Shown here in pieces: positions 1 through 64,000 of a DNA stretch of 64,000 nt (positions are counted from its first letter, which is position 1; every line of letters begins with the position of its first letter). A model generated the notes under the pieces. The model saw only the letters and a list, made by a program, of their open reading frames with translations. It searched no databases and was not told where the DNA came from. This stretch comes from Neorhizobium sp. (GTDB lineage: Bacteria; Pseudomonadota; Alphaproteobacteria; Rhizobiales; Rhizobiaceae). Both the position numbers and the translations under genes were made by a program. Location: assembly GCA_028283725.1 (NCBI GenBank), contig JAPWKC010000003.1, positions 682,001 through 746,000 of the forward strand. Direction: 5' to 3'.

Positions 1-2
1 CG

Positions 3-914
3 GCCGTCGGCGCGTTTCTTCTCTGCGCCGCGCTGATCGTGCTGTCCGGCCTGTTCCGGCCGCTCGGGCGGGCGATCCGGCTGATCCCGTCGGCGCTTGC
101 CAATGCGATGCTGGCCGGCATCCTGCTGGGCTTGTGCCTGGCGCCGGTCAAGGCGGTCGCCTTCAATGCGGCACTCGGGCTGCCGATCGTGATTGCATGG
201 ATGGTCGTCGTCTCGCGCTGGCGGATCTTTGCGGTGCCTGCCGCACTCGGCGCCTTCGTCCTCGTGCTGCTTCTCGGCGTCGACCTGCCGGGCGATGCGC
301 TGTCGCAGATCGGTGCGGCGATCCATCCGGTGCTGATCCCGGTCATGCCGGAATTTACCTGGCACGGCTTCGTCTCGGTGGCGCTACCGCTTTATATCGT
401 CACCATGGCCTCGCAGAACATTCCGGGCATCGCCATCCTGAAGGCGCATGGCTACGAGCCGCCGCCGGGGCCGCTGTTCACCGGAACAGGGATATTTTCC
501 GCCATCTGCGCCATGTTCGGCGGCGTGCCCGTCAATATGGCAGCGATCACGGCGGCGATGTGCGCCAGCGAGGATGCCCATCCCGATCCGACGCGCCGCT
601 ACTGGGCCTCGCTCGTCGGCGGGGTGGCCTATATCGTGCTCGGGCTCATCGCCGGCGGAATCATCGCCTTCGTCTCGATGGCGCCGCCGATCCTGCTACA
701 GGCCGTGGCCGGTCTCGGGTTGATCGGGGCCTTCACCAATGCCGCCTATGCCGCATGGCGCGAGCCCGATACGCGCGAGGCGGCCGCCATCACCTTTCTC
801 GTCACTGCCTCGGGCGCCACGTTCGGCGGCATTTCCGGCGCCTTCTGGGGGCTTGTCGCCGGGGCTCTGATGATGGGCTTGTCGCGGGTGATGCGGCCTC
901 GTAAAGTGACATAG
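3..914 (+). CDS. BenE-family benzoate/H+ symporter, 5' end outside window
   Basis: This is the C-terminal part of a polytopic inner-membrane protein. The reading frame is open from the first bases of the window, so the true start lies upstream. The visible roughly 300 residues contain repeated hydrophobic segments, a Pro-rich loop ending in FTGTGIFSAICAMFGGVPVNMAAITAAM, split here as FTGTGIFSAICAMFGG and VPVNMAAITAAM, and a C-terminal glycine-rich helix pair. These resemble BenE proteins, which are proposed to import benzoate or related aromatic acids with protons. No aromatic catabolic gene is adjacent in the window, so the substrate is inferred from family membership only. The gene ends 23 bases before brnT. 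Confidence 0.8.
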   Translation, partial: AVGAFLLCAALIVLSGLFRPLGRAIRLIPSALANAMLAGILLGLCLAPVKAVAFNAALGLPIVIAWMVVVSRWRIFAVPAALGAFVLVLLLGVDLPGDALSQIGAAIHPVLIPVMPEFTWHGFVSVALPLYIVTMASQNIPGIAILKAHGYEPPPGPLFTGTGIFSAICAMFGGVPVNMAAITAAMCASEDAHPDPTRRYWASLVGGVAYIVLGLIAGGIIAFVSMAPPILLQAVAGLGLIGAFTNAAYAAWREPDTREAAAITFLVTASGATFGGISGAFWGLVAGALMMGLSRVMRPRKVT

Positions 915-937
915 TGTCGTAAAATCCGAGGCGAGGC

Positions 938-1216
938 ATGGAATTCGAATTCAATGCCGAAAAGAGCGCCTCGAACAAGGACAAGCACGGGATCGATTTC
1001 GTTGAGGCGCAGGCGCTTTGGCTGGATGAGTGGCTCTTTTCCCATCCGGTGGCCGCTCATGACGAAATCAGGTATATTGTTACGGGCCGGATCGGGCAAA
1101 AGCTGTGGACCGCAGTCATAACCATGCGGGACGATCGCCTGAGGATCATTTCTGTGAGGCGTGCGCGCAAGGATGAGAGGCGCAATTATGAAGACAATCA
1201 CGGCGGAAGAGTTTGA
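938..1216 (+). CDS. brnT: BrnT-family type II toxin (RNase)
   Basis: This 92-residue protein begins MEFEFNAEKSASNKDKHGIDF, given here as MEFEFNAEKS then NKDKHGIDF, which is the usual BrnT opening with the KHGIDF motif. It continues through a beta-rich middle (YIVTGRIGQ) and ends with the conserved IISVRRARKDERRNYE helix. BrnT proteins are RelE-fold ribonucleases that cut mRNA and are neutralised by BrnA. A GAGGCGAGGC ribosome-binding sequence precedes the ATG. The 3' end overlaps the antitoxin start by 29 bases, as expected for a toxin-first operon. Function is inferred from family resemblance. Confidence 0.88.
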   Translation: MEFEFNAEKSASNKDKHGIDFVEAQALWLDEWLFSHPVAAHDEIRYIVTGRIGQKLWTAVITMRDDRLRIISVRRARKDERRNYEDNHGGRV

Positions 1217-1457
1217 TAGAAAATTCGACGACGGTGAGGATATCAGCGCCTATGTTGACTGGTCGAAAGGGGTTCACCCCAACCGCGACTTGTGTCCTGT
1301 GAGCCTGGAACTGCCTCAATGGCTGGTGAACGCCATCAATGAGAGAGCTGAAAAGCTGGGGCTGACCAGCTCGGATCTCATGCGGAGCTGGCTTGAGGAG
1401 GCATTGTTGCAGCAGGCTGGCGATCAGGCGGATGGACGTCGCGACGTTGCGGAGTGA
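1188..1457 (+). CDS. brnA: BrnA-family antitoxin
   Basis: This protein of about 89 residues starts MKTITAEEFDRKFDDGEDI, a typical BrnA N-terminus that contacts the toxin. Its C-terminal half (SLELPQWLVNAINERAEKLG followed by LTSSDLMRSWLEEAL) looks like a ribbon-helix-helix DNA-binding domain. BrnA neutralises BrnT, and the complex usually represses its own promoter. An in-frame ATG exists 27 bases upstream at 1161, but the chosen start matches the family N-terminus. The gene overlaps brnT by 29 bases and so is probably translationally coupled. Confidence 0.86.
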   Translation: MKTITAEEFDRKFDDGEDISAYVDWSKGVHPNRDLCPVSLELPQWLVNAINERAEKLGLTSSDLMRSWLEEALLQQAGDQADGRRDVAE

Positions 1458-1521
1458 GCAGGATTTCCGACAGCCCCGTCAGCCGCTGCTTCATCGGGTT
1501 TCATTCGCGATCAAAGTGCAC

Positions 1522-1550
1522 TTGCACAGGCGACGATCCGTCGCTATACA
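1522..1550 (+). promoter_or_regulatory. Predicted sigma-70-type promoter of the leuA leader
   Basis: TTGCAC and TATACA are separated by exactly 17 bases, a good match to the housekeeping promoter consensus. The predicted transcript would start near 1557, about 20 bases before the leader-peptide ATG at 1579. This is the best promoter match in the gap between brnA and leuA. Confidence 0.6.
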
Positions 1551-1578
1551 GCCAGACATGACCATGACAGGCGCGATC

Positions 1579-1683
1579 ATGTCTGACCGTTCGACAACCT
1601 GCCGCTTCGCGGCCGGGTCGCCGGTACTCGCGCTTTCCTCGCTTCTTAGCCTCGACCTTACGCGCGGTTGCCGGGTCCGTTGA
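1579..1683 (+). CDS. Candidate leucine-rich leader peptide (leuL-like)
   Basis: This 34-codon open frame starts ATG and ends TGA. Its middle reads VLALSSLLSLDL, with six leucines in eleven residues (codons between 1627 and 1659). It begins just downstream of a good promoter and is followed at once by strong hairpins, then leuA 150 bases later. This is the layout of leader peptides whose ribosome stalls when leucyl-tRNA is scarce. The ribosome-binding site is weak (AGG about 8 bases upstream). In-frame ATGs also exist at 1558 and 1564. Identification as a leader peptide is inference. Confidence 0.55.
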   Translation: MSDRSTTCRFAAGSPVLALSSLLSLDLTRGCRVR

Positions 1684-1739
1684 GGAGCGCCCGGCGGCCG
1701 AAAAGCCTGCCGGCGTAAGAGCTCCTCGCACTCACTTTT
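1671..1739 (+). promoter_or_regulatory. Candidate attenuator hairpins upstream of leuA
   Basis: An outer stem pairs GAGGAGC (1682-1688) with GCTCCTC (1721-1727). Inside it, 1691-1699 pairs with 1705-1713 across an AAAA-containing loop. A competing stem pairs CCGGG (1671-1675), near the end of the leader peptide, with CCCGG (1689-1693), so the two folds are mutually exclusive. A short T-run (TTTT) follows at about 1735-1739. The T-run is displaced from the stem, so the terminator assignment is tentative. Confidence 0.45.
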
Positions 1740-1835
1740 CAATCGAAGCAGAAGATCTCAAGGCGAGATCGCCATCCATTCGTTACAGGCCTGCGATAAC
1801 GCGGTCACGATGGATGCGAGACGAGGACAGACATC

Positions 1836-3560
1836 ATGGACGCCAAGAATTCCAGCATTTCCGGCAAATCCTCCAAGGGCATGGCCGACGCGGCGGTGAA
1901 ATACCGCGCTTATCCGGCCATCAACATTCCCGACCGTACCTGGCCGTCGAAAGTCATCGACAAGGCGCCGATCTGGTGTTCGGTCGATCTGCGCGACGGC
2001 AACCAGTCGCTGGTCAACCCGATGGGCCACGATCGCAAGGCCCGCATGTTCAAGCTGTTGCTGGACATGGGTTTCAAGGAAATCGAGATCGGCTTTCCAT
2101 CGGCGTCGCAGACCGATTTCGACTTCGCCCGCTGGTGCGTGGAAGAGGGTGGTGTGCCCGAGGACGTGTCGCTGCAGGTTCTGGTCCAGTGCCGTCCCGA
2201 GCTGATCACCCGCACATTCGAAGCGCTGGAAGGCGCCAGGCACCCGATCATCCATTTCTACAATTCCACGTCCGAGCTGCAGCGCCGCGTGGTGTTCGGC
2301 AAGGATGTCGCCGGCATCAAGCAGATCGCCGTCGATGCCGCGAAGATGATCATGGACATGGCGACGAAGGCCGGCGGCGACTACCGGTTCGAATATTCGC
2401 CGGAGAGCTTTACCGGCACCGAGCTGGAAGTGGCGTTGGAGATCTGCAACGCCGTCATCGCCGAAGTGAAGCCGACCGCCGACAACAAGCTGATCCTCAA
2501 CCTGCCGTCCACCGTCGAGATGGCGACGCCGAACATCTATGCCGACCAGATCGAATGGATGTGCCGCAACCTCGACAACCGCGAGAACCTGATCATCTCG
2601 CTGCATCCGCATAACGACCGCGGCACCGGCATTGCCGCGACCGAGCTGGCGCTGATGGCCGGCGCCGATCGCGTCGAGGGCACGCTGTTCGGCAATGGCG
2701 AGCGCACCGGCAATGTCGATGTCGTGACGCTGGCGCTCAACATGTATACGCAAGGCATCGATCCTGAGCTCGACTGCACGGATATCGAGCGGATCAAGGA
2801 CGTCTACGAATATGCCAACGAGATGGTCATTCCCGAGCGCCACCCCTATGTCGGCGAGCTTGTCTATACCGCCTTCTCCGGCTCGCATCAGGATGCGATC
2901 AACAAGGGGATGAAGGCGATCAAGGTCGCCAACCACCCGGTCTGGGAAGTGCCCTATCTGCCGATCGACCCGCGCGATGTCGGGCGTTCCTACGAGGCGA
3001 TCATCCGCATCAACTCGCAATCGGGCAAGGGCGGCATCGCCTATATTCTCCAGCAGGATTTCGGCCTGAACCTGCCGCGCAACCTGCAGGTGGAATTCCG
3101 CGAGGCGATCCAGAAGATCACCGACGAGGAAGGCAAGGAACTGTCGTCGAAGCGCATCCACGAGACCTTCATCGAGCGCTATGTCGAGCAGCCCGGCGCA
3201 CGGCTGAAATTCGTCGATCACCACATGTATCCGGCCGGCACCGACCAGAAGGGCGTGCGGGTGGTGGCAGCCGAGATCACCGATCGCGGCGAGACGAAGC
3301 GGATCGAGGGCAAGGGAACCGGCCCGATCGACGGGTTCATCAATGCACTGTCGACCTATCTGGGTATCGAGCTGTCGGTCGCAGACTATTCGGAACATTC
3401 GCTGCAGCATGGCTCGAATGCGTCGGCCATCGCCTATGTCGAGATGGAACATGCGGGCGGAAAACTCTTCGGCGCCGGCATCAACAACAATATCGTCACG
3501 GCCTCGCTCGACGCGATCGTGTCTGCGGCCAATCTCGTGCTGGGAGATAAAGGGCGCTGA
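1836..3560 (+). CDS. leuA: 2-isopropylmalate synthase LeuA (long form)
   Basis: LeuA condenses acetyl-CoA with 2-oxoisovalerate to form 2-isopropylmalate, the first committed step of leucine synthesis in the cytoplasm. The 574-residue length is that of the long LeuA class. The HMGL-like TIM-barrel domain carries the signature LRDGNQ (52-57) and the metal-binding histidines in LHPHNDRG (His257, His259). The C-terminal 130 or so residues correspond to the allosteric leucine-binding domain. ATG 1836 follows GAGACGAGGACAGAC, which supplies the ribosome-binding site. Candidate attenuation signals lie upstream at 1522-1739. No other leu gene is adjacent. Confidence 0.97.
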   Translation: MDAKNSSISGKSSKGMADAAVKYRAYPAINIPDRTWPSKVIDKAPIWCSVDLRDGNQSLVNPMGHDRKARMFKLLLDMGFKEIEIGFPSASQTDFDFARWCVEEGGVPEDVSLQVLVQCRPELITRTFEALEGARHPIIHFYNSTSELQRRVVFGKDVAGIKQIAVDAAKMIMDMATKAGGDYRFEYSPESFTGTELEVALEICNAVIAEVKPTADNKLILNLPSTVEMATPNIYADQIEWMCRNLDNRENLIISLHPHNDRGTGIAATELALMAGADRVEGTLFGNGERTGNVDVVTLALNMYTQGIDPELDCTDIERIKDVYEYANEMVIPERHPYVGELVYTAFSGSHQDAINKGMKAIKVANHPVWEVPYLPIDPRDVGRSYEAIIRINSQSGKGGIAYILQQDFGLNLPRNLQVEFREAIQKITDEEGKELSSKRIHETFIERYVEQPGARLKFVDHHMYPAGTDQKGVRVVAAEITDRGETKRIEGKGTGPIDGFINALSTYLGIELSVADYSEHSLQHGSNASAIAYVEMEHAGGKLFGAGINNNIVTASLDAIVSAANLVLGDKGR

Positions 3561-3604
3561 AATCGTCTCGCCTTGAGGGCGGGGCAGGTGATCGCTCGTT
3601 CGAT

Positions 3605-3696
3605 GTCGTCAACCTCGGGCTTGTCCCGAGGATTTGACAACGTCAATGGCATGACGCGTCTACAGATGCCCAGGCCAGGTCCGGGCACGATGGTGG
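3605..3696. repeat. Palindromic intergenic element, copy A
   Basis: Downstream of leuA, GTCGTCAACCTCGGG is followed by TTGTCCCGAGGATTTGAC, forming an inverted repeat around CTCGGG/CCCGAG. The same arrangement recurs at 23167-23250, after cca. Both copies sit in gaps between convergent genes. It resembles the small palindromic repeats common in rhizobial genomes. The right boundary is approximate. Confidence 0.5.
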
Positions 3697-3800
3697 AGAA
3701 AGGTGCAAACCCAAGGTGCGCCCTCGGATTGCGCTAAAAGTGACTGTCGTCTCTCCGATTGTGCGAACGTGCACCCCTCCTTGAGACGCGATAGTGCTCT

Positions 3801-3865
3801 AACTCTTTGTTTTCACGCAATTGCGGGCGCAAAACCGGTTCCCGCTTCTTCGGGTCTTGCTCTTG
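3801..3865. repeat. Interspersed rhizobial-type repeat, copy 1
   Basis: This segment contains CACGCAATTGCGGGCGCAAA and ACCGGTTCCCGCTTC. It aligns along about 60 bases with 51178-51244 and about 50 bases with 57518-57569. The shared core is CGCAAAACCGGTTCC. Copy 1 is fully intergenic, between leuA and the anti-sigma gene. Nothing else was seen in the 3561-3927 gap apart from the palindromic element and the terminator. Confidence 0.7.
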
Positions 3866-3871
3866 AAGAAA

Positions 3872-3904
3872 AGGCCGCGTCGGACAGTCCGGCGCGGCCT
3901 TTTC
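3872..3904. terminator. Bidirectional terminator between leuA and the anti-sigma gene
   Basis: A GC-rich stem (AGGCCGCG and CGGAC paired with GTCCG and GCGCGGCCT) is flanked by AAAA on the left and TTTT on the right. It can therefore act in both directions between the converging genes. Confidence 0.75.
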
Positions 3905-3927
3905 CATCATGCCGTTCCGGTGCGGGC

Positions 3928-4779
3928 TCAGATCAGGCCGGCGGCCTTGCCGGCGATATCGTCGAGGTCGGCTGCGGCCGAGGGGCCGACGATGACATAG
4001 GTCGCAAGCGGCGTGCTCCAGGTGACAAGGCCGGTATCGGCGCGAATATCCTCCACCGGACGGCTGGTATCGGGGCGGCTCTTGACGAAGGTGATGGCGA
4101 TGAAGTCACCGTCGCCATCGGTGCGCTTGTACAGAAGCATGCCGGACGGGCGTCCCTGGGTGGAGACAAGCCGGGCGCCGAGGAAAGTCAGGCCGCTTTC
4201 GCTCAGATCGGGAATGCGGAAGCCGACGCCGGTATTGGTCGTCAGCCAGTCGAGGATATCGGCCGGACGATCGGCGCCCATCTCCACCGGGTGTTCGCGG
4301 TGACGGGTATAGAGCCGGTAGCTCGAGACGATGTCATCCAGCCAGTCGCGCGCGTCCGTCTCGGTCGAGGGGACACGCGGCATGTCGGGAACCGACGGAT
4401 AGGTGCCGACGACATAGCCGAGAGCGCCGCCAATGACGAAGAGCAGGGCTGCGGCAGAGGCTGCCTGCGCAAGTGTCGGGCGCAGATGCAGGCGACGGCG
4501 CGGGGCATCGGGCAGACGCACCGCCTTGCGCGGCGGGGCGGTGTTCTTGATGGTGCGGACCATGGCGAGCGGTACCGGTTCGCGCAGCATGTCGTCGAAC
4601 ATGCGGCGGCCGGTCTCGGCGCCACGCTTCAGCGCGTCATGTGCGGCGCGGGCCGTCGGATCGTTGACCAGGAGCGCCTCGATATCGTGCCGCGCATCGT
4701 CGTTCGCCTCGCCGTCCAGATAGGCGGACAGGCGGGTTTCGAAATCGGAAGGCATTCCGGCCGTGGCAGATGTGCTCAA
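3928..4779 (-). CDS. Membrane anti-sigma factor
   Basis: This 283-residue protein has an N-terminal cytoplasmic region starting DFETRLSAYLDGEANDDARH, the zinc-less anti-sigma style helix seen in ECF partners. A single transmembrane helix spans about residues 103-125, and a periplasmic C-terminal domain follows. Such proteins hold an ECF sigma factor inactive until an envelope signal releases it. Its ATG lies 2 bases after the stop of the ECF sigma gene, so the pair is clearly an operon. The signal sensed cannot be told from sequence. No CxxC zinc motif is present. Confidence 0.82.
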   Translation of the reverse strand: MSTSATAGMPSDFETRLSAYLDGEANDDARHDIEALLVNDPTARAAHDALKRGAETGRRMFDDMLREPVPLAMVRTIKNTAPPRKAVRLPDAPRRRLHLRPTLAQAASAAALLFVIGGALGYVVGTYPSVPDMPRVPSTETDARDWLDDIVSSYRLYTRHREHPVEMGADRPADILDWLTTNTGVGFRIPDLSESGLTFLGARLVSTQGRPSGMLLYKRTDGDGDFIAITFVKSRPDTSRPVEDIRADTGLVTWSTPLATYVIVGPSAAADLDDIAGKAAGLI

Positions 4780-4781
4780 GA

Positions 4782-5270
4782 TCAGGCTCTCCGTTCGGCC
4801 ATGTCGACATCGATCGCTGCAAGGCGAAGGCGCGCGGAACAGAGCCTGCCGGCGAAAGCCTCTACCGTCATGTTAAGGATGGCAGCGCCTTCGGCGTAGC
4901 TGAAACCTTCCAGCTCGCGCAACAGAAAGGCACTGGCGCAGCCCTCGGGCATGGACAAAAGACTGTGTTCCTGCGGGACTGCCGCCTCGGCCGATGACGC
5001 GCCGCCCTGTTCCTGGCTGCCCGCGGTGCCGCGGCGCCGGTTGCGGCTGCCATCCGTCCACGTGCTGCGGATCAGGCTGAAGAGCCAGCTTTCCAGCCGT
5101 CCCTCGCCCTTCCAGTGATGGCTCTTCTGAATGGCATGGCCACAGCTTTCCCTCACCAGCTCGTCCGCGTCGGGCTCGCTGCCGGTCAATGTCAGGGCGA
5201 AGCGTCGCAACCGCGGGAGCAGTGCCACCAAGTCGCGCCGGATATCTGCCGATGGTGTCTGTTGTGTCAT
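4782..5270 (-). CDS. ECF-type RNA polymerase sigma factor
   Basis: The protein has about 162 residues. Region 2 runs from about residue 12 (RRFALTLTGSEPDADELVRE) to the SWLFSLIRSTWTDGSRNRRR segment. A short Ala/Gln/Ser-rich linker follows, then region 4 (LRELEGFSYAEGAAILNMTV and EAFAGRLCSARLRL). ECF sigmas direct transcription of a small regulon and usually their own operon. A GTG at 5294 gives an 8-residue longer product. ATG 5270 is preferred because MTQQTPSADIRRDL begins a typical N-terminus. I saw no clear autoregulatory promoter. The downstream neighbour is its anti-sigma factor. Confidence 0.85.
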   Translation of the reverse strand: MTQQTPSADIRRDLVALLPRLRRFALTLTGSEPDADELVRESCGHAIQKSHHWKGEGRLESWLFSLIRSTWTDGSRNRRRGTAGSQEQGGASSAEAAVPQEHSLLSMPEGCASAFLLRELEGFSYAEGAAILNMTVEAFAGRLCSARLRLAAIDVDMAERRA

Positions 5271-5372
5271 GGATAGGGTGAGCTTTATCTGCACTATGCG
5301 TTGGAATTACGGCGACCACGCCATAGGTATGAATCGATTGTGATCATTCCGCAACAGCGCGGGCGATCAAAT

Positions 5373-6326
5373 CTACAACATTCTCGCCGCTTCCGGGATC
5401 GAGACTTGCGGTGGCTCCGCACCGTAGAGAAGCCTCGATGTGTCGAGCGCCACGCCGTCGCCGGTTTCGGTCAGGCCGTGCCGCTCGCATATCAGGTTCC
5501 AGCTTCCCGGTTCGCCGGTCAGCGTGAAGAGATTGTAGGCGGCGCGCGGCTTGTGTCCGCCGGGTCCTTGCGATGCCGACGCGATGCCGACGACCGGAAC
5601 CTGATGATTGTGGCTTCTGAGCCAATAGAGCGTGTTGAGATGGGTGTGCCCGTGCAGAACCAGTTCCGCGCCGCCGGTCGAAATCGCGGCGGCGAAGCGG
5701 CGGATGCCGATCATCCGCTTGTGTGAGGCGGCCGCACCGCGGATCGGCGGATGGTGGATCATGACGACGCGAAACAGGCCCTCATCGCCGGCCTTTTTCA
5801 ACAGGTTCACCATCTCGCGCGCCTGCCTGCCGCTGAAATATCCCGAGGCCGAAAAAGGCAGGGTGGCATTCGAGGTCGAGCAGCCGATGATGGCAACAGG
5901 GCCACGGCGGCGATAGGTGGGGAAAATATGCTCGTCTTGCGGCCACTGGCTCGGATCGTCGTCGGAGGCGATGAACGGATACCAGTTCTCGACGGCCTTG
6001 TCGTGCGCGCCGGGCACATAGGCATCGTGATTGCCGAGCACGACGGTCGTGTCATGCGGGTCGCCGATGGTGCGCAGCCAATCGCCGGACAGGCGAATTT
6101 CCATGTCGGTCGCGAGATTAACCAGATCGCCGGTAATACACAGGTGATCGGGCGCCCTTGTCTTCAGGTCGCTCAACAGAAGATCCAGGGTGTTGACGAA
6201 AAGATGCTTGCGCCGGTTCCTGTGCCAATTCACAAATCCGGTGATCCGCTTGGAAAAAAGCTCACGCAGCGTGAGCTGCGGCAGCGGACCCAGATGGATG
6301 TCTGAAATATGAGCGAATTTGAACAT
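5373..6326 (-). CDS. Calcineurin-like metallophosphoesterase
   Basis: This 317-residue protein has all metal-binding blocks of the calcineurin-like phosphoesterase fold in order: HISDIHLG near the N-terminus, GDLVN, LGNHDAY, MIHHPP and HGHTHLN. The family hydrolyses phosphomonoesters or diesters with a two-metal centre. The insertion and C-terminal extension do not point to a specific substrate such as cyclic nucleotides or UDP-diacylglucosamine. The frame is open further upstream, but MFKFAHISDIHLG is the usual N-terminus. A second ATG lies at 6344. It diverges from the NUDIX gene across 124 bases. Confidence 0.88.
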   Translation of the reverse strand: MFKFAHISDIHLGPLPQLTLRELFSKRITGFVNWHRNRRKHLFVNTLDLLLSDLKTRAPDHLCITGDLVNLATDMEIRLSGDWLRTIGDPHDTTVVLGNHDAYVPGAHDKAVENWYPFIASDDDPSQWPQDEHIFPTYRRRGPVAIIGCSTSNATLPFSASGYFSGRQAREMVNLLKKAGDEGLFRVVMIHHPPIRGAAASHKRMIGIRRFAAAISTGGAELVLHGHTHLNTLYWLRSHNHQVPVVGIASASQGPGGHKPRAAYNLFTLTGEPGSWNLICERHGLTETGDGVALDTSRLLYGAEPPQVSIPEAARML

Positions 6327-6450
6327 GGCGCAGACATAACGCATGAGAGCGGAAATCGTTATCGTTTTTCTGTTTCCTCCCGCAGTTATGACCGAGAGAC
6401 CCCGCTTGTGCGCGGCTTGAGCCGCCGAGCCCCAGAATGAGAGCATTTTC

Positions 6451-6939
6451 ATGACCGGTGCCGGCATTCCAGAAATCAGCACGTTCCGTACCCGCGCCAC
6501 CGTCTGGCTGATGCATCGGATCTTCATTTTTTCGCGCGGCATGACGCTTGGCGTTCGCGCCGCCTGTTTCGACGCCGACGGCCGTATCTTTCTCGTGCGA
6601 CACACCTATGTGCCGGGCTGGTACATGCCCGGCGGCGGCATGGAACGCGGCGAAACGGCGCTCGGCGCGCTTGCCAAGGAGTTGCGCGAGGAGGGCAATC
6701 TGGAGATTCTGGGCGAGCCCGCGCTGTTCCACGTCTATAACAACCGCCGGGCCTCCAGGCGCGACCATGTGCTGTTCTACCGGGTGACGGTGCGCCAGAC
6801 GGCGCCGCGCGCGCCCGATTTCGAGATCGCCGAAAGCGGCTTCTTTTCCCTCGACGCGCTGCCGAAGGATGTAACGCAGGCGACGCTGCGACGACTGCAG
6901 GAGCTGGATGGCCAGGTGGAACGGTCGGAGCTCTGGTAG
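6451..6939 (+). CDS. NUDIX hydrolase with atypical NUDIX box
   Basis: This 162-residue protein has a NUDIX fold. The box reads G-x5-E-x7-KELREEGNL, where the consensus is REUxEExGU. The usual Arg is Lys and the usual Gly is Asn, while the metal-binding glutamates are kept. Upstream residues FLVRHTYVPGWYMPGGGMER are typical of NUDIX hydrolases acting on nucleoside-diphosphate derivatives. The substrate is unknown. It stands alone and is divergent from the phosphoesterase gene. Confidence 0.85.
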   Translation: MTGAGIPEISTFRTRATVWLMHRIFIFSRGMTLGVRAACFDADGRIFLVRHTYVPGWYMPGGGMERGETALGALAKELREEGNLEILGEPALFHVYNNRRASRRDHVLFYRVTVRQTAPRAPDFEIAESGFFSLDALPKDVTQATLRRLQELDGQVERSELW

Positions 6940-7050
6940 AGGCGTCCGATCGATCGGTGCGCGTGCCAAGACCGCCAGCCTAGCGCAAGGCTTTGGCTGT
7001 AATTGAGCCGTTGAAATACACTTCCAAGTTTCAGGGGCGAAGAGCATAGC

Positions 7051-8622
7051 ATGGAAAGCAAGGACATTTTCGCTGGCGCGTTGAAGGAGTTGCCTTTTCT
7101 GGCAGCGTGCCGTTTCGCATCGAGGGAAAGCTGGAACGGGCTGACCGAAAAGCACAATCCGCATCTTTCTACTCAGTCGAGTGAAATCAACTACCGGGAT
7201 CCGGTTCACTGCTTCTGGTCCGGTGCGCCGCTTCCTGAAATGGCGCGCCTCTCTCTCCAGTCGATGATCCGGCAGGGGCATCCGGTATCGCTTTATACCT
7301 ATGACAGTGTCGCCGAAATGCAGGCCATTGTGCCGGCCGGCGTTGTGGTGGGCGACGCCGCCGCCATCGTGCCCGCGGTCATCTACCGGCGTGCCCTATC
7401 GACGAGCGAGATCCGCTATTTCAGCGATATCTTCCGTTATGCCGTGCTGCACGAGATCGGCGGATGGTGGCTCGACACGGATGTCGTGCTCGTCAAGCCG
7501 CTCCTCTTTACCGCGGAACACGTGTTCTCCTCTCAATGGACTGGCCTTGAGGCCGGCCATGTATGCGTTGGCGATGTGATGCGGGCTCCGAAAGGGTCGC
7601 TGCACATGGCCAATCTCTACCGTATGGCGCTCGGTCGGCTGCTGGATGACGAGCGCACCGAATATGGAGCGGTCGGGCCTTCGCTCCTCAGCGAGTATAT
7701 ATTCTCGCCAGGCAATGAGAGCCTGATCGCATCGGTCCTCTCTCCGACCTTTTTCAATTCGATAGACTGGCAGGAAGTTGAGCTTTTTGCGTCCGAAGAT
7801 CGGACGGGGTTCGAACTCCTCGGTGACCCTCGGGTCACAGGTGTCCACCTTTGGTCGAAAATGTGGGCTGAGAAAAATCTCGATTTTTCTGCCGCGCCTG
7901 AGGGAAGCGTCGCGGGCTACCTGAAGAAGCTCATCCTGCAGCCGAACTGGCTGACGGAACTCGCTGCGGAGTCGGTCTCGGACAAGGGGGCGGTCTATCG
8001 CGATCGGTTGGGCCATCATTATACGCGGATCTATCACGAGCTGTTCCGATCGCGGACGCTGGAACGGATCCGTATTCTCGAGATCGGCCTGTGCCGCGGC
8101 CGCGTCGAGGGATGGGTGCAGGATCAGGTGCCCTCGCTGCAGATGTGGCTGCGCTATTTTCCCAATGCCGAAGTCGTCGGTGCCGATATCGAGGACTTCA
8201 GCTGGTTCTCGCATCCGCGTGCGAAGATCTTTCAGGTCGATCAAGGCGATCGCCACAAGCTGAACGCTCTCGCCCGCGATGGCGGCAAGTTCGACATCAT
8301 CATCGATGACGCATCGCATGCCTCGATCCATCAGCATCTGACGCTGGGCGTGCTGTTCCCGCAGCTGAACAAGGGCGGTTTCTTCATTATCGAGGATCTC
8401 GATTGGCAACCGCCGGAGATCCCGTCCGAAGGGGCAGCACTGATGAAGGATGTTCTCTATGTCCTGAAGCGCGACGGGCAGCTCATATCCACCGTCATGA
8501 CGCCTGCCGAGGCCCGGTTCATCGCCGATGAGGTCGGCCAGGTCTATCTGAACGAGAGCTTTTCCGAGCTGACGACACGCGGCCAGATCGGCGGGCTCGG
8601 CACGCTGACGCGCAAGCAATAG
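7051..8622 (+). CDS. Fusion of DXD glycosyltransferase and class I methyltransferase
   Basis: This 523-residue protein appears to join two enzymes. Residues about 50-300 resemble GT32-like sugar transferases: HCFWSGAPLP, then RYFSDIFRYAVLHEIGGWW followed by L-DTD (Asp142 and Asp144), the nucleotide-sugar/metal motif. Residues about 315-523 resemble the MycE/TylF-like SAM methyltransferases: motif I is ILEIGLCRG (342-350), an acidic GADIED follows, and DIIIDDASH (415-423) matches the metal-binding segment of that family. The combination suggests making and O-methylating a surface or secreted glycan, which is inference. It is flanked by unrelated genes and a terminator hairpin. Confidence 0.75.
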   Translation: MESKDIFAGALKELPFLAACRFASRESWNGLTEKHNPHLSTQSSEINYRDPVHCFWSGAPLPEMARLSLQSMIRQGHPVSLYTYDSVAEMQAIVPAGVVVGDAAAIVPAVIYRRALSTSEIRYFSDIFRYAVLHEIGGWWLDTDVVLVKPLLFTAEHVFSSQWTGLEAGHVCVGDVMRAPKGSLHMANLYRMALGRLLDDERTEYGAVGPSLLSEYIFSPGNESLIASVLSPTFFNSIDWQEVELFASEDRTGFELLGDPRVTGVHLWSKMWAEKNLDFSAAPEGSVAGYLKKLILQPNWLTELAAESVSDKGAVYRDRLGHHYTRIYHELFRSRTLERIRILEIGLCRGRVEGWVQDQVPSLQMWLRYFPNAEVVGADIEDFSWFSHPRAKIFQVDQGDRHKLNALARDGGKFDIIIDDASHASIHQHLTLGVLFPQLNKGGFFIIEDLDWQPPEIPSEGAALMKDVLYVLKRDGQLISTVMTPAEARFIADEVGQVYLNESFSELTTRGQIGGLGTLTRKQ

Positions 8623-8633
8623 GCGGCAACGCG

Positions 8634-8661
8634 GCGAAAGCGGGCCGGAGCCCGCTTTCGC
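8634..8661. terminator. Hairpin between converging genes
   Basis: Perfect 12-base arms (GCGAAAGCGGGC and GCCCGCTTTCGC) flank a 4-base loop. It lies between the converging fusion gene and the glutathionyl-hydroquinone reductase gene. There is no T-run outside the stem, so its efficiency is uncertain. Confidence 0.6.
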
Positions 8662-8669
8662 GCCAGTCG

Positions 8670-9653
8670 TCACCCCCGCTCATGCGGGGCATCGAGATCG
8701 AGCGCCGGACCAACGGGGATGATGCCGGTCGGGTTGATCGTCTTGTGGCTGCCGTAATAATGGCCCTTGATGTGGGTGAGATCGCAGGTCCCGGCGATGC
8801 CCTCCTTCTGGTAGAGGTCGCGCAGATAGCCGGAGAGGTTTTTATAGTCGGCGATGCGGCGGATGTTGCACTTGAAGTGGCCGACATAGACCGGATCGAA
8901 GCGTAGAAGTGTTGTAAACAGCCGCCAGTCGGCCTCGGTCAGTGTCTCGCCGAAAAGGTAGCGGCTTTTCTCCAGCCGCGCATCCAGCATGTCCAGCGTC
9001 GTGAACAGGGCGGCGACGGCATCTTCATAGGCGTCCTGCGCGGTGGCAAAGCCCGCTTTGTAGACGCCGTTGTTGACCGTGTCGTAGACGACGGCATTCA
9101 GGGCATCGATCTCCTTGCGCAGATCCTCAGGGTAGAAATCGAGCACCGAGCCGGTGAGCCCGTCGAAGGCCGAGTTCATCATGCGGATGATTTCGGCGCT
9201 TTCGTTGGAGACGATGGTGTTTTGTTGCTTGTCCCAGAGGACCGGCACCGTGACACGGCCGGAATAATCAGGGTCCGCCTTCAGATAGACCTGGTAGAGA
9301 TAGTCGAGGCCGAACAGCGTGTCGCCGGTCGCAGCACCCTTGTCGTCGCTGCGGGTCCTGAACTCCCAGCCGTTTTCCAGCATGAGGTAATCCACGACCG
9401 AGACCGAAATGACGTCTTCGAGTTTCTTCAGCCTGCGGAAGATCAGCGTGCGGTGGGCCCAGGGGCAGGCGAGCGAAACATAGAGATGGTAGCGGCCGGC
9501 CTCGGCCTTGAAGCCGGCACTGCCGCTTGGGCCGGCGGACCCCTCTGCCGTCACCCAGTTGCGGAACTGCGACTGCGAGCGTTCGAAGCGCCCCCTGGTG
9601 GCCTTGGTGTCGTACCAGACATCCTGCCATTTTCCTTCGACGAGCCGGCCCAT
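8670..9653 (-). CDS. Glutathionyl-hydroquinone reductase (Xi-class GST, YqjG/ECM4 family)
   Basis: This protein has about 327 residues, the normal length for the family. It contains the active-site motif ACPWAHR with Cys63, whereas ordinary GSTs use Ser or Tyr. These enzymes reduce glutathionyl-hydroquinones to hydroquinones with glutathione. The start ATG 9653 gives MGRLVEGKWQD, the typical N-terminus, and is preceded by AAAGGGAGAGCGCCG as ribosome-binding site. The open frame extends 32 residues upstream but without family similarity. It is a single-gene unit, divergent from a GNAT gene. Confidence 0.92.
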   Translation of the reverse strand: MGRLVEGKWQDVWYDTKATRGRFERSQSQFRNWVTAEGSAGPSGSAGFKAEAGRYHLYVSLACPWAHRTLIFRRLKKLEDVISVSVVDYLMLENGWEFRTRSDDKGAATGDTLFGLDYLYQVYLKADPDYSGRVTVPVLWDKQQNTIVSNESAEIIRMMNSAFDGLTGSVLDFYPEDLRKEIDALNAVVYDTVNNGVYKAGFATAQDAYEDAVAALFTTLDMLDARLEKSRYLFGETLTEADWRLFTTLLRFDPVYVGHFKCNIRRIADYKNLSGYLRDLYQKEGIAGTCDLTHIKGHYYGSHKTINPTGIIPVGPALDLDAPHERG

Positions 9654-9958
9654 CGGCGCTCTCCCTTTTTCCGTTCGATCGTTCGTATCCATGGCAGCGG
9701 GCCTCACGGCCTGTTGCTTTTGCGCCATACATACGGCAGGGCGGCGCAAATGGCAGGTGTCATCTGGCGAACACTGCGTTTTTCGATTGGACGGTTGAAA
9801 AAAATCCTGCTACGTCGCTTTCACTTTTTGACGGGAACCACATTTTCATGACCGAAGCACGGACCCTTCGACGACGCTGAAGATCGACCACGACGCCCGA
9901 AACGGCGTCATCGATATCACTTGTCCTGTCCGCTCTTATTCTACGGCTCCGGTTCATC
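9654..9958. other. Divergent intergenic region, nothing specific seen
   Basis: This 305-base gap lies between the divergent reductase and GNAT genes and must hold both promoters. No repeat, RNA gene or convincing small gene was seen. Two short frames here lack ribosome-binding sites and recognisable sequence. Confidence 0.4.
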
Positions 9959-10474
9959 ATGGCTCCGCAACTCCTCCTGAAGCACGACCTTGTCTACCTC
10001 ACCGAAGATCCGTCGCATGACGAGATCATCGAGATCATCAATGCCGAGGCCTTCGGTCCCGGCCGGCATGCGCGTGCCGCCGCCCGTATCCGCGAGCAGG
10101 GGCCGCATGACCGGTCGATCTCCTTCGTCTGCGCCGATGACGGCGAGACGATCGCGTCGGTCCGGATGACGCCTGTCATCGCCGGTTCAGTGAAGGGGCA
10201 TATGCTCGGGCCGCTTGCCGTCAGGCCATCCCACAAGAACCGGGGTATAGGCCGGGAATTGCTGCGGATCGCCATCGAGGCGGCCCGGCGCAAGGGGTCG
10301 GAAGCCGTCGTGCTGGTCGGCGATCCGCCCTATTACTGCCCGCTCGGCTTCGAGAAGGTTTCCTATAATGCGCTTGCGTTTCCGGGGCCGGTCGATCCGG
10401 GCCGGGTTCTCGTCGTGCCGCTCGTCGATGACGTGCATCCGCGGCTTGCGGGCGTGATCGCCTGGCGGCCATAA
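9959..10474 (+). CDS. GNAT N-acetyltransferase (YhbS-like)
   Basis: This 171-residue protein carries the GNAT acetyl-CoA motif: MLGPLAVRPSHKNRGIGREL, where the R-x-x-G-x-G/A-like loop is KNRGIGREL. Motif B follows, VLVGDPPYYCPLGFEKV. The GDPPYYxPLGF signature is that of the YhbS-type subfamily of predicted acetyltransferases. The acceptor is unknown. The gene converges on the next GNAT gene with a 29-base gap. Confidence 0.88.
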   Translation: MAPQLLLKHDLVYLTEDPSHDEIIEIINAEAFGPGRHARAAARIREQGPHDRSISFVCADDGETIASVRMTPVIAGSVKGHMLGPLAVRPSHKNRGIGRELLRIAIEAARRKGSEAVVLVGDPPYYCPLGFEKVSYNALAFPGPVDPGRVLVVPLVDDVHPRLAGVIAWRP

Positions 10475-10503
10475 GGCGGCAGTGCCGGCCTGCGGCGGAG
10501 CTT

Positions 10504-10938
10504 TCAGTCGAACCGTTTGGCAAGCCAGGTGACGAGATGGCCGCCGGCGAGGTGGTCGAGCCGGCCGATCTCCCGGTAGCCGCGCTTCCGGTACAGTGCG
10601 AGCGCCTGCGGGTTCATCGTGTCGATATAGGCGCCGATGCAGCCACGGTTGCGGGCCTCGTCTTCCGCCAATGACAGCATGCGGCTTGCGATACCCCGGC
10701 CGCGCAGGTTTTCCGGGACATAGAGCATCGAGACATAGAGCCAGCCGCGGCCGGTATAGCCGACGAGGCCGCCGGTGATGGCGCCCCCGTCGTCATAGAT
10801 CGGCACGCTCAGTTCGCGGCGGCCGCTCTCGCCGAAGCTTTGGAGGTTATAGGTCTTCAGCCGCTCGAGGATGATGGCTTCCTCGTCCGGTGCAATGCCT
10901 TGCGTGACCGTGAGGTCGATCGTCCGATCCTGCGTCAT
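10504..10938 (-). CDS. GNAT N-acetyltransferase, tandem paralogue 1
   Basis: This 144-residue protein has the GNAT core MLYVPENLRGRGIASRMLSL (acetyl-CoA loop RGRGIA) and the C-terminal ALALYRKRGYREIGRL segment. It is clearly related to the next leftward gene at 11005-11436: both share GYTGxGWL, a VPExLRGxGxA loop, AEDEARxRGC and YIDT/WIDTxNPxAL. Both resemble small GNATs of unknown acceptor that are often annotated as histone or aminoglycoside acetyltransferase-like. The downstream member is the one listed here. Confidence 0.88.
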   Translation of the reverse strand: MTQDRTIDLTVTQGIAPDEEAIILERLKTYNLQSFGESGRRELSVPIYDDGGAITGGLVGYTGRGWLYVSMLYVPENLRGRGIASRMLSLAEDEARNRGCIGAYIDTMNPQALALYRKRGYREIGRLDHLAGGHLVTWLAKRFD

Positions 10939-11004
10939 GGCACGTCCCTACGCGGCCGCAGGCCATGCGGATCACCCGTGACGTTCCGGTCGCTGCGAAA
11001 AAAA

Positions 11005-11436
11005 TCAGAGCGTCTTTTTCAGAAAGCTTCTGGTGCGGCCTTCAGGGTAATCGGGCAATTGGCCGAAGACCTCGTAGCCCTGTCGCTGATAGGCTTTCAG
11101 CGCCACCGGATTGAATGTGTCGATCCAGGCCGCGCCGCAGCCGCGGCGTCTGGCTTCGTCTTCCGCCTGCGTCAGAAGCTTGCCGGCCGTGCCGGTGCCG
11201 CGCAGGGTTTCGGGTACGAACAGCCATTGGGTGAAGAGCCAGCCCCAGCCGGTATAGCCGGAAAGACCGCCGATCACCGTGCCGTCGCCATCGCGGATCA
11301 GGATCGCCAGCGACCGGCGGCCCGACGGGCCGATGTCGGCCGCGTTGAAGGCAACGAGACCGTCGCCGATGATCGCCACATCCTCGGAAAGAGGGGCGTC
11401 GGTGAGTTCGAACGTGGCAGCGGCGGACAAATTCAT
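11005..11436 (-). CDS. GNAT N-acetyltransferase, tandem paralogue 2
   Basis: This protein has about 143 residues and starts MNLSAAATFELTDAPLSED. The acetyl-CoA loop is RGTGTAGKLL. The fold ends ALKAYQRQGYEVFGQLPDYP. It is the upstream half of a tandem GNAT duplication with 10504-10938, separated by 66 bases. The frame stays open far upstream, but that part is low complexity and overlaps rsmJ, so the ATG at 11436 was chosen. The substrate is unknown. Confidence 0.85.
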   Translation of the reverse strand: MNLSAAATFELTDAPLSEDVAIIGDGLVAFNAADIGPSGRRSLAILIRDGDGTVIGGLSGYTGWGWLFTQWLFVPETLRGTGTAGKLLTQAEDEARRRGCGAAWIDTFNPVALKAYQRQGYEVFGQLPDYPEGRTRSFLKKTL

Positions 11437-11558
11437 GGAGCGGGACCTGATGAGGCGTGGCCGGGATGGAACATGGCCGTTCCTACTCCCTTGCCGCATC
11501 GCTGTCCAATGCCGCCGCATGCCGGTCGAATGCCGACCGAATGCCGCAAGCACGACGA

Positions 11559-12227
11559 TTAAGCGCCGTCGCCGTCCTTCGGAAGCTTCGCCTTGACGAA
11601 GACGTCGAAGCGGGTGCTCTTGCCGAGAACCTGATGGCTCGGGGCGCGAAGGCCGGGGATCGGTTCGCCACGCAGCGGCCATTTCAGGACGACGCGATAG
11701 CGGGCCGCGTCGAGCGCCGCCTGCATCAGTTCGGCCGAATCTGTATCTGCGCCGACGATGTCGCGTATCAGCCGCATTTCCTTCTTGACCAGCGCGGTCT
11801 TGTCGCGCGGCGGATGCATGGGGTCGATCAGCACGACCTGCGGCTTCAGCTCGGGCAGAAGGAGCCGGCTGTCGCCATGGATCAGCGTCATGCGCGAGAC
11901 CGTCTCGGCGTGGCGGCCGCCTTCGGCAAAGGCGCGGGCCAGCCCTTCGGCAAGGAGCGCGTGCATTTCCCCGGAGCGTTCGATCAGCGTCACCCTGGCG
12001 CCAAGCGAGGCGAGGAAGAACGCATCACGGCCAAGGCCCGCCGTGGCATCGACGATTTCGGGCGTGATGCCGCTCGCAAATCCCACCGCTTTCGGCAGAT
12101 CCTGCTTGCGGCCCTCGCCGGCGCGAAACCGGTGGCCAACGGCGCCACCGACGAAATCAACGATCAGGGGGGATTTGTCGAGGGTTTGCACGGGTGTCGA
12201 TCTCGGAAAGGGCAGGGTTTCAGACAT
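11559..12227 (-). CDS. rsmJ: 16S rRNA (guanine1516-N2)-methyltransferase RsmJ
   Basis: This protein has about 222 residues. It carries an N-terminal FVGGAVGHRFRAGEGRKQDL segment, the SAM motif DATAGLGRDAFFLASLGARV and the catalytic-type VVLIDPMHPPRDK. These are characteristic of RsmJ, which methylates G1516 of 16S rRNA (E. coli numbering) in the small subunit. ATG 12227 was chosen. A TTG at 12248 would add seven residues. It lies 60 bases downstream of the RluA-family gene, in the same direction, so two RNA-modifying enzymes may be cotranscribed. Confidence 0.9.
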   Translation of the reverse strand: MSETLPFPRSTPVQTLDKSPLIVDFVGGAVGHRFRAGEGRKQDLPKAVGFASGITPEIVDATAGLGRDAFFLASLGARVTLIERSGEMHALLAEGLARAFAEGGRHAETVSRMTLIHGDSRLLLPELKPQVVLIDPMHPPRDKTALVKKEMRLIRDIVGADTDSAELMQAALDAARYRVVLKWPLRGEPIPGLRAPSHQVLGKSTRFDVFVKAKLPKDGDGA

Positions 12228-12286
12228 GCGAGCGTTTCGGACAGGCAAGCGTTTCAGGCAGGTAAGTGCTGCAGAAAGGCTTTGTT

Positions 12287-12955
12287 TCAGAAGGGTAAGG
12301 GGGCGGTGAATGTGACCTCCGATCCGTCGGGGCGGCGGAAACTCAGGTTTTCGGCATGGAGCAGAAGGCGATCTGCGGCTGCGAGCGCCGGACCGTCGGC
12401 ATAGAAGGCGTCGCCGAGTATCACATGGCCGAACGCCTTCATATGGACGCGCAATTGGTGCGTTCTGCCGGTCAGCGGGGAAAGGCGCAGGCGCGTCCTG
12501 TCCGTTCCATGGCCGAGCACTTCCCAGCGGGTCTGGGCCGGCTTGCCGTTTTCCCTGTCGACGCGGTGGCGCGGCTTGTCGTGCGGATCGATCGCGAGCG
12601 GCAGGTCGATCAGGCCCTGCCTCTCCCCGACATGTCCCCAGACCTCGGCGACATAGGATTTTTCCGTCATGCGTGCCTCAAATTGTGCGGCGACGAAGGC
12701 ATGCGCCTTGCGGTTCAGCGACATCAGCACCACGCCCGACGTATCCTTGTCCAGCCGGTGGACGATGAGGGCTTGCGGATAATCCTTCTGCACGCGGGTC
12801 AGAAGGCTGTCGGCAAGCGCCGGATGGCGGCCGGGCACCGAGAGAAGACCGCTCGGCTTGTCGAAGACCAGAAAATCCGCATCCCGATGGAGAAGCGAAA
12901 GCCAGGGTTCGAGCGGCGGATGGTAGACGGGGTCGACATCGGAAAATGCGTTCAT
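12287..12955 (-). CDS. RluA-family pseudouridine synthase
   Basis: This 222-residue protein has the RluA-type catalytic motif HRLDKDTSG with Asp69, a preceding DKPSGLLSVPG segment and the C-terminal GRTHQLRVHMKAFGHVILGD block. Enzymes of this class convert uridine to pseudouridine in 23S rRNA and/or tRNA. The short length, without an S4 domain, fits the RluA subgroup acting on 23S U746 and tRNA U32, though that target is inferred. It precedes rsmJ on the same strand. Confidence 0.88.
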   Translation of the reverse strand: MNAFSDVDPVYHPPLEPWLSLLHRDADFLVFDKPSGLLSVPGRHPALADSLLTRVQKDYPQALIVHRLDKDTSGVVLMSLNRKAHAFVAAQFEARMTEKSYVAEVWGHVGERQGLIDLPLAIDPHDKPRHRVDRENGKPAQTRWEVLGHGTDRTRLRLSPLTGRTHQLRVHMKAFGHVILGDAFYADGPALAAADRLLLHAENLSFRRPDGSEVTFTAPLPF

Positions 12956-12984
12956 GGCGACCGTCTATCATAGTTGCCATCAGC

Positions 12985-13110
12985 CTGCCATCTGGCACCC
13001 AGGCGGCATCCTTCTGGGCTTCCCCTGGACATCCCTCTGGCATCCCTTGGGGGCACTTGGGTGCGTCACTGTGGGGCATCACTCGGGCATCGTTGGGCCG
13101 GCCTCCGGCC
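12985..13110. repeat. Degenerate short tandem repeats upstream of the RluA-family gene
   Basis: The gap between 12955 and 13154 is filled with variants of CTGGCATCC, such as CTGGCACCC, GCGGCATCC, CTGGACATCC and CTCTGGCATCC, at spacings of about 12-15 bases. No gene was seen. The pattern is one of several degenerate tandem arrays in this window. Confidence 0.55.
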
Positions 13111-13153
13111 TCCATGCGGCGAGCGATGCCGCCACATGTGATGGTCGAGCGTA

Positions 13154-15229
13154 TCAGCGGCCCTCGCGCCACCACATGCTGGCGACAGCGGCAAGCAGGA
13201 TTGCCAGACCGGCGAAGCCTGCAAACAGCGGGAGACTGTCGACGCCGCGCAGCACCGTCTCGTTGGTCAACCGGATGGCGATTCGATCGGGATCGTTGAC
13301 GCGCACTTCTCCACGCACGGGAAGAATATCCGGTACGGTGACATTTGAACCGTCTGCGACACGGGCGATCAGGCCATGGGTCTTCTGCGCATAGGGGCGC
13401 AGCGTGTCCTCGGTCGAGACCATCGCCTTGAATTCCGGCGCATCGACCGCGCCGACATGGACGAGCGTGGTGAAATCGCCGTTCTTCACCTGGAAGAGGC
13501 CGGTTTCCTCCATGGGCCGCTCGAACTTGTACTGGCCGGGGCCGGCGGCCACCATGGGGATCGTCTCGACGCGGCCCGACGGGTAGGTCACGGTGGCGGG
13601 GCCCGGCGCATCGCCGATCGTCTGACGGGTTGCCTCCAGCGTGCGGCCGGAGGCGCGGGCCGTCAGCGCCTCTTCCTCCAGTTCCGGTTCCTTCATCAGC
13701 CAGTGGGCAATGCGGCGATAGAGATCCACATGCGGGCCGCCGCCTTCATAACCGCGCGCCCAGAGCCAGCCCTGATCGGACAAAAGCATGGCGACGCGGC
13801 CCTGGCCGACGCGGTTGAGAACAAGGAGCGGGCGATTGCCGTCGCCGTCCATCACGGTCTCGCCCTTCGGCGTGCCGACATCGACGGTGCGGAACCAGCG
13901 GCCCCATTGCGGCGGCGTGGGGCCCGCACCGGCCAGACCGCGGGTGACGGGGTGTTTCTGGCCGACTTCCGACAGATGCGGGTAGAAGCCCGCCTCATGC
14001 ATCGTGCCGGTCGGTTCTGCCGGCAGCACCTGCTCGAGCGGGGTGGAGGCGATCGAATCCTCGCCCGCATGTTCCGGGCCGGCTGCGATCAGCAGCGCGC
14101 CGCCATTTTGCACATACTGGGCGATGTAGTCGTAATAGAGGATCGGCAGCACGCCGCGATGCTTGTAGCGGTCGAAGATGATCAGGTCGAAATCCTTGAT
14201 CTTCTCGACGAAGAGTTCGCGGGTCGGGAAGGCGATCAGCGACAGTTCGTTGATCGGCGTGCCATCCTGCTTTTCCGGCGGGCGCAGGATGGTGAAATGG
14301 ACGAGATCGACCGAGGCGTCGGATTTCAATAGGTTGCGCCAGGCGCGTTCGCCGGCATGCGGCTCGCCGGAGACAAGCAGCACGCGCAGGTTCTGGCGGA
14401 TGCCGTCGATCACATGGACGGCCCGGTTGTTGCTGGTGGAGACCTCGCCCGAGAGGTCTGCGACCGAAAACTCCATGATATTGCTGCCGGCATGCGGCAC
14501 GGTAAACGAGAAGGGCGTTTCGGCGCCGGGGGCGGCCTGTAACGTCGCCACCTGTTCGCCGTTCATCTTCACCGTCACCTGGGCGCTGCCTTGGCCCGCT
14601 GCCGGCACGCGGCCGTCATCGACGACGCGCAGCGTCAGTTCCTGCTCCTCGCCGACAATGCCGAAGCGCGGTGCACGGACCACTTCGATGCGGCGGTCAT
14701 ATTCGTTGGGTTGCCCGGTGACGAGGGCGTTGATCGGGGCTGAAAAACCGAGATCGCCATTGACGCCCGGCAGGTCGTGGATCTCGCCGTCGGTGACGAA
14801 GACCGCGCCGCCGATGCGCGCCGGCGGCACGTCGGAGACGGCGGCGCGAAGGGCGGTGAACAGGCGGGTGGCCGGCGTATCGGAATTGCGGTCGTCGGCG
14901 GCATCGACGAAACGGGTCTCGATATTGGGAAAATGCGAGAAGCGTTCCTTCAGCTGCGCCACCGCCTCGTCGGTCTGGCGGCGGCGGTCGCCGGCATCCT
15001 GGCTCTGCGAGCGGTCGACGATGATCGGCACCACGGTCGAGAGCGGATCGCGGTTTTCCTGCATCAGCGTCGGGTTGGCGAGCGCCAGAAGAACTGCGGC
15101 GAGCGCCAGCGTACGCACCAGCGCGCCGCGCACCCGGCGAAACAGGGCAAGGGCGGCGAGGATGAGCGCAAGCACGGCCAGAACCGAAAGGATGGTCCAG
15201 GAGAAGAAGGGAGCGAATTCGATGGTCAT
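13154..15229 (-). CDS. Membrane protein with glutamine amidotransferase-like domain (last gene of MoxR operon)
   Basis: This 691-residue protein has two N-terminal hydrophobic helices (WTILSVLAVLALILAALALF and a second near residue 40). Next is a VWA-like segment containing VPIIVDRSQSQDAGDRRRQT and GGAVFVTDGEIHDLPG. A class I glutamine-amidotransferase-like fold follows in the middle (LRVLLVSGEPHAGERAW, then NGGALLIAAGPEHAG). A C-terminal transmembrane helix (LPLFAGFAGLAILLAAVASM) ends the protein. No catalytic Cys-His-Glu triad is evident, so the amidotransferase fold is probably non-enzymatic. It is the last of four tightly packed genes that match the alphaproteobacterial MoxR/Bat-like layout. 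Confidence 0.8.
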   Translation of the reverse strand: MTIEFAPFFSWTILSVLAVLALILAALALFRRVRGALVRTLALAAVLLALANPTLMQENRDPLSTVVPIIVDRSQSQDAGDRRRQTDEAVAQLKERFSHFPNIETRFVDAADDRNSDTPATRLFTALRAAVSDVPPARIGGAVFVTDGEIHDLPGVNGDLGFSAPINALVTGQPNEYDRRIEVVRAPRFGIVGEEQELTLRVVDDGRVPAAGQGSAQVTVKMNGEQVATLQAAPGAETPFSFTVPHAGSNIMEFSVADLSGEVSTSNNRAVHVIDGIRQNLRVLLVSGEPHAGERAWRNLLKSDASVDLVHFTILRPPEKQDGTPINELSLIAFPTRELFVEKIKDFDLIIFDRYKHRGVLPILYYDYIAQYVQNGGALLIAAGPEHAGEDSIASTPLEQVLPAEPTGTMHEAGFYPHLSEVGQKHPVTRGLAGAGPTPPQWGRWFRTVDVGTPKGETVMDGDGNRPLLVLNRVGQGRVAMLLSDQGWLWARGYEGGGPHVDLYRRIAHWLMKEPELEEEALTARASGRTLEATRQTIGDAPGPATVTYPSGRVETIPMVAAGPGQYKFERPMEETGLFQVKNGDFTTLVHVGAVDAPEFKAMVSTEDTLRPYAQKTHGLIARVADGSNVTVPDILPVRGEVRVNDPDRIAIRLTNETVLRGVDSLPLFAGFAGLAILLAAVASMWWREGR

Positions 15230-15241
15230 CGGTTGCCTCCC

Positions 15242-18136
15242 TTACTGGCCAAGCCGTTCGAGCAGGGCAGGCACATGGACCTGATCCGCCTTGTAGTTGC
15301 CGGTGAGCATATACATCATGATGTTGACGCCGGCACGGTAGGCATATTCGCGCTGCATGTCGTCGTTGGGCACCGTCGGCTGCACCGGGTTGCCCTGATC
15401 GTCCACCGCCCAGGCGCCGGCGAAATCATTGCCGGTGATCAGGATCGGGCTGACGCCGTCACCGCCCGAGGAGAGCTGCGAACTGGCATTGCGGGCGGCA
15501 TCCTGTCTTGCCTCGACCCAGAGCGGGCTGCCTGTATAGCGGCCGGGGAAATCCTTCAGGAGATAGAAGGTGCGGGTCAGGACATGGTTTTCCGGTACCG
15601 GTTCGAGCGGCGGGATGTCGATATTGGCCAGGATCGCCTGAAGCCGCTGGCCGTTCGGGCTGGTGCCGCCGCCAAGCGATGAAAACTGGTCGCGGGTATC
15701 GAAGAGCACGGTGCCGCCGTTGCGCATATAGGCGTCGATGCGGGAGATCGTCGCCTGCGAGGGCATCGGCGCGGTCGCCGAGATCGGCCAGTAGATGATC
15801 GGGAAGAAGGAAAGTTCGTCCTTGGATATGTCGATGCCGACAGGGGCGCCGGGTTCCAGCGTCGTGCGGTAGGTGAGGAACTGGCTCAGCCCGTCGAGGC
15901 CCTCTTCGGATATGCGATCGACATCGGCTTCGCCGGTCTTCACATAGGCCAGATGCGTCGTGTCGAGCCGGTCGAGGATTTCGGCATCGCCGGGTTTCGA
16001 ACCTGCGCCATCCGGCATGTCCTGCGCGAAGGGATGGCCCGGTGCGAAAGCGAGCAGACCGAAGGCGATGAGGGCGATGGCCGCAGTTGCAGCGCCGGTA
16101 CCGGACCTGCCGCCTGAACTGCCGATTGAACTCCCACCTGAACGCCCATTTGAGCGCCCACCGGGGCCGCGCGGCAGGCGCGAAAATGCGCCGTTGATGA
16201 AGAGCACGACGATACTGTCCAGAACGAGAAGCGCGAAGGCGAGCGCGAAGAGATAGGGACGCAGCGAGACCGTGTCACCGCCCGCCAGACCTTCGCGGGC
16301 AACGGGAAGGCCCGCCGCATTCGGATCGAAGGCCGTCAACAGCGTGCGCGGCGGCAGGAGGTTGATGGCGCTGAAACCGTCCTCGCTGCCATAGAGGCCG
16401 GGTGGGTGGTCGAAGCTTGCAGACGGTGTCGAGCCCGGTGCGATCGCGATCGGGCGAGCGCCGCCGGCCTCCGTCGAGAGCGCGCCTTCGGCGGTCAGCA
16501 GGCGGTAGGGCGGCAGGGTCGCCGCCTTGCCATCGGCCGTCGGGCTCGCCGCGCCGCCGGCACGCGCCATCTGCACGAGGCGGCGCAGCATGTCGACGAA
16601 GGTGCCTGACAGAGGCATGTTCGACCATGTGGCCTCGGCACTCGTATGGAAGAGCACGATGCGGCCGGCCTCGACCTCCTTGGTCGTCACCAGCGGCGTA
16701 CCGTCGGCAAGGCTTGCCCAGGTGCGCTGCGCCAGATCCGGGCTCGGTTCGGCCAGAACCTGACGGCTCACCGAAATGTCGGTGCCGCGGGGCATGCCGG
16801 CAAACGGGCCAAAGCCGGGGAAATCCGCCAGATGCTGCGGTTCCGACCAGGACATGGCGCCGCCGAGGGCGCGTTCGCCCTGTCTCAGCGTCACCGGCAC
16901 GAGCGGGTCATCGGCAGGGGCCGCGGCAAGGCGCGGGCCGGCGAAGCGGATCAGCGTGCCGCCGCGCGCGAGCCATTGCTGCAAGGGCGCATAGGTATCT
17001 GCGGGAAGACGGCCGATATCGGCCATGATGATGACCGATGGGTTGCTCGTCAGAAGCTCGGGCAGCGACGTGGCCAAATCGGCATTGCGCGGCTCGACCA
17101 GATCCGCATAGGGCTGAAGCGCCCGGCTGATATAGTAGAGCGGCTGCAGCAGCGGCTGCATCTCGTTGCCGTTATCGCCCGACAGAAGTGCCACGCGGCG
17201 GCGCTTGAAGCCGTCGTCGAGAAGGTGGACGGCGCCTGCCGTCTGCACGCCGTCGATGCCGAGGCGGGCGAAATCGTTGCGCAGTTCGAAAGGCGCGTCG
17301 ATCTTGGCCGTTGCCGTATTGGCGCCGGCGGCAAAGCTTAGTGTTCCCGTTGCAAGCGACCGGCCCTGGCTGTCCAGCGCGCTGACGGTCATGTCCTGCG
17401 GGGAAGATGTCGAAAGGCGTGTGGCGGTGACGTTCATCGCGGCGGCATCGTTTGCGGCGTCGGTCAAGGCGACGGCCGGCCGGCCATCGCCTTCGACGAG
17501 GCGCATGTCGGCAGGCGAGAGGGCTGCAAGCGTTGCCATTGCGGCCTTGTCGCCGGGCGTTGCTATGCCGTCGGAGATCACGGCGAGCGTGCCGGGGCGG
17601 GCGCCGTTCAGCGCCTCGCGGATGGCATCGGCGGTGCGGGCACGATCCGGCATCAGGGGGCGGGGGCGGGCGGCCGTCAGTTTTTCGCGCGCGGCGGCGG
17701 CCGTGCCGGGGGCTGCCTCCTGGCTGCGGTCTGCGGTGAAGGAGATGGAGACCGGGATATCGGCGCTTTCGGCGTCGTCGATCAGCTGTCTGGCGCTTGC
17801 CAGCCGCTCGTCCCAGTCGGTCGCGGAGGCCCAGCTGTTGTCGATCATCATGACGAGCGGGCCGCCAGCGCCGAGCGAGCCGGTGCGCGGGTTCATGACC
17901 GGGCCGGCGATGGCGAGAATGGCGGCGGCGGCGAGCAGCATGCGCAGAAGCGTCAGCCACCAGGGGCTCTGGGCCGGCGTTTCCTCGCGTTTCAGCACGG
18001 TTGCGAGAATGCGCAGCGGCGGAAAGACTTCCGCCTTCGGCCGTGGCGGGGTCAGCCGCAGCAGCCACCAGATCGCCGGAAGCGCGATCAGGCCGAAGAG
18101 AATGGCGGGGTTGGCAAAGGCAAAGGCGCTCATCAT
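15242..18136 (-). CDS. BatA-like/DUF4159 membrane protein
   Basis: The 964-residue protein starts with the BatA-type N-terminal double helix (NPAILFGLIALPAIWWLLRL and WWLTLLRMLLAAAAILAIAG). A large periplasmic region with a VWA-like segment (VMMIDNSWASATDWDERL) follows, then another membrane helix near residue 625. The C-terminal DUF4159 domain carries FFPIIYWPISATAPMPSQ and a GGTVLFDTRDQF segment. Family members belong to MoxR-linked complexes proposed to act in envelope or metalloprotein maturation and aerotolerance. The linker before the last helix contains four degenerate 12-base repeats (16113-16160). ATG 18136 overlaps the stop of the DUF58 gene, indicating coupling. Confidence 0.82.
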   Translation of the reverse strand: MMSAFAFANPAILFGLIALPAIWWLLRLTPPRPKAEVFPPLRILATVLKREETPAQSPWWLTLLRMLLAAAAILAIAGPVMNPRTGSLGAGGPLVMMIDNSWASATDWDERLASARQLIDDAESADIPVSISFTADRSQEAAPGTAAAAREKLTAARPRPLMPDRARTADAIREALNGARPGTLAVISDGIATPGDKAAMATLAALSPADMRLVEGDGRPAVALTDAANDAAAMNVTATRLSTSSPQDMTVSALDSQGRSLATGTLSFAAGANTATAKIDAPFELRNDFARLGIDGVQTAGAVHLLDDGFKRRRVALLSGDNGNEMQPLLQPLYYISRALQPYADLVEPRNADLATSLPELLTSNPSVIIMADIGRLPADTYAPLQQWLARGGTLIRFAGPRLAAAPADDPLVPVTLRQGERALGGAMSWSEPQHLADFPGFGPFAGMPRGTDISVSRQVLAEPSPDLAQRTWASLADGTPLVTTKEVEAGRIVLFHTSAEATWSNMPLSGTFVDMLRRLVQMARAGGAASPTADGKAATLPPYRLLTAEGALSTEAGGARPIAIAPGSTPSASFDHPPGLYGSEDGFSAINLLPPRTLLTAFDPNAAGLPVAREGLAGGDTVSLRPYLFALAFALLVLDSIVVLFINGAFSRLPRGPGGRSNGRSGGSSIGSSGGRSGTGAATAAIALIAFGLLAFAPGHPFAQDMPDGAGSKPGDAEILDRLDTTHLAYVKTGEADVDRISEEGLDGLSQFLTYRTTLEPGAPVGIDISKDELSFFPIIYWPISATAPMPSQATISRIDAYMRNGGTVLFDTRDQFSSLGGGTSPNGQRLQAILANIDIPPLEPVPENHVLTRTFYLLKDFPGRYTGSPLWVEARQDAARNASSQLSSGGDGVSPILITGNDFAGAWAVDDQGNPVQPTVPNDDMQREYAYRAGVNIMMYMLTGNYKADQVHVPALLERLGQ
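16113..16160. repeat. Four 12-base repeats inside the DUF4159 gene
   Basis: The plus strand reads CCTGAACTGCCG, ATTGAACTCCCA, CCTGAACGCCCA and TTTGAGCGCCCA in succession. On the coding strand this gives Gly/Arg/Ser-rich four-residue units in a linker. A closely similar unit is repeated four times at 59469-59516 in an unrelated gene. Confidence 0.75.
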
Positions 18137-19149
18137 CGGTCACGCCCTCCACCAGTCTTCGGGCCAGCTCCTTGGCCAGTACCTGGGCCAGTTCCGCCGC
18201 CAAGGCCGAAGAGATCGCCAAGACCGGTCTCTGCCGGCATCCGCTCCTGACGCACGGCCGGCATGCCGGAGAGATAGCCATGGACCGCGACCAGCGCTTC
18301 GGAGGCAAGATGATCCGTGCGGTGGAAGACAAAGCTCCAGCCGAGACGGCGCAGGCCCTCGCCGAGCGCCTCGCGGCGGGCGAGATAGGCACGCCTGTAA
18401 TCGTCGCGGATCATTTCGGCGCGGCCGGAAACGAGCTTTTCGCCGGTCTCGGGATCGGTGAATTCGGTGCGGCCGGTATAGGGGAAGGTTTCCTCCGCCG
18501 GATCCGCCACCTCGATGACATGGCCGCGCAGGCCGCGGCGGCCGAGCGGCACGATCTTTTGCATGATCGTGTCGGCATCATCGAGAAAATCGCCGATCAG
18601 CACGATATCGCTCTGGCCGCGGATGACGCCCGTATCGGGAAGCCCTTCGGAGGGCGGGGCATGCATGATGGCGGTGGCGAGGCGCTCTGCGGCATTGCGC
18701 GAAGACACCGGCTCCATAATGCCGGGGCAGCCGATGCGTTCGCCGGAGCGGGCGAGAATCTCGGCCAGCGCCAGCATGATGACCAGCGCGCGGCTTTCCT
18801 TCGAGGCGATGGCGAATGTCGATTTGTACATCATCGACGGCGACAGATCGGCCCAGAGCCAGATCGTGTGGGCCGCTTCCCATTCACGGTCGCGGACATA
18901 GGTATGGTCGTCGCGGGCCGAGCGGCGCCAGTCGATGCGCGACAGGCTCTCGCCCTCGGCATAGGGGCGGAACTGCCAGAAATTTTCGCCGACGCCGCGC
19001 TTGCGGCGGCCATGCCAGCCGGCAATCACCGTGTTGGCGATGCGCTTTGCCTCCACCATGCAATCGGGCACCAGCATGGCGCGGGCCTGCGCACGGGAAA
19101 GGACATCGCTGCTTGCGGTCTGCTCGACGATCTGGCCGATGGATGCCAC
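18133..19149 (-). CDS. DUF58 domain protein (MoxR partner)
   Basis: The 338-residue protein has the DUF58 core: FWQFRPYAEGESLSRIDWRR and SARDDHTYVRDREWEAAHTI, then a VWA-like fold starting WLWADLSPSMMYKS with a metal-site-type DxSxS, and VLIGDFLDDAD. DUF58 proteins are encoded next to MoxR ATPases and are thought to be their adaptor or substrate-binding partner. The start lies 44 bases after moxR and the end overlaps the DUF4159 gene. The extreme C-terminus is made of four 12-base repeats encoding TGPG, TGQG, AGPK and TGGG. Confidence 0.9.
   Translation of the reverse strand: MASIGQIVEQTASSDVLSRAQARAMLVPDCMVEAKRIANTVIAGWHGRRKRGVGENFWQFRPYAEGESLSRIDWRRSARDDHTYVRDREWEAAHTIWLWADLSPSMMYKSTFAIASKESRALVIMLALAEILARSGERIGCPGIMEPVSSRNAAERLATAIMHAPPSEGLPDTGVIRGQSDIVLIGDFLDDADTIMQKIVPLGRRGLRGHVIEVADPAEETFPYTGRTEFTDPETGEKLVSGRAEMIRDDYRRAYLARREALGEGLRRLGWSFVFHRTDHLASEALVAVHGYLSGMPAVRQERMPAETGLGDLFGLGGGTGPGTGQGAGPKTGGGRDR
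18145..18192 (-). repeat. Four 12-base repeats at the 3' end of the DUF58 gene
   Basis: On the coding strand the units are ACTGGCCCAGGT, ACTGGCCAAGGA, GCTGGCCCGAAG and ACTGGTGGAGGG, read in that order just before the final Arg-Asp-Arg codons and stop. They encode a Gly/Thr/Pro-rich tail not expected in DUF58 proteins. Confidence 0.85.
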
Positions 19150-19193
19150 GCGGTCTCCTTTCTGGCTTTCCGTTATTTCCTGAAGCGGAAAGC

Positions 19194-20207
19194 TTAGCCG
19201 CGCGCCTGCTTGACGAGGCTTGCAATGACATCACGGACCGACATGCCCTCGGCGCGGGCCGCGAAGGTGAGCGCCATGCGGTGCTGGAGAACCGGTTCCG
19301 CCAGCGCGTAGACATCGTCCAGGGACGGGGCGAGGCGGCCTTCATAGAGCGCGCGGGCGCGGGCGGTCAGCATCAGCGACTGGCCGGCGCGCGGGCCCGG
19401 ACCCCAGGAGACATGCTTGTCTGTCGTGGCATTGCCATGGCCTGGGCGGGCGGAGCGCACGAGCGCGAGGATCGCGTCCACCACCTTGTCGGAGACCGGC
19501 ATCTGGCGGATCAGCATCTGGATTTCCTGAAGGCGGGCGCTGTCGATGACGCCGCGCGGCTTGACTTCGGCCAGGCCCGTGGTGCCGAGCAGGATCTGCC
19601 GTTCGGCATCGAGTTCGGGATAGAGGACATCGACCTGCAGAAGGAAGCGGTCGAGCTGCGCCTCCGGCAAAGGATAGGTGCCTTCCTGCTCCAGCGGGTT
19701 CTGGGTGGCGAGAACATGGAAGGGGGCCGGCAGATCGTAGCGCTGGCCGGCGACCGTGATGTGATATTCCTGCATGGATTGCAGAAGCGCCGACTGGGTG
19801 CGGGGAGAGGCGCGGTTGATCTCGTCTGCCATCAGAAGCTGGGCGAAGACCGGGCCCTTGACGAAGCGGAAGGAGCGGCGGCCATTCTCATCCGTATCCA
19901 TGACTTCCGAACCGACGATGTCCGACGGCATCAGATCAGGGGTGAACTGGATACGGTTGGAATCAAGGCCGAGAACATGGCCGAGCGTGGTGACGAGCTT
20001 GGTTTTTGCGAGACCCGGAACGCCGACGAGCAGCGCGTGACCGCCGGACAGGACCGCGAGAAGCGTGTTTTCCACCACCCGTTCCTGGCCGAAGATCACC
20101 TTGGCGACTTCGTCGCGCACCTTGGCGATATCGTCGAGCGCCCGTTCGGCGGAGGCAACGATGGCCTTTTCATCGAGAACGGTGTCGGTGGAATTCATCA
20201 GGCCCAT
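19194..20207 (-). CDS. MoxR-family AAA+ ATPase
   Basis: The 337-residue protein has a MoxR-type Walker A, LLVGVPGLAKTKLV (Ala replaces the usual Gly before Lys, normal in MoxR). Walker B is LLMADEINRASPRTQSALL, the sensor segment is FHVLATQNPLEQEGTYPLPE, and the family C-terminal lid is RPGHGNATTDKHVSWGPGPR. MoxR ATPases act as chaperones for VWA-domain proteins. It is the first gene of the leftward operon with the DUF58, DUF4159 and membrane-protein genes, which matches the Bat/aerotolerance type of arrangement. Confidence 0.93.
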   Translation of the reverse strand: MGLMNSTDTVLDEKAIVASAERALDDIAKVRDEVAKVIFGQERVVENTLLAVLSGGHALLVGVPGLAKTKLVTTLGHVLGLDSNRIQFTPDLMPSDIVGSEVMDTDENGRRSFRFVKGPVFAQLLMADEINRASPRTQSALLQSMQEYHITVAGQRYDLPAPFHVLATQNPLEQEGTYPLPEAQLDRFLLQVDVLYPELDAERQILLGTTGLAEVKPRGVIDSARLQEIQMLIRQMPVSDKVVDAILALVRSARPGHGNATTDKHVSWGPGPRAGQSLMLTARARALYEGRLAPSLDDVYALAEPVLQHRMALTFAARAEGMSVRDVIASLVKQARG

Positions 20208-20435
20208 GTCGCTCGTCCTTCAATCGAAACCAGCCGGATGGCGGTCTCTGGTTTCAGTGTCAACGCCCGCTTATAGCGCATCGCTCAAGCCGTTGCAGTG
20301 CAGCACAGTCTTTCATCCTCAAACTTATTCCCTGAGATGTGGCTGACAAGCAGGTTCTGAATGACTATCTCGTGAGAGCCAATTGCGCTGTGGATTGTGC
20401 GTCTGTCGAGCGTAAGAGCGAACAAGGACTGAAAG

Positions 20436-21209
20436 ATGGCGGCTGATCCGACAAAACCCGCGCATGAAAAGGCGGCCGCACCGCCCACCGATGCGGCCGG
20501 TCATGCGGAAGGTCTTGCCGGAAAATCGGCCGGAAATTTAGCCGCAGATCTGGCGGCAGACCCGGCTGGAGGTCTGGCGGCGATGATCGCGCGGGCCGCC
20601 GAGCAGGCCGGGGCGGTATCGGGCGAAGGGGCGACAAAGGGCGGGCGCGGCCTGCCTCCGGTCGAGACATGGAACCCGCCTTTCTGCGGCGATATCGATA
20701 TGGAAATCCGCGCCGACGGGACGTGGTTCTACATGGGCACGCCGATCGGGCGGGCACCGCTGGTGCGTCTTTTTTCCACCGTTCTTCGCCGCGACGACGA
20801 CGGAAAAACCTATCTGGTGACGCCGGTGGAAAAGGTCGGCATCCGGGTCGTCGATGCGCCGTTTCTGGCTGTCGAGATGGAGGTTGGCGAAATGGAGAAC
20901 GGTGCGGTCGAAAGCGGTAAGGAGAGTGGCGAACCGGTTCTCACCTTCCGCACCAATGTCGGGGATGTCGTCGCGGCCGGGGCCGCACATCCCCTGCGGT
21001 TCCAGATTTGTGGCGACAACAATGAATTGAAGCCGTATCTGACCGTGCGCGGCAGGCTGGAGGCGCTTTTGTCGCGCGCCGTCATGTACCAGCTGGTCGA
21101 GCGTGGCGAGACGATCGATGTCGACGGCATGCCGATGTTTGCCGTCCGCTCCGGCGGTATGGTGTTTGCGATCATGCCGCAGGCCGAACTGGAAGGCTTG
21201 AGCCGATGA
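20436..21209 (+). CDS. DUF1285 protein with repetitive N-terminal extension
   Basis: The 257-residue protein holds a DUF1285 domain from about residue 70: PPVETWNPPFCGDIDMEIRA, then DGTWFYMGTPIGR and LVRLFSTVLRRDDDGKTYLV. DUF1285 proteins are of unknown function and are usually near 180-200 residues. Here an Ala/Gly/Asp-rich extension precedes the domain, built partly from six 12-base repeats (20511-20582). The stop overlaps the ATG of the NUDIX gene (ATGA), so the three genes DUF1285, NUDIX and cca form one operon. A divergent promoter region of 228 bases separates it from moxR. Confidence 0.85.
   Translation: MAADPTKPAHEKAAAPPTDAAGHAEGLAGKSAGNLAADLAADPAGGLAAMIARAAEQAGAVSGEGATKGGRGLPPVETWNPPFCGDIDMEIRADGTWFYMGTPIGRAPLVRLFSTVLRRDDDGKTYLVTPVEKVGIRVVDAPFLAVEMEVGEMENGAVESGKESGEPVLTFRTNVGDVVAAGAAHPLRFQICGDNNELKPYLTVRGRLEALLSRAVMYQLVERGETIDVDGMPMFAVRSGGMVFAIMPQAELEGLSR
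20511..20582 (+). repeat. Six 12-base repeats encoding GLAG/KSAG/NLAA/DLAA/DPAG/GLAA
   Basis: Six consecutive 12-base units, for example GATCTGGCGGCA and GGTCTGGCGGCG, encode four-residue blocks in the N-terminal extension of the DUF1285 protein. Divergence between units shows the array is not recent throughout. Confidence 0.8.
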
Positions 21210-21862
21210 CGTTTTCCGCAATGACATCGATGACCGAGCCGGTCTATTCGGCAGAGGCCTTTCGCCGCCGGGCGCTGAACCAGAACGGCAATCCGATCGA
21301 GGATGCCTGGCGCGAGCATGGCGACCATGTGCTCAACCCCTCCTTCGTCGATCTCGCGCTGGCGCTGCAGCTGAAGGATGCCGCTGTGCTGGTGCCGGTG
21401 GTGGACGATGGCGAGGACGCCAAGGTGATCCTGACGCAGCGCACCTCGACGCTCAGAAAACATTCCGGCCAGATCGCCTTTCCGGGCGGCGCGATAGACC
21501 CCGAGGACGGTTCGGCGGAAAACGCGGCCTTGCGCGAGGCGGAGGAAGAGATCGGTCTCGATCGGCGCTTCGTCCAGCCGATCGCGCGGTTGCCGCGCTA
21601 TTACAGTTCCACCGGGTTTCGCATCACGCCGGTTCTGGCCGTGGTCGAACGCGGGTTTGACCTGAGGCTCAATCCGACCGAGGTGGACGAGGCTTTCGAA
21701 GTGCCGCTGGCATTTTTGATGAATGCGCAGAACCACCAGCGCGGCAGCCGCGTCCTGGAGGGCGCGGAACGGCAGTTCTACGTCATGCCCTATGGAGAAC
21801 GGAACATCTGGGGCATTACCGCGGGGATCCTGCGGACACTTTATGAAAGGCTTTATGCATGA
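21206..21862 (+). CDS. NUDIX CoA pyrophosphatase-type hydrolase
   Basis: The 218-residue protein has a canonical NUDIX box (residues about 95-118: GGAIDPEDGSAENAALREAE then EEIGL) preceded by RTSTLRKHSGQIAFPGG. The LRKHxGQIAFPGG segment is the signature of the CoA pyrophosphatase subgroup (NudL/PCD1), which splits CoA into phosphopantetheine and 3',5'-ADP. ATGA overlaps join it to the DUF1285 gene upstream and to cca downstream. The grouping of this NUDIX protein with cca is common in rhizobia. Confidence 0.9.
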   Translation: MTFSAMTSMTEPVYSAEAFRRRALNQNGNPIEDAWREHGDHVLNPSFVDLALALQLKDAAVLVPVVDDGEDAKVILTQRTSTLRKHSGQIAFPGGAIDPEDGSAENAALREAEEEIGLDRRFVQPIARLPRYYSSTGFRITPVLAVVERGFDLRLNPTEVDEAFEVPLAFLMNAQNHQRGSRVLEGAERQFYVMPYGERNIWGITAGILRTLYERLYA

Positions 21863-23151
21863 CTTCGGCGGAAACCCCGATCACACAAGACATATCGGTC
21901 AAGGATGAGAGCTGGTTTCGCGATCTGGCGCTCACCCGCGTGCTTGCACTTCTGAACGCCGATGGCGGCGAAGGCCGGGTGGCGGGCGGTGCCGTGCGCA
22001 ATGCGCTGATGGGTATCGAAGTCGCAGACGTCGATATCGCGACCACGCTTCTGCCCGACGAGGTGGTGCGGCGGGCGAAGGCTGCGGATATCAAGGCGGT
22101 GCCGACCGGCATCGAGCATGGCACGGTCACGCTCGTGATCGACGGGCGGCCATTCGAGGTGACGACGCTCAGACGCGATATCGAGACCGACGGGCGCCAT
22201 GCCAAGGTTCTGTTCGGAACCGACTGGCAGGCGGATGCCGAACGGCGCGACCTCACCATCAATGCGCTTTATGCGGATCAATCCGGGCGGGTGATCGATC
22301 TCGTCGAGGGTGTGCGGGATATCGACAGCCGCACCATCCGCTTCATCGGTGACGCCTCGCAGCGGATTGCCGAAGACTATCTGAGGGTTCTCAGGTTCTT
22401 CCGATTCTTTGCCTATTACGGCTCCGGCCGGCCGGATGCCGATGGTCTTCGCGCCTCGGCCCGCGCCAAGGACAAGCTCTCGACGCTGTCTGCCGAGCGG
22501 ATCTGGATGGAGATGCGCAAGCTTCTTGCCGCGCCCGATCCGTCGCGCTCGCTTCTGTGGATGCGGACGTCCGGCGTGCTTGCGGCGATCCTGCCGGAAA
22601 CCGAGAAATGGGGCATCGATGCCATTCATGGCCTCGTTGCGACCGAGGGCGCGCTGAATTGGGCGCCGGACCCGCTTTTAAGGCTGGCGGCGATCATTCC
22701 CGACAATGCAGAGCGGGTTGCGGCGATGGCCAAGCGTCTGCGGCTTTCCAATGCCGAAGCCGGGCGGCTTGTCGGGTGGGCGTCTGCCGCGCGCCTGCCG
22801 GACGAGGTGACGGATGTCGGCTTTGACCGGCTTCTCTATCGCGGCGACGCATTGGGGATGGCGATGCGGCTGAAGCTTGCGCTCGTCTCTGCCCGCACCG
22901 GCGCGCAGGACGATCCGCTGGCGATGCGCAAGGCGGCGCGGCTTTCGGTGCTTCTTGCACGTGCCGAATCCTATGCGCGGCCGGTCTTTCCGATACAGGG
23001 CGGCGATGTGATCGCCCTTGGCATTCCTGCCGGAAAACGCGTCGGCGAGATTTTGAAGTCGATCGAGGATTTCTGGGTGGAGCGGAATTTCGTGCCCGAG
23101 AGGGAGGCATTGCTTGAACGGCTGAAGGCTGTGGTTGCCGACGAGGGGTGA
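21859..23151 (+). CDS. cca: CCA tRNA nucleotidyltransferase
   Basis: The 430-residue class II nucleotidyltransferase has the head-domain motif GGAVRNALMGIEVADVDIAT with the DxD metal site. The RRDLTINALYADQSGRVIDL segment for nucleotide recognition follows, then the RFFRFFAYYGSG neck. It adds or repairs the 3' CCA end of tRNAs. It begins with an ATGA overlap to the NUDIX gene. A bidirectional hairpin lies between it and the converging MFS gene. Confidence 0.95.
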   Translation: MTSAETPITQDISVKDESWFRDLALTRVLALLNADGGEGRVAGGAVRNALMGIEVADVDIATTLLPDEVVRRAKAADIKAVPTGIEHGTVTLVIDGRPFEVTTLRRDIETDGRHAKVLFGTDWQADAERRDLTINALYADQSGRVIDLVEGVRDIDSRTIRFIGDASQRIAEDYLRVLRFFRFFAYYGSGRPDADGLRASARAKDKLSTLSAERIWMEMRKLLAAPDPSRSLLWMRTSGVLAAILPETEKWGIDAIHGLVATEGALNWAPDPLLRLAAIIPDNAERVAAMAKRLRLSNAEAGRLVGWASAARLPDEVTDVGFDRLLYRGDALGMAMRLKLALVSARTGAQDDPLAMRKAARLSVLLARAESYARPVFPIQGGDVIALGIPAGKRVGEILKSIEDFWVERNFVPEREALLERLKAVVADEG

Positions 23152-23166
23152 GTTTTCAATCTCCCA

Positions 23167-23250
23167 CATCGTCATCCTCGCCTTCGTGGCGAGGATCTGA
23201 CCGCGGTCAGATCGGTATCGACAATATCCTGCGGACTGGCCGGAGGATGA
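23167..23250. repeat. Palindromic intergenic element, copy B
   Basis: CGTCATCCTCGCC TTCGT GGCGAGGATCTGAC forms an inverted repeat, and the element closes with GGAGGATGACGAC, the inverse of its beginning. It matches copy A at 3605-3696 in arrangement and lies downstream of cca. Confidence 0.5.
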
Positions 23251-23274
23251 CGACATAGGCTGTTGAATTGCAAA

Positions 23275-23296
23275 GGGCCCGCCGGTTGGCGGGCCC
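23275..23296. terminator. Bidirectional terminator between cca and the MFS gene
   Basis: GGGCCCGCC and GGCGGGCCC form a perfect 9-base stem with loop GGTT. It is flanked by AAA on the left and a pyrimidine-rich TCCTT on the right, and lies between two converging genes. Confidence 0.7.
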
Positions 23297-23335
23297 TCCT
23301 TGCATGTGCAGTCGGGTGTTGCTTACCGGTTCGGC

Positions 23336-24679
23336 TCAGTGACCGACGACCAGCTTGCCCTGTGGTTCGCCCTTCTGGCTGCCCGCTTTCTGGGCCGGCT
23401 TGTGGGGGATCTTGTTCGGATCGGCATCCGGGATCATCAGCATCATTGCCGCACTGGCGATATAGAGACCGGTAAAGATCCACATCACGCCTTCGAGGCC
23501 AAGCGATGACAGGAAGATCGCGACGATGGCCGGGCCGACCCAGGTGGAGGCGCCGGCGCCGAGGCTCAAGACCGACAGCGCGCCGGCCTTGTTATGCGGG
23601 ATCACCGTCGGCATCAGCGCCGAGAGCGGAACGAAGCCGCCGAGTGTCAGGCCATAGGCAAAGCCGACCAGCGAGGCGACGAGGAAATTGCCGGGATAGA
23701 GCTGCGGCACATAATAGAGAAGCAGGATCGTCGCGGCCGTTCCGAGCGCGCCCATCCAGATGATGGTCGAGCGGTAGCCGACCTTGTTGCCGATCATGCC
23801 GGACAGAAGATTGCCGACGAGATTGCCGCAGAAGATGATCGTCAGAAGCTGCAGCCATGTCGACAGGCTGAAGCCGATCGTCTCCATGAAGAAGCCCGGC
23901 AGGACGATGAAGAAGGCATATTGCGACGAGGTGTTGATGGTGCGCACGATGCCGCCGATCGACGAGAGCGGCTCTTCCCACATGATGGTGACGCTATCGA
24001 GCAGCGAGGCCAGAGGTTTTTCGCCCTTCGGTGCCAGCCGTTCGCCACCCTTGACGCCGGCAAGACCGATCAGGCCGAGCACCGCGCCGATGACGACCAT
24101 GGCAAGCGACAGCCAGAGCGTGGGAAGCGTGCCGATCAGCGGAATGGAAATGCTGGCGACGAGCGAGCCGAGCGTCGGCAGGCCTGCCGCATAGGCGAAC
24201 CAGAACCAGCCGACCGCCATACCGAGCTTTTTCGATGGCGTGGCCGCCGCGATCCAGACCAGAAAACTATAGGCGAAAAGCGGATAGCCGAAGCCGCGAA
24301 GACCATAGGTCAGCAGCATCATCGGATAGTTGAGCGTGGCGATGCCGAAGACGAGGAAGGCGACCTGAAAGACCGCCCAGATGGCGATGCCGGCCCACAT
24401 GACCTTGCGGGCGCCGTAAATGTTGGACAGCGCTCCCGACATCCAGGAGGCAATGGCCACGGCGACGCCGTAGACCGTGAAGAGGAGGGCGACCTTGGAT
24501 CCGTCAATGCCCTTTCCTTCGAGATAAGGGGCCAGATAGCCCAGTTCGACGCCATCGCCGACCATCAGGATCAGGAGGCCGACAAAACCCCAGAGAAGCG
24601 GACGGGGAATGCCGATGCGATCAATAAACGTGTCGCGTGAGTGGAGGGGTGATGATTTTTTATTGTCTGGTGCTGCCAA
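23336..24679 (-). CDS. MFS transporter, RbtT/DalT/CsbX polyol permease type, TTG start
   Basis: The 447-residue protein has about 12 hydrophobic helices and close resemblance to the polyol permease subfamily of MFS. Examples are the N-terminal IGIPRPLLWGFVGLLILMVG and the loop GAVLGLIGLAGVKG. Members take up ribitol, arabitol or related sugar alcohols. No polyol dehydrogenase is adjacent, so the substrate is open. The frame has no early ATG. The best start is TTG 24679, preceded by AAAAGGGATT. The last 30 residues form a Lys/Gln/Gly-rich cytoplasmic tail. Confidence 0.85.
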   Translation of the reverse strand: MAAPDNKKSSPLHSRDTFIDRIGIPRPLLWGFVGLLILMVGDGVELGYLAPYLEGKGIDGSKVALLFTVYGVAVAIASWMSGALSNIYGARKVMWAGIAIWAVFQVAFLVFGIATLNYPMMLLTYGLRGFGYPLFAYSFLVWIAAATPSKKLGMAVGWFWFAYAAGLPTLGSLVASISIPLIGTLPTLWLSLAMVVIGAVLGLIGLAGVKGGERLAPKGEKPLASLLDSVTIMWEEPLSSIGGIVRTINTSSQYAFFIVLPGFFMETIGFSLSTWLQLLTIIFCGNLVGNLLSGMIGNKVGYRSTIIWMGALGTAATILLLYYVPQLYPGNFLVASLVGFAYGLTLGGFVPLSALMPTVIPHNKAGALSVLSLGAGASTWVGPAIVAIFLSSLGLEGVMWIFTGLYIASAAMMLMIPDADPNKIPHKPAQKAGSQKGEPQGKLVVGH

Positions 24680-25117
24680 AATCCCTTTTCCCGAGAAGAC
24701 GGGCCCTTATGAATTCGTAGGTTTGACCTCCCGGGTCGGAACTCCCCCGCCAACCGTGTCGTGCGCCGTGATAGCCTGAAAGCGACGTCGCGAATGGCGT
24801 TCCGGGTTTAATGGTAGCAAAATATTCCAATATGGCCACCTCTTGTCGGCCATCGGTCCAGAAAACGACGCAATTCACCGCCGGCCACCCGGTGGATAAA
24901 TTTTCTTCGTTTTCTATTTTTTCCGCTTGTCGCAAAGGTCTGTGTGGCGCGATTTTGGGCTCTGCCTGAAATTGTGCAGCTTTTCATTCGGCAATCGGTT
25001 TTCTGGATAATATCTATATATAACAAAGCATAAAGCCCGATCATTGGAAGATTGAATCAGGTTGGAAGCCCCGTCTCAGGCATGTTTCTGCGTCTGTCCG
25101 GTCGGGCGGCGAGCGTG

Positions 25118-25133
25118 GCGTGAAACTTCACGC
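25118..25133. promoter_or_regulatory. Palindrome GCGTGAA-AC-TTCACGC
   Basis: This is a perfect 7-base inverted repeat with a 2-base centre, typical in size for a dimeric repressor operator. Two copies of GAATTTTGCGTG follow within 90 bases. The regulated gene is unclear. Confidence 0.4.
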
Positions 25134-25140
25134 ATGAGAT

Positions 25141-25220
25141 GAATTTTGCGTGCGGCAATTTGACCGACGGCATTTTTCCAATCCGGGCCAAAATGTGCGG
25201 TTAGAACGAATTTTGCGTGA
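25141..25220. repeat. Direct repeat GAATTTTGCGTG, two copies 67 bases apart
   Basis: Identical 12-mers occur at 25141-25152 and 25208-25219. The right half, TTGCGTGAA in copy 2, overlaps in sequence with the GCGTGAA half of the nearby palindrome. Lrp-type sites often look like this, which is only a suggestion. Confidence 0.45.
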
Positions 25221-25549
25221 AGATGAGTGGCTGTCTGACACTGCCGCACGGGCCGACGCGCGCCGCACTCTTTCACCGCAGTTCGCGGCGCTCGTCTCGT
25301 CGCTATCTCTGTAGCGTCTCGTGAGACACGAATGCGCCGACAAGGGGCGCTGCCCTTGCCGGCGACGGCGGAATGATTGGTGGTGTGCCGGCCGCCGATC
25401 TTGGCCTGTCCTGACCCGGTGCCTTTTCGGATGGCATGTCTTGAAGGCCCGTGCGTCGCCACGATGGGCGAACGGGGCACGGTGCCTTTTCGATCTGTGC
25501 CTTCGCATCGTGATGTGTAAGAACCAGCTCCCGTCTGCGGGCCGCTGGT

Positions 25550-25741
25550 TCAGGCCGCGGCGGTGCGGTTCTCGTCGCGGATGCGCGCCTTGACATGTTC
25601 GACCATGGTTTCGCGGATGGCTTCCTCGTGGTGATCCTGACGCAGATGTTCTATCGCGCGGCGCACCACTTCAGCATCCTCATCCGCACGGGTATGCCAT
25701 TGGCAACCGGGCACCAGCGTGCCGCATTCGAAAATACGCAT
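25550..25741 (-). CDS. DUF1059 small protein
   Basis: The 63-residue protein begins MRIFECGTLVPGCQWHTRAD and continues AEVVRRAIEHLRQDHHEEAI, the typical DUF1059 layout. It has a Cys pair near the N-terminus and a helix containing the conserved IEHxRxDH. Function is unknown. The gene stands alone between the long gap and a 7-base microsatellite. An AAACATC-type leader with AGGAGG upstream (complement of CCTCCT at 25748-25753) gives a good ribosome-binding site. Confidence 0.88.
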   Translation of the reverse strand: MRIFECGTLVPGCQWHTRADEDAEVVRRAIEHLRQDHHEEAIRETMVEHVKARIRDENRTAAA

Positions 25742-25900
25742 GATGTTTCCTCCTTGAGTGTCAGGAGGAGCGGGGGCCCGTCATCGCCACGCGTGCTTGC
25801 CCCGGTGTCCCTCCCGCTGGAGAAACATCGGAGCCGTCGTTTCGTTCCGTGTCGATACGCCGGCGCGAGCTTGCCCCTATCGGCGTGCCGATCGAGCGAT

Positions 25901-25949
25901 GCTCACCGCTCACCGCTCACCGCTCACCGCTCACCGCTCACCGCTCACC
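25901..25949. repeat. Seven perfect copies of GCTCACC
   Basis: A 7-base unit, GCTCACC, is repeated exactly seven times without a mismatch. The unit length is not a multiple of three. The stop codon of the leftward gene 25938-26279 lies inside the array (TGA at 25940-25938). Perfect identity suggests recent slippage. Confidence 0.97.
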
Positions 25950-26279
25950 GATCGCCCAGGCGTGAAAGACCGATGCGGCCTGAGCGTGGGTCTGCGACGC
26001 CGGGCGGTCGTTGGCGGCCGGGATTTCATCGGGCATCTCGCCCGGCAGGCCGCCGAGTTTGCGGCGCACGGCTTCGACATAATAGGAATGGGGAAGCTCC
26101 CCGCCGCTTCTGGCGCGCATTTCGGTGGCCAGCCGGTCGATCATTTCGCGGGTGCCGAGCCTGCGTGCCGTGTCTCCCGTCACGGTCGCGGGGCTGAGCG
26201 GCTGGCCGGGTCCCGAAGCGGAACTCGGCACGGATGAGGGCGTTGCCCCCGGCATTGCAATGCTGTCGGGCGTGCTCAT
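25938..26279 (-). CDS. Small protein of unknown function
   Basis: This protein of about 113 residues was not recognised. Its first half is Pro/Ser/Ala-rich and probably disordered. The second half has a likely helical core: RLGTREMIDRLATEMRARSG followed by ELPHSYYVEAVRRKLGGLPG. A strong ribosome-binding site, AAGGAGGATCGCC, precedes ATG 26279, which supports real translation. The stop codon lies inside a perfect 7-base tandem repeat. The core resembles a small helical domain seen in other short rhizobial proteins, but no function is claimed. Confidence 0.65.
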   Translation of the reverse strand: MSTPDSIAMPGATPSSVPSSASGPGQPLSPATVTGDTARRLGTREMIDRLATEMRARSGGELPHSYYVEAVRRKLGGLPGEMPDEIPAANDRPASQTHAQAASVFHAWAIGER

Positions 26280-26400
26280 GGCGATCCTCCTTCGCTGCAA
26301 CGGAGGAAGGCTAACACCGAAGGGGTGATTCGCAATACGTGGATATTTACGGGGCGCGAACTTGTGATTGCATGTGATCCGTCAATTCGCGCCCGTCCCG

Positions 26401-26436
26401 GTGTGTGTGCCCGTGTCTGTAACCGTGTCCGTAACA
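26401..26436. repeat. Three 12-base repeats after hemF
   Basis: GTGTGTGTGCCC, GTGTCTGTAACC and GTGTCCGTAACA follow one another just beyond the hemF stop codon. They are degenerate and intergenic. Confidence 0.65.
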
Positions 26437-26443
26437 GGGGCCC

Positions 26444-27358
26444 TTACGGCCAGCGCACCACCGGTGGCAGCGAGGAAAGGATGGATTCGACATTGCCGCC
26501 GGTCTTCAGGCCGAAGATCGTGCCGCGATCGTGCAGAAGGTTGAATTCCACATAACGCCCACGGCGCACCAGCTGTTCGTCGCGGTCCTCCTGCGTCCAC
26601 GGGGCGTTGAAATTGGAGCGGACGATCTTCGGATAGACGAGATTGAAGGCGCGGCCGACATCCTGAGCGAAGGCGAAATCGGCCTGCCATCCGCCCTTGT
26701 CTTGCGGCGAGTGCAGCCAGTCGAAGAAGATGCCGCCGATGCCGCGCGGCTCGCTGCGGTGCTTCAGGAAGAAATATTCGTCGCACCAGGCCTTGTAGCG
26801 GGGGTGATCGGCGATTTCCTTGTGGCGGTCGCAGGCGATTTCCATGACGCGGTGGAAGAGGGCGCTGTCGGGATCTTCCTGGGTGCGGCGACGGTCGAGA
26901 ACCGGCGTCAGGTCGGCGCCGCCGCCGAACCAGTTGCTGGTCGTCACCACCATGCGGGTATTCATGTGGACGGCCGGAACATTGGGGTTCACCGGATGGG
27001 CGATCAGCGAGATGCCGGACGCCCAGAAACGCGGGTCCTCGTCGGCGCCGGGGATCTGCTTGCGGAACTCTTCGGAAAACTCGCCGAAGACGGTGGACGT
27101 GTGCACGCCGACTTTTTCGAAGACGCGGCCTTCCATCATCGACATCTTGCCGCCGCCGCCGCTGCCGCCATCACGCAACCAGTCCTTCTGGACGAAGCGG
27201 CCGGGCTGTTGATCGGAAAGCGGGCCTGCGAGCTCATCTTCGATCGCTTCGAAAGAGGCGCAGATCGTATCACGGAGCGTCTCGAACCAGGATCTTGCCG
27301 CGGCCTTCTTCTCTTCGATGTTCGCAGGCAGTTCCTTCGGCAAGACCGGCCGTTCCAT
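26444..27358 (-). CDS. hemF: Oxygen-dependent coproporphyrinogen III oxidase
   Basis: The 304-residue protein has the HemF signatures [40 protein letters not shown] and [12 protein letters not shown], and ends with [17 protein letters not shown]. It oxidatively decarboxylates coproporphyrinogen III to protoporphyrinogen IX in haem synthesis, in the cytoplasm and with O2. It is a single-gene unit. I saw no FNR/FixK box in the 230 bases upstream. Confidence 0.97.
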
Positions 27359-27590
27359 ATGCTATCCCCTTATCGGTGGCAGTAATCGGGCGGGCAGGGC
27401 GCGCCACGAGAATCGTCTAATCGCCCCGCCATAACAGCAATGACGGCGCTCGGCCATTCCATGCGGCACGCACAGGCGCAAAAACGGACTCGCAAAGCAT
27501 GCCGATCACCATTATCTTACCGGCAAGGCCGGATGCATCGGGTTTCCCAATCCTTGTCCGGCCCTTCCAAGGTGCGGATCAGAGGCTTTC

Positions 27591-27860
27591 ATGGCGAAAT
27601 TCACACCACCGCCGCTCGACGGGCTCAAACGCCGTCTCGACCGGCACCGGCAGGAAAACGGCTCGGCGAAAGCTGGCGGGCAATCCGGGCTGTTCGTGCG
27701 CGAAACCTTCAGATTGACCAGGCAGGAGGCGCGCGAAAAAGCCCGCGAATGGTTCGAAGCCTTTCCGAAAGCCGCCTACTGGACCGAGGTCGAAAGCTGG
27801 CGTCCGCTCGACGGCGACCGGATCGAGTTCACCATGCGACGACTGCCGACTGCCGATTGA
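27591..27860 (+). CDS. Small conserved hypothetical protein
   Basis: The 89-residue protein begins MAKFTPPPLDGLKRRLDRHR and ends TEVESWRPLDGDRIEFTMRR. It has a basic central helix (LTRQEAREKAREWFEAFPKA) and no membrane segment. Similar short proteins occur in rhizobial genomes without known function. AGAGG before the ATG supports translation. It diverges from hemF. Codon use agrees with its neighbours. Confidence 0.7.
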   Translation: MAKFTPPPLDGLKRRLDRHRQENGSAKAGGQSGLFVRETFRLTRQEAREKAREWFEAFPKAAYWTEVESWRPLDGDRIEFTMRRLPTAD

Positions 27861-28011
27861 GGAGAGTGGTTGCAGTCGGGTTTGGCGTTTCGGGCGCTTC
27901 ATCGTCGTTTTACCAGCGCAGACGTTTACGCCTCTTCCCGCAACGGACGGAATCCGTCCAGAGCGCCTGCATTATACTTCCTTGATGCGTCCTTGATACG
28001 TCCTTGGGCCA

Positions 28012-28362
28012 TCAGGCCGCTGCGCCGTCCGTTTCGTGATTGCCGGTTTCATTGTCCACGCCTGCTGCTTCGGCGGGTCTTGCGCGGGTCGTGGTCAGTT
28101 CCAGTCCGAGCGCCTTCATCACCTTCACAATCGTGGCGAATTCCGGATTTCCCTCGCCGCTCAGCGCCTTGTAAAGCGCTGCCCGGCTCATGCCGGTTTC
28201 ACGCGCAAGCCTGCTCATGTTGCGCGCCTTGGCGACGATGCCGAGGCAGCGGGCGATGAAGGCCGGATCGCCATCCTCGAAGGCGGCCTTCATGAATTCC
28301 TCGATGCCTTCGTCGGTATCGAGATATTCCGAGGCGTCGAACGGTAATGTCTTCAGACCCAT
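28012..28362 (-). CDS. Antitoxin of HigBA/addiction-module type (XRE-like)
   Basis: This protein has about 116 residues: MGLKTLPFDASEYLDTDEGI, then a helix-turn-helix RNMSRLARETGMSRAALYKA followed by LSGEGNPEFATIVKVMKALG. That is the layout of the 'probable addiction module antidote' family (XRE-like, HigA type). It binds the upstream toxin and represses the operon. ATG 28362 has the ribosome-binding sequence GAGGGAAATGCC. The ATG at 28380 has none. The last 20 residues are acidic and probably flexible. Confidence 0.88.
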   Translation of the reverse strand: MGLKTLPFDASEYLDTDEGIEEFMKAAFEDGDPAFIARCLGIVAKARNMSRLARETGMSRAALYKALSGEGNPEFATIVKVMKALGLELTTTRARPAEAAGVDNETGNHETDGAAA

Positions 28363-28390
28363 GGCATTTCCCTCGCTCATTCTTTTGCTG

Positions 28391-28690
28391 TCAGCCTTTG
28401 CGCCAGTCGTGGGCCAGCCTCTTTGCCTGCGCTATGTCGCCCTCCTGCGTGCTCTTGTCGCCGCCGCAAAGCAGGACAAGCAGCCGCTGTCCTTTCCTCA
28501 CGACATAGACCCGATAGCCGGGGCCGTGGGCAATCCGCATTTCGCTGACACCTTCGCCCACGGGTTTGACATCGCCCAGATTGCCGGCCTGCGCCCGCTC
28601 GATGCGGCTCGTGATGCGGGCCGCAGCCTGCTTGTCCCGCAGCGACGAAAGCCAGTCCCGGAATGTCTGCGTTTGCTCGATAATGTACAT
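28391..28690 (-). CDS. RelE/HigB-type toxin (addiction module killer protein)
   Basis: The 99-residue protein starts MYIIEQTQTFRDWLSSLRDK and ends LLCGGDKSTQEGDIAQAKRLAHDW. It is a compact RelE-fold toxin with the conserved GYRVYVVRKGQRLLVLLCGG strand. Such toxins cut mRNA on the ribosome. It lies 28 bases upstream of the antitoxin on the same strand, giving toxin-first order. Inverted repeats precede it and are likely operators. Confidence 0.9.
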   Translation of the reverse strand: MYIIEQTQTFRDWLSSLRDKQAAARITSRIERAQAGNLGDVKPVGEGVSEMRIAHGPGYRVYVVRKGQRLLVLLCGGDKSTQEGDIAQAKRLAHDWRKG

Positions 28691-28699
28691 GGAAAGTGT

Positions 28700-28734
28700 A
28701 CTCTACGGAGTGCAGTTCTGCAATCAGCGTAGAG
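28700..28734. promoter_or_regulatory. Operator-like inverted repeats upstream of the toxin gene
   Basis: CTCTACG (28701-28707) and CGTAGAG (28728-28734) are perfect inverted repeats. The palindrome ACTC-TACG-GAGT (28700-28711) lies within them. Both are immediately upstream of the leftward toxin gene, where the antitoxin would be expected to bind. Confidence 0.5.
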
Positions 28735-28776
28735 CGCGGGCGCCAGGCCATCAACGCGTGAAATCTGGGGTGTTTC

Positions 28777-30429
28777 TCAGCCGCGCGGCTCGACATAGCG
28801 CAGGCGGCTCTCCACCAGAAGGCCGCTATCGTCCAAGATCGGGTGTGCGACCGAGACGATGTGGGCGTTGATGCGCTTCAGGTCGCGCAGCATGTCGAGA
28901 TGCAACGAGCTCGTCTGCAGGCTTTCCGGGCGGCCGTCGCGCAGTCTCTCCAGATGGCGCTCGGCCGACTGTTTTTCGATGCGGCGGACCTCGACCTTGA
29001 TCTCCATCAGGCGGCGCGACAGTTCGAAATCGCCGGTCTGGAAGATCGTCTGGGCGGTGCGCAGGTTGTCGATCGTCAGGTCGAAAAAGCCCTTCAGCTC
29101 GTCATAGCCGGCATCGGAGAATTTCAGCCGGTTGACGATCTTCTTGCGCACCAGTTCGCACAGACCCTTGTCGACGATGTCGCCGATATGTTCGAGGTTG
29201 ATCGCATAGTCGATGATGGCGATCGAGCGGCGCGACTGTTCGTCGTCGAGGCCTTCGCGGGAGAGTTTCGACAGGTAGACCTTCACATCCTGCTGCAGGA
29301 TGTCGACGCGGGTCTCCAATGAGCCGATTTCGCCGAGCGGGGCCAAATCGTTGTGCTTGAAGGCGTTTTCAGCGCGGATCAGCATGCGCTCGATCGCATC
29401 GCCGACGCCGAGCACTTCACGGGTGGCGCTTGCCAGCGCCATGACCGGGTTCTTCAATTCGTCGGGATCGAGAAAGCGCGGTCCATTGTCCGCCTCCGGG
29501 CGCGATGGCACGAGCTTCACCATCAGCTCCGAGATCAGGCCGGCAAAAGGCCATGCCAGCGCTGCCAGCGCCAGGTTGAAGCCGAGATGCACATCGACCG
29601 GAAAACCGGATGCCGACAGCGGCGAGGCAGCCAGAAGCTCGCCGCCGAAACCGGCGAGCGGCAGGGCAATTGCGCAGCCCACGGCGCGGGTGATGAGGTT
29701 GCCGAGCGTGATGCGGCGTGCGGCGACCGGGGACGAGAGCGTGGCGAGGACCGGCGGCACGGCGCCGCCGAGATTGGCGCCGAGGACGAGCACGATCACA
29801 AGGCTCGGCGACAATGCACCACCGGCCGCCAGAGACAGGATCAGCACCACGGCCGCAAGGCTGGACGACGAGACGAAAGCGAGTGCGGCTGCGATCACCA
29901 GGGCGACCGGCCATGCATCGTCGAGAAGCTGGATGAAGGCCGACAGCGCCTGCGACTGGCGCATCGGTTCGGTCGCAAGGCTTAAGAGATGCAGCGACAG
30001 AAGCATCAGGCCGACGCCGATGAGCGCGGTTCCGGCACCCTGTCTGGCGCTGGACTTGGTGCGGTAGAGGACGAGGCCGGACAGGATCACCAGCGGCGAC
30101 AGCCATTCGATACCGGTCGCGACGATCCAGGCGGTGATCGCCGTTCCGACATTGGCGCCGAAGAGCACGATCTGTGCCATGCGCGGCCGGATCAGGTCGC
30201 GCTCGGCAAAGGAGGCGACGGTCAGCGCCGTCGCGGTCGAGCTCTGCAGGGCGATCGTCGCCAGAAGACCGGAGACGAAGGAGCGAAGGCCGCTCCTGGT
30301 GCCGGCCGCAAGGCTTGCCTTCAGCCGCGCGCCGAAGGCGCGCACCACCCCGTCCTTCACCTGCGCCAGACCGAAAAGCAGAAGTGCCACGGCGCCGAGC
30401 AGATTGATGATGACGATCGTGGATTGCAT
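28777..30429 (-). CDS. Na/Pi cotransporter family protein with PhoU-like C-terminus
   Basis: The 550-residue protein has two Na/Pi-cotransporter repeats: LLGAVALLLFGLAQVKDGVV and LRSFVSGLLATIALQSSTAT contain the QSSTA signature, and a second copy reads FVSSSSLAAVVLILSLAAGG. The C-terminal about 200 residues are helical and PhoU-like (EVLGVGDAIERMLIRAENAF). Proteins of this type may move phosphate with sodium. Direction is not settled for bacterial members. It is leftward, upstream of the TA pair, with no pst genes near. Confidence 0.9.
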   Translation of the reverse strand: MQSTIVIINLLGAVALLLFGLAQVKDGVVRAFGARLKASLAAGTRSGLRSFVSGLLATIALQSSTATALTVASFAERDLIRPRMAQIVLFGANVGTAITAWIVATGIEWLSPLVILSGLVLYRTKSSARQGAGTALIGVGLMLLSLHLLSLATEPMRQSQALSAFIQLLDDAWPVALVIAAALAFVSSSSLAAVVLILSLAAGGALSPSLVIVLVLGANLGGAVPPVLATLSSPVAARRITLGNLITRAVGCAIALPLAGFGGELLAASPLSASGFPVDVHLGFNLALAALAWPFAGLISELMVKLVPSRPEADNGPRFLDPDELKNPVMALASATREVLGVGDAIERMLIRAENAFKHNDLAPLGEIGSLETRVDILQQDVKVYLSKLSREGLDDEQSRRSIAIIDYAINLEHIGDIVDKGLCELVRKKIVNRLKFSDAGYDELKGFFDLTIDNLRTAQTIFQTGDFELSRRLMEIKVEVRRIEKQSAERHLERLRDGRPESLQTSSLHLDMLRDLKRINAHIVSVAHPILDDSGLLVESRLRYVEPRG

Positions 30430-30719
30430 GGCCGAATAGCTCCTTCCGGTCGGAGAAAATCGCGGGTCGCGATGGCGCGCAACACGCGAACAGATGGCTC
30501 ACGAGGCACGAATAACGGTTGCCGGCTAATGAATATAGGTTGTTTGCATGGCTGTGCAAAGGCCCAGTTGCGACATGATGGGGGGCGGTTGGGGAGATCT
30601 GGCGGTGAGATCGGTCGGGATCCGTGCCGCAGGCCCGGTGCGGATGTCGTCCAGGGCGATCCGGTTGCGGTCCCGATGACTGTCCGTTCGTCTTCGGGAT
30701 GGGGCCCGTGCGGTCGTGT

Positions 30720-31178
30720 CTAGAAACCCGTCTGGCGCAGCGCCTCGCCGGCAATCATGGCGCAAGACATGGCGACATTGATCGAGCGCTGTCCCTCGAC
30801 CATCGGGATCAGCACGCGCGCCTCGGCAGTCTCGTGGACATTGTCCGGCACGCCGGCGCTTTCGCGGCCGAACAGCAGAATGTCGTCTACCTGGAAAATA
30901 TGGTCCGTATAGGGCATGGCGGCTCTCGTGGAGGCGAGCACGAGGCGGCGGCCCGTCGTTGCGCGCCAGTCCTCGAAATGCTGCCAGCTGACATGCCGGG
31001 TCAGGGCCACGCTTGCGATATAATCCATGCCGGCACGCTTCAGGTTGCGGTCGGATATGTCGAAACCGGCCGGTTCGATGATATCGACGCCGAGCCCGAG
31101 ACAGGCGGCGAGCCGCAGGATCGTGCCGGTATTGCCGGGGATATCGGGCTGGTAGAGGGCGATGCGGAGAGCGGTCAT
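30720..31178 (-). CDS. trmL: tRNA (cytidine/uridine-34-2'-O)-methyltransferase TrmL
   Basis: The 152-residue SPOUT methyltransferase has the family's N-terminus, ALYQPDIPGNTGTILRLAAC. The trefoil-knot motifs are LLFGRESAGVPDNV and RVLIPMVEGQRSINVAMSCA. TrmL methylates the 2'-OH of residue 34 in leucine tRNAs. The length matches single-domain TrmL. It is a single gene divergent from the ABC exporter gene. Confidence 0.95.
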   Translation of the reverse strand: MTALRIALYQPDIPGNTGTILRLAACLGLGVDIIEPAGFDISDRNLKRAGMDYIASVALTRHVSWQHFEDWRATTGRRLVLASTRAAMPYTDHIFQVDDILLFGRESAGVPDNVHETAEARVLIPMVEGQRSINVAMSCAMIAGEALRQTGF

Positions 31179-31616
31179 GCGATGTGATTAGGCGAGGGGG
31201 CGCGTCTTCTCAAGCGGTTTTCGCGTAACGGGGTTTCATGGCGGGCGAGGCAAACGGTGTGGTCCGCAGCAGGCATTGCAGGCATTGCAGGCGGTGCGCT
31301 TGCGCAACCGGTGCGATTTGGGCTTTTCAATTTCGGCCCGAAAGGGTAGAAACGGCCGACTTGAAACCCGAGCCCAGGAGGCGTCCATGGATATGACCGT
31401 GCTTTCGCGCCTCCTTTGCCGAAACCGATGGTTTGCGGCCTAGGCGTTCTGCGGTTCAAGCCGTTTTCCGAGTTTTTTTCCGAAGCGATGCGAACATTTG
31501 GCGTTTGATGGTCCTGTCGGGGTCATGGCGACGTCATCGCATCGCGATAAGACCGTTGCCCGTCGATTGCCGTCTTTGCATTCCGGGTTCCGGCCACCTG
31601 TCAGATGGAGTTCTTC
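31179..31616. other. Divergent gap with SD-bearing hairpin and 18-codon frame
   Basis: This 438-base gap separates trmL and the first ABC exporter. It contains small repeats of GCATTGCAG at 31267-31293 and an 18-codon frame (31387-31443) starting MDMTVLSRLL. That frame is preceded by AGGAGGCGTCC, and the AGGAGGCG (31376-31383) can pair perfectly with CGCCTCCT (31408-31415). No established gene was seen. Confidence 0.4.
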
Positions 31617-33482
31617 ATGTTCTCGTGGTTCGAGAAACGCATCAATCCCTATCCTTCCGAAGTGCCGACGCAGCCGCCGTCGGGGCTGATTGCGTTTCTG
31701 TGGCATTACACACGGCCTGTCTGGCCCTGGGTGATCACCATGGCCTGCTGCGTGATGCTGATCGCGCTTGGCGAAGTCATGCTGTTCCAGTTCCTCGGCG
31801 ATATCGTCAATTGGCTGTCGTCCGCAGACCGCGCAACCTTCCTGCAGAACGAGTGGAAGACGCTTGTCATGATGGGAATGGTGGTGCTCGTCGGCCTGCC
31901 GCTCATCGCCGGGTTCAATTCGCTCATCATGCACCAGATCCTGATGGGCAATTTCCCGATGATCGCGCGCTGGCAGATGCATCGCTTCCTGCTTCGCCAT
32001 TCGATGACGTTCTTTGCCAACGAGTTTGCCGGCCGCGTCTCCACCAAGGTGATGCAGACCTCGCTTGCGGTGCGCGAAACCGTCATGAAGGTGCTCGACG
32101 TCTTCGTCTATGTCGTCACCTATTTCATCTCGATGGTGGTCGTCGTCGCCTCGGCGGACCTGCGGCTTGCCATTCCGCTCGTCGTGTGGATCGCGGCCTA
32201 TGCCGCAACAGTCGCCTATTTCGTGCCGCGTCTGCGCAAGATTTCTGCCCGGCAGGCGGATGCGCGCTCGATGATGACCGGCCGTGTGGTCGACAGCTAT
32301 ACCAATATCGCCACGGTGAAACTGTTCTCGCATGCGGGCCGTGAGGAAAGCTACGCGCGCGACGCGATGGATGCCTTCCTGTCCAGCGTGCACGACCAGA
32401 TGCGCAAGGTGACCGCGTTCCAGGTTCTCGTCTATTCCTACAATTGCGCCGCCCTGTTTGCCGTCGGCGCCCTGTCGATCTGGTTCTGGCTCGACAGTGC
32501 TATCTCAGTCGGCGCGATCGCCATCTCCATCGGCCTTGCGATGCGCATCAACGGCATGTCGCAATGGGTGATGTGGGAGGTCTCGGCGCTGTTTGAAAAT
32601 ATCGGCACCGTCTATGACGGGATTTCGATGATGAAGAAGGCGCATGACGTGACCGACGCGCCCGGCGCCAGGGCGCTGGTGAGCGATCGCGGTCATATCC
32701 GCTACGAGGGCGTGCGCTTCCATTACGGCAAGGACAAGGGTGTCATCGACGGGCTCTCGCTCGATATCGCGGCCGGCGAAAAAGTCGGTCTGGTCGGGCG
32801 CTCGGGCGCCGGCAAGACGACGCTGATGAACCTGCTCCTGCGCTTCTACGATCTGGAAACCGGCCGCATCACCATCGACGGCGAGGATATTTCGCGCGTC
32901 ACGCAGGAAAGCCTGCGCTCGATGATCGGCGTGGTGACGCAGGACAGTTCGCTCCTGCATCGCTCGATCCGCGACAATATCGCCTATGGCCGTCCCGATG
33001 CGACCGATGCCGAGATCATCGAGGCGGCCAGGCGCGCCAATGCCTGGGACTTCATCGAGGGGCTCGTCGATCTGCAGGGGCGCACCGGGCTCGACGCCCA
33101 TGCCGGCGAACGCGGCGTGAAACTGTCCGGCGGCCAGCGCCAGCGGATCGCGATCGCCCGCGTCTTCCTCAAAGATGCGCCGATCCTGGTGCTCGACGAG
33201 GCGACGTCGGCGCTCGATTCGGAAGTGGAGGCGGCGATCCAGGAAAACCTCTTCGCGCTGATGGAGGGAAAGACCGTCATCGCGATTGCCCACCGCCTGT
33301 CGACGCTCACCGAAATGGATCGCCTCATCGTGCTCGACCGGGGGCGGATCGTCGAGGAAGGCACGCACCCGGCGCTGGTGGCGACAGGCGGGCTCTATGC
33401 CGATCTGTGGAGCCGGCAATCCGGCGGCTTCATCGCGGATCGGGATGACCAGGATGACGGGGGCGAAGAGGCCGCCGAATGA
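31617..33482 (+). CDS. ABC exporter, fused permease-ATPase, copy 1
   Basis: The protein has about 621 residues with six membrane helices in the N-terminal 320 residues and a complete ATPase domain: Walker A GRSGAGKTTLM (about 394-404), signature LSGGQRQRIAIARV, Walker B ILVLDEATSALDSE and H-loop IAHRLST. It is an MsbA/multidrug-type half-exporter whose substrate is unknown. ATG 31617 is preceded by GGAG at a 6-base spacing, so the ATG at 31605 is less likely. A close relative lies at 37020-38882. The two may form a heterodimer or be separate homodimers. Confidence 0.9.
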   Translation: MFSWFEKRINPYPSEVPTQPPSGLIAFLWHYTRPVWPWVITMACCVMLIALGEVMLFQFLGDIVNWLSSADRATFLQNEWKTLVMMGMVVLVGLPLIAGFNSLIMHQILMGNFPMIARWQMHRFLLRHSMTFFANEFAGRVSTKVMQTSLAVRETVMKVLDVFVYVVTYFISMVVVVASADLRLAIPLVVWIAAYAATVAYFVPRLRKISARQADARSMMTGRVVDSYTNIATVKLFSHAGREESYARDAMDAFLSSVHDQMRKVTAFQVLVYSYNCAALFAVGALSIWFWLDSAISVGAIAISIGLAMRINGMSQWVMWEVSALFENIGTVYDGISMMKKAHDVTDAPGARALVSDRGHIRYEGVRFHYGKDKGVIDGLSLDIAAGEKVGLVGRSGAGKTTLMNLLLRFYDLETGRITIDGEDISRVTQESLRSMIGVVTQDSSLLHRSIRDNIAYGRPDATDAEIIEAARRANAWDFIEGLVDLQGRTGLDAHAGERGVKLSGGQRQRIAIARVFLKDAPILVLDEATSALDSEVEAAIQENLFALMEGKTVIAIAHRLSTLTEMDRLIVLDRGRIVEEGTHPALVATGGLYADLWSRQSGGFIADRDDQDDGGEEAAE

Positions 33483-33715
33483 AATCGTCCGTCACGGACT
33501 GCGTCATGTTGCTTCAGGGCGTGCGGGCCGGCATTGCCGGCTTGCGTTCCATCTCTGCTTGAGCGGTGAAAAGCCACTTTTTCTGATCGTCACCGCCAAA
33601 ACGTGACCGGTGCTATGTCATCATAAAGCACGTTGCGGTGGTAAGTGTTTGTTCAGTGATACATGCCAGAAATTCGGGGACACTTTCCTTTCCCTGAAAC
33701 TTTTCCGGTATTTTC

Positions 33716-35671
33716 ATGAGCTCTCTCAGGATAAAAATTTTCTTGCCGGCGCTTTTCGCGCTGATCGTGGTCATTTTGATCGCCCAGGGTGCAGCCGGCA
33801 TGCGGTCCGTCTGGCAGCTCAACGGTCAGGCCGCCAATATCACGGCCCGGATGGACAAGACGCTGATGATCGCCGACATGGAACGGCAGTTCATGGACGT
33901 CCGCCGTCTCTATCTCTCCATTCTCGCAGCCGGTGACTGGCAGGAGCGTCAGTCGCTCCTTGATCAGTTGAAGACGGCAAATGCCGAGCGCGAAGCTGCG
34001 TTCAAGACGTTCAGCGATGCGCAAGGACCGGTCAAGCGGCCGAAGTTCGAGACGCTCAAGGCGCTGATTGCCGACTATGACCGACTGGGCGCCCAGTTCG
34101 CGACCCTGATCACCAGCTCGAAGATCTACGACGCCAAGGCCGTCGTTGCCGAGATGACGCCGAAGGGCGCGGATGCCGGCGACATCGTGCAGAGCATGAT
34201 CGAGGACAACCGCAACGGCGCGCTCACCGAACAGAAGGCCGCGCAGGATGCAACGCAGTTCATTACGTGGTCGACGATCGCCGGTGTTGCGATCGCCGTC
34301 CTGATGGCAATCGGCGCTGCCGTTGTGAGCCTTGTGCGCGTGACCCGCCCGATCGGCGCGATCACCGGTTCGATGAATGCGCTCGCCTCCGGCAATAACG
34401 GGATCGACATTCCCTATGCGGGCCGCAAGGACGAGATCGGCGACATGGCGGCAGCCGTTGCCGTGTTCCGCGACAATGCCCTGGCGCGCGAAAGGCTGGA
34501 AGCCGAGACCGAGGCCAACCGGTCGATGAGCGAGCGCGAGCGCATTGCCCGCGAAGAGCAGAAGGCGCATGAGGCGGCCGAGGTCGCCTTTGCCGTCGAT
34601 AGTCTTGCCGGCGGTCTGAAGAGCCTGTCGAATGGCGACATGACATTCCGCCTGCGCGAAGAATTCGCCGGCCAGCTGGACCAGCTGCGCCTCAACTTCA
34701 ACGATTCCGTCGAAAGGCTGCAGGACGCGCTGTCGGCCGTCGGCGACAATGCCCGGATGATCGATGCCGGCGCCAACGAGATCCGTGCATCTGCCGACGA
34801 TCTGTCCAAGCGTACCGAGCAGCAGGCGGCCTCCGTCGAGGAGACGGCGGCTGCACTCGAACAGGTGACGACGGCGGTGAAGGATTCCGCCAACCGCGCC
34901 AGCGAGGCTGGAGAACTGGTTGCATCGACCCGTCAGGGCGCAGAGCAGTCGGGCCAGATCGTCCGCCAGGCGGTTGCCGCCATGGAGGCGATCGAGAAAT
35001 CGTCGAGCGAGATCGGCAACATCATCGGCGTCATCGACGACATCGCTTTCCAGACCAATCTTCTGGCGCTGAATGCCGGTGTCGAGGCGGCGCGTGCCGG
35101 CGATGCGGGCAAGGGCTTTGCCGTCGTTGCCCAGGAAGTGCGCGAGCTTGCCCAGCGGTCCGCTTCGGCAGCGCGCGAAATCAAGGCGCTGATCACCGTA
35201 TCCGGCGAGCGGGTGCGCGACGGCGTTGCGCTCGTCGATCGCACCGGCAAGGCGCTCGAGACGATCGTCGCCGATGTGCAGAAGATCAACGTCAACGTCA
35301 CCTCGATCGTGACGGCGGCGCGTGAACAGTCGACCGGTCTTTCCGAGATCAATCATTCGGTCAACCAGATGGACCAGGGCACGCAGCAGAATGCGGCGAT
35401 GGTGGAACAGACGACCGCCGCCAGCCACGGCCTTGCCACGCAGGCCGCCGCGCTCAACGAACTGCTGGGTCAGTTCAAGCTCGGCAATGGCCGCAGCCAG
35501 TTTTCGGCACATGGATATGAACAGGGACACGCACAGGCCCCGGCTCCGCGCCAGCCGCAGCCGGCCGCCAGAGCACAGGCCAAGTCGCCCGTTCGCGCCA
35601 TGGGCTCGCGCATCGCATCTGCCTTCGGCGGTGGTTCGGCTGCGGCCAAGCGGGAGTGGTCGGAGTTCTGA
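33716..35671 (+). CDS. Methyl-accepting chemotaxis protein
   Basis: The 651-residue receptor has membrane helices at about 9-30 and 184-206 that bracket a small periplasmic helical sensor region. A HAMP domain follows (about 206-260), then a second HAMP-like stretch containing [18 protein letters not shown]. The signalling hairpin has the tip [20 protein letters not shown] (about 440-460). The last residues, REWSEF, fit the xWxxF pentapeptide that tethers CheR/CheB, so this receptor may be adaptation-competent. The ligand is unknown. No che operon is adjacent. Confidence 0.92.
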
Positions 35672-35704
35672 TCCGGCCGAGCGATCAACGGACATGAAGC
35701 GAAT

Positions 35705-35735
35705 GACGATCCCGGACGATACGGCCGGGATCGTC
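35705..35735. terminator. Stem-loop after the chemoreceptor gene
   Basis: GACGATCCCGG and CCGGGATCGTC form perfect 11-base arms with a 9-base loop, 33 bases after the chemoreceptor stop. No T-run is present. Confidence 0.5.
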
Positions 35736-35807
35736 ACATCAGGCGTGATCACAGGCGTTCAAGACATACGCAAAAGACAGACGAGGACATGAAGGGGTAA
35801 ACGAGGC

Positions 35808-36962
35808 ATGTCACCGACGTCTTTCACCGCATCCACGAGCAGCGCGGACAGTGGTTCTGGGGAGGCCTTGCCGGGCGAGCGTGCGACTTTCCTCGATGGT
35901 CTGCGCGGCGTTGCAGCGATCGCCATCGTGTTTTACCATTTCACCCAGCATACCGATCTGCGGCTGATGACCAATGCCTATGTCGCCGTGGATCTGTTTT
36001 TCGTTCTCAGCGGCTATGTGATGACACGGGCCTATGCCTCGCGCATTGCCGCCGGCATGAACTTGTCGCAGTTCATGGCATTGCGGCTCATCCGGCTTTA
36101 TCCGATGTTTTTCGTCGGCCTGTCGCTCGGCGTCGTCGCCCTTTGCGTCAAGCATCTGCTCGGCCAGACAAGCCTTTCATTCGGCGCGATCGGCAGCTCA
36201 TTCCTGATCAACGCCGTCTATCTTCCCTATCTCAACGACGAGACCATCCGCATCGGTGTCCACAGCGTCGCCGGCATCGCGTTTCCGGGCAATCATGCGG
36301 CCTGGACCCTGTTCTTCGAGCTGGTCGTCAACCTGATTTTCTATACGCTGTGGCGGTGCGGGCTGCGTTCCGGCCTGTTGCTTGCGAGCATTATCGCGGC
36401 GTCGGCGACGTTCTTTCTGATGATGATCGTCAACGGCAGCGGCGGCGCCGGATGGGGCACGAGCGTCCAGCATCTGGTGATCGGGCTGAGTAGAACGCTT
36501 TGCGGCTTTTCCATCGGCGTTCTGCTTGCGGAATTGAAGCAGCCGCCAGTTCGCACTTCGGCCACGACGCCGCTCGCCTTTGCAATGATGGGGGCATTTC
36601 TTGTGATCTGCGCATTGCCGGACACGCAGGTGAACTTCCTCGTGGCGATCCTCGCCTCGCCACTGATCGTCCGTGCCGGGGCCCAGCTTCGCCTCGGCGG
36701 GATCACCAAGAGGATCTGCATCAGGCTCGGAACCCTGTCCTATCCGATCTACTGCCTGCATTTTCCGATCCTGCTTCTTGCGGATGCGGCCGGGATCTTG
36801 CACGAACCGCGGCTTGGACCGATCCCCGTCATCGCCTGGGTTCTGGTCTGCTGCCTGCTCGCGCATCTGGCGGCCAAGCATATCGATGTGCCGGCAAGGG
36901 CATGGATGATGCGGCGGCTGGCGGCGCGAAATGCCGTTTCAGTACCCCTTACCAAAATGTAA
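35808..36962 (+). CDS. Acyltransferase 3 family membrane protein
   Basis: The 384-residue protein has about ten hydrophobic helices and the acyltransferase 3 opening: ERATFLDGLRGVAAIAIVFY then HFTQH, with the putative catalytic His in VFYHF. An FFVLSGYVMTRAYASRI segment follows. Members O-acetylate or otherwise acylate surface polysaccharides or lipids. The substrate is unknown. It lies between the chemoreceptor and the second ABC exporter on the same strand, 57 bases before that exporter. Confidence 0.9.
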   Translation: MSPTSFTASTSSADSGSGEALPGERATFLDGLRGVAAIAIVFYHFTQHTDLRLMTNAYVAVDLFFVLSGYVMTRAYASRIAAGMNLSQFMALRLIRLYPMFFVGLSLGVVALCVKHLLGQTSLSFGAIGSSFLINAVYLPYLNDETIRIGVHSVAGIAFPGNHAAWTLFFELVVNLIFYTLWRCGLRSGLLLASIIAASATFFLMMIVNGSGGAGWGTSVQHLVIGLSRTLCGFSIGVLLAELKQPPVRTSATTPLAFAMMGAFLVICALPDTQVNFLVAILASPLIVRAGAQLRLGGITKRICIRLGTLSYPIYCLHFPILLLADAAGILHEPRLGPIPVIAWVLVCCLLAHLAAKHIDVPARAWMMRRLAARNAVSVPLTKM

Positions 36963-37019
36963 CGCGCTTCTGCCGCCTTCGACTTTGCCGCATCGCAGAA
37001 TCGGCCCTATATCGACGGC

Positions 37020-38882
37020 ATGATCATTTCCATCTTCCGCGCCTTCGAAAACTACATCAAACCGTTTGCAAGGCGCGAGGATCTCAAGCCGCCGGAAAAC
37101 GTGTTCGCGTTCATCTGGTTCTATATCTCGCAGGCCAAGGCGCCGTTCCTCGCCATGCTCGTGCTCGGCGGGATGACGGCGGCAATCGAGGCGGCGCTGT
37201 TCTGGTTCGTCGGGCGGCTCGTCGATATTCTGGCAACCGTCAAGCCGGGCGACGGCTGGTCCGGGCTTCTTGCCCAGCACGGCGGCGAACTCGTCGGCAT
37301 GCTCGTGCTGATCGCCGTGGTGCGCTTCTTCGTGACGCTTGCGACCGCGCTCACCGACCAGCAGGTGATCACGCCCGGCTTCTACAACATGATGCGCTGG
37401 CAATCCTACATGCATGTGGCCCGCCAGTCGCTGACCTTCTTCCAGAACGATTTTTCCGGCCGTATCGTCACCAAGGTCTGGTCCGGCGGGCAGGCTGCCG
37501 GCGACCTCGTCACCTCCCTGATGGAAAGCGTCTGGTTCGTCGTCATCTACTCGGTGTCGATGCTGTTTCTTGTCGGCGGGCTCGACTGGCGGCTGGCGCT
37601 GATGGTGATCCTGTGGGTCGCGGTCTTCTCGGCGCTCGCCCGCTATTTCGTGCCACGCATCCGTTTTCACTCGCGCGAGACGGCGGAAGCCGCCTCGATG
37701 CTGTCCGGGCGCATGGTGGACGCCTATGGCAATATCCAGACGCTGCGCCTCTTCGGCCGCGACGAGGCGAACGACCGCTATATGCGCGAGGGCTTCGACC
37801 TCTACCAGGAAACGCAGATCATGTTCACCCGGTTCATCACCGGCGTCAGGGCGTCGATGGCGCTTCTGTCGGGCATCATGATCACCAGCATGGCGGCGCT
37901 CTGCATTCATCTCTGGCTCGAAGGGCGGATCACGGCCGGTGCCGTCGCCTTCACGCTGGCGCTGGTGCTGCGCCTGAATTTCCTCCTCGGCCGGCTGATG
38001 ACGCAGTTCAACGGCATCATGCGCAATTTCGGCACGGTGCAGAACGCCGCCGAGACGATCTCGCAGCCGATCAGCCTCGTGGATGCGCCGGACGCCAAGG
38101 AACTCGTCGTTTCGAAGCCCGAGATCCGCTTCGAAAATGTCCGCTTCGGCTATGGACGGGAGAGGATGATCATCGACGATCTGTCGCTCACCATCCGGCC
38201 GGGCGAGAAGATCGGCATCATCGGCCGTTCGGGCGCCGGTAAATCGACCATGGTCAACCTTCTCCTGCGTTTCTACGATGTCGATAGCGGCCGTATCCTG
38301 ATCGACGGGCAGGACATTTCGAAAGTCACGCAGGAAAGCCTGCGCAGCCATCTCGGCATGGTGACGCAGGATACGTCGCTGCTGCACCGCTCGATCCGCG
38401 ACAATATCCTGTTCGGCCGTCCCGATGCGACGGAAGCGCAGGTGATGGAAGCGGCACGGCGCGCCGAGGCCGACCAGTTCATCCTGACGCTATCGGACCA
38501 GCGCGGCCGCACCGGCCTTGAGGCGCATGTGGGCGAGCGCGGGGTCAAGCTCTCCGGCGGCCAGCGCCAGCGTGTGGCGATCGCCCGCGTGATGCTGAAG
38601 GACGCGCCGATCCTCGTGCTCGACGAGGCGACCTCGGCGCTCGATTCCGAGGTGGAAGCGGCGATCCAATCCAATCTGGAGCGGCTGATGGAGGGCAAGA
38701 CGGTGCTGGCGATCGCCCACCGGCTATCGACCATCGCCACGCTCGACCGGTTGATCGTGATGGACAAGGGCCGCATCATCGAAGAGGGCACGCATGCGCA
38801 GCTGATCGCCCGCGGCGGGCTCTATGCGGATCTGTGGAACCGGCAATCCGGTGGTTTCGTCGCAGCCGACGCTGCGCAGTAA
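37020..38882 (+). CDS. ABC exporter, fused permease-ATPase, copy 2
   Basis: The 620-residue half-exporter has the same architecture as 31617-33482: six helices, Walker A GRSGAGKSTMV (about 400-410), LSGGQRQRVAIARV, ILVLDEATSALDSE, and the same ending, LYADLWNRQSGGF against LYADLWSRQSGGF. The two are clearly paralogues. All ATPase motifs look intact in both, so neither is an obviously degenerate partner. The substrate is unknown. A hairpin at 38894-38921 ends the unit. Confidence 0.9.
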   Translation: MIISIFRAFENYIKPFARREDLKPPENVFAFIWFYISQAKAPFLAMLVLGGMTAAIEAALFWFVGRLVDILATVKPGDGWSGLLAQHGGELVGMLVLIAVVRFFVTLATALTDQQVITPGFYNMMRWQSYMHVARQSLTFFQNDFSGRIVTKVWSGGQAAGDLVTSLMESVWFVVIYSVSMLFLVGGLDWRLALMVILWVAVFSALARYFVPRIRFHSRETAEAASMLSGRMVDAYGNIQTLRLFGRDEANDRYMREGFDLYQETQIMFTRFITGVRASMALLSGIMITSMAALCIHLWLEGRITAGAVAFTLALVLRLNFLLGRLMTQFNGIMRNFGTVQNAAETISQPISLVDAPDAKELVVSKPEIRFENVRFGYGRERMIIDDLSLTIRPGEKIGIIGRSGAGKSTMVNLLLRFYDVDSGRILIDGQDISKVTQESLRSHLGMVTQDTSLLHRSIRDNILFGRPDATEAQVMEAARRAEADQFILTLSDQRGRTGLEAHVGERGVKLSGGQRQRVAIARVMLKDAPILVLDEATSALDSEVEAAIQSNLERLMEGKTVLAIAHRLSTIATLDRLIVMDKGRIIEEGTHAQLIARGGLYADLWNRQSGGFVAADAAQ

Positions 38883-38893
38883 CAGAGGGACGG

Positions 38894-38921
38894 GCGTGCA
38901 CGGTTGCCAAACCGTGCACGC
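38894..38921. terminator. Bidirectional hairpin between ABC exporter 2 and the endonuclease-fold gene
   Basis: GCGTGCACGGTT and AACCGTGCACGC form perfect 12-base arms around GCCA, in the gap between converging genes. Confidence 0.6.
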
Positions 38922-38933
38922 GTCAGCTGCCCG

Positions 38934-39878
38934 TCAGCGGCGGGTGATCGCGATATCGGCGATCAGGCCGTCATGGTTGGAGCCGAGCGATGAGGGCAGC
39001 GCCCGGATCGAACGGAATTTGAGCGGGTCTCGCAGATAGATATGGTCGATGGCCATGCCGAGACCGCCAAGCTCCACCGGCCATGTGGCGGGCTCCCAAT
39101 CGGCGGTCTTCAACTTCGTCCAGCGCAGGAACGTCCGCATGTCGGGCTCGAGGCTCGAGGCGTTGAAATCGCCCGACAGCACGAGCGGCCCGTCGAGATC
39201 GGTGATCGCAAGGGCTGCATGCACCAGTTCCAGCGCGTGGAAATCGTCGAAATAGGGCTTTGTCGTGTGAATGCCGGCGACATGGATCTTTTCGCCGCGG
39301 ATCGTCACGTCGGCCAATATGAAGCGGTTTTCGAAGAGGACGCTGAGCGAGCGGATCGAGCCGTTTTCGAGCGGCGTCTTCGACAGCATCAGCTGGTCGC
39401 AATCCTCCACCATGACGCCGCAGCCGATGCGGTATGGATAGGTCTTTGCCAGTTCCTGCAGATGCGGCACGAGCGGCTCGGCTTCCATGACGTTGACGAC
39501 ATCGGCGCCGGAGGCGGCGATCGCCCTGGTGATCGCCTCGCTGTTGGAATAGTTGTCGTCGAGAATGTTGTAGGACATCAGCCGGAATGTCGGCGCGGCG
39601 TAATCCGCATCCGATGCCATCGAGACGAATTCGCGTGTCATCCACAGCGCGTGGCCCGTGAGCAAAACGGCTGCGATCAGAATCAGATAGCCGATCATGC
39701 TGCGATAGAGGACGAGCGCCACCAGCATGGCGACGATACAGCCGGCTGCGGCATGGAGCTGGAGACTGTGGAGCGTTGCCACCAGCCAGTGCGGATGAAT
39801 GTAGCGGGTGGCGATGCTCGCAAGCGTGAGCGACACAATGACGCAGATCACGACGTGGAGGGTCTGTCTGATGCTCAT
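38934..39878 (-). CDS. Membrane-anchored endonuclease/exonuclease/phosphatase-fold protein
   Basis: The protein has about 314 residues with three N-terminal membrane helices. The catalytic fold follows: LMSYNILDDNYSNS, VNVMEAEP with the metal Glu, VLSGDFNASSLEPD with Asp and Asn, and the final SNHDGLIADIAITRR with His. The overall pattern fits the EEP superfamily, as in secreted or membrane-bound phosphodiesterases and nucleases. The usual SDH motif reads NHDG here. ATG 39878 was preferred over a longer start at 39935, which has no ribosome-binding site. Confidence 0.83.
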   Translation of the reverse strand: MSIRQTLHVVICVIVSLTLASIATRYIHPHWLVATLHSLQLHAAAGCIVAMLVALVLYRSMIGYLILIAAVLLTGHALWMTREFVSMASDADYAAPTFRLMSYNILDDNYSNSEAITRAIAASGADVVNVMEAEPLVPHLQELAKTYPYRIGCGVMVEDCDQLMLSKTPLENGSIRSLSVLFENRFILADVTIRGEKIHVAGIHTTKPYFDDFHALELVHAALAITDLDGPLVLSGDFNASSLEPDMRTFLRWTKLKTADWEPATWPVELGGLGMAIDHIYLRDPLKFRSIRALPSSLGSNHDGLIADIAITRR

Positions 39879-40332
39879 CTGTCCCACGCGATCGGTCCCA
39901 TCCGGCGGCCGTTTGCTTGAAAAGGCCCGTAGCATGGGCGGTGAGGCCGCGCAATTGCGATGTTTAGGGGGGCGCCGTGTCCTGCTGCGCCGCTTCGTTG
40001 CGGCAGCGCAATGTGGTTATCTGCTATAAGACTAAGGCTCGATTCATAAACGGGAAACGGTCGCGCCGCAGGTGACGTCCATGCCGGTTTTCGTAATCGC
40101 GCCAAGGTTGTTTCGCTGCGTCGCGAAAGTCTTTTTTCGCAAGTGCGATAGGCCGAAGGCAGGGGTCGCCTACGTCTAAATTTCTGCAATCGGACATTGA
40201 AAAGTCGGCTTGCTGGATCTCCGGTGTTCGAATTATGGTGGACATTGCTTCGCCGCGCGCGGAGGAGGAGGCAGGTCGGTCCCATGGAGTGAGGCGGGGT
40301 CGCCTGAAGATGCGTGAGAGGATGGTGGAACC
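39879..40332. other. Divergent gap upstream of petA
   Basis: This 454-base gap lies between the endonuclease-fold gene and petA and must carry the petABC promoter. GCGAAA...TTTTCGC forms a small hairpin at about 40124-40141. TATAAG at 40024-40029 is a possible -10 element without a clear -35. No small gene or RNA was identified. It is GC-poorer than the coding sequence. Confidence 0.35.
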
Positions 40333-40935
40333 GTGACAGATCATACTTCGCAGGGGCCAGTTCCGGGCAACAGTCCCGGAGATGGACCGGCCGAGCCGAC
40401 GCGCCGTGATTTTCTCTATCTCGCAACCGGCATGGCCGGCGCCGTCGGCGCCGTGTCGGTGGCGTGGCCGTTCATCGACCAGATGCGGCCGGACCAGTCG
40501 ACGCTGGCGCTCGCCTCGATCGAGGTGAATGTCGCAGCCCTTCAACCGGGCATGTCCTTGACCGTCAAATGGCGGGGCAAGCCGGTGTTCATCCGCAACC
40601 GCACGCCGGACGAGGTGGCGGCGGCGGCGAAAGTGCCGCTCGACCAGCTGAAGGACCCGGTCGCACGCAATGCCAATCTGCCGGCGGACGCGCAGGCGAC
40701 CGGCGTCGATCGCTCGGCCGGCGCCGGCAAGGAGAACTGGATCGTGATGATCGGCTCGTGCACCCATCTCGGCTGCGTGCCGCTTGGGCAATCCGGCGAA
40801 TATAACGGGTGGTTCTGTCCCTGCCACGGCTCGGTCTATGATACGGCCGGGCGTATCCGCAAGGGGCCTGCGCCGCAGAACCTTGCGATGCCGGCCTTCG
40901 CGTTCAAATCCGATACCGTGATCCAGATCGGCTAA
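40333..40935 (+). CDS. petA: Ubiquinol-cytochrome c reductase Rieske iron-sulfur subunit
   Basis: This is the 200-residue Rieske protein of the cytochrome bc1 complex. Its N-terminus has [19 protein letters not shown], a Tat-type signal anchor. The 2Fe-2S ligands lie in CTHLGC (143-148) and CPCH (162-165). It passes electrons from ubiquinol to cytochrome c1 on the periplasmic side of the inner membrane. It starts with GTG, supported by an upstream GAGAGGATGG. petB follows 17 bases later. The start is the weakest part of the call. Confidence 0.95.
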
Positions 40936-40952
40936 AGGGGGAGGGTAAGATC

Positions 40953-42353
40953 ATGAGCGACCATTCCACCTATCAGCCGTCGTCCGGCATCGAGAAATGG
41001 ATCGACCGGCGGCTGCCCTTGCCGCGGCTCATCCATGACAGTTTCATCTCCTATCCGGTGCCGCGCAATCTCAACTACGCCTATACGTTCGGCGCCATGC
41101 TGTCGGTCATGCTGATCGTGCAAAGCCTGACCGGCATCGTGCTTGCCATGCATTATGTGGCCTCCACAGGCATGGCCTTCGACAGCGTCGAAAAGGTGAT
41201 GCGCGACGTCAATCACGGCTGGCTGTTGCGCTATATGCATTCCAACGGCGCCTCGTTCTTCTTCGTCGCCGTCTATCTGCATATCGCCCGCGGCCTCTAT
41301 TACGGTTCCTACAAGGCGCCGCGCGAGATCCTCTGGATCCTCGGCGTCGTGATCTATCTCCTGATGATGGCGACCGGCTTCATGGGCTATGTTCTGCCCT
41401 GGGGGCAGATGTCGTTCTGGGGGGCGACCGTGATCACCGGTTTCTTCTCGGCCTTTCCGGTGGTGGGCGAGTGGATCCAGACCTTTCTGCTCGGCGGTTT
41501 TGCCGTCGACCAGCCGACGCTCAACCGGTTCTTCTCGCTGCATTATCTCCTGCCGTTCATGATCGCGGGCGTCGTCGTCCTGCATATCTGGGCGCTGCAT
41601 GTGACGGGCCAGACCAACCCGACCGGCGTCGAGATCAAGAGCAAGACCGATACGGTGGCGTTCACGCCCTATGCGACGCTGAAAGATGCGCTTGGCGTCT
41701 CGGTGTTCCTGATCGTCTATGCCTGGTTCGTCTTCTACCTGCCGAATTTTCTCGGCCATCCGGACAATTACATCCCGGCCGACGCCCTGAAGACGCCGGC
41801 GCATATCGTGCCGGAATGGTATTACCTGCCGTTCTACGCGATGCTGCGCTCGATCACCTTCAACGTGCTGTTCATCGATTCGAAGCTTGGCGGCGTGCTG
41901 GTGATGTTCGGGTCGATCCTGATCCTGTTCTTCCTGCCCTGGCTCGATACGTCCAAGGTGCGGTCGGCCGTCTACCGTCCGTGGTACAAGGTGTTCTTCT
42001 GGCTGTTCGTCGCCAATGCCATCCTGCTCGGCTGGCTCGGCTCGCAGCCGGCGGAGGGCGTGTTCACCACGCTGTCGCAGTTCTGCACGCTCTACTATTT
42101 CGCCTTCTTCCTGGTGATCATGCCGCTGCTCGGGCTCTTCGAGACGCCGCGGCGCATTCCGAACTCGATCACCGAGGCGGTGCTGGAGGAAAAGATGAGA
42201 CCGAGGGCGCAATGGAGCAAGGTCGGCTCGGGGCCAGCGGCCGGCGAAGACGGCGACGAGCAGGACGAGGGTCATGGCGAGGGTCATGGCGAGGCTACGA
42301 AAGCTCACGCCAATGCCGGCGGCAAGGCCCTCGAAACGGAGGGCGGGAGATGA
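40953..42353 (+). CDS. petB: Cytochrome b subunit of bc1 complex
   Basis: The 466-residue cytochrome b has the haem-ligand pairs in [20 protein letters not shown] followed by LHIARG, and in [20 protein letters not shown]. The quinol-site PEWYYLPFY is also present. It is the proton-translocating core of the complex. Family members are usually near 400-430 residues. Here the C-terminus has a Gly/Glu/His-rich extension including two direct 12-base repeats. The stop overlaps the petC ATG (ATGA). Confidence 0.96.
42267..42290 (+). repeat. Two 12-base repeats GAGGGTCATGGC in petB
   Basis: Two perfect consecutive copies of GAGGGTCATGGC encode EGHGEGHG in the C-terminal extension of cytochrome b. 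A partial third copy follows. Confidence 0.85.
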
Positions 42354-43351
42354 ACACGATGAGACGTTTTCCGGCCGATCGCCGTTTTGGCCGTGCCGGC
42401 TTTCTCGGGGCCGGCTTTCTCCGTGGCCGGGTCCTTCGGGCCGGGTTCCTCCGGTCGCAGCCTGTGCTTGCCGCTCTGGCGATGGCGGCGGGCATCGCCT
42501 GTCTGGCGCCTGTCGCATCCGCACAGGAAAACCATGCGGCGGCGAGCGGGGAGGCTTCGCAATCGGAAGCGCCGCATTTCCCGATCGAACATCCCAAGCA
42601 GGCGTCCTGGAGCTTTTCCGGGCCATTCGGTCACTATGACAAAGGGCAGTTGCAGCGCGGGCTCAAGGTCTATGCCGAAGTCTGTTCCGCCTGTCATTCG
42701 ATGAAGCTCGTCTCGTTCCGCACGCTGGGAGACCTCGGCTATTCGCCGGCGCAGGTGAAGGCGTTTGCCGGGAACTACAAGGTTCAGGACGGGCCGAACG
42801 ACGAGGGCGAGATGTTCGAGCGGGCGGCGATCCCGTCCGACTATTTTCCGTCGCCTTTCCCCAATCCGCAGGCGGCGGCTGCGGCCAACAATGGTGCGGC
42901 ACCCCCGGACATGTCGCTCTTGGCCAAGGCGCGCGGCGTCGAGCGCGGCTTTCCGCAGTTCATCTTCGATATCTTCACCCAGTATCAGGAGGGTGGCCCC
43001 GACTATATCTACTCGCTTCTGACGGGCTACAGGGATGCGCCGAAAGGCATCACGGTGCCGGAAGGCGGGCATTACAATCCGTATTTCGTCGCCGCCGCCT
43101 CGCTTGCCATGCCGCCACCGCTCAGCGCCGATCAGGTGACATACGACGACGGCTCACCGCAGACCGTCGACCAGTATTCAAGGGATGTCTCCGCCTTCCT
43201 GATGTGGGCCGCCGAGCCGCATCTGGAGGAGCGCAAGCGGACCGGTTTCATGGTTCTGGTCTTCCTGCTGATCTTCACCGGGCTGATCTATCTCACCAAG
43301 AAATCCGTCTATGCGCGCAAGGAACCGGATGCCGCGCCGCAGCGGGGATGA
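42350..43351 (+). CDS. petC: Cytochrome c1 of bc1 complex
   Basis: The protein has about 333 residues. Haem is attached at CSACH (112-116). A C-terminal anchor ([20 protein letters not shown]) holds the protein in the inner membrane. It accepts electrons from the Rieske protein and passes them to soluble cytochrome c. The signal peptide's hydrophobic core is [20 protein letters not shown]. The n-region before it is unusually long and consists of four 15-base repeats encoding [15 protein letters not shown] and AGFLR. The start overlaps petB's stop. Confidence 0.95.
42395..42454 (+). repeat. Four 15-base repeats in the cytochrome c1 signal-peptide n-region
   Basis: Units are GCCGGCTTTCTCGGG, GCCGGCTTTCTCCGT, GGCCGGGTCCTTCGG and GCCGGGTTCCTCCGG. 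Each encodes five residues of the AGFLR type. The first two differ at only three positions. Confidence 0.88.
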
Positions 43352-43377
43352 GCGGGCCTGTGACATTTCTCCTTCGG

Positions 43378-43401
43378 AAAAGGCGGTTTTGCCGCCTTTT
43401 T
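43378..43401 (+). terminator. Terminator after petC
   Basis: AAAGGCGG and CCGCCTTT pair around TTTTG, followed by TTC. A run of T within the 3' arm supports rho-independent termination of petABC. Confidence 0.7.
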
Positions 43402-43466
43402 CATTTGGGGTGGCGGGCGCAAGTTGATAGGTTCCGGCCAACCTTGTTTCAAATCTCCAGAGTATT

Positions 43467-44006
43467 ATGACCACCGACAGCAAACTCGCCTCGTCCATCC
43501 GCGCCATCAAGGATTACCCGAAGCCGGGGATCGTGTTTCGCGATATCACCACGCTGCTTGGCGATGCGGACGCATTTCGCCATGCGGTGGACGAGTTGGT
43601 GAAACCCTATCAGGGGCTCGGCGTCGACAAGATCGCCGGCATCGAGGCGCGCGGCTTCATTCTCGGCGGCGCGCTGGCGCATCAGCTGTCGGCCGGTTTC
43701 GTGCCGATCCGCAAGAAGGGCAAGCTGCCGCACCAGACCGTGCGCGTTGCCTACAGCCTCGAATACGGCGTCGACGAAATGGAGATGCATATCGATGCGG
43801 TGAAGCCCGGCCAGCGGGTGATCCTCACCGACGATCTGATCGCGACCGGCGGCACCGCCGAAGGTGCGGTCAAGCTTCTGCGCCAGCAGGGTGCGGAGAT
43901 CGTATCCGCCTGTTTCGTCATCGACCTGCCGGAACTCGGTGGCCGCAAGAAGCTCGAGGCTCTCGGCGTCGAGGTTCGCACGCTGGTGGAATTCGACGGG
44001 CATTGA
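43467..44006 (+). CDS. apt: Adenine phosphoribosyltransferase
   Basis: The 179-residue purine salvage enzyme makes AMP from adenine and PRPP. The PRPP-binding motif is [20 protein letters not shown]. The N-terminus [20 protein letters not shown] and the [12 protein letters not shown] segment are characteristic of Apt. It follows the petC terminator and stands apart as a single unit. Confidence 0.96.
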
Positions 44007-44119
44007 GCCCGTCTGCCGCCTGGTCGGGGCGGCGCGTCAGGCCTGCCCCCTGACGTTTCAAGGATTGCACGTTTCCCGGCTTCGGCTATCCTCTGCGGTG
44101 GCGCGGCGGGGAAACGGGC

Positions 44120-44815
44120 ATGACGATTGCGACATTGATTGCCTTTGCGGTGGCCTTTCTGGTGTTCGCCGCCAGTCCCGGTCCCGACAACCTGACGATC
44201 GTCGCCCGCACGATCACCCGTGGCGCCATCCATGGCATCGCCTATGGCGCCGGCACGGTTGCAGGCATTCTGGTTTTTCTGATGCTGGCGGCATTCGGGC
44301 TCTCTGTCGTTGCGGCCGAGACCGGATGGCTGATGGCGCTGCTTCGCTATGGCGGGGCTGGCTATCTCGTGTTGATGGGCGTTCGTCTCTGGATTGCCGT
44401 GCCGCCGGATGTGCGGCAGGCTGACGTGGAGGCCGAGGTGGATGCCGACGACGGGGGCGCCGGTGAGGCGCGCGCCGCTCCCGGTAAGGCCAAGCAGGGT
44501 AAGACCATGGCTGGCACCCGTCGCGGTGTGATCGGCGGCTTTGTTACCGGCATGGCGCTCAACCTCGGAAACCCGAAAATGCCACTCTTTTATCTGGCAC
44601 TGCTGCCCAATGTCGTCGGGCCGGATCTCGGGTGGATGCAGGTCGGCATTCTGTCGCTGATCATCGTCGCTATCGAGGCGCTTGTGATCGGCGGCCATGT
44701 TCTGGCTGCCGGGCGGGCACGCCGGGTGCTTTCCAGCCCGGCCGTGCTGCGCAAGGTCAATCGCGTGGCGGGCGGCCTGATGGTGGGCGCAGGCGTGGCC
44801 GTGGCTGCCCGATAG
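44120..44815 (+). CDS. LysE/RhtB-family exporter
   Basis: The 231-residue protein has about six hydrophobic helices and the LysE start FLVFAASPGPDNLTIVARTI. Members export amino acids or related compounds. A Glu/Asp/Ala/Lys-rich loop (about residues 98-125) lies between helices 3 and 4, longer than usual for the family. The substrate is unknown. It converges on the MaoC pair. Confidence 0.9.
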   Translation: MTIATLIAFAVAFLVFAASPGPDNLTIVARTITRGAIHGIAYGAGTVAGILVFLMLAAFGLSVVAAETGWLMALLRYGGAGYLVLMGVRLWIAVPPDVRQADVEAEVDADDGGAGEARAAPGKAKQGKTMAGTRRGVIGGFVTGMALNLGNPKMPLFYLALLPNVVGPDLGWMQVGILSLIIVAIEALVIGGHVLAAGRARRVLSSPAVLRKVNRVAGGLMVGAGVAVAAR

Positions 44816-44870
44816 GTCGATGTGCGGATCGCCCTTTTGCGTTCATGCGGAATCACTTGGCAGGCAATGC

Positions 44871-45338
44871 TTAAGTGAATTCGAGTACCGTTCCTTCGTA
44901 GCGCATCACCGTCTCGCCGTGTTGGTTGATGCCCTCGTTGAGGGTGCGGTTGATGAACGTGCCCGGCCTTGACGATAGCGCGCGGCTGTCGATCATCGTC
45001 ACGCGGTATGTGATCGTGTCGCCGGCATAGACGGGCTTCAGCCATTGCAGTTTCGAGAAGCCGGGCGAGGGGCCGAGATTGGGCGGGATCAGGCCTTCGC
45101 GCGTCAGGCGGGCGGTCTCTTCCTGCCAATAGCTCAGAAACGTCTTCATCCAGCCGGCGCAGGTGTGCCAGCCGGAGGCGCAGAGGCCGCCGAAGACCGA
45201 GTGTCTTGCGGCATCCGCATCCGTGTGGAACGGCTGCGGATCGAACTGTTCGGCAAAGCGGATGATGTCTTCTGCGGTGAAGAGAAGGGTGCCGGTCACG
45301 ATACGTGTGCCTGCGGGGGCGAGCTCGATCAGTCTCAT
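44871..45338 (-). CDS. MaoC-like hydratase/dehydratase, copy 1
   Basis: This hot-dog fold protein has about 155 residues. Its motif FAEQFDPQPFHTDADAARHS carries the hydratase-2-type Asp and His. FGGLCASGWHTCAGWM is the conserved start of the long helix. It probably hydrates or dehydrates an acyl-CoA or acyl-ACP. Its ATG overlaps the stop of the upstream MaoC gene (ATGA), and GGGGAG precedes it. The long upstream open frame was not used. The two MaoC proteins may form a heteromer. Confidence 0.86.
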   Translation of the reverse strand: MRLIELAPAGTRIVTGTLLFTAEDIIRFAEQFDPQPFHTDADAARHSVFGGLCASGWHTCAGWMKTFLSYWQEETARLTREGLIPPNLGPSPGFSKLQWLKPVYAGDTITYRVTMIDSRALSSRPGTFINRTLNEGINQHGETVMRYEGTVLEFT

Positions 45339-45820
45339 GCCGGGGTCTCCCCGCTCAGCATGTGAACCGCAGGGTCCCGCATGCGGAACATGACGGGATT
45401 TTCGCCGCGCATGGCGATCTCGCCGTGCTGGTTCCTTACCTCGTGCAGGAATTTGACGAGCCCGATGCCGGGGCGGGAGCGGAGCGGGCGGGCCTCGATG
45501 ACGGTCGATTGGCCCGACAGCGTATCGCCGGCCAGAACCGGGCGCTTCCATTCCATGACATCGATGCCGGGGGCACCTTCGGACGACGAGCGCGACAGCC
45601 AGCCGTCATACATCATGCGCATGAATATCGAGCCGGTATGCCAGCCGGAGGCCGATAGGCCGCCGAGAATGCTGGCGCGGCCGGCCTCCTCCGACAGATG
45701 CATCGGCTGCGGGTCGAATTCGCGGGCAAAGGCGATGACCTCGTGCGCCGTCACCGTCTTTTCAGCCAGGGCGAAGATGCGCCCCGGCGTGAAATCCTCG
45801 AAATGATAATCGATCGCCAC
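45335..45820 (-). CDS. MaoC-like hydratase/dehydratase, copy 2, GTG start
   Basis: This protein has about 161 residues and starts with GTG at 45820, preceded by the strong ribosome-binding sequence GGAGGGAGGCAAACG. Motifs FAREFDPQPMHLSEEAGRAS and GGLSASGWHTGSIFMRMM match the MaoC hot-dog family. It is closely related to its neighbour at 44871-45338, so the pair looks like a duplicated or heterodimeric hydratase. It lies 40 bases downstream of ychF on the same strand. Confidence 0.87.
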   Translation of the reverse strand: MAIDYHFEDFTPGRIFALAEKTVTAHEVIAFAREFDPQPMHLSEEAGRASILGGLSASGWHTGSIFMRMMYDGWLSRSSSEGAPGIDVMEWKRPVLAGDTLSGQSTVIEARPLRSRPGIGLVKFLHEVRNQHGEIAMRGENPVMFRMRDPAVHMLSGETPA

Positions 45821-45860
45821 CGTTTGCCTCCCTCCGGTGCGGCCGCCGCGTTTCTGCCGA

Positions 45861-46964
<1,104 letters not shown>

Positions 46965-47124
46965 GGGATGAACCCCGTATCATCAGAAACTTCGTTGACG
47001 CTGGCTATGGGGGAAAGTGCGGGAGCGGTCAAGACTTGCCGCGCGCCAAGGGTGGCTCACGCCGGGCAATGCTTGCCGGTAAGGCGGATTTGCCTTACTT
47101 TGTGCGGGACGTGGAGACTGGGAT

Positions 47125-47406
47125 ATGGTCACGCTGAAGGTTACGGCCAAAGGGCAGATTACGCTGAAGAAGGAGTTGCAACGCCATCTGAACGTCCGGC
47201 CGGGCGATCAGATGGAGGTTGTTGCCTTGCCGAATGGCAAGCTGGAGATTTCAGCCGTGCGGCCGAGGCAAGAGGGTGGCTTGGACAAGTTCTTCGGCAG
47301 CCTGAAGAACGGGCATGATATTCATGCGTCGCTGGATGATATCAGTCAGGCGATCGAGGATGGATGGGCGGGCAGGGTCTCGCTGGACGATCACGATGAT
47401 CGTTGA
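47125..47406 (+). CDS. vapB: AbrB/SpoVT-type antitoxin of VapBC pair
   Basis: The 93-residue protein has a swapped-hairpin AbrB-like N-terminus: MVTLKVTAKGQITLKKELQR and HLNVRPGDQMEVV. The C-terminal half, ending VSLDDHDDR, would occupy the VapC active site. It neutralises the toxin and autorepresses the operon. The end overlaps vapC by 11 bases. Confidence 0.9.
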   Translation: MVTLKVTAKGQITLKKELQRHLNVRPGDQMEVVALPNGKLEISAVRPRQEGGLDKFFGSLKNGHDIHASLDDISQAIEDGWAGRVSLDDHDDR

Positions 47407-47800
47407 CACCAACGTCCTCGTGCGTGTCTGGGCGGCTGATGACCCGGTTCAGTCTGCTGCTGCCGAGCATCGCCTTCGCCAGGCAAAACAGATCTATATT
47501 GCCAATTCCTCGCTTTGCGAATTCGTCTGGGTTGCCCGCAAGGTCTACAGGCAGACGAGAGCGGATATCGCCGCGGCCATCCAATTGCTGACCTCGGATC
47601 CGCGTGTCGTCATCGATCTGCCGGCGGTGACGGCGGGACTTGAGTTTCTGGGCGCAGGCGGCGACTTTGCCGACGGGGTGATCGAGTTCGAGGGCCGCAA
47701 GCTGGGCGGGGAGATCTTCGTCACCTTCGACCGCCATGCGGCTGCAATCGTCAGTGCGCAAGGGCGCCAGTGTGATCTTCTTGCAAGCGATCCGGCATAG
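47396..47800 (+). CDS. vapC: VapC-family PIN-domain toxin
   Basis: The protein has about 134 residues. It begins MIVDTNVLVRVWAADDPVQS with the first catalytic Asp4. A later acidic segment ends GGDFADGVIEFEGRKLGGEI and VTFDRHAAAI. VapC proteins are ribonucleases, often cutting tRNA or 23S rRNA. It overlaps its antitoxin gene, so the operon is translationally coupled. Confidence 0.9.
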   Translation: MIVDTNVLVRVWAADDPVQSAAAEHRLRQAKQIYIANSSLCEFVWVARKVYRQTRADIAAAIQLLTSDPRVVIDLPAVTAGLEFLGAGGDFADGVIEFEGRKLGGEIFVTFDRHAAAIVSAQGRQCDLLASDPA

Positions 47801-47905
47801 CGGTCGGGCGCTTCCGGCTTGAAAATCGCCGTGCGCAGTGCGATATACCGCCCACATACATTTTAAAGCCTATTTCAGATTGGCGAACGTCATCAGGAGA
47901 TGCCG

Positions 47906-48214
47906 ATGGCCGAAAATACCGTTATCACACCGAAAACAACCACCAAGCCGAAGCTGGAGCGTCCGAAGCTCTACAAGGTCATGCTGGTCAATGACGATTA
48001 CACGCCGCGCGACTTCGTCACGATGGTGTTGAAAGCCGTGTTCCGGATGAGCGAGGAGACCGGCCATCGGGTGATGATGACCGCGCATCGCATGGGCGTC
48101 GCCGTCGTCGTCGTCTGCACAAGGGATATCGCCGAGACCAAGGCGAAGGAGGCGATCGATCTCGCCAAGGAAGCGGGCTTTCCGCTGATGTTCACCACCG
48201 AGCCGGAAGAATAA
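47906..48214 (+). CDS. clpS: Clp protease adaptor ClpS
   Basis: This adaptor has about 102 residues. The N-end-rule core LYKVMLVNDDYTPRDFVTMV is followed by TGHRVMMTAHRMGVAVVVVC. ClpS delivers N-degron proteins to ClpAP. ATG 47906 is preferred over ATG 47900, because AGGAG ends directly before the latter and leaves no spacing. No clpA is seen nearby. Confidence 0.95.
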   Translation: MAENTVITPKTTTKPKLERPKLYKVMLVNDDYTPRDFVTMVLKAVFRMSEETGHRVMMTAHRMGVAVVVVCTRDIAETKAKEAIDLAKEAGFPLMFTTEPEE

Positions 48215-48253
48215 GGTCTTCCGCTCTGTTTCGGGCCGTCCTGCGGAAATCGG

Positions 48254-48285
48254 AGGGCCGAAACGATCAAACGTTCCGGCCCTTT
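48254..48285. terminator. Probable bidirectional hairpin between clpS and prmB
   Basis: GGGCCG pairs with CGGCCC, flanking ACG/CGT inner pairs. It is preceded by purines and followed by CTTT. The T-run is short, so confidence is moderate. Confidence 0.5.
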
Positions 48286-48289
48286 GGTC

Positions 48290-49243
48290 TCAGGACTTCT
48301 TCTTTTTCTTCTCAGACGTCACGCCGAGCGATTTTGCCGAGATCCAGAAGACCGAATCTTCGGCTTCCGCCGTCTCCAGCCAGACGAAATCGAGATCGGG
48401 ATATTCCTCTTCGAGAATTTCCCGGCCGGTGCCGATTTCGCAGATCATGCCGCCTTCCGGGTTGAGGTGTTTCGGCGCTTCGCTCAGAAGCTGGCGAACG
48501 AGGTCGAGGCCGTCTTCGCCGCCATCGAAGGCCATGGCCGGCTCGGCACGGTATTCGGCCGGGAACGTGTCCATTTCCTCAAGGCTGACATAGGGTGGAT
48601 TGGTGATGATCAGGTCATATTTGCGGCCCTTCACCGGGGCGAAGAGATCGCCCTGGTGAAGCGTCACCTGGCCTTCCACCTCATGGGCTGCGACATTGAT
48701 CTTCGCCACTTCCAGCGCATCCGGCGAAAGATCGACGGCGTCGATCTCGGCGCCGGGGAAGAATTTCGAGGCGAGAATGGCAAGGCAGCCCGAGCCGGTG
48801 CAGATGTCGATGACGTTCGATACGCTGTCCGGGTCCGGCAGATAGGCCGGCTCGTCGTCGCCCAGATATTCGGAAAAGAGAATTTCGCCGATATGCGAGC
48901 GCGGCACGATCACCCGCTCGTCCACGTAGAAACGCACACCCTGGATATAGGAGTGGCCGGTCAGGTAGGACGAGGGTTTGCGGGTTGCGACGCGCTGCTC
49001 GATGCGCTCGGCGACAAGCCTGCGCTCGGGCAGGGTCAGGCGGGCATCGAGAAACGGATCGAGCGTATCGATCGGCAGATCGAGCGTGTCGAGAAGCAGA
49101 AAGGCCGCATCGTCGGTTGCGGTCATCGTGCCGTGGCCGAAGCTCAGCTGGGCCGCATTGAAACGGGAAATCGCATAGCGCCAGTAGTCTCGAAGGGTCA
49201 GGAGTTCTGCTGCAACGTCTTCTGTCGAAAGGCTATTCGTCAT
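48290..49243 (-). CDS. prmB: 50S ribosomal protein L3 glutamine methyltransferase PrmB
   Basis: The 317-residue protein has the PrmB/PrmC catalytic NPPY motif (IITNPPYVSLEEMD) and SAM motif VIDICTGSGCLAILASKFFP. The long N-terminal helical region and RVIVPRSHIGEIL fit PrmB, which methylates the side-chain nitrogen of a Gln in ribosomal protein L3. The C-terminus ends in a Lys run, SEKKKKKS. It converges on clpS. Confidence 0.93.
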   Translation of the reverse strand: MTNSLSTEDVAAELLTLRDYWRYAISRFNAAQLSFGHGTMTATDDAAFLLLDTLDLPIDTLDPFLDARLTLPERRLVAERIEQRVATRKPSSYLTGHSYIQGVRFYVDERVIVPRSHIGEILFSEYLGDDEPAYLPDPDSVSNVIDICTGSGCLAILASKFFPGAEIDAVDLSPDALEVAKINVAAHEVEGQVTLHQGDLFAPVKGRKYDLIITNPPYVSLEEMDTFPAEYRAEPAMAFDGGEDGLDLVRQLLSEAPKHLNPEGGMICEIGTGREILEEEYPDLDFVWLETAEAEDSVFWISAKSLGVTSEKKKKKS

Positions 49244-49372
49244 ATGATGTTTCCAGATAAAGCTTCGTATTGATTAGCGATTCACAGTGGCCGGCGCTAC
49301 TGTAAAGTGTATGTCGATATTCCCGCGACGGTTGCTTGCCTTTGATCTTTCGGCAAACCCCTTTGACGCTCG

Positions 49373-50152
49373 TCAGTCGTTCTTGTTGCCGAACATCTTC
49401 TTCAGCATCTCGGCCATCGGGCCTGATGTCGGCAGGTTCGGCCGCGCGCCGCCGCGGGCCTGATGGATATGGCTCTTGGCCGCGGGCTTTGGCGGCTTTA
49501 CCGGATTTTGCGCGCCGGCGGCGGCGGCCACGTCCTTCGGCGGCTTTGCAGCCTTGGCCGGCTTGCCGTCCTCCGGCTCGCTCTTGACGCCGACGGCGAG
49601 CGCCAGCTTGTTCATCAGCTGCGAATCCTCGCCCTTCACCAGCATGCCGGCATTGTCTGCCAGCGCATCGAGAAGCGGCGCAAGCCAGACCTGATCCGAC
49701 TTGGCGAAATCGCCGAGAACATGGTTGTGCACCTGTTCCTTGGAACCGGGATGGCCGATGCCGAGACGCAGGCGACGGTATTCCTTGCCGCAATGGGCAT
49801 CGAGCGATTTCACGCCATTGTGGCCGCCATGGCCGCCGCCGGTTTTGATTCGGGCGCGGCCGGGCGGAAGGTCGAGTTCGTCGTAAATGGTGACAATATT
49901 TGCCGGTGTCAGCTTGTAGAAGCGCATCGCCTCGCCGACGGCTTCGCCCGAGAGGTTCATGAAGGTCTGCGGCTTCATCAGCAGAACCTTTTCGCCGCCG
50001 ATCTCGCCCTCGGAAATCTCCGCCTTGAACTTTTTCGACCAGGGGGCAAAGCCCGCAAGGCGCTGGATGGCGTCGACAGCCATGAAGCCGATATTGTGGC
50101 GGTTGCCCTGATATTTCGAGCCGGGATTGCCGAGCCCCGCGATGATGATCAT
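49373..50152 (-). CDS. pth: Peptidyl-tRNA hydrolase with extended C-terminus
   Basis: The 259-residue protein carries the Pth motif [18 protein letters not shown] with catalytic His19, and [13 protein letters not shown]. It recycles peptidyl-tRNAs released early from ribosomes. Pth is commonly around 190-200 residues. Here a Lys/Pro/Ala-rich tail of about 60 residues follows, ending [14 protein letters not shown]. In other rhizobia pth is close to rplY. Here two other genes lie between them. Confidence 0.95.
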
Positions 50153-50290
50153 GAGAATAGCGTCCGGTTTGCTGCCTGTCCTTCACCACAGCGAAACGGC
50201 GCCGATGTCAACCCCGTGACCGTTTCGTCATCCTGCATGCAGGCCGAGGATTTTCACCCGCCATTGGATAACGGGGGCGGGTGTGCCCGG

Positions 50291-51265
50291 TCACGGCGGC
50301 CAGTTGAAGCCGTAGCGCTGATAGACCGATTGCTGGCGGCCATCGGAGAGAAAGCTGTCGAGGCTTTTTTGAAGGCGCGCGATCACCGCGTCCGGCACGC
50401 TTCTGTGGCAGGCTATGCCGACGGGTTGCTGGGTAAGCGTGACGACCCGCTCGATACTGCCATCCGCGTCGTGGATCTTTCTGAAGGCATTTTCCGACAT
50501 GGGCATCAGATCGATATGGCCGGCAATCAGCTTGCGCAGCATGGTGTCGACATCGGGGCTCATATCGATATTGGGAAATTCGAGCCGGCGAAACAGGCCG
50601 TCGCTGAAGTCGTCGCGATAGGTGCCGACGATGAACTGCCGGGCGTCCTGGAGGCTTGCGGCGGCAACCGGCGCGCCGGCGCGCTTGACGAGGATGCGCC
50701 GCGACATGCCAAGCGGTGCGACCCACTTGAAGCGGGCCTCGCGCTCGGGCGTTCGCGCGGTCGAGAAGACGCAGTGCATGGGCTCCGTCTCGCCCGTTGC
50801 AAGCGCGCGTGCCCATGGCACGATGTCGATACTGATCGCCACACCGGCATCGGCGGCGATCGCTTCGACCTGATCGATGTTGAGGCCATGATAGGAGCCG
50901 TCCGCCGCCTGGAAGGCATAGGGCGGGTTCGGCTCCGTCAGCATCACGATCAGGGGGCTCGATGGCGGCTGGTCGGGCGGCGGCTGGTTCGATGGCGCCA
51001 AGTTGGCGGCTGTTGCAGGCACTGTGGCTTCGATTGCGATCAGCGGCAGGATGACGAGGCCTGCCCTGGCGATTGCGGCAGGCGCCAGCCGGTGCAGCCA
51101 TGCGCAGGCAGAACGCGCCAGGAGGCGGGCGAGGGGCGTCAGGGGATTTCCGCCTCCGGTCGAAACGCGAAGCGGCGCTCTCTCTTTGTCTTTACGCGCC
51201 TGCGGACGCAAAACCGGTTCCTGCTTTTGCTGGACTTGCTCAAGGCGTCCGGTGGCGATCGTCAT
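50291..51265 (-). CDS. Periplasmic solute-binding protein (SBP family 3 type)
   Basis: The 324-residue protein has the SBP_bac_3 fold. Residues from about 100 read LIVMLTEPNPPYAFQAADGS YHGLNIDQVEAIAADAGVAI (first 20 and next 20 given separately), then WARALATGETEPMHCVFSTA. It may deliver amino acids or another small solute, but no ABC permease is adjacent. The ATG at 51265 follows AAGGACAACCG. Between the start and the signal peptide-like hydrophobic stretch lies a translated copy of the interspersed repeat (51178-51244). Confidence 0.8.
   Translation of the reverse strand: MTIATGRLEQVQQKQEPVLRPQARKDKERAPLRVSTGGGNPLTPLARLLARSACAWLHRLAPAAIARAGLVILPLIAIEATVPATAANLAPSNQPPPDQPPSSPLIVMLTEPNPPYAFQAADGSYHGLNIDQVEAIAADAGVAISIDIVPWARALATGETEPMHCVFSTARTPEREARFKWVAPLGMSRRILVKRAGAPVAAASLQDARQFIVGTYRDDFSDGLFRRLEFPNIDMSPDVDTMLRKLIAGHIDLMPMSENAFRKIHDADGSIERVVTLTQQPVGIACHRSVPDAVIARLQKSLDSFLSDGRQQSVYQRYGFNWPP
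51178..51244. repeat. Interspersed rhizobial-type repeat, copy 2, inside a coding region
   Basis: CGCAAAACCGGTTCCTGC and flanks match copies 1 and 3. This copy lies within the N-terminal codons of the solute-binding protein gene and reads in frame as QVQQKQEPVLRPQARKDKER. It seems to have inserted, or the start codon lies upstream of it by chance. Confidence 0.75.
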
Positions 51266-51357
51266 CGGTTGTCCTTCATCTCTGGCATTTCCCGGCCTCT
51301 GGCGGCGTGGGGTTCAAGTGATCGGATCTTCCGATGCGGTGTTCCAGTGCGGGGCCA

Positions 51358-53799
51358 TCAGCTCGCCAGCGAGGCGCGGGCGGCGTCGGTCGCGGTCAGT
51401 GCCGACAGGAGGTCGGAAATCGCCTGCGGCCTGGCGAAATGATAGCCCTGCGCGAAGTCGATGCCGATCTCGCCGAGCAGGCGGCGCTGTTCTTCGGTCT
51501 CGACGCCTTCCGCCACCACCTTGGCATTCATCTTGTGGGATATCGCTGCGATGCCTTCGATCAGCATGCGGCTGCGGTGCCCGACCTCGCTGCCCGGTTC
51601 TGCCAGCGAGCGGGTGAAGGACTGGTCGATCTTGACGATATCGACGGGAAAACGGCTCAGGTAGCTGAGCGAGGAATAGCCGGTGCCGAAATCGTCCAGC
51701 GCGATGCGGAAGCCGCAATCGTGCAACTGGTTGAGGATGGTGCGGATCTGCGGATTGTCGTGCATCAGCACCGCTTCGGTGATTTCGATCACGAGGCGCG
51801 CGGGGTGGATGCCGCGGCGATCCATCAGCGATGCGAGGCGCAGCGGCAGCGACGGCTCGAACTGAACGGGAGAAAAATTGACGGCGACATAGACATTGCT
51901 CATGCCGGGCAGGGCTGACAGGCGCTGGAGATTGTCGAGCGCGCCTTCGAGTACGAGATTGCCGATCGCGCCGATCGTGCCGTTTTCCTCTGCAACGGCG
52001 ATAATGGCGGCGGGCGACAGCAGGCCCTTGCGCGGATGGCGAAGCCGCATCAGGGCCTCGAAACCCGTCGTTCGGCCGCTCGCCATATCGACGATCGGCT
52101 GGAAATGCGCCTCGAACCAGCGGGCGGCAAGCGCCAGCTCGATGTCGTTTTCGATTTCGGCCCGCTCGCGGGTCTTGTCGAGCATGGCCGGGTCGTAGAC
52201 GCGGGCACCGTTCTTGCCGTCGCGCTTGCGGGCATACATGGCAAGGTCTGACTTTTGCAGAAGATCGGCCGCCGTCGTTGCGTGTGCCGGATAGCAGGCA
52301 AGGCCGATGCTGGCGCTGAGGCGCACGCTGGTTCCTTCGGCGCGGAACGGTTCGTCGACGATATCGACCAGCCGGTCGCACATCGCAATCGCCCGCTGTT
52401 CGGCGTCGGCCCCGGTCAAAAGCACGGCGAATTCGTCGCCGCCGAGCCTTGAGGCGACATCGCCGGTATCGAGCATCGGCGTCAGGCGTGCCGAAAACTG
52501 GCGCAGCACGCTGTCGCCTGCGGCATGGCCGTGATTGTCGTTGATGGCCTTGAACCGGTCGAGATCGACGAAGAGGCAGGCGACCGGTGTGCCGACCTTG
52601 TCGGCTTCGGCAATCTTCTCGTCGAGCACCGTCTCGAAACCCTGGCGGTTGAGGAGCCCGGTCAGATAGTCCGAAATCGCCTGATGGTGATTGCGGACTT
52701 CCGACTGCTTGAGTTCGGTGACATCGGTCATGACGCTGAGAGAGCCGCCGGTACCGTGGTTCGACAGGCTCTGCGCGTCGTTGCTGCGGCGATAGGACAG
52801 CGGCTCGTCGTCGATGCCGGCGCTTCTTGCGGCAAGCTCGGTCTCGGCGATCAGCACGTCGATCATCCGGCCGTCCTTGCGCATGAAGCGCACGGTGACT
52901 TCGCGAACCGGTGCATCCTTGTCGGACTGGGTTCGGCGCGCCTCGTAGCGCGCCCGGTCCTCGCGGGCGACGAGATCGCAGAAGCTCAGGCCGACGACCT
53001 CGTTGCGCGAATAGCCGGTTGCCAGAAGCCAGTAGTCGCTGACGGCGGCGATACGGTCTTCGCAGGTCAAAGAGAACAGCATGGCCGGGGTCAGGTTGTA
53101 GGTGCGAGTCGTGTTGCGATGGGCGCGTTTCAGTTCGCGCTCCTCCCGCTCCAGAAGCGTCTGCATTTCATTGTAGCTTCTGGCCAGGCGACCGATCTCG
53201 TCGTTGGAGCGCCAGTCGACATGGTGGCGCGAGCCGAGGCGGCGGGTTGCCTCGATCGCCGCCGTCAGCCGCAGAAGCGGCTTGATGACCATCACCCGGT
53301 TGCCGACGAGGGCCGCGCCGACGACGGCGAGAACGGCCACGATGAAGAGCGAAACGATTGCCAGTTCCATCTCGTGGATCGCCGCGAACCAGCCGGGAAC
53401 CGGGACATAGAGCGTCAACGTGCCGACGGCGCGGTCGCCGCGCGGCGAACGATAGGTGATCGGCCTTGCGACGGATTTCAGCTCATGCTGGCCGAGCAGC
53501 GTCCGGCTGTTCTTCTCCAGCGTCAGCTTGCCGGAGGTATCGTCGATGCGCACGCGCTGGATCGCCGGGTCGGCGACGAGGCCGAAGGCGATCTGGTCGA
53601 CGCCGTCGACGTCGAGGTCCCAGAGCGGCTTGCCGAGCGCCTGCGAATTGGTGGCGAGCAGCACATCGACATGCTCATTGAGATTGCGCGTCGCCTGCTG
53701 CGAGGACAGGACGATGAAAAGGCCGAATAGCGGTGCGACGATCACAAGCAACGCGGCTGAAATGATCGCAACAAAACGGCTTTCGACGGAATGTTTCAT
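51358..53799 (-). CDS. GGDEF-EAL protein with HAMP and PAS domains
   Basis: The 813-residue inner-membrane protein has helices at about 11-31 and 147-168 around a periplasmic sensor domain. HAMP (about 168-225), PAS (about 235-365), GGDEF (LGGDEF near residue 450) and EAL (FEALMRLRHP near 580, DDFGTGYSSLSYL, AEGVETEEQR) domains follow. Both catalytic signatures are intact, so it may make and/or hydrolyse cyclic di-GMP. The adjacent downstream gene encodes a periplasmic solute-binding protein, which may supply its signal; that is inference. Confidence 0.92.
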   Translation of the reverse strand: MKHSVESRFVAIISAALLVIVAPLFGLFIVLSSQQATRNLNEHVDVLLATNSQALGKPLWDLDVDGVDQIAFGLVADPAIQRVRIDDTSGKLTLEKNSRTLLGQHELKSVARPITYRSPRGDRAVGTLTLYVPVPGWFAAIHEMELAIVSLFIVAVLAVVGAALVGNRVMVIKPLLRLTAAIEATRRLGSRHHVDWRSNDEIGRLARSYNEMQTLLEREERELKRAHRNTTRTYNLTPAMLFSLTCEDRIAAVSDYWLLATGYSRNEVVGLSFCDLVAREDRARYEARRTQSDKDAPVREVTVRFMRKDGRMIDVLIAETELAARSAGIDDEPLSYRRSNDAQSLSNHGTGGSLSVMTDVTELKQSEVRNHHQAISDYLTGLLNRQGFETVLDEKIAEADKVGTPVACLFVDLDRFKAINDNHGHAAGDSVLRQFSARLTPMLDTGDVASRLGGDEFAVLLTGADAEQRAIAMCDRLVDIVDEPFRAEGTSVRLSASIGLACYPAHATTAADLLQKSDLAMYARKRDGKNGARVYDPAMLDKTRERAEIENDIELALAARWFEAHFQPIVDMASGRTTGFEALMRLRHPRKGLLSPAAIIAVAEENGTIGAIGNLVLEGALDNLQRLSALPGMSNVYVAVNFSPVQFEPSLPLRLASLMDRRGIHPARLVIEITEAVLMHDNPQIRTILNQLHDCGFRIALDDFGTGYSSLSYLSRFPVDIVKIDQSFTRSLAEPGSEVGHRSRMLIEGIAAISHKMNAKVVAEGVETEEQRRLLGEIGIDFAQGYHFARPQAISDLLSALTATDAARASLAS

Positions 53800-53960
53800 T
53801 CTAAATGCCCCGCATATTCACGCCGAGAAATGTTCGACGTGAGCCCCTATATGCTGTTTTGCGGGCATCCTTCACGCAATTGATTAAGCTTCGCTGAAAA
53901 ACCGAATAGCAAATTCGGGAGATGGACGCGGTTTTCCATAGGGTGATGCTGCAGAGCACA

Positions 53961-53986
53961 AAAAAGCCCGCCGGAGGCGGGCTTTT
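53961..53986 (-). terminator. Terminator after rplY
   Basis: GCCCGCC and GGCGGGC pair around GGA. On the minus strand the 3' side is followed by TTTTT, in the correct orientation for rplY. Confidence 0.8.
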
Positions 53987-54008
53987 CGAGCAGAATGCTG
54001 GCTGGCGA

Positions 54009-54617
54009 TTATTCGCCGGCAGCTTCCGTCGTCTCGTCTTCGGCAATGCCGGCGGCCGGGGCAACGATCGTGGCGATCGTGAAGTCGCGGTCGGTGATCA
54101 CGGGACGAACACCCTTCGGCAGCTTGACGGCCGAGATGTGGATGCTGTCGCCGATCTTGGCGCCGTCGAGATCGACGGTGATGAATTCCGGAATGTCGTT
54201 GGCCGGGCAGTGGAATTCCACCGTGTGGCGAACGATGTTGAGGACGCCGCCCTGCTTGATAGCGGACGTGTCTTCGTTTTCGAAGTGAACCGGTACTTCC
54301 ACGGTGACTTCGGTGTTACCCGAAACACGCAGGAAGTCGACATGCATGGTGAAGTCGCGGACCGGATCCAGCTGGTAGTCCTTCGGCAGGACCTGGATCT
54401 TCTCACCACCAACGTCGATCGTCGCGATGGTGGTCATGAAACCGCCAGCGTGGATGCGCTTGGTTACTTCGTTGGTCGACAGGGCAATCGACACTGGGGC
54501 CTGCTTGTCACCATAGATGACGGCAGGAATGAAACCGTTGCGGCGAAGTTCACGGGAGGACCCCTTACCGACCCGTTCGCGCGCCTCGGCCTTGAGCTCG
54601 TAAGTTGCATGGCTCAT
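54009..54617 (-). CDS. rplY: 50S ribosomal protein L25/general stress protein Ctc
   Basis: This 202-residue, long-type L25 has the N-terminal 5S rRNA-binding region ([30 protein letters not shown], given in two parts) and the C-terminal Ctc domain ending in acidic residues [10 protein letters not shown]. It belongs to the large ribosomal subunit. An AAAGGACAAAGCC sequence precedes the ATG. The terminator at 53961-53986 lies downstream. Confidence 0.96.
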
Positions 54618-54954
54618 GGCTTTGTCCTTTATACGTTACTGGAGAGTTTTTCGCGGTCATCGACTTTTAAAAGCCATCGACCGTTCAAACCGAAGGGCAT
54701 CGTCCGATGCTCTCCGTCCGCGTTGCCTCCAAGGGTGTCTACGTGGATGCGGTCCTATAAACCAAGGCGGCCGAAGGCGCAAGGCGGCATGTCAATGCGC
54801 CCGGCGGCGATTGATCCTATGCCGCAAGAGATCCGCACGAGCTCGGCAGGCTCCCGCCGCGTTCGTGCTCTTTTTACCATGTCCGCAAACCATTCCCACA
54901 TCAATACCCCTTAAATGAAGGGGCTCGTATTGCCGAGAAAGTAGCTGTTATTCC
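54618..54954. other. Divergent gap containing the rplY leader
   Basis: This 337-base gap separates rplY and the MHYT gene. On the rplY side it holds an inverted arrangement CGGTC...GACCG (54654-54683) around the palindrome CTTTTAAAAG. Further away is the hairpin GCATCG-TC-CGATGC (54697-54710). These could be leader structures. No gene was seen. Confidence 0.35.
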
Positions 54955-57084
54955 ATGTTTCGTGTCATTTCCTGCATCGCAACCGATCACGATTTCCGCT
55001 ACATCGTCGCCGCCGTTCTGGTCTGCGCGACCGGTAGTTTCCTTACAATCAACCTTCTGTCGCGGGCGCATCGCGGCAAGGGGCTGGAAAAGATCATCTG
55101 GCTGGCGCTGGCGGGCTTCATCGGCGGCGCGACCACCTGGGCGACCCATTTTCTGTCGATGCTCGGCTATATGGCGGCGGGCGAGGTCGGCTACGAGCCG
55201 GGACTGACCTTCGCCTCCTTCATCATCGCCATCGTCACCTTTACCGCCGGCTTCATCATCTCGGCCTATGGCGGACGCTCGCCGGCAGCGGAAGCGGGTG
55301 GCATGGTGGCGGGTCTCGGCATCGCGGCGATGCATTATACCGGCATGGCCGCCTATGAGATGCAGGGCCTCATCGCCTGGGACCAGACCTATGTCGTCGC
55401 GTCTCTGGTTCTGGCTGCGATCTTCGGCGCGCTGATCACCAACCGCCTGGTGCGGCCGATCAGCGGGTTCTGCAAATATGGATCCGTGCTTGCCATGGTG
55501 CTGGCGATCGCATCGACGCATTTCACCGCCATGGCGGGCGTCCATGTGACGCTCGATCCGCGCATGGTGATGCCGGTCAGCACCATTTCGCCGATCTCGC
55601 TCGGTTTCGGCGTGCTGGCGCTGATGATGGTTCTGCTGACGCTGACGGCGGCCACCTATCTGATCGACCAGAGCACCGGAAAGGCAGCGATCGAGCGCTA
55701 TCGGCATCTGTCGATGCATGATCCGCTCACCGGGCTTGCCAACCGCACCTTCTTCAACGAGCAGGTCAGCGACCTGGAAAAGCGCCGCTGGGACGCCACG
55801 GCGCAGGTTGCCGTTCTCAGTATCGACCTCAACCGCTTCAAGGAAATCAACGACGTGCACGGCCATGCGGCCGGCGATGCCGTGCTTCGGGCGATCGGCG
55901 GCCGGCTGAGCGACATCGATGGCGAGGGCCATGTGATCGCCCGTGTCGGCGGCGACGAATTCCTGGTCCTGATGAACCGCTATTATCGCCGCTCCGACGC
56001 GATCGGCCTTGCCAAGCAGATGATCGCGGAAATCGGCAAGCCGGTCGACTGGCACGGCTCGACCTTCAGCGTCGATGCCAGCGTCGGGATCGCCATCTAT
56101 CCCGGCGATGCGGAATCGATCGACGATCTTCTGTCGCAGGCCGATGTGGCGATGTACCGTGCCAAGCACACCGGCCCGAATGCCATCTGCTTCTACGACG
56201 CGTCGATGGACAAGGCGGCCCGCGAGCGCAATGCGCTTGCCATGGATATGCGCGCCGGCCTCGCCAAGGGCGAATTCGAACTCTATTACCAGCACCAGAA
56301 CGATGCGCTCTCCGGCAATGTCGTCGGCTTCGAGGTGCTCCTGCGCTGGCACCACCCGAGCCGCGGCATGGTGCCGCCGATGGAATTCATTCCGATCGCC
56401 GAGCGCACCGGCTTCATCGCCGAGCTTGGCGAATGGGTGCTTAACACCGCCTGCGAGGAGGCGGCACGGTGGAAGAACCCGCTGCCGATCGCCGTCAACG
56501 TGGCGCCGCAGCAGCTCGCCGATCCGCTTCTGTCGCTGAAGGTGAAGGAAATCCTGCGCCGCACGGGCTTGCCCGCCAGCCGGCTGGAACTGGAAATCAC
56601 CGAATCGGGCATCATCGCCGACCACCAGCGGGCGCTGCAGGTGGTGCGCCATCTGAAGAGCCTCGGCGTGAAGATCGCCATGGACGATTACGGCACCGGG
56701 TATTCCTCGCTCTCGACGCTGATGAGTTTCCCGTTCGACAAGATCAAGATCGATCGCACCTTCGTCGATGGCCTTGGCGACAATCTGCAGTCGGCGGCGA
56801 TCGTCCGTTCGACGCTCATTCTTGCCGCGAGCCTCGAAATCCCGGTTCTGGCCGAGGGTGTCGAGACCAACGAGCATATCGAATTCCTGCGCCGTGAAGG
56901 TTGCTCGCAGGTGCAGGGCTACCTGTTCGGCAAGCCCGGCCCGCGCGCCGGCATCGAGCATATCGTCAACGGTCTTCTCGCCCAGCAGCCGGCGAGGGCA
57001 GATGGCGACGGTCATGCGGCAGATGTGTGCGACGCTGCAGACAAGGTTGCAGACGGGGCTGCCGACGGGCGAGCGGCTGCCTGA
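54955..57084 (+). CDS. MHYT-GGDEF-EAL protein
   Basis: The 709-residue protein has seven N-terminal membrane helices with three MHYT-like motifs: ATHFLSMLGY, AMHYTGMAAY and STHFTAMAGV. MHYT is proposed to bind copper and sense O2, CO or NO. GGDEF (VGGDEFLVLM) and EAL domains follow. The EAL signature reads FEVLLRWHHP, with the catalytic Glu kept and Ala replaced by Val. The C-terminus has four 12-base repeats. A terminator at 57127-57152 follows. Confidence 0.93.
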   Translation: MFRVISCIATDHDFRYIVAAVLVCATGSFLTINLLSRAHRGKGLEKIIWLALAGFIGGATTWATHFLSMLGYMAAGEVGYEPGLTFASFIIAIVTFTAGFIISAYGGRSPAAEAGGMVAGLGIAAMHYTGMAAYEMQGLIAWDQTYVVASLVLAAIFGALITNRLVRPISGFCKYGSVLAMVLAIASTHFTAMAGVHVTLDPRMVMPVSTISPISLGFGVLALMMVLLTLTAATYLIDQSTGKAAIERYRHLSMHDPLTGLANRTFFNEQVSDLEKRRWDATAQVAVLSIDLNRFKEINDVHGHAAGDAVLRAIGGRLSDIDGEGHVIARVGGDEFLVLMNRYYRRSDAIGLAKQMIAEIGKPVDWHGSTFSVDASVGIAIYPGDAESIDDLLSQADVAMYRAKHTGPNAICFYDASMDKAARERNALAMDMRAGLAKGEFELYYQHQNDALSGNVVGFEVLLRWHHPSRGMVPPMEFIPIAERTGFIAELGEWVLNTACEEAARWKNPLPIAVNVAPQQLADPLLSLKVKEILRRTGLPASRLELEITESGIIADHQRALQVVRHLKSLGVKIAMDDYGTGYSSLSTLMSFPFDKIKIDRTFVDGLGDNLQSAAIVRSTLILAASLEIPVLAEGVETNEHIEFLRREGCSQVQGYLFGKPGPRAGIEHIVNGLLAQQPARADGDGHAADVCDAADKVADGAADGRAAA
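57034..57081 (+). repeat. Four 12-base repeats at the 3' end of the MHYT gene
   Basis: GCTGCAGACAAG, GTTGCAGACGGG, GCTGCCGACGGG and a diverged CGAGCGGCTGCC encode AADK, VADG, AADG and RAAA just before the stop codon. Confidence 0.75.
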
Positions 57085-57126
57085 GACGGGCGAGACTGCT
57101 CAAGCAGACCAAAGACAGAGGGCAAG

Positions 57127-57152
57127 GGCCGGCGCAGGACGCCGGCCTTTTT
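57127..57152 (+). terminator. Terminator after the MHYT gene
   Basis: GGCCGGCG and CGCCGGCC pair around CAGGA and are followed by TTTTT. This is a good rho-independent terminator. Confidence 0.85.
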
Positions 57153-57186
57153 CGTTTGGTCTGGGAGGAATATCGACCGGAGAGGC

Positions 57187-57444
57187 TTACCGGCGGGGTT
57201 CGCCGCCCGGCGCGTAGGCCGTCTTCGTCTCGAAGCGGAACTTGTGGCTGCAATCGGTGCAGCGGAGCATGTATTTGCGCGGATCGGTGGCGGCAAATTC
57301 GGTGACGAAGCCCCTGGGCAATTCGTCGATGCGGAAATCGCGGCTGGCGGCGCGCTTGTCGTCCGCCTCCGAGACCTCGGCATAGCCCGTGTTGCCGCAT
57401 TGCGAGCATTCGAGCTTGCGGGAATAGCGGTCGCGCGCTGCCAT
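57187..57444 (-). CDS. Small zinc-ribbon protein of unknown function
   Basis: The 85-residue protein has two CxxC pairs: CSQCGNTG and CTDCSHKF, a zinc-ribbon layout. The rest is polar, with RRYSRKLE at the start and a Pro/Gly-rich end. AAAGGACAAGCTG precedes ATG 57444. A longer open frame upstream lacks similarity. It may bind nucleic acid or protein through the zinc ribbon. No more specific function is claimed. Confidence 0.72.
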   Translation of the reverse strand: MAARDRYSRKLECSQCGNTGYAEVSEADDKRAASRDFRIDELPRGFVTEFAATDPRKYMLRCTDCSHKFRFETKTAYAPGGEPRR

Positions 57445-57517
57445 CAGCTTGTCCTTTCGAGATATCGGCGGTGATGTCTGTCGGGCGGCCGCGGGGTTTT
57501 GTCTGCGGTGCCGGTTC

Positions 57518-57569
57518 TGCGCCATCCGCGACGCAAAACCGGTTCCCACTTTTGCTGGAATGGCCTCAG
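57518..57569. repeat. Interspersed rhizobial-type repeat, copy 3
   Basis: GACGCAAAACCGGTTCCCAC and TTTTGCTGGAATGGCCT match copies 1 and 2. This copy ends at the stop codon of prs, so prs runs directly into it. Confidence 0.7.
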
Positions 57570-58498
57570 TCGAACAGGCTGGAGACGGATTCTTCCATCG
57601 CCGTGCGGTTGATCGCCTCGCCAAGCAGGGTGGACGTGGTGATGACGCGGATATTATGCGCCGACTGAACCGCCGTGGTCGGCTGGATACTGTCGGTAAT
57701 CACCAGTTCGCGCAGCTTGGAATTGGCGATGCGGGTGACGGCGCCGCCCGAGAGAACGCCGTGGGTGATATAGGCGGTGACGCTGGTCGCGCCCTTGGCG
57801 AGAAGCGCCTCGGCCGCATTGCAGAGGGTTCCTCCCGAGTCGACGATATCGTCGACCAGCAGACAGTCCTTGCCGGTCACGTCGCCGATGACGTTCATGA
57901 CTTCCGATTCACCGGCGCGTTCGCGGCGCTTGTCGACGATCGCCAGCTGGCAATCGAGACGTTTTGCGAGCGAGCGGGCGCGCACCACGCCGCCGACATC
58001 GGGAGACACGACCATGACGTTGTTCAGGTCGTAATGTTCCTTGACGTCGCGGGCCAGGATCGGGATCGCGTAGAGGTTATCGGTCGGGATGTCGAAGAAG
58101 CCCTGGATCTGGCCTGCGTGAAGATCGAGCGTCAGAACGCGGTCCGCACCGGCCTCGGTAATCAGGTTGGCGACGAGCTTGGCCGAGATCGGCGTGCGCG
58201 GGCCAGCCTTGCGGTCCTGGCGAGCGTAGCCGAAATAGGGGATCACCGCCGTGATGCGTTTTGCCGACGAGCGGCGGAACGCATCGATCATGATCAGCAG
58301 TTCCATCAGGTGATCGTTGGTCGGGAAAGACGTGGACTGGATGACGAATACGTCTTCCCCGCGCACGTTCTCCTGAATTTCAACGAAGATTTCCTGATCC
58401 GCGAAGCGCCTGACACTGGCTTTCCCGACTGGAACATTGAGATAGCTGCAGATCGCGTCGGCAAGATGCCGGTTCGAATTGCCTGCGAAAACCTTCAT
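57566..58498 (-). CDS. prs: Ribose-phosphate pyrophosphokinase
   Basis: The 310-residue enzyme makes PRPP from ribose 5-phosphate and ATP. Motifs are the Mg/ATP region [38 protein letters not shown] and the PRPP loop [24 protein letters not shown] feeds nucleotide, histidine and tryptophan synthesis. It is transcribed leftward, downstream of the lipoprotein gene across 105 bases. Confidence 0.97.
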
Positions 58499-58603
58499 TG
58501 CGGCCCGCCTGTTTTGAAGCTGGATAGCGGCCTTTTACCGCCGCCGGTTTCGAATGCAATAGGGATTGCACGCGGTCAAGGATTTTTGTGACGTCGGGAT
58601 GAA

Positions 58604-59668
58604 CTATCCCCGTCTGCTGTCGCGCCAGTTGAGATAATCCGAGATTGTTTTTGCGGCTATGAGTTCCATCGTCGCAGCCGGAACCGCAGCCCAGGGGTCA
58701 CTTTCACGCGAACCGGCCCTCACCGGCACGACTTCCTGACCCTGCATGCGGTTCAAACGGTTGCCGGCCGGATCGAGCACGTCCCAGACATAGATGATCG
58801 TCACCTGCTTTCCCTTCGGGCCGTCGCCCTGGAAGGCGGAGAAGTAACCCTTGAGGATTTCTTCGGCGCGCGCATCGTTCGACGGGCGGATGACGAGGCC
58901 GCTGGCGCGCGCATCCGATCCCAACCGGCGCGACAGGGGCGTCACCGCCTCGACCGGTGCGCCGATCACCGGCAGGAAACGGATCGTATTGCCGGCGCCC
59001 TGCGACGATGCCGACCGCATCTGGCTTGAGCGTTGGCCGGAGGGTTGGCCTGAGGGCGGCTCGGGGGATTGGCCGGAGTGCGGCACGTCTTGCGGGGCGG
59101 TGATCGATGCAGAGCGCGGCGGCGCCCTCCGTCCGTCCGATGATCGTGCGACACTTGCCGCATCATCCTGCCCGTTCCAGACGGGCGGCGGGCCGGAGGA
59201 GGCGGGCGAGACGTTGCTGCCCGATTGCAGGGCATCGGCCTGCGCTTCCAGAGAACTGCCCGATGGATAGGGCGAGCCCTGCCGGACCGGTGGGTGCTGG
59301 GCGTAGGTGCGGTCACGATAGGTTTCCGGCGCGGGCGAACGGGCGATGTCGTCGGCATCGGCCTGGGTGACAGGGGACGTCACGGGGGAGCCCGTGCGGT
59401 AGCCACGGCCTGCCAGCCTGTTGGTTTCGCCGGCATAGCGCCGGTTTCGATCGTCGCCCGAATTCTCGCCTGAACGCTCCCCTGAACGCTCTTCTGAACG
59501 CTCCCCTGAACTCTGGCCGCGATCCCGGTCGGCATAGCGGCCCGGCTGCGTGCCGGCGCCGACATCCACTTGCGGGGTGAGGGCATCTGTCGTGTTGCAG
59601 GCGGCGAGAAGCGGCGCGAGAAGGCCGGCGAGGGCGAAGGCGATGATCGCTTTCCTCACATGCCGCAT
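58604..59668 (-). CDS. Lipoprotein with repetitive linker, unknown function
   Basis: The protein has about 354 residues with a lipoprotein signal peptide: MRHVRKAIIAFALAGLLAPL then LAAC, with the lipidated Cys24. A long Gly/Ser/Arg/Glu-rich linker follows, including four 12-base repeats encoding SGER-type blocks. A conserved C-terminal domain starts NTIRFLPVIGAPVEAVTPLS and ends TMELIAAKTISDYLNWRDSRRG, divided here as MELIAAKTISDYLNW. I recognise no function. GGCGGGGATTGATC lies before ATG 59668. Confidence 0.75.
   Translation of the reverse strand: MRHVRKAIIAFALAGLLAPLLAACNTTDALTPQVDVGAGTQPGRYADRDRGQSSGERSEERSGERSGENSGDDRNRRYAGETNRLAGRGYRTGSPVTSPVTQADADDIARSPAPETYRDRTYAQHPPVRQGSPYPSGSSLEAQADALQSGSNVSPASSGPPPVWNGQDDAASVARSSDGRRAPPRSASITAPQDVPHSGQSPEPPSGQPSGQRSSQMRSASSQGAGNTIRFLPVIGAPVEAVTPLSRRLGSDARASGLVIRPSNDARAEEILKGYFSAFQGDGPKGKQVTIIYVWDVLDPAGNRLNRMQGQEVVPVRAGSRESDPWAAVPAATMELIAAKTISDYLNWRDSRRG
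59469..59516. repeat. Four 12-base repeats in the lipoprotein gene
   Basis: CCTGAACGCTCC, CCTGAACGCTCT, TCTGAACGCTCC and CCTGAACTCTGG follow each other. The unit is nearly the same as that at 16113-16160 in the DUF4159 gene, and both encode Gly/Ser/Arg-rich linkers. Confidence 0.85.
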
Positions 59669-59782
59669 GATCAATCCCCGCCTGTTTCTACCGCATCTGA
59701 AACTTACGGTGGCCGTTCGGGCCAAGTCAATTGCGGCGTCCTGCGGCAAAGCCGCTTCACCGTCTCCCTGCGGATGTGCCAC

Positions 59783-60934
59783 CTATTTCTGGATGAGATC
59801 GAGCGTATGGCGGGACAGCGTCAGCGGTGCGGCTTCCGTCGTCAGATAGGTCTGGCCGAGCGTCATCGCCGCGCCCGTGTCGGAATCCATGATGATCATG
59901 TGAACGAAAAGCGTCATTCCGGCCAAAATCTCCTGCGGATTGCCGGAGTGGAACATCTGGCTTTCCATCCAGGATGGCGAGAAGCGGGCGCCGAGGGAAT
60001 AGCCGCAGGCATTCAGCCGATGGCGGGACAGGCCGCGCTCGTCGAAGATGCGGGCGTGGACATCGAAGACATCGCCGAACGTGTGGCCCGGCGTCAGAAC
60101 CTCCTCGATCGCCAAAATCGTCTCGTGGCAGGCCTTGTAGAGTTCGCGGTGGCGCAGCGACGGATCGCCGATCAGGACGGTGCGCATCATCGCCGCATGA
60201 TAATGGGCAGAGACGCCGGCCCATTCGAGCGTCAGCTGGTCGGTGGCATCGAGCCTGCGGCGGCCGGCCTTGTAGCGGCACAGAAGCGCATCCTCGCCGG
60301 AGCCGATGATGAATTCGTTGGCGGGATAATCGCCGCCGCCGGCAAGGATCGTGCCCTGCATGGCCGACAGAATGGCGCCTTCGTCGGCGCCGGGGCCGAT
60401 CAGGGCAAGGGCTGCATCGAGCGCATCGTCAGCAAGGGCTGCGGCGCGTCTGACATGGGCGATCTCTGCCTCGCTCTTGATCAGCCGCAGGCGGCCGACG
60501 AGATAGGAGGCGTCGCTCAGCTGGCCGAAGGTGGAGAGCTGGCTGTCGATCAATCGCGCGACGCGGCCGGTCATGCCGTGCGTGTCGTATTCGATGCCGA
60601 TCCTGGCGCCGAGCAGATCCATGTCGCTCAGCAGGTTTTTGAGATCCAGCGTCGGGTCGGCATTCACCCGGTCGACCCAGACCACGACATTGTCGAGAAC
60701 CGAGGTCTGGCGGGCCTGGCGCAGATCCGCCGAGCGGGTGAGAAGCGTCATCGAGCCGTCGGCCTTGACCACCAGCGTCTGGAAGAAGCAGTAGCCGAAC
60801 GTGTCGTAGCCGGTCAGCCAGTACATGCTTTCCTGGGCGAACAGGAGGAGAGCGTCGAGCTTTTCCTCCCGCATCGTCTCCGTCAGACGGGCGAGGCGGG
60901 CGGAATATTCGTGTTCGTCGAATTGCAGGGCCAT
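59783..60934 (-). CDS. M24-fold peptidase/creatinase-like protein without metal ligands
   Basis: The 383-residue protein has a creatinase N-terminal domain (EHEYSARLARLTETMREEKL) and an M24 'pita-bread' C-terminal domain. The five M24 metal ligands look absent: the place of the Asp-rich strand reads LEWAGVSAHYHAAMMRT, the expected His reads CGYSLGARF, and the expected Glu motifs read FVHMIIMDSDT and MTLGQTYLTTE. This suggests creatinase-like or DoeA-like hydrolase activity without metal, rather than an Xaa-Pro peptidase. The substrate is unknown. It is leftward and upstream of the lipoprotein gene. Confidence 0.8.
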   Translation of the reverse strand: MALQFDEHEYSARLARLTETMREEKLDALLLFAQESMYWLTGYDTFGYCFFQTLVVKADGSMTLLTRSADLRQARQTSVLDNVVVWVDRVNADPTLDLKNLLSDMDLLGARIGIEYDTHGMTGRVARLIDSQLSTFGQLSDASYLVGRLRLIKSEAEIAHVRRAAALADDALDAALALIGPGADEGAILSAMQGTILAGGGDYPANEFIIGSGEDALLCRYKAGRRRLDATDQLTLEWAGVSAHYHAAMMRTVLIGDPSLRHRELYKACHETILAIEEVLTPGHTFGDVFDVHARIFDERGLSRHRLNACGYSLGARFSPSWMESQMFHSGNPQEILAGMTLFVHMIIMDSDTGAAMTLGQTYLTTEAAPLTLSRHTLDLIQK

Positions 60935-60999
60935 GTCGGTCCTCCTTGGCGCTATCCACGGAACATCGGGCCGAATGGCCCGGCGTCAATCCTCACTGC

Positions 61000-61130
61000 A
61001 AGCCCGTGGGCAACCCTCTTGGGCAGCCCCCGTGAGCAGGCCCCTTGCGCAGCCCCGTCGGGCAGAGCCCTCGGCCGCCCCCTTGAGCCGCCCCCTTGGG
61101 CCATCCCCTTGGGCCGCCGCCTTTGAGCCC
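61000..61130. repeat. Degenerate repeats of CCCTTGGGC type
   Basis: The gap between pgeF and the M24-like gene is made of loosely repeated CCCTTGGGC, CCCCTTGCGC and CGCCCCCTTGAG variants at about 13-14 bases spacing. No gene was called here. Confidence 0.6.
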
Positions 61131-61149
61131 CAAACCGGGAAGGCTGACT

Positions 61150-61941
61150 TCAGGGCCGGATGGCGATTGCCGAGATCTGCCTTCCGTAATCCGGCTCGCC
61201 GGCATGGGTGGTGCGGCGATAGGAATAGAAGCGGTCACGGTCCGGATAGGTGTCGAGATCGAGACTTGCCGCTTCGACGCCTGCCGCCTTCAGCCGCCGG
61301 ATCGTCAACGACGGCAGGTCGAACATGCTGTGTCCTTCCTTCGTCGACGGCGAGAAGAACTCGGCATAGGAGGGATCGAAGCCGAGGAAGCGTTCGACGA
61401 ATTCCGGGCCGACCTCATAGCTGTGGCGTCCGATCGACGGGCCGAGCACGGCGGCGATGTTTTTTCTGGAGGCGCCGAGGGCGACCATCGCATCGATGGT
61501 GTTTTCGAGTACGCCCGTCAGCGCGCCCTTCCAGCCGGCATGCGCGGCGCCGATAACGCCTGCATCGCCATCGGCAAACAGGATCGGGCCGCAATCTGCC
61601 GAGAGGACGCCGATCGCGATACCGGGCGTGGCCGTCACCATCGCATCCACCTGCGGGCGGGTGCCGGAATAGGTTTCATCGACCACGGCGACATCCGGGG
61701 AATGGACCTGATGCACGGTCGCCAGCTTGTCGAGCGGCAGATCGAACCATGCGGCGACGCGGCGGCGGTTTTCGATGACGCGCTCCTGATCGTCATTCGA
61801 ACCGATGCCGACATTGAGGCCGGCATAGATACCGTCCGAAACGCCGCCGTTGCGGGTGAAAAAGCCATGGGCAATGCGGGAGCCGGCGCGCTCTGCAAGA
61901 AGCGGGCTCATGATTGGCGTCGGCGCGGTCAAATCCTGCAT
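61150..61941 (-). CDS. pgeF: Peptidoglycan editing factor PgeF (laccase-domain family)
   Basis: The 263-residue protein has the family motifs VHQVHSPDVAVVD, ADCGPILFADGDAGVIGAAH and AGWKGALTGVLENTI with zinc-binding Cys/His, and a final RPTL-like region. PgeF removes misincorporated amino acids from peptidoglycan precursors and was formerly grouped with polyphenol oxidases. In rhizobia it often lies beside lgt and the MidA-type methyltransferase, as here. Confidence 0.92.
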   Translation of the reverse strand: MQDLTAPTPIMSPLLAERAGSRIAHGFFTRNGGVSDGIYAGLNVGIGSNDDQERVIENRRRVAAWFDLPLDKLATVHQVHSPDVAVVDETYSGTRPQVDAMVTATPGIAIGVLSADCGPILFADGDAGVIGAAHAGWKGALTGVLENTIDAMVALGASRKNIAAVLGPSIGRHSYEVGPEFVERFLGFDPSYAEFFSPSTKEGHSMFDLPSLTIRRLKAAGVEAASLDLDTYPDRDRFYSYRRTTHAGEPDYGRQISAIAIRP

Positions 61942-62195
61942 CGGCGTTTCATCCTGTTGAATTTTATGGTTTTTATGTGCGCTGAACCGGTGCGGCGCGC
62001 TGCTTCGTTTCGGGCGGAGAGTGGCGCAGGCGGCCCCCGTCTGTCAATCCGGGGAAGGGATTGGGGTGTCCGGCGCGTGCTGACGAGAGGGCGGTGCCGC
62101 CTTTTCCAAAACCTCTCCCGAAACCGGGCGGTCAAGGGAAGGCAGCCCCTGCGCTCAAAGTGAAGGATTGACCGGAGCAGGGAGGGGTTGCCGTC

Positions 62196-63347
62196 TCACT
62201 CCACCGGGCGGAACGGCATCAGGTGGATTGCCGGGCTCGAAACGGCGATCACCTTGAAAAGCTCGCCCATCTTGCCGGCACCTTCGCCCGCCAGCCGGTC
62301 GACGGCTGAAGCGATGAGGCGCTGTTCCGGCGGCTCCCTGTCCTTTGCCAGTACGGTGGCGCGTTCGGCGATGCCGAGACCGTAGAGGAACTCCCCCTGC
62401 CGCAGGCCGCCGTTCAGATGCACGCCCGTGTCGCGGGCGATGCGGGCGAGATCCTCGAAATCCACATGGCTCGTCAGGTCGGCCTCGCCGGGATGAGCCA
62501 GCGCGGCATCGAAATCATGGTTGCGGATCGCCTGCAGCGTGTCGCCGAAGCTTGTGACCATATGGCCGTAGTCGATGACCACGGCCGTGCCGCCATGGGT
62601 GCGCAGGCGCTCGCTCAGCGTCTGCATCACGGCCTGACGGGCAGGCGCATATTCGAAGATCGTGCCGTCCGGCACGCGGCCCGTCTCGCCCGGCAGGAGC
62701 GAGGGGTCGAGCGTGGCGATGCCGATGGTGAAGGTCAGCGCGTCATCCGCGTCGAGACCGACCATGCGCTCGCGAAAGCCGGTCTTGGTCTGGACGAACT
62801 GGCGGATCGGGATCGCATCGAAGAGCTCGTTTGCGGCGATCAGGGTGAAACCTTCCGGGACCTGATCGAAGCTGCCGTGCCAGGAAATCTTGGTGGAATA
62901 GGTTTCGAGCGTGACACGCTGGACGCCGCGCAGGCGCTCGCTGGTTTCCACCAGATGCACTTCCAGCGTTTCGAAGAGCGGCGGGGCGAGCTTGGCAATG
63001 ACCCGCAGCATGTCGGCCATCATCGTGCCGCGGCCGGGGCCGATCTCGACGAGCTTGACCGGCGTCGGCGCACCGTGCTGTTGCCAGGCATGCACCATGA
63101 AGACGCCGATCATCTCGCCGAAGAGCTGGCTGATCTCGGGCGCGGTGATGAAGTCGCCATGGGCGCCGAAGGGTTCGCGCGTCTGGTAATAGCCGTAGTC
63201 AGGGTCGGCGAGGCAGAGCGCGAAATAATCGGTGACGCTGATCGGCCCATGGGCGCGGATCAGGTTGGCGATCCGGCCGGCAAGCGGCGTCATGGCCGGG
63301 ACTGCTGGCGTCGGAGCGTCGGGCGAGGGGTCTGCGGGCGTTGTCAC
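62196..63347 (-). CDS. MidA/NDUFAF7-type SAM-dependent methyltransferase
   Basis: The 383-residue protein contains GPISVTDYFALCLADPDYGY YQTREPFGAHGDFITAPEIS (given as two 20s) and LVEIGPGRGTMMADMLRV as SAM motif I. Family members resemble NDUFAF7, which symmetrically methylates an arginine of complex I. The bacterial target is not settled. It begins with GTG at 63347, supported by GGAGGCCGCCCCG upstream, and lies 16 bases after lgt on the same strand. pgeF follows downstream. Confidence 0.9.
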   Translation of the reverse strand: MTTPADPSPDAPTPAVPAMTPLAGRIANLIRAHGPISVTDYFALCLADPDYGYYQTREPFGAHGDFITAPEISQLFGEMIGVFMVHAWQQHGAPTPVKLVEIGPGRGTMMADMLRVIAKLAPPLFETLEVHLVETSERLRGVQRVTLETYSTKISWHGSFDQVPEGFTLIAANELFDAIPIRQFVQTKTGFRERMVGLDADDALTFTIGIATLDPSLLPGETGRVPDGTIFEYAPARQAVMQTLSERLRTHGGTAVVIDYGHMVTSFGDTLQAIRNHDFDAALAHPGEADLTSHVDFEDLARIARDTGVHLNGGLRQGEFLYGLGIAERATVLAKDREPPEQRLIASAVDRLAGEGAGKMGELFKVIAVSSPAIHLMPFRPVE

Positions 63348-63363
63348 CGGGGCGGCCTCCGTC

Positions 63364-64000
63364 TCAAACCTTTGCCGGATTGTCCGTCTTGCCCGCGGCG
63401 GCCCTGGTCGAGGCTGCCGTGCGGCGGGCGCGGATGATCGCCCAGATGCCGAGAAGGATCATCGGCAGCGACAGGACCTGACCCATGGTCAGCCAGTTGG
63501 TACCGAGCAGGTAGCCGAGCTGCGCATCGGGCTCGCGGAAGAATTCCACGAAGATGCGCGACAGGCCGTAGCCGATGATGAAAATGCCGGAAATCGTGCC
63601 GGGTACGCGCAGCGCCTTGAAGCCGAGCGCCAGAACGCCGAGGACGATCAGGAGCACGATGCCTTCCAGCCCTGCTTCGTAAAGCTGGCTCGGATGGCGC
63701 GGGAAGGGACCGCCGGTCGGGAAGACGATCGCCCAGGGCATGCTGCTCAAGCGTCCCCAGAGTTCGCCGTTGATGAAGTTGGCGATGCGGCCGAAAAACA
63801 GGCCAAGCGGCACGACGGTCGCGACCGTATCGAACATCGACCAGACGGGAATGTTATTGCGGCGGGCAAAGATCAGCATGGCAAGCGTCGAGCCGATCAG
63901 GCCGCCATGGAAGGACATGCCGCCATTCCAGATCTGCAGCGCCTTCCATGGGTCGGCGGCATAAACGGGCAGGTCGTAGAACAGCACGTAGCCCGTGCGC
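63364..64000 (-). CDS. lgt: Prolipoprotein diacylglyceryl transferase, 5' end outside window
   Basis: The last 212 residues are visible. They include [20 protein letters not shown] and [20 protein letters not shown], then [16 protein letters not shown] and [14 protein letters not shown], the Lgt signature. Lgt transfers diacylglycerol from phosphatidylglycerol to lipobox cysteines in the inner membrane. The gene extends beyond the window's right end. It is followed by the MidA-type gene and pgeF in an apparent operon. Confidence 0.96.

Follow-up and report, generated by a model that had tools for sequence, protein, structure and literature searches.

Leucine operons of gammaproteobacteria are preceded by a leader, Leu_leader in Rfam, that codes for a leucine-rich leader peptide. 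In Actinobacteria, the LEU element upstream of leuA is described as a leucine leader with a pseudoknot, a base stem between the leucine run and the Shine-Dalgarno (SD) sequence, and an alternative hairpin (Seliverstov et al. 2005, PMC1262725). The same paper cites mutations in the S. coelicolor leuA leader whose effects were inconsistent with classical attenuation. Because changes to the leucine codons did not act as expected, it proposes that the element is bound by a protein, represented by orthologs of ML1624. The leuA leader of S. lividans is reported to be leaderless and, as in other Actinobacteria, to lack a typical terminator (PMC8079986), and the leucine leader before leuA in C. glutamicum is counted as transcriptional attenuation (PMC4046766). 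The rhizobial trp attenuator rnTrpL/trpL of S. meliloti, probably from the same family as the genome studied here, also joins a leaderless leader peptide to a biosynthetic gene (PMC7298713, PMC10117765).

We analyzed the region upstream of leuA in a 64,000-nucleotide stretch of Neorhizobium sp. DNA (contig JAPWKC010000003.1; hereafter the window). We judge it moderately likely that positions 1558-1727 are an alphaproteobacterial leader of the LEU type, in which ribosome stalling at leucine codons would refold the RNA and open leuA, with control of translation likelier than intrinsic termination. The parts of the locus are as follows.

1522-1550, + strand: promoter-like hexamers (-35 TTGCAC at 1522-1527, 17 nt, -10 TATACA at 1545-1550)
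1558-1683, + strand: leader ORF of 41 codons, probably leaderless, MTMTGAIMSDRSTTCRFAAGSPVLALSSLLSLDLTRGCRVR followed by the stop
1627-1659, + strand: leucine codon run CTC, CTT, CTT, CTT, CTC, CTT
1665-1675, + strand: 5' arm of helix A, 11 bp with 1690-1700
1682-1688, + strand: 5' arm of helix P, GAGGAGC, overlapping the leader stop codon and sitting in the loop of helix A
1690-1700, + strand: 3' arm of helix A, paired with 1665-1675
1691-1713, + strand: optional inner stem B, which together with P would complete a classical terminator hairpin
1721-1727, + strand: 3' arm of helix P, GCTCCTC, resembling an anti-SD
1823-1827, + strand: leuA SD sequence GAGGA, which may pair with the leucine run or with the P 3' arm
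1836-3560, + strand: leuA, 2-isopropylmalate synthase, type 2

The gene downstream of the leader is leuA, as the original prediction had it, and belongs to type 2. Its product scores 757 bits against TIGR00970 (cut-off 697) and contains the Pfam domains HMGL-like, IPMS_D2 and LeuA_dimer. It also scores 653 bits against structure 1sr9, a 2-isopropylmalate synthase that we take to come from M. tuberculosis.

The start of the leader required revision. A promoter of the form TTGCAC-N17-TATACA had been predicted, followed by a 34-codon frame. Both hexamers are found with this spacing, but a strict sigma-70 consensus scan returned no promoters, and the two hexamers fall below its bar. The 34-codon frame (1579-1683, MSDRSTTCRFAAGSPVLALSSLLSLDLTRGCRVR) does exist and places six leucines within eleven residues (LALSSLLSLDL), but its start is probably wrong, and the same frame contains further ATG codons at 1564 and 1558. 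In 99 of 100 leaders a TTG lies 34 to 38 nt upstream of an in-frame ATG that opens 20 to 50 codons, compared with 9% at shifted positions; the spacing is 36 nt in 55 leaders and 35 nt in 24. This regularity suggests that the leader transcript begins at the AUG itself and is probably leaderless. An SD-like 4-mer precedes 9 of 99 such leader ATGs versus 58 of 100 leuA starts. The ATG at 1558, and not that at 1579, is thus the most likely start of the frame in the window, which gives the leader peptide 41 codons. In S. meliloti, 171 leaderless transcription start sites have been mapped (PMC3616915), and the trpL mRNA of that species is described as leaderless (PMC10117765, PMC7298713).

The leucine codons of the leader are conserved, CUU above all. 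The last of them ahead of helix A (1657-1659) reads CTT in 100 of 100 aligned rows. Among the 505 leucine codons found in the last 15 codons of the leaders, 312 are CTT and 120 are CTC; the leuA gene of the window has 40 leucine codons, of which 29 are CTG and one is CTT. The tail of the leader peptide ranges from ..LLLLGLTRGCRVR to ..LLLLGLIGDRRAR, each followed by the stop, and the N-terminal half is variable. In Rhizobiaceae the last CTT is followed by a fixed A, making CTTA nearly invariant. The longer string CGACTTA (codons CGA and CTT, then A) recurs ahead of helix A in many alphaproteobacterial families, for example at loci L137, L138 and L159.

We compared the leuA upstream regions of related genomes, a check that had been set beforehand. 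The family in our counts is Rhizobiaceae in the wide GTDB sense. A first set of relatives contained the core of the element at 30 of 30 loci. In a further set, drawn from 99 other genera, a recognizable leader was present at 99 of 100 loci and missing from L129, which comes from a genome of 1.1 Mb. Conservation in relatives, whose absence would have counted against the original prediction, was therefore found, as were the leucine codons and compensatory changes in both predicted stems. The GAGGAGC/GCTCCTC stem at 1682-1688/1721-1727 is an exact match, and the overlapping stem lies at 1665-1675/1690-1700. Because the 5' arm of P is inside the loop of helix A and the 3' arm of P is downstream of A, the two helices together make an H-type pseudoknot.

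Covariation supports both helices. We used an alignment of 89 rows (A2), from which 11 loci with long or misaligned spacers were left out (L080, L086, L101, L115, L116, L117, L125-L128 and L130); the same 11 were omitted from the rhizobial model R1. They remain in a separate count of pairs over 100 rows, and L129, having no leader, is absent from all alignments. Across the 89 rows, 98.9% of the 1513 cells in A and P are paired, and 12 of the 17 pairs have changed on both sides. Cells with changes on both sides number 66, against 19.2 +/- 3.0 in shuffles (0 of 500 as high). When the partners were slid by one to three columns, pairing fell to 33-58%. Taken separately, the 11 bp of helix A are paired in 99.4% of cells with both-side changes at seven pairs. 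For helix P, counted over its six inner pairs, the figure is 97.9%, with both-side changes at five. In the 100-row count each pair of helix A is kept in 97 to 100 of 100 rows, and the seven pairs of helix P, including the outermost, in 87 to 98 of 99 to 100. RNAalifold, which draws no pseudoknots, returned helix A. The stand-alone fold of 1556-1760 was not unusual relative to shuffles (z -0.58), so folding energy is no evidence for the element. Between the pseudoknot and leuA, the window also has a small hairpin at 1754-1770 (GATCTC/GAGATC), and by eye its pairs appear to have changed in close relatives.

A pseudoknot placed a few nucleotides downstream of an invariant CUU that is nearly always followed by A could in principle drive ribosomal frameshifting from the leader into leuA. 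We examined this candidate and rejected it as extremely improbable: the distance from leader stop to leuA start falls in all three frames (35, 35 and 30 of 100 loci), and this spread speaks against frameshifting into leuA.

The region had originally been read as a classical leader-peptide attenuator. Helix A would then be the antiterminator, and P together with stem B the terminator despite a poor T-tract. Several features fit such a design. The leader is rich in the regulatory amino acid, with leucine codons just upstream of the helices; A and B overlap and are mutually exclusive; in the window a run of four T begins 7 nt past the P arm; and, judged by eye, a classical layout is seen at several type-2 leuA loci from outside the class. 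Stem B is also enriched over shuffles, but only slightly (16.3 versus 13.0; p < 0.05 in 21% of the 89 rows, median p 0.15). Many rows have only a weak B, whereas A is strong and P is kept in nearly all. The best-conserved helices form a pseudoknot and not a 2:3/3:4 switch, and in this respect the classical architecture is not supported.

The expected T-tract is mostly missing from the leuA leaders, unlike the trp leaders of the same family. We used 30 trpE leaders of the family as a positive control. Downstream of the Trp codons, every one of them had an 8-nt window with at least five T, and 28 had one with at least six. The best 8-nt window of the leuA leaders reached at least five T in 39 of 99 and at least six in 10 of 99. 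In the 8 nt directly after the P arm, 94 of 100 leuA leaders have four T or fewer. The two groups are less cleanly separated by a stricter count, limited to T that directly follow a strong hairpin: at least five T were found in 5 of 30 trp leaders and 1 of 99 leuA leaders, and 12 of 30 and 29 of 99, respectively, had no strong hairpin under this rule. A terminator consensus scan found no site on the + strand and one terminator-like site on the - strand. With the T-tract mostly absent, the + strand free of scan hits and B weak, we regard classical transcription attenuation as unlikely. Termination could also depend on Rho, if the leader ribosome covered or exposed a rut-like stretch immediately past the P 3' arm. 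The 20 nt that follow P are poor in G (13-15%) and rich in C and A (C 0.37 and G 0.13 in the first 10 nt), which would fit, but C exceeds G over only about 20 nt. Usual rut sites are longer than that, and we consider Rho-dependent attenuation improbable.

Release of translation by a stalled ribosome remains the most likely explanation, and attenuation through an unusual terminator its main rival. The mRNA, probably leaderless, would start at the AUG that opens the leucine-rich leader frame. Directly past the leucine codons, the RNA could fold into A and P, with the A 5' arm inside the leader frame and P beginning at the stop codon. When leucyl-tRNA that reads CUU and CUC is scarce, the ribosome would stall in the leucine run and block its pairing. 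With the ribosome there, A and P could both form, and the ribosome-binding site of leuA would stay open. When leucine is plentiful, the ribosome would travel across A and P as far as the stop codon, or depart. Pairing with the leucine run might then sequester the leuA SD; in the window, the freed 3' arm of P might do so instead.

We modelled these states computationally. When 129 leaders were folded as RNAfold ensembles, the leader segment that paired most with the leuA SD was the leucine run (0.12-0.26 per position; other leader positions mostly had 0.03 or less). The run accounts for about 3.8 of 10.3 expected SD pairs, and the remainder form elsewhere. This pairing showed little specificity: each run formed 3.8 bp with its own partner versus 2.8 bp with those of other genomes (p 0.08), and its own value exceeded the others' mean in 48 of 100 cases. 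Duplex energy gave p 0.037, uncorrected and one of five tests, with controls that were not significant. The actinobacterial set showed no specificity of the run for the SD (p 0.57). Modelled SD accessibility rose from 0.26 in the naked leader to 0.43 when A and P were formed and a ribosome sat on the leucine run (higher in 73 of 100, p 1.7e-9). Part of this rise comes from folding a shorter RNA when a ribosome is bound. There was no difference in accessibility between a ribosome at the leucine codons and one at the stop codon (0.43 versus 0.40, p 0.21). In the window itself, accessibility was 0.21 for the naked leader, 0.57 for the stalled state with A and P, and 0.17 with the ribosome at the stop, where the freed P 3' arm pairs with the leuA SD. 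With the ribosome stalled but nested folding left free, so that the pseudoknot was not imposed, the value was 0.22. As a general sequestrator of the leuA SD, the P 3' arm was rejected: pairing of at least 3 bp is expected in 22 of 100 leaders, although it is strong in the window (4.7 bp).

We compared the element with its actinobacterial counterpart. We fetched 80 actinobacterial leuA loci, all from Mycobacteriales and relatives, and judged the order of parts by eye in 25 of them. The leaders in these 25 end in ..LLLGRRDGV and the stop, or similar. Helix A (CCGCGACGGG/CCCGTCGCGG) follows the leucine codons and holds the stop codon in its loop, and helix P (GACCGGC/GCCGGTC) begins just past the stop. 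The LEU element thus resembles the rhizobial one in lying upstream of a type-2 leuA, in having a leader with a leucine run and no obvious terminator, and in the order of parts, with helix A directly behind the leucine codons, the stop within its loop, and P at or just after the stop. The two differ in detail. Rhizobial helix P is mostly AAGGAGC/GCTCCTT. Rhizobial leaders mostly have 36-41 codons, against about 13-16 in the LEU element, and the median distance from P to the leuA start is 89.5 nt rather than 38.5 nt. The LEU element is described with a base stem between leucine run and SD, whereas the rhizobial counterpart of this stem lacks convincing specificity.

In sequence searches, the kinship of the two elements is weak. 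For the actinobacterial alignment (A3), five of the 80 loci had no regular-expression match and 31 of the other 75 were omitted to limit near-copies, leaving 44. In these 44 rows (42 distinct), 99.9% of cells are paired, but shuffles were as high in 331 of 500 because the sequences vary too little for covariation. A model built from Actinobacteria only was run on 70 rhizobial loci, and its four best matches fell on the element (E 0.004, 0.005, 0.03 and 0.044); weaker matches were mixed. Its best match in 30 loci from other alphaproteobacterial families (E 0.14, L158) was also on the element. In the reverse search, R1 matched the element in 2 of 33 loci, with E 0.07 and 0.11. The comparison also raises the protein proposed for the LEU element, since the rhizobial pseudoknot might be a protein-binding operator to which the leader peptide is incidental. 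A compact, conserved pseudoknot would suit such a role, and PMC1262725 proposes ML1624 orthologs for it. The invariant CUU, the bias towards CUU and CUC and the conserved leaderless frame argue instead for reading by a ribosome, and that paper reports finding no orthologs of ML1624 outside Actinobacteria. We consider a protein operator very improbable.

The element is closely linked to type-2 leuA within the family. It lies upstream of leuA at 129 of 130 fetched family loci, and type-2 leuA is present in 146 of 151 family genomes (101 of 106 genera). Of the family genomes that have type-2 leuA, 10 were searched with R1, and all 10 contained the element; their genera are also in the training set. 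Among 29 genomes lacking a close copy of this gene (five from the same family and 24 from other families of the order), R1 found the element in none. Genome G173 has a second R1 match directly upstream of a leuA paralog that is about 50% identical, and by eye a similar leader precedes the leuA paralog of G161. At E <= 0.01, R1 matched 3 of 190 alphaproteobacterial genomes: the window's own, G214 (on a contig other than that of its leuA) and G328.

In other alphaproteobacterial families with type-2 leuA, R1 gave a match upstream of leuA at 7 of 30 loci (E < 0.02). At the same 30 loci, helix A right after CTTA beat shuffles in 13 and A with P in 10, where the CTTA anchor was picked in real sequences only, shuffles preserved single letters only, and the four loci without an anchor count as misses. 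A blind scan for A and P was scored against dinucleotide shuffles, and it exceeded their 95th percentile in 23 of 25 rhizobial, 19 of 20 actinobacterial and 3 of 30 other alphaproteobacterial regions sampled. Fifteen type-2 leuA loci outside the class showed no such element by eye, and some of them resemble classical terminators. The best R1 match was E 0.15 among 23 further type-2 leuA loci, which include those fifteen and are what is left of 25 after removing two that belong to the family. Leucine-rich leaders near hairpins and T-runs, like classical attenuators, precede type-2 leuA at L297, L306 and L290, all outside the class. Some other alphaproteobacterial loci (L131, L132, L136, L139, L144, L149 and L152) have a second kind of leucine leader, ending in ..LRLTxPxx and the stop or similar. 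It lies about 225-310 nt before the leuA match, and in some loci its stop is inside a simple GC hairpin. Both kinds of leader seem to occur together at some loci, such as L132, L153 and L155.

We asked how the element maps onto the history of the gene. In a tree of 61 LeuA N-termini (200 columns), a branch with support 99/99 separates Rhizobiaceae, Actinobacteria and most of the alphaproteobacterial sequences from 9 of the 10 sequences that come from outside the class. The alphaPK and alpha labels in this tree were assigned by eye. Five alphaproteobacterial rows group with the LeuA proteins from outside the class, including L134 and L138, both of which have R1 matches. The element therefore fits one gene clade only roughly, and the tree does not prove a single origin. 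We propose tentatively, as a real possibility that may yet prove wrong, that a pseudoknot leader read by ribosomes has long accompanied one clade of type-2 leuA and has remained with it in two phyla, represented by Alphaproteobacteria and Actinomycetota, providing leucine feedback that is free of a terminator.

The element is present in nearly all genera of the family that we examined, has the layout of the actinobacterial LEU element, and is more unusual than a classical attenuator. A search of the leader against 4227 Rfam models, at the gathering threshold and at E 10, returned no match, and five actinobacterial loci gave none at the gathering threshold. The rhizobial leader is leucine-rich like the gammaproteobacterial Leu_leader, but it lacks an Rfam match or a visible intrinsic terminator. 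In the literature, mostly titles and abstracts, we found no leuA leader in Rhizobiales or other Alphaproteobacteria, and an earlier mention is possible. Word searches of four papers (PMC10117765, PMC3616915, PMC1273637 and PMC7298713) turned up no leuA leader in rhizobia in the passages they reached. PMC1273637, a screen for alphaproteobacterial motifs, does mention an ilvB leader peptide and cites Vitreschak et al. 2004. If our reading is correct, a class of leader-peptide control defined by a conserved pseudoknot would be newly seen in Proteobacteria, and a poorly understood actinobacterial control element would be brought to a large family. Genetics and ribosome profiling are established in this family (S. 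meliloti, PMC10117765), so the 2005 puzzle of how the LEU element works would become directly testable. Our results also caution against treating leucine leaders as terminator attenuators by default. The model and the 100 aligned rows offer a basis for a new family of the Rfam type.

The surroundings of the leader contain two further features. Immediately upstream of it, in the same direction, positions 938-1457 code for a BrnT-type toxin (PF04365) and a CopG-type antitoxin (PF12441). The trpE gene of the window's genome (G000:C2:671721-673871) is located about 10 kb upstream of leuA, and trpE and leuA are some 5-16 kb apart in several other genera too.
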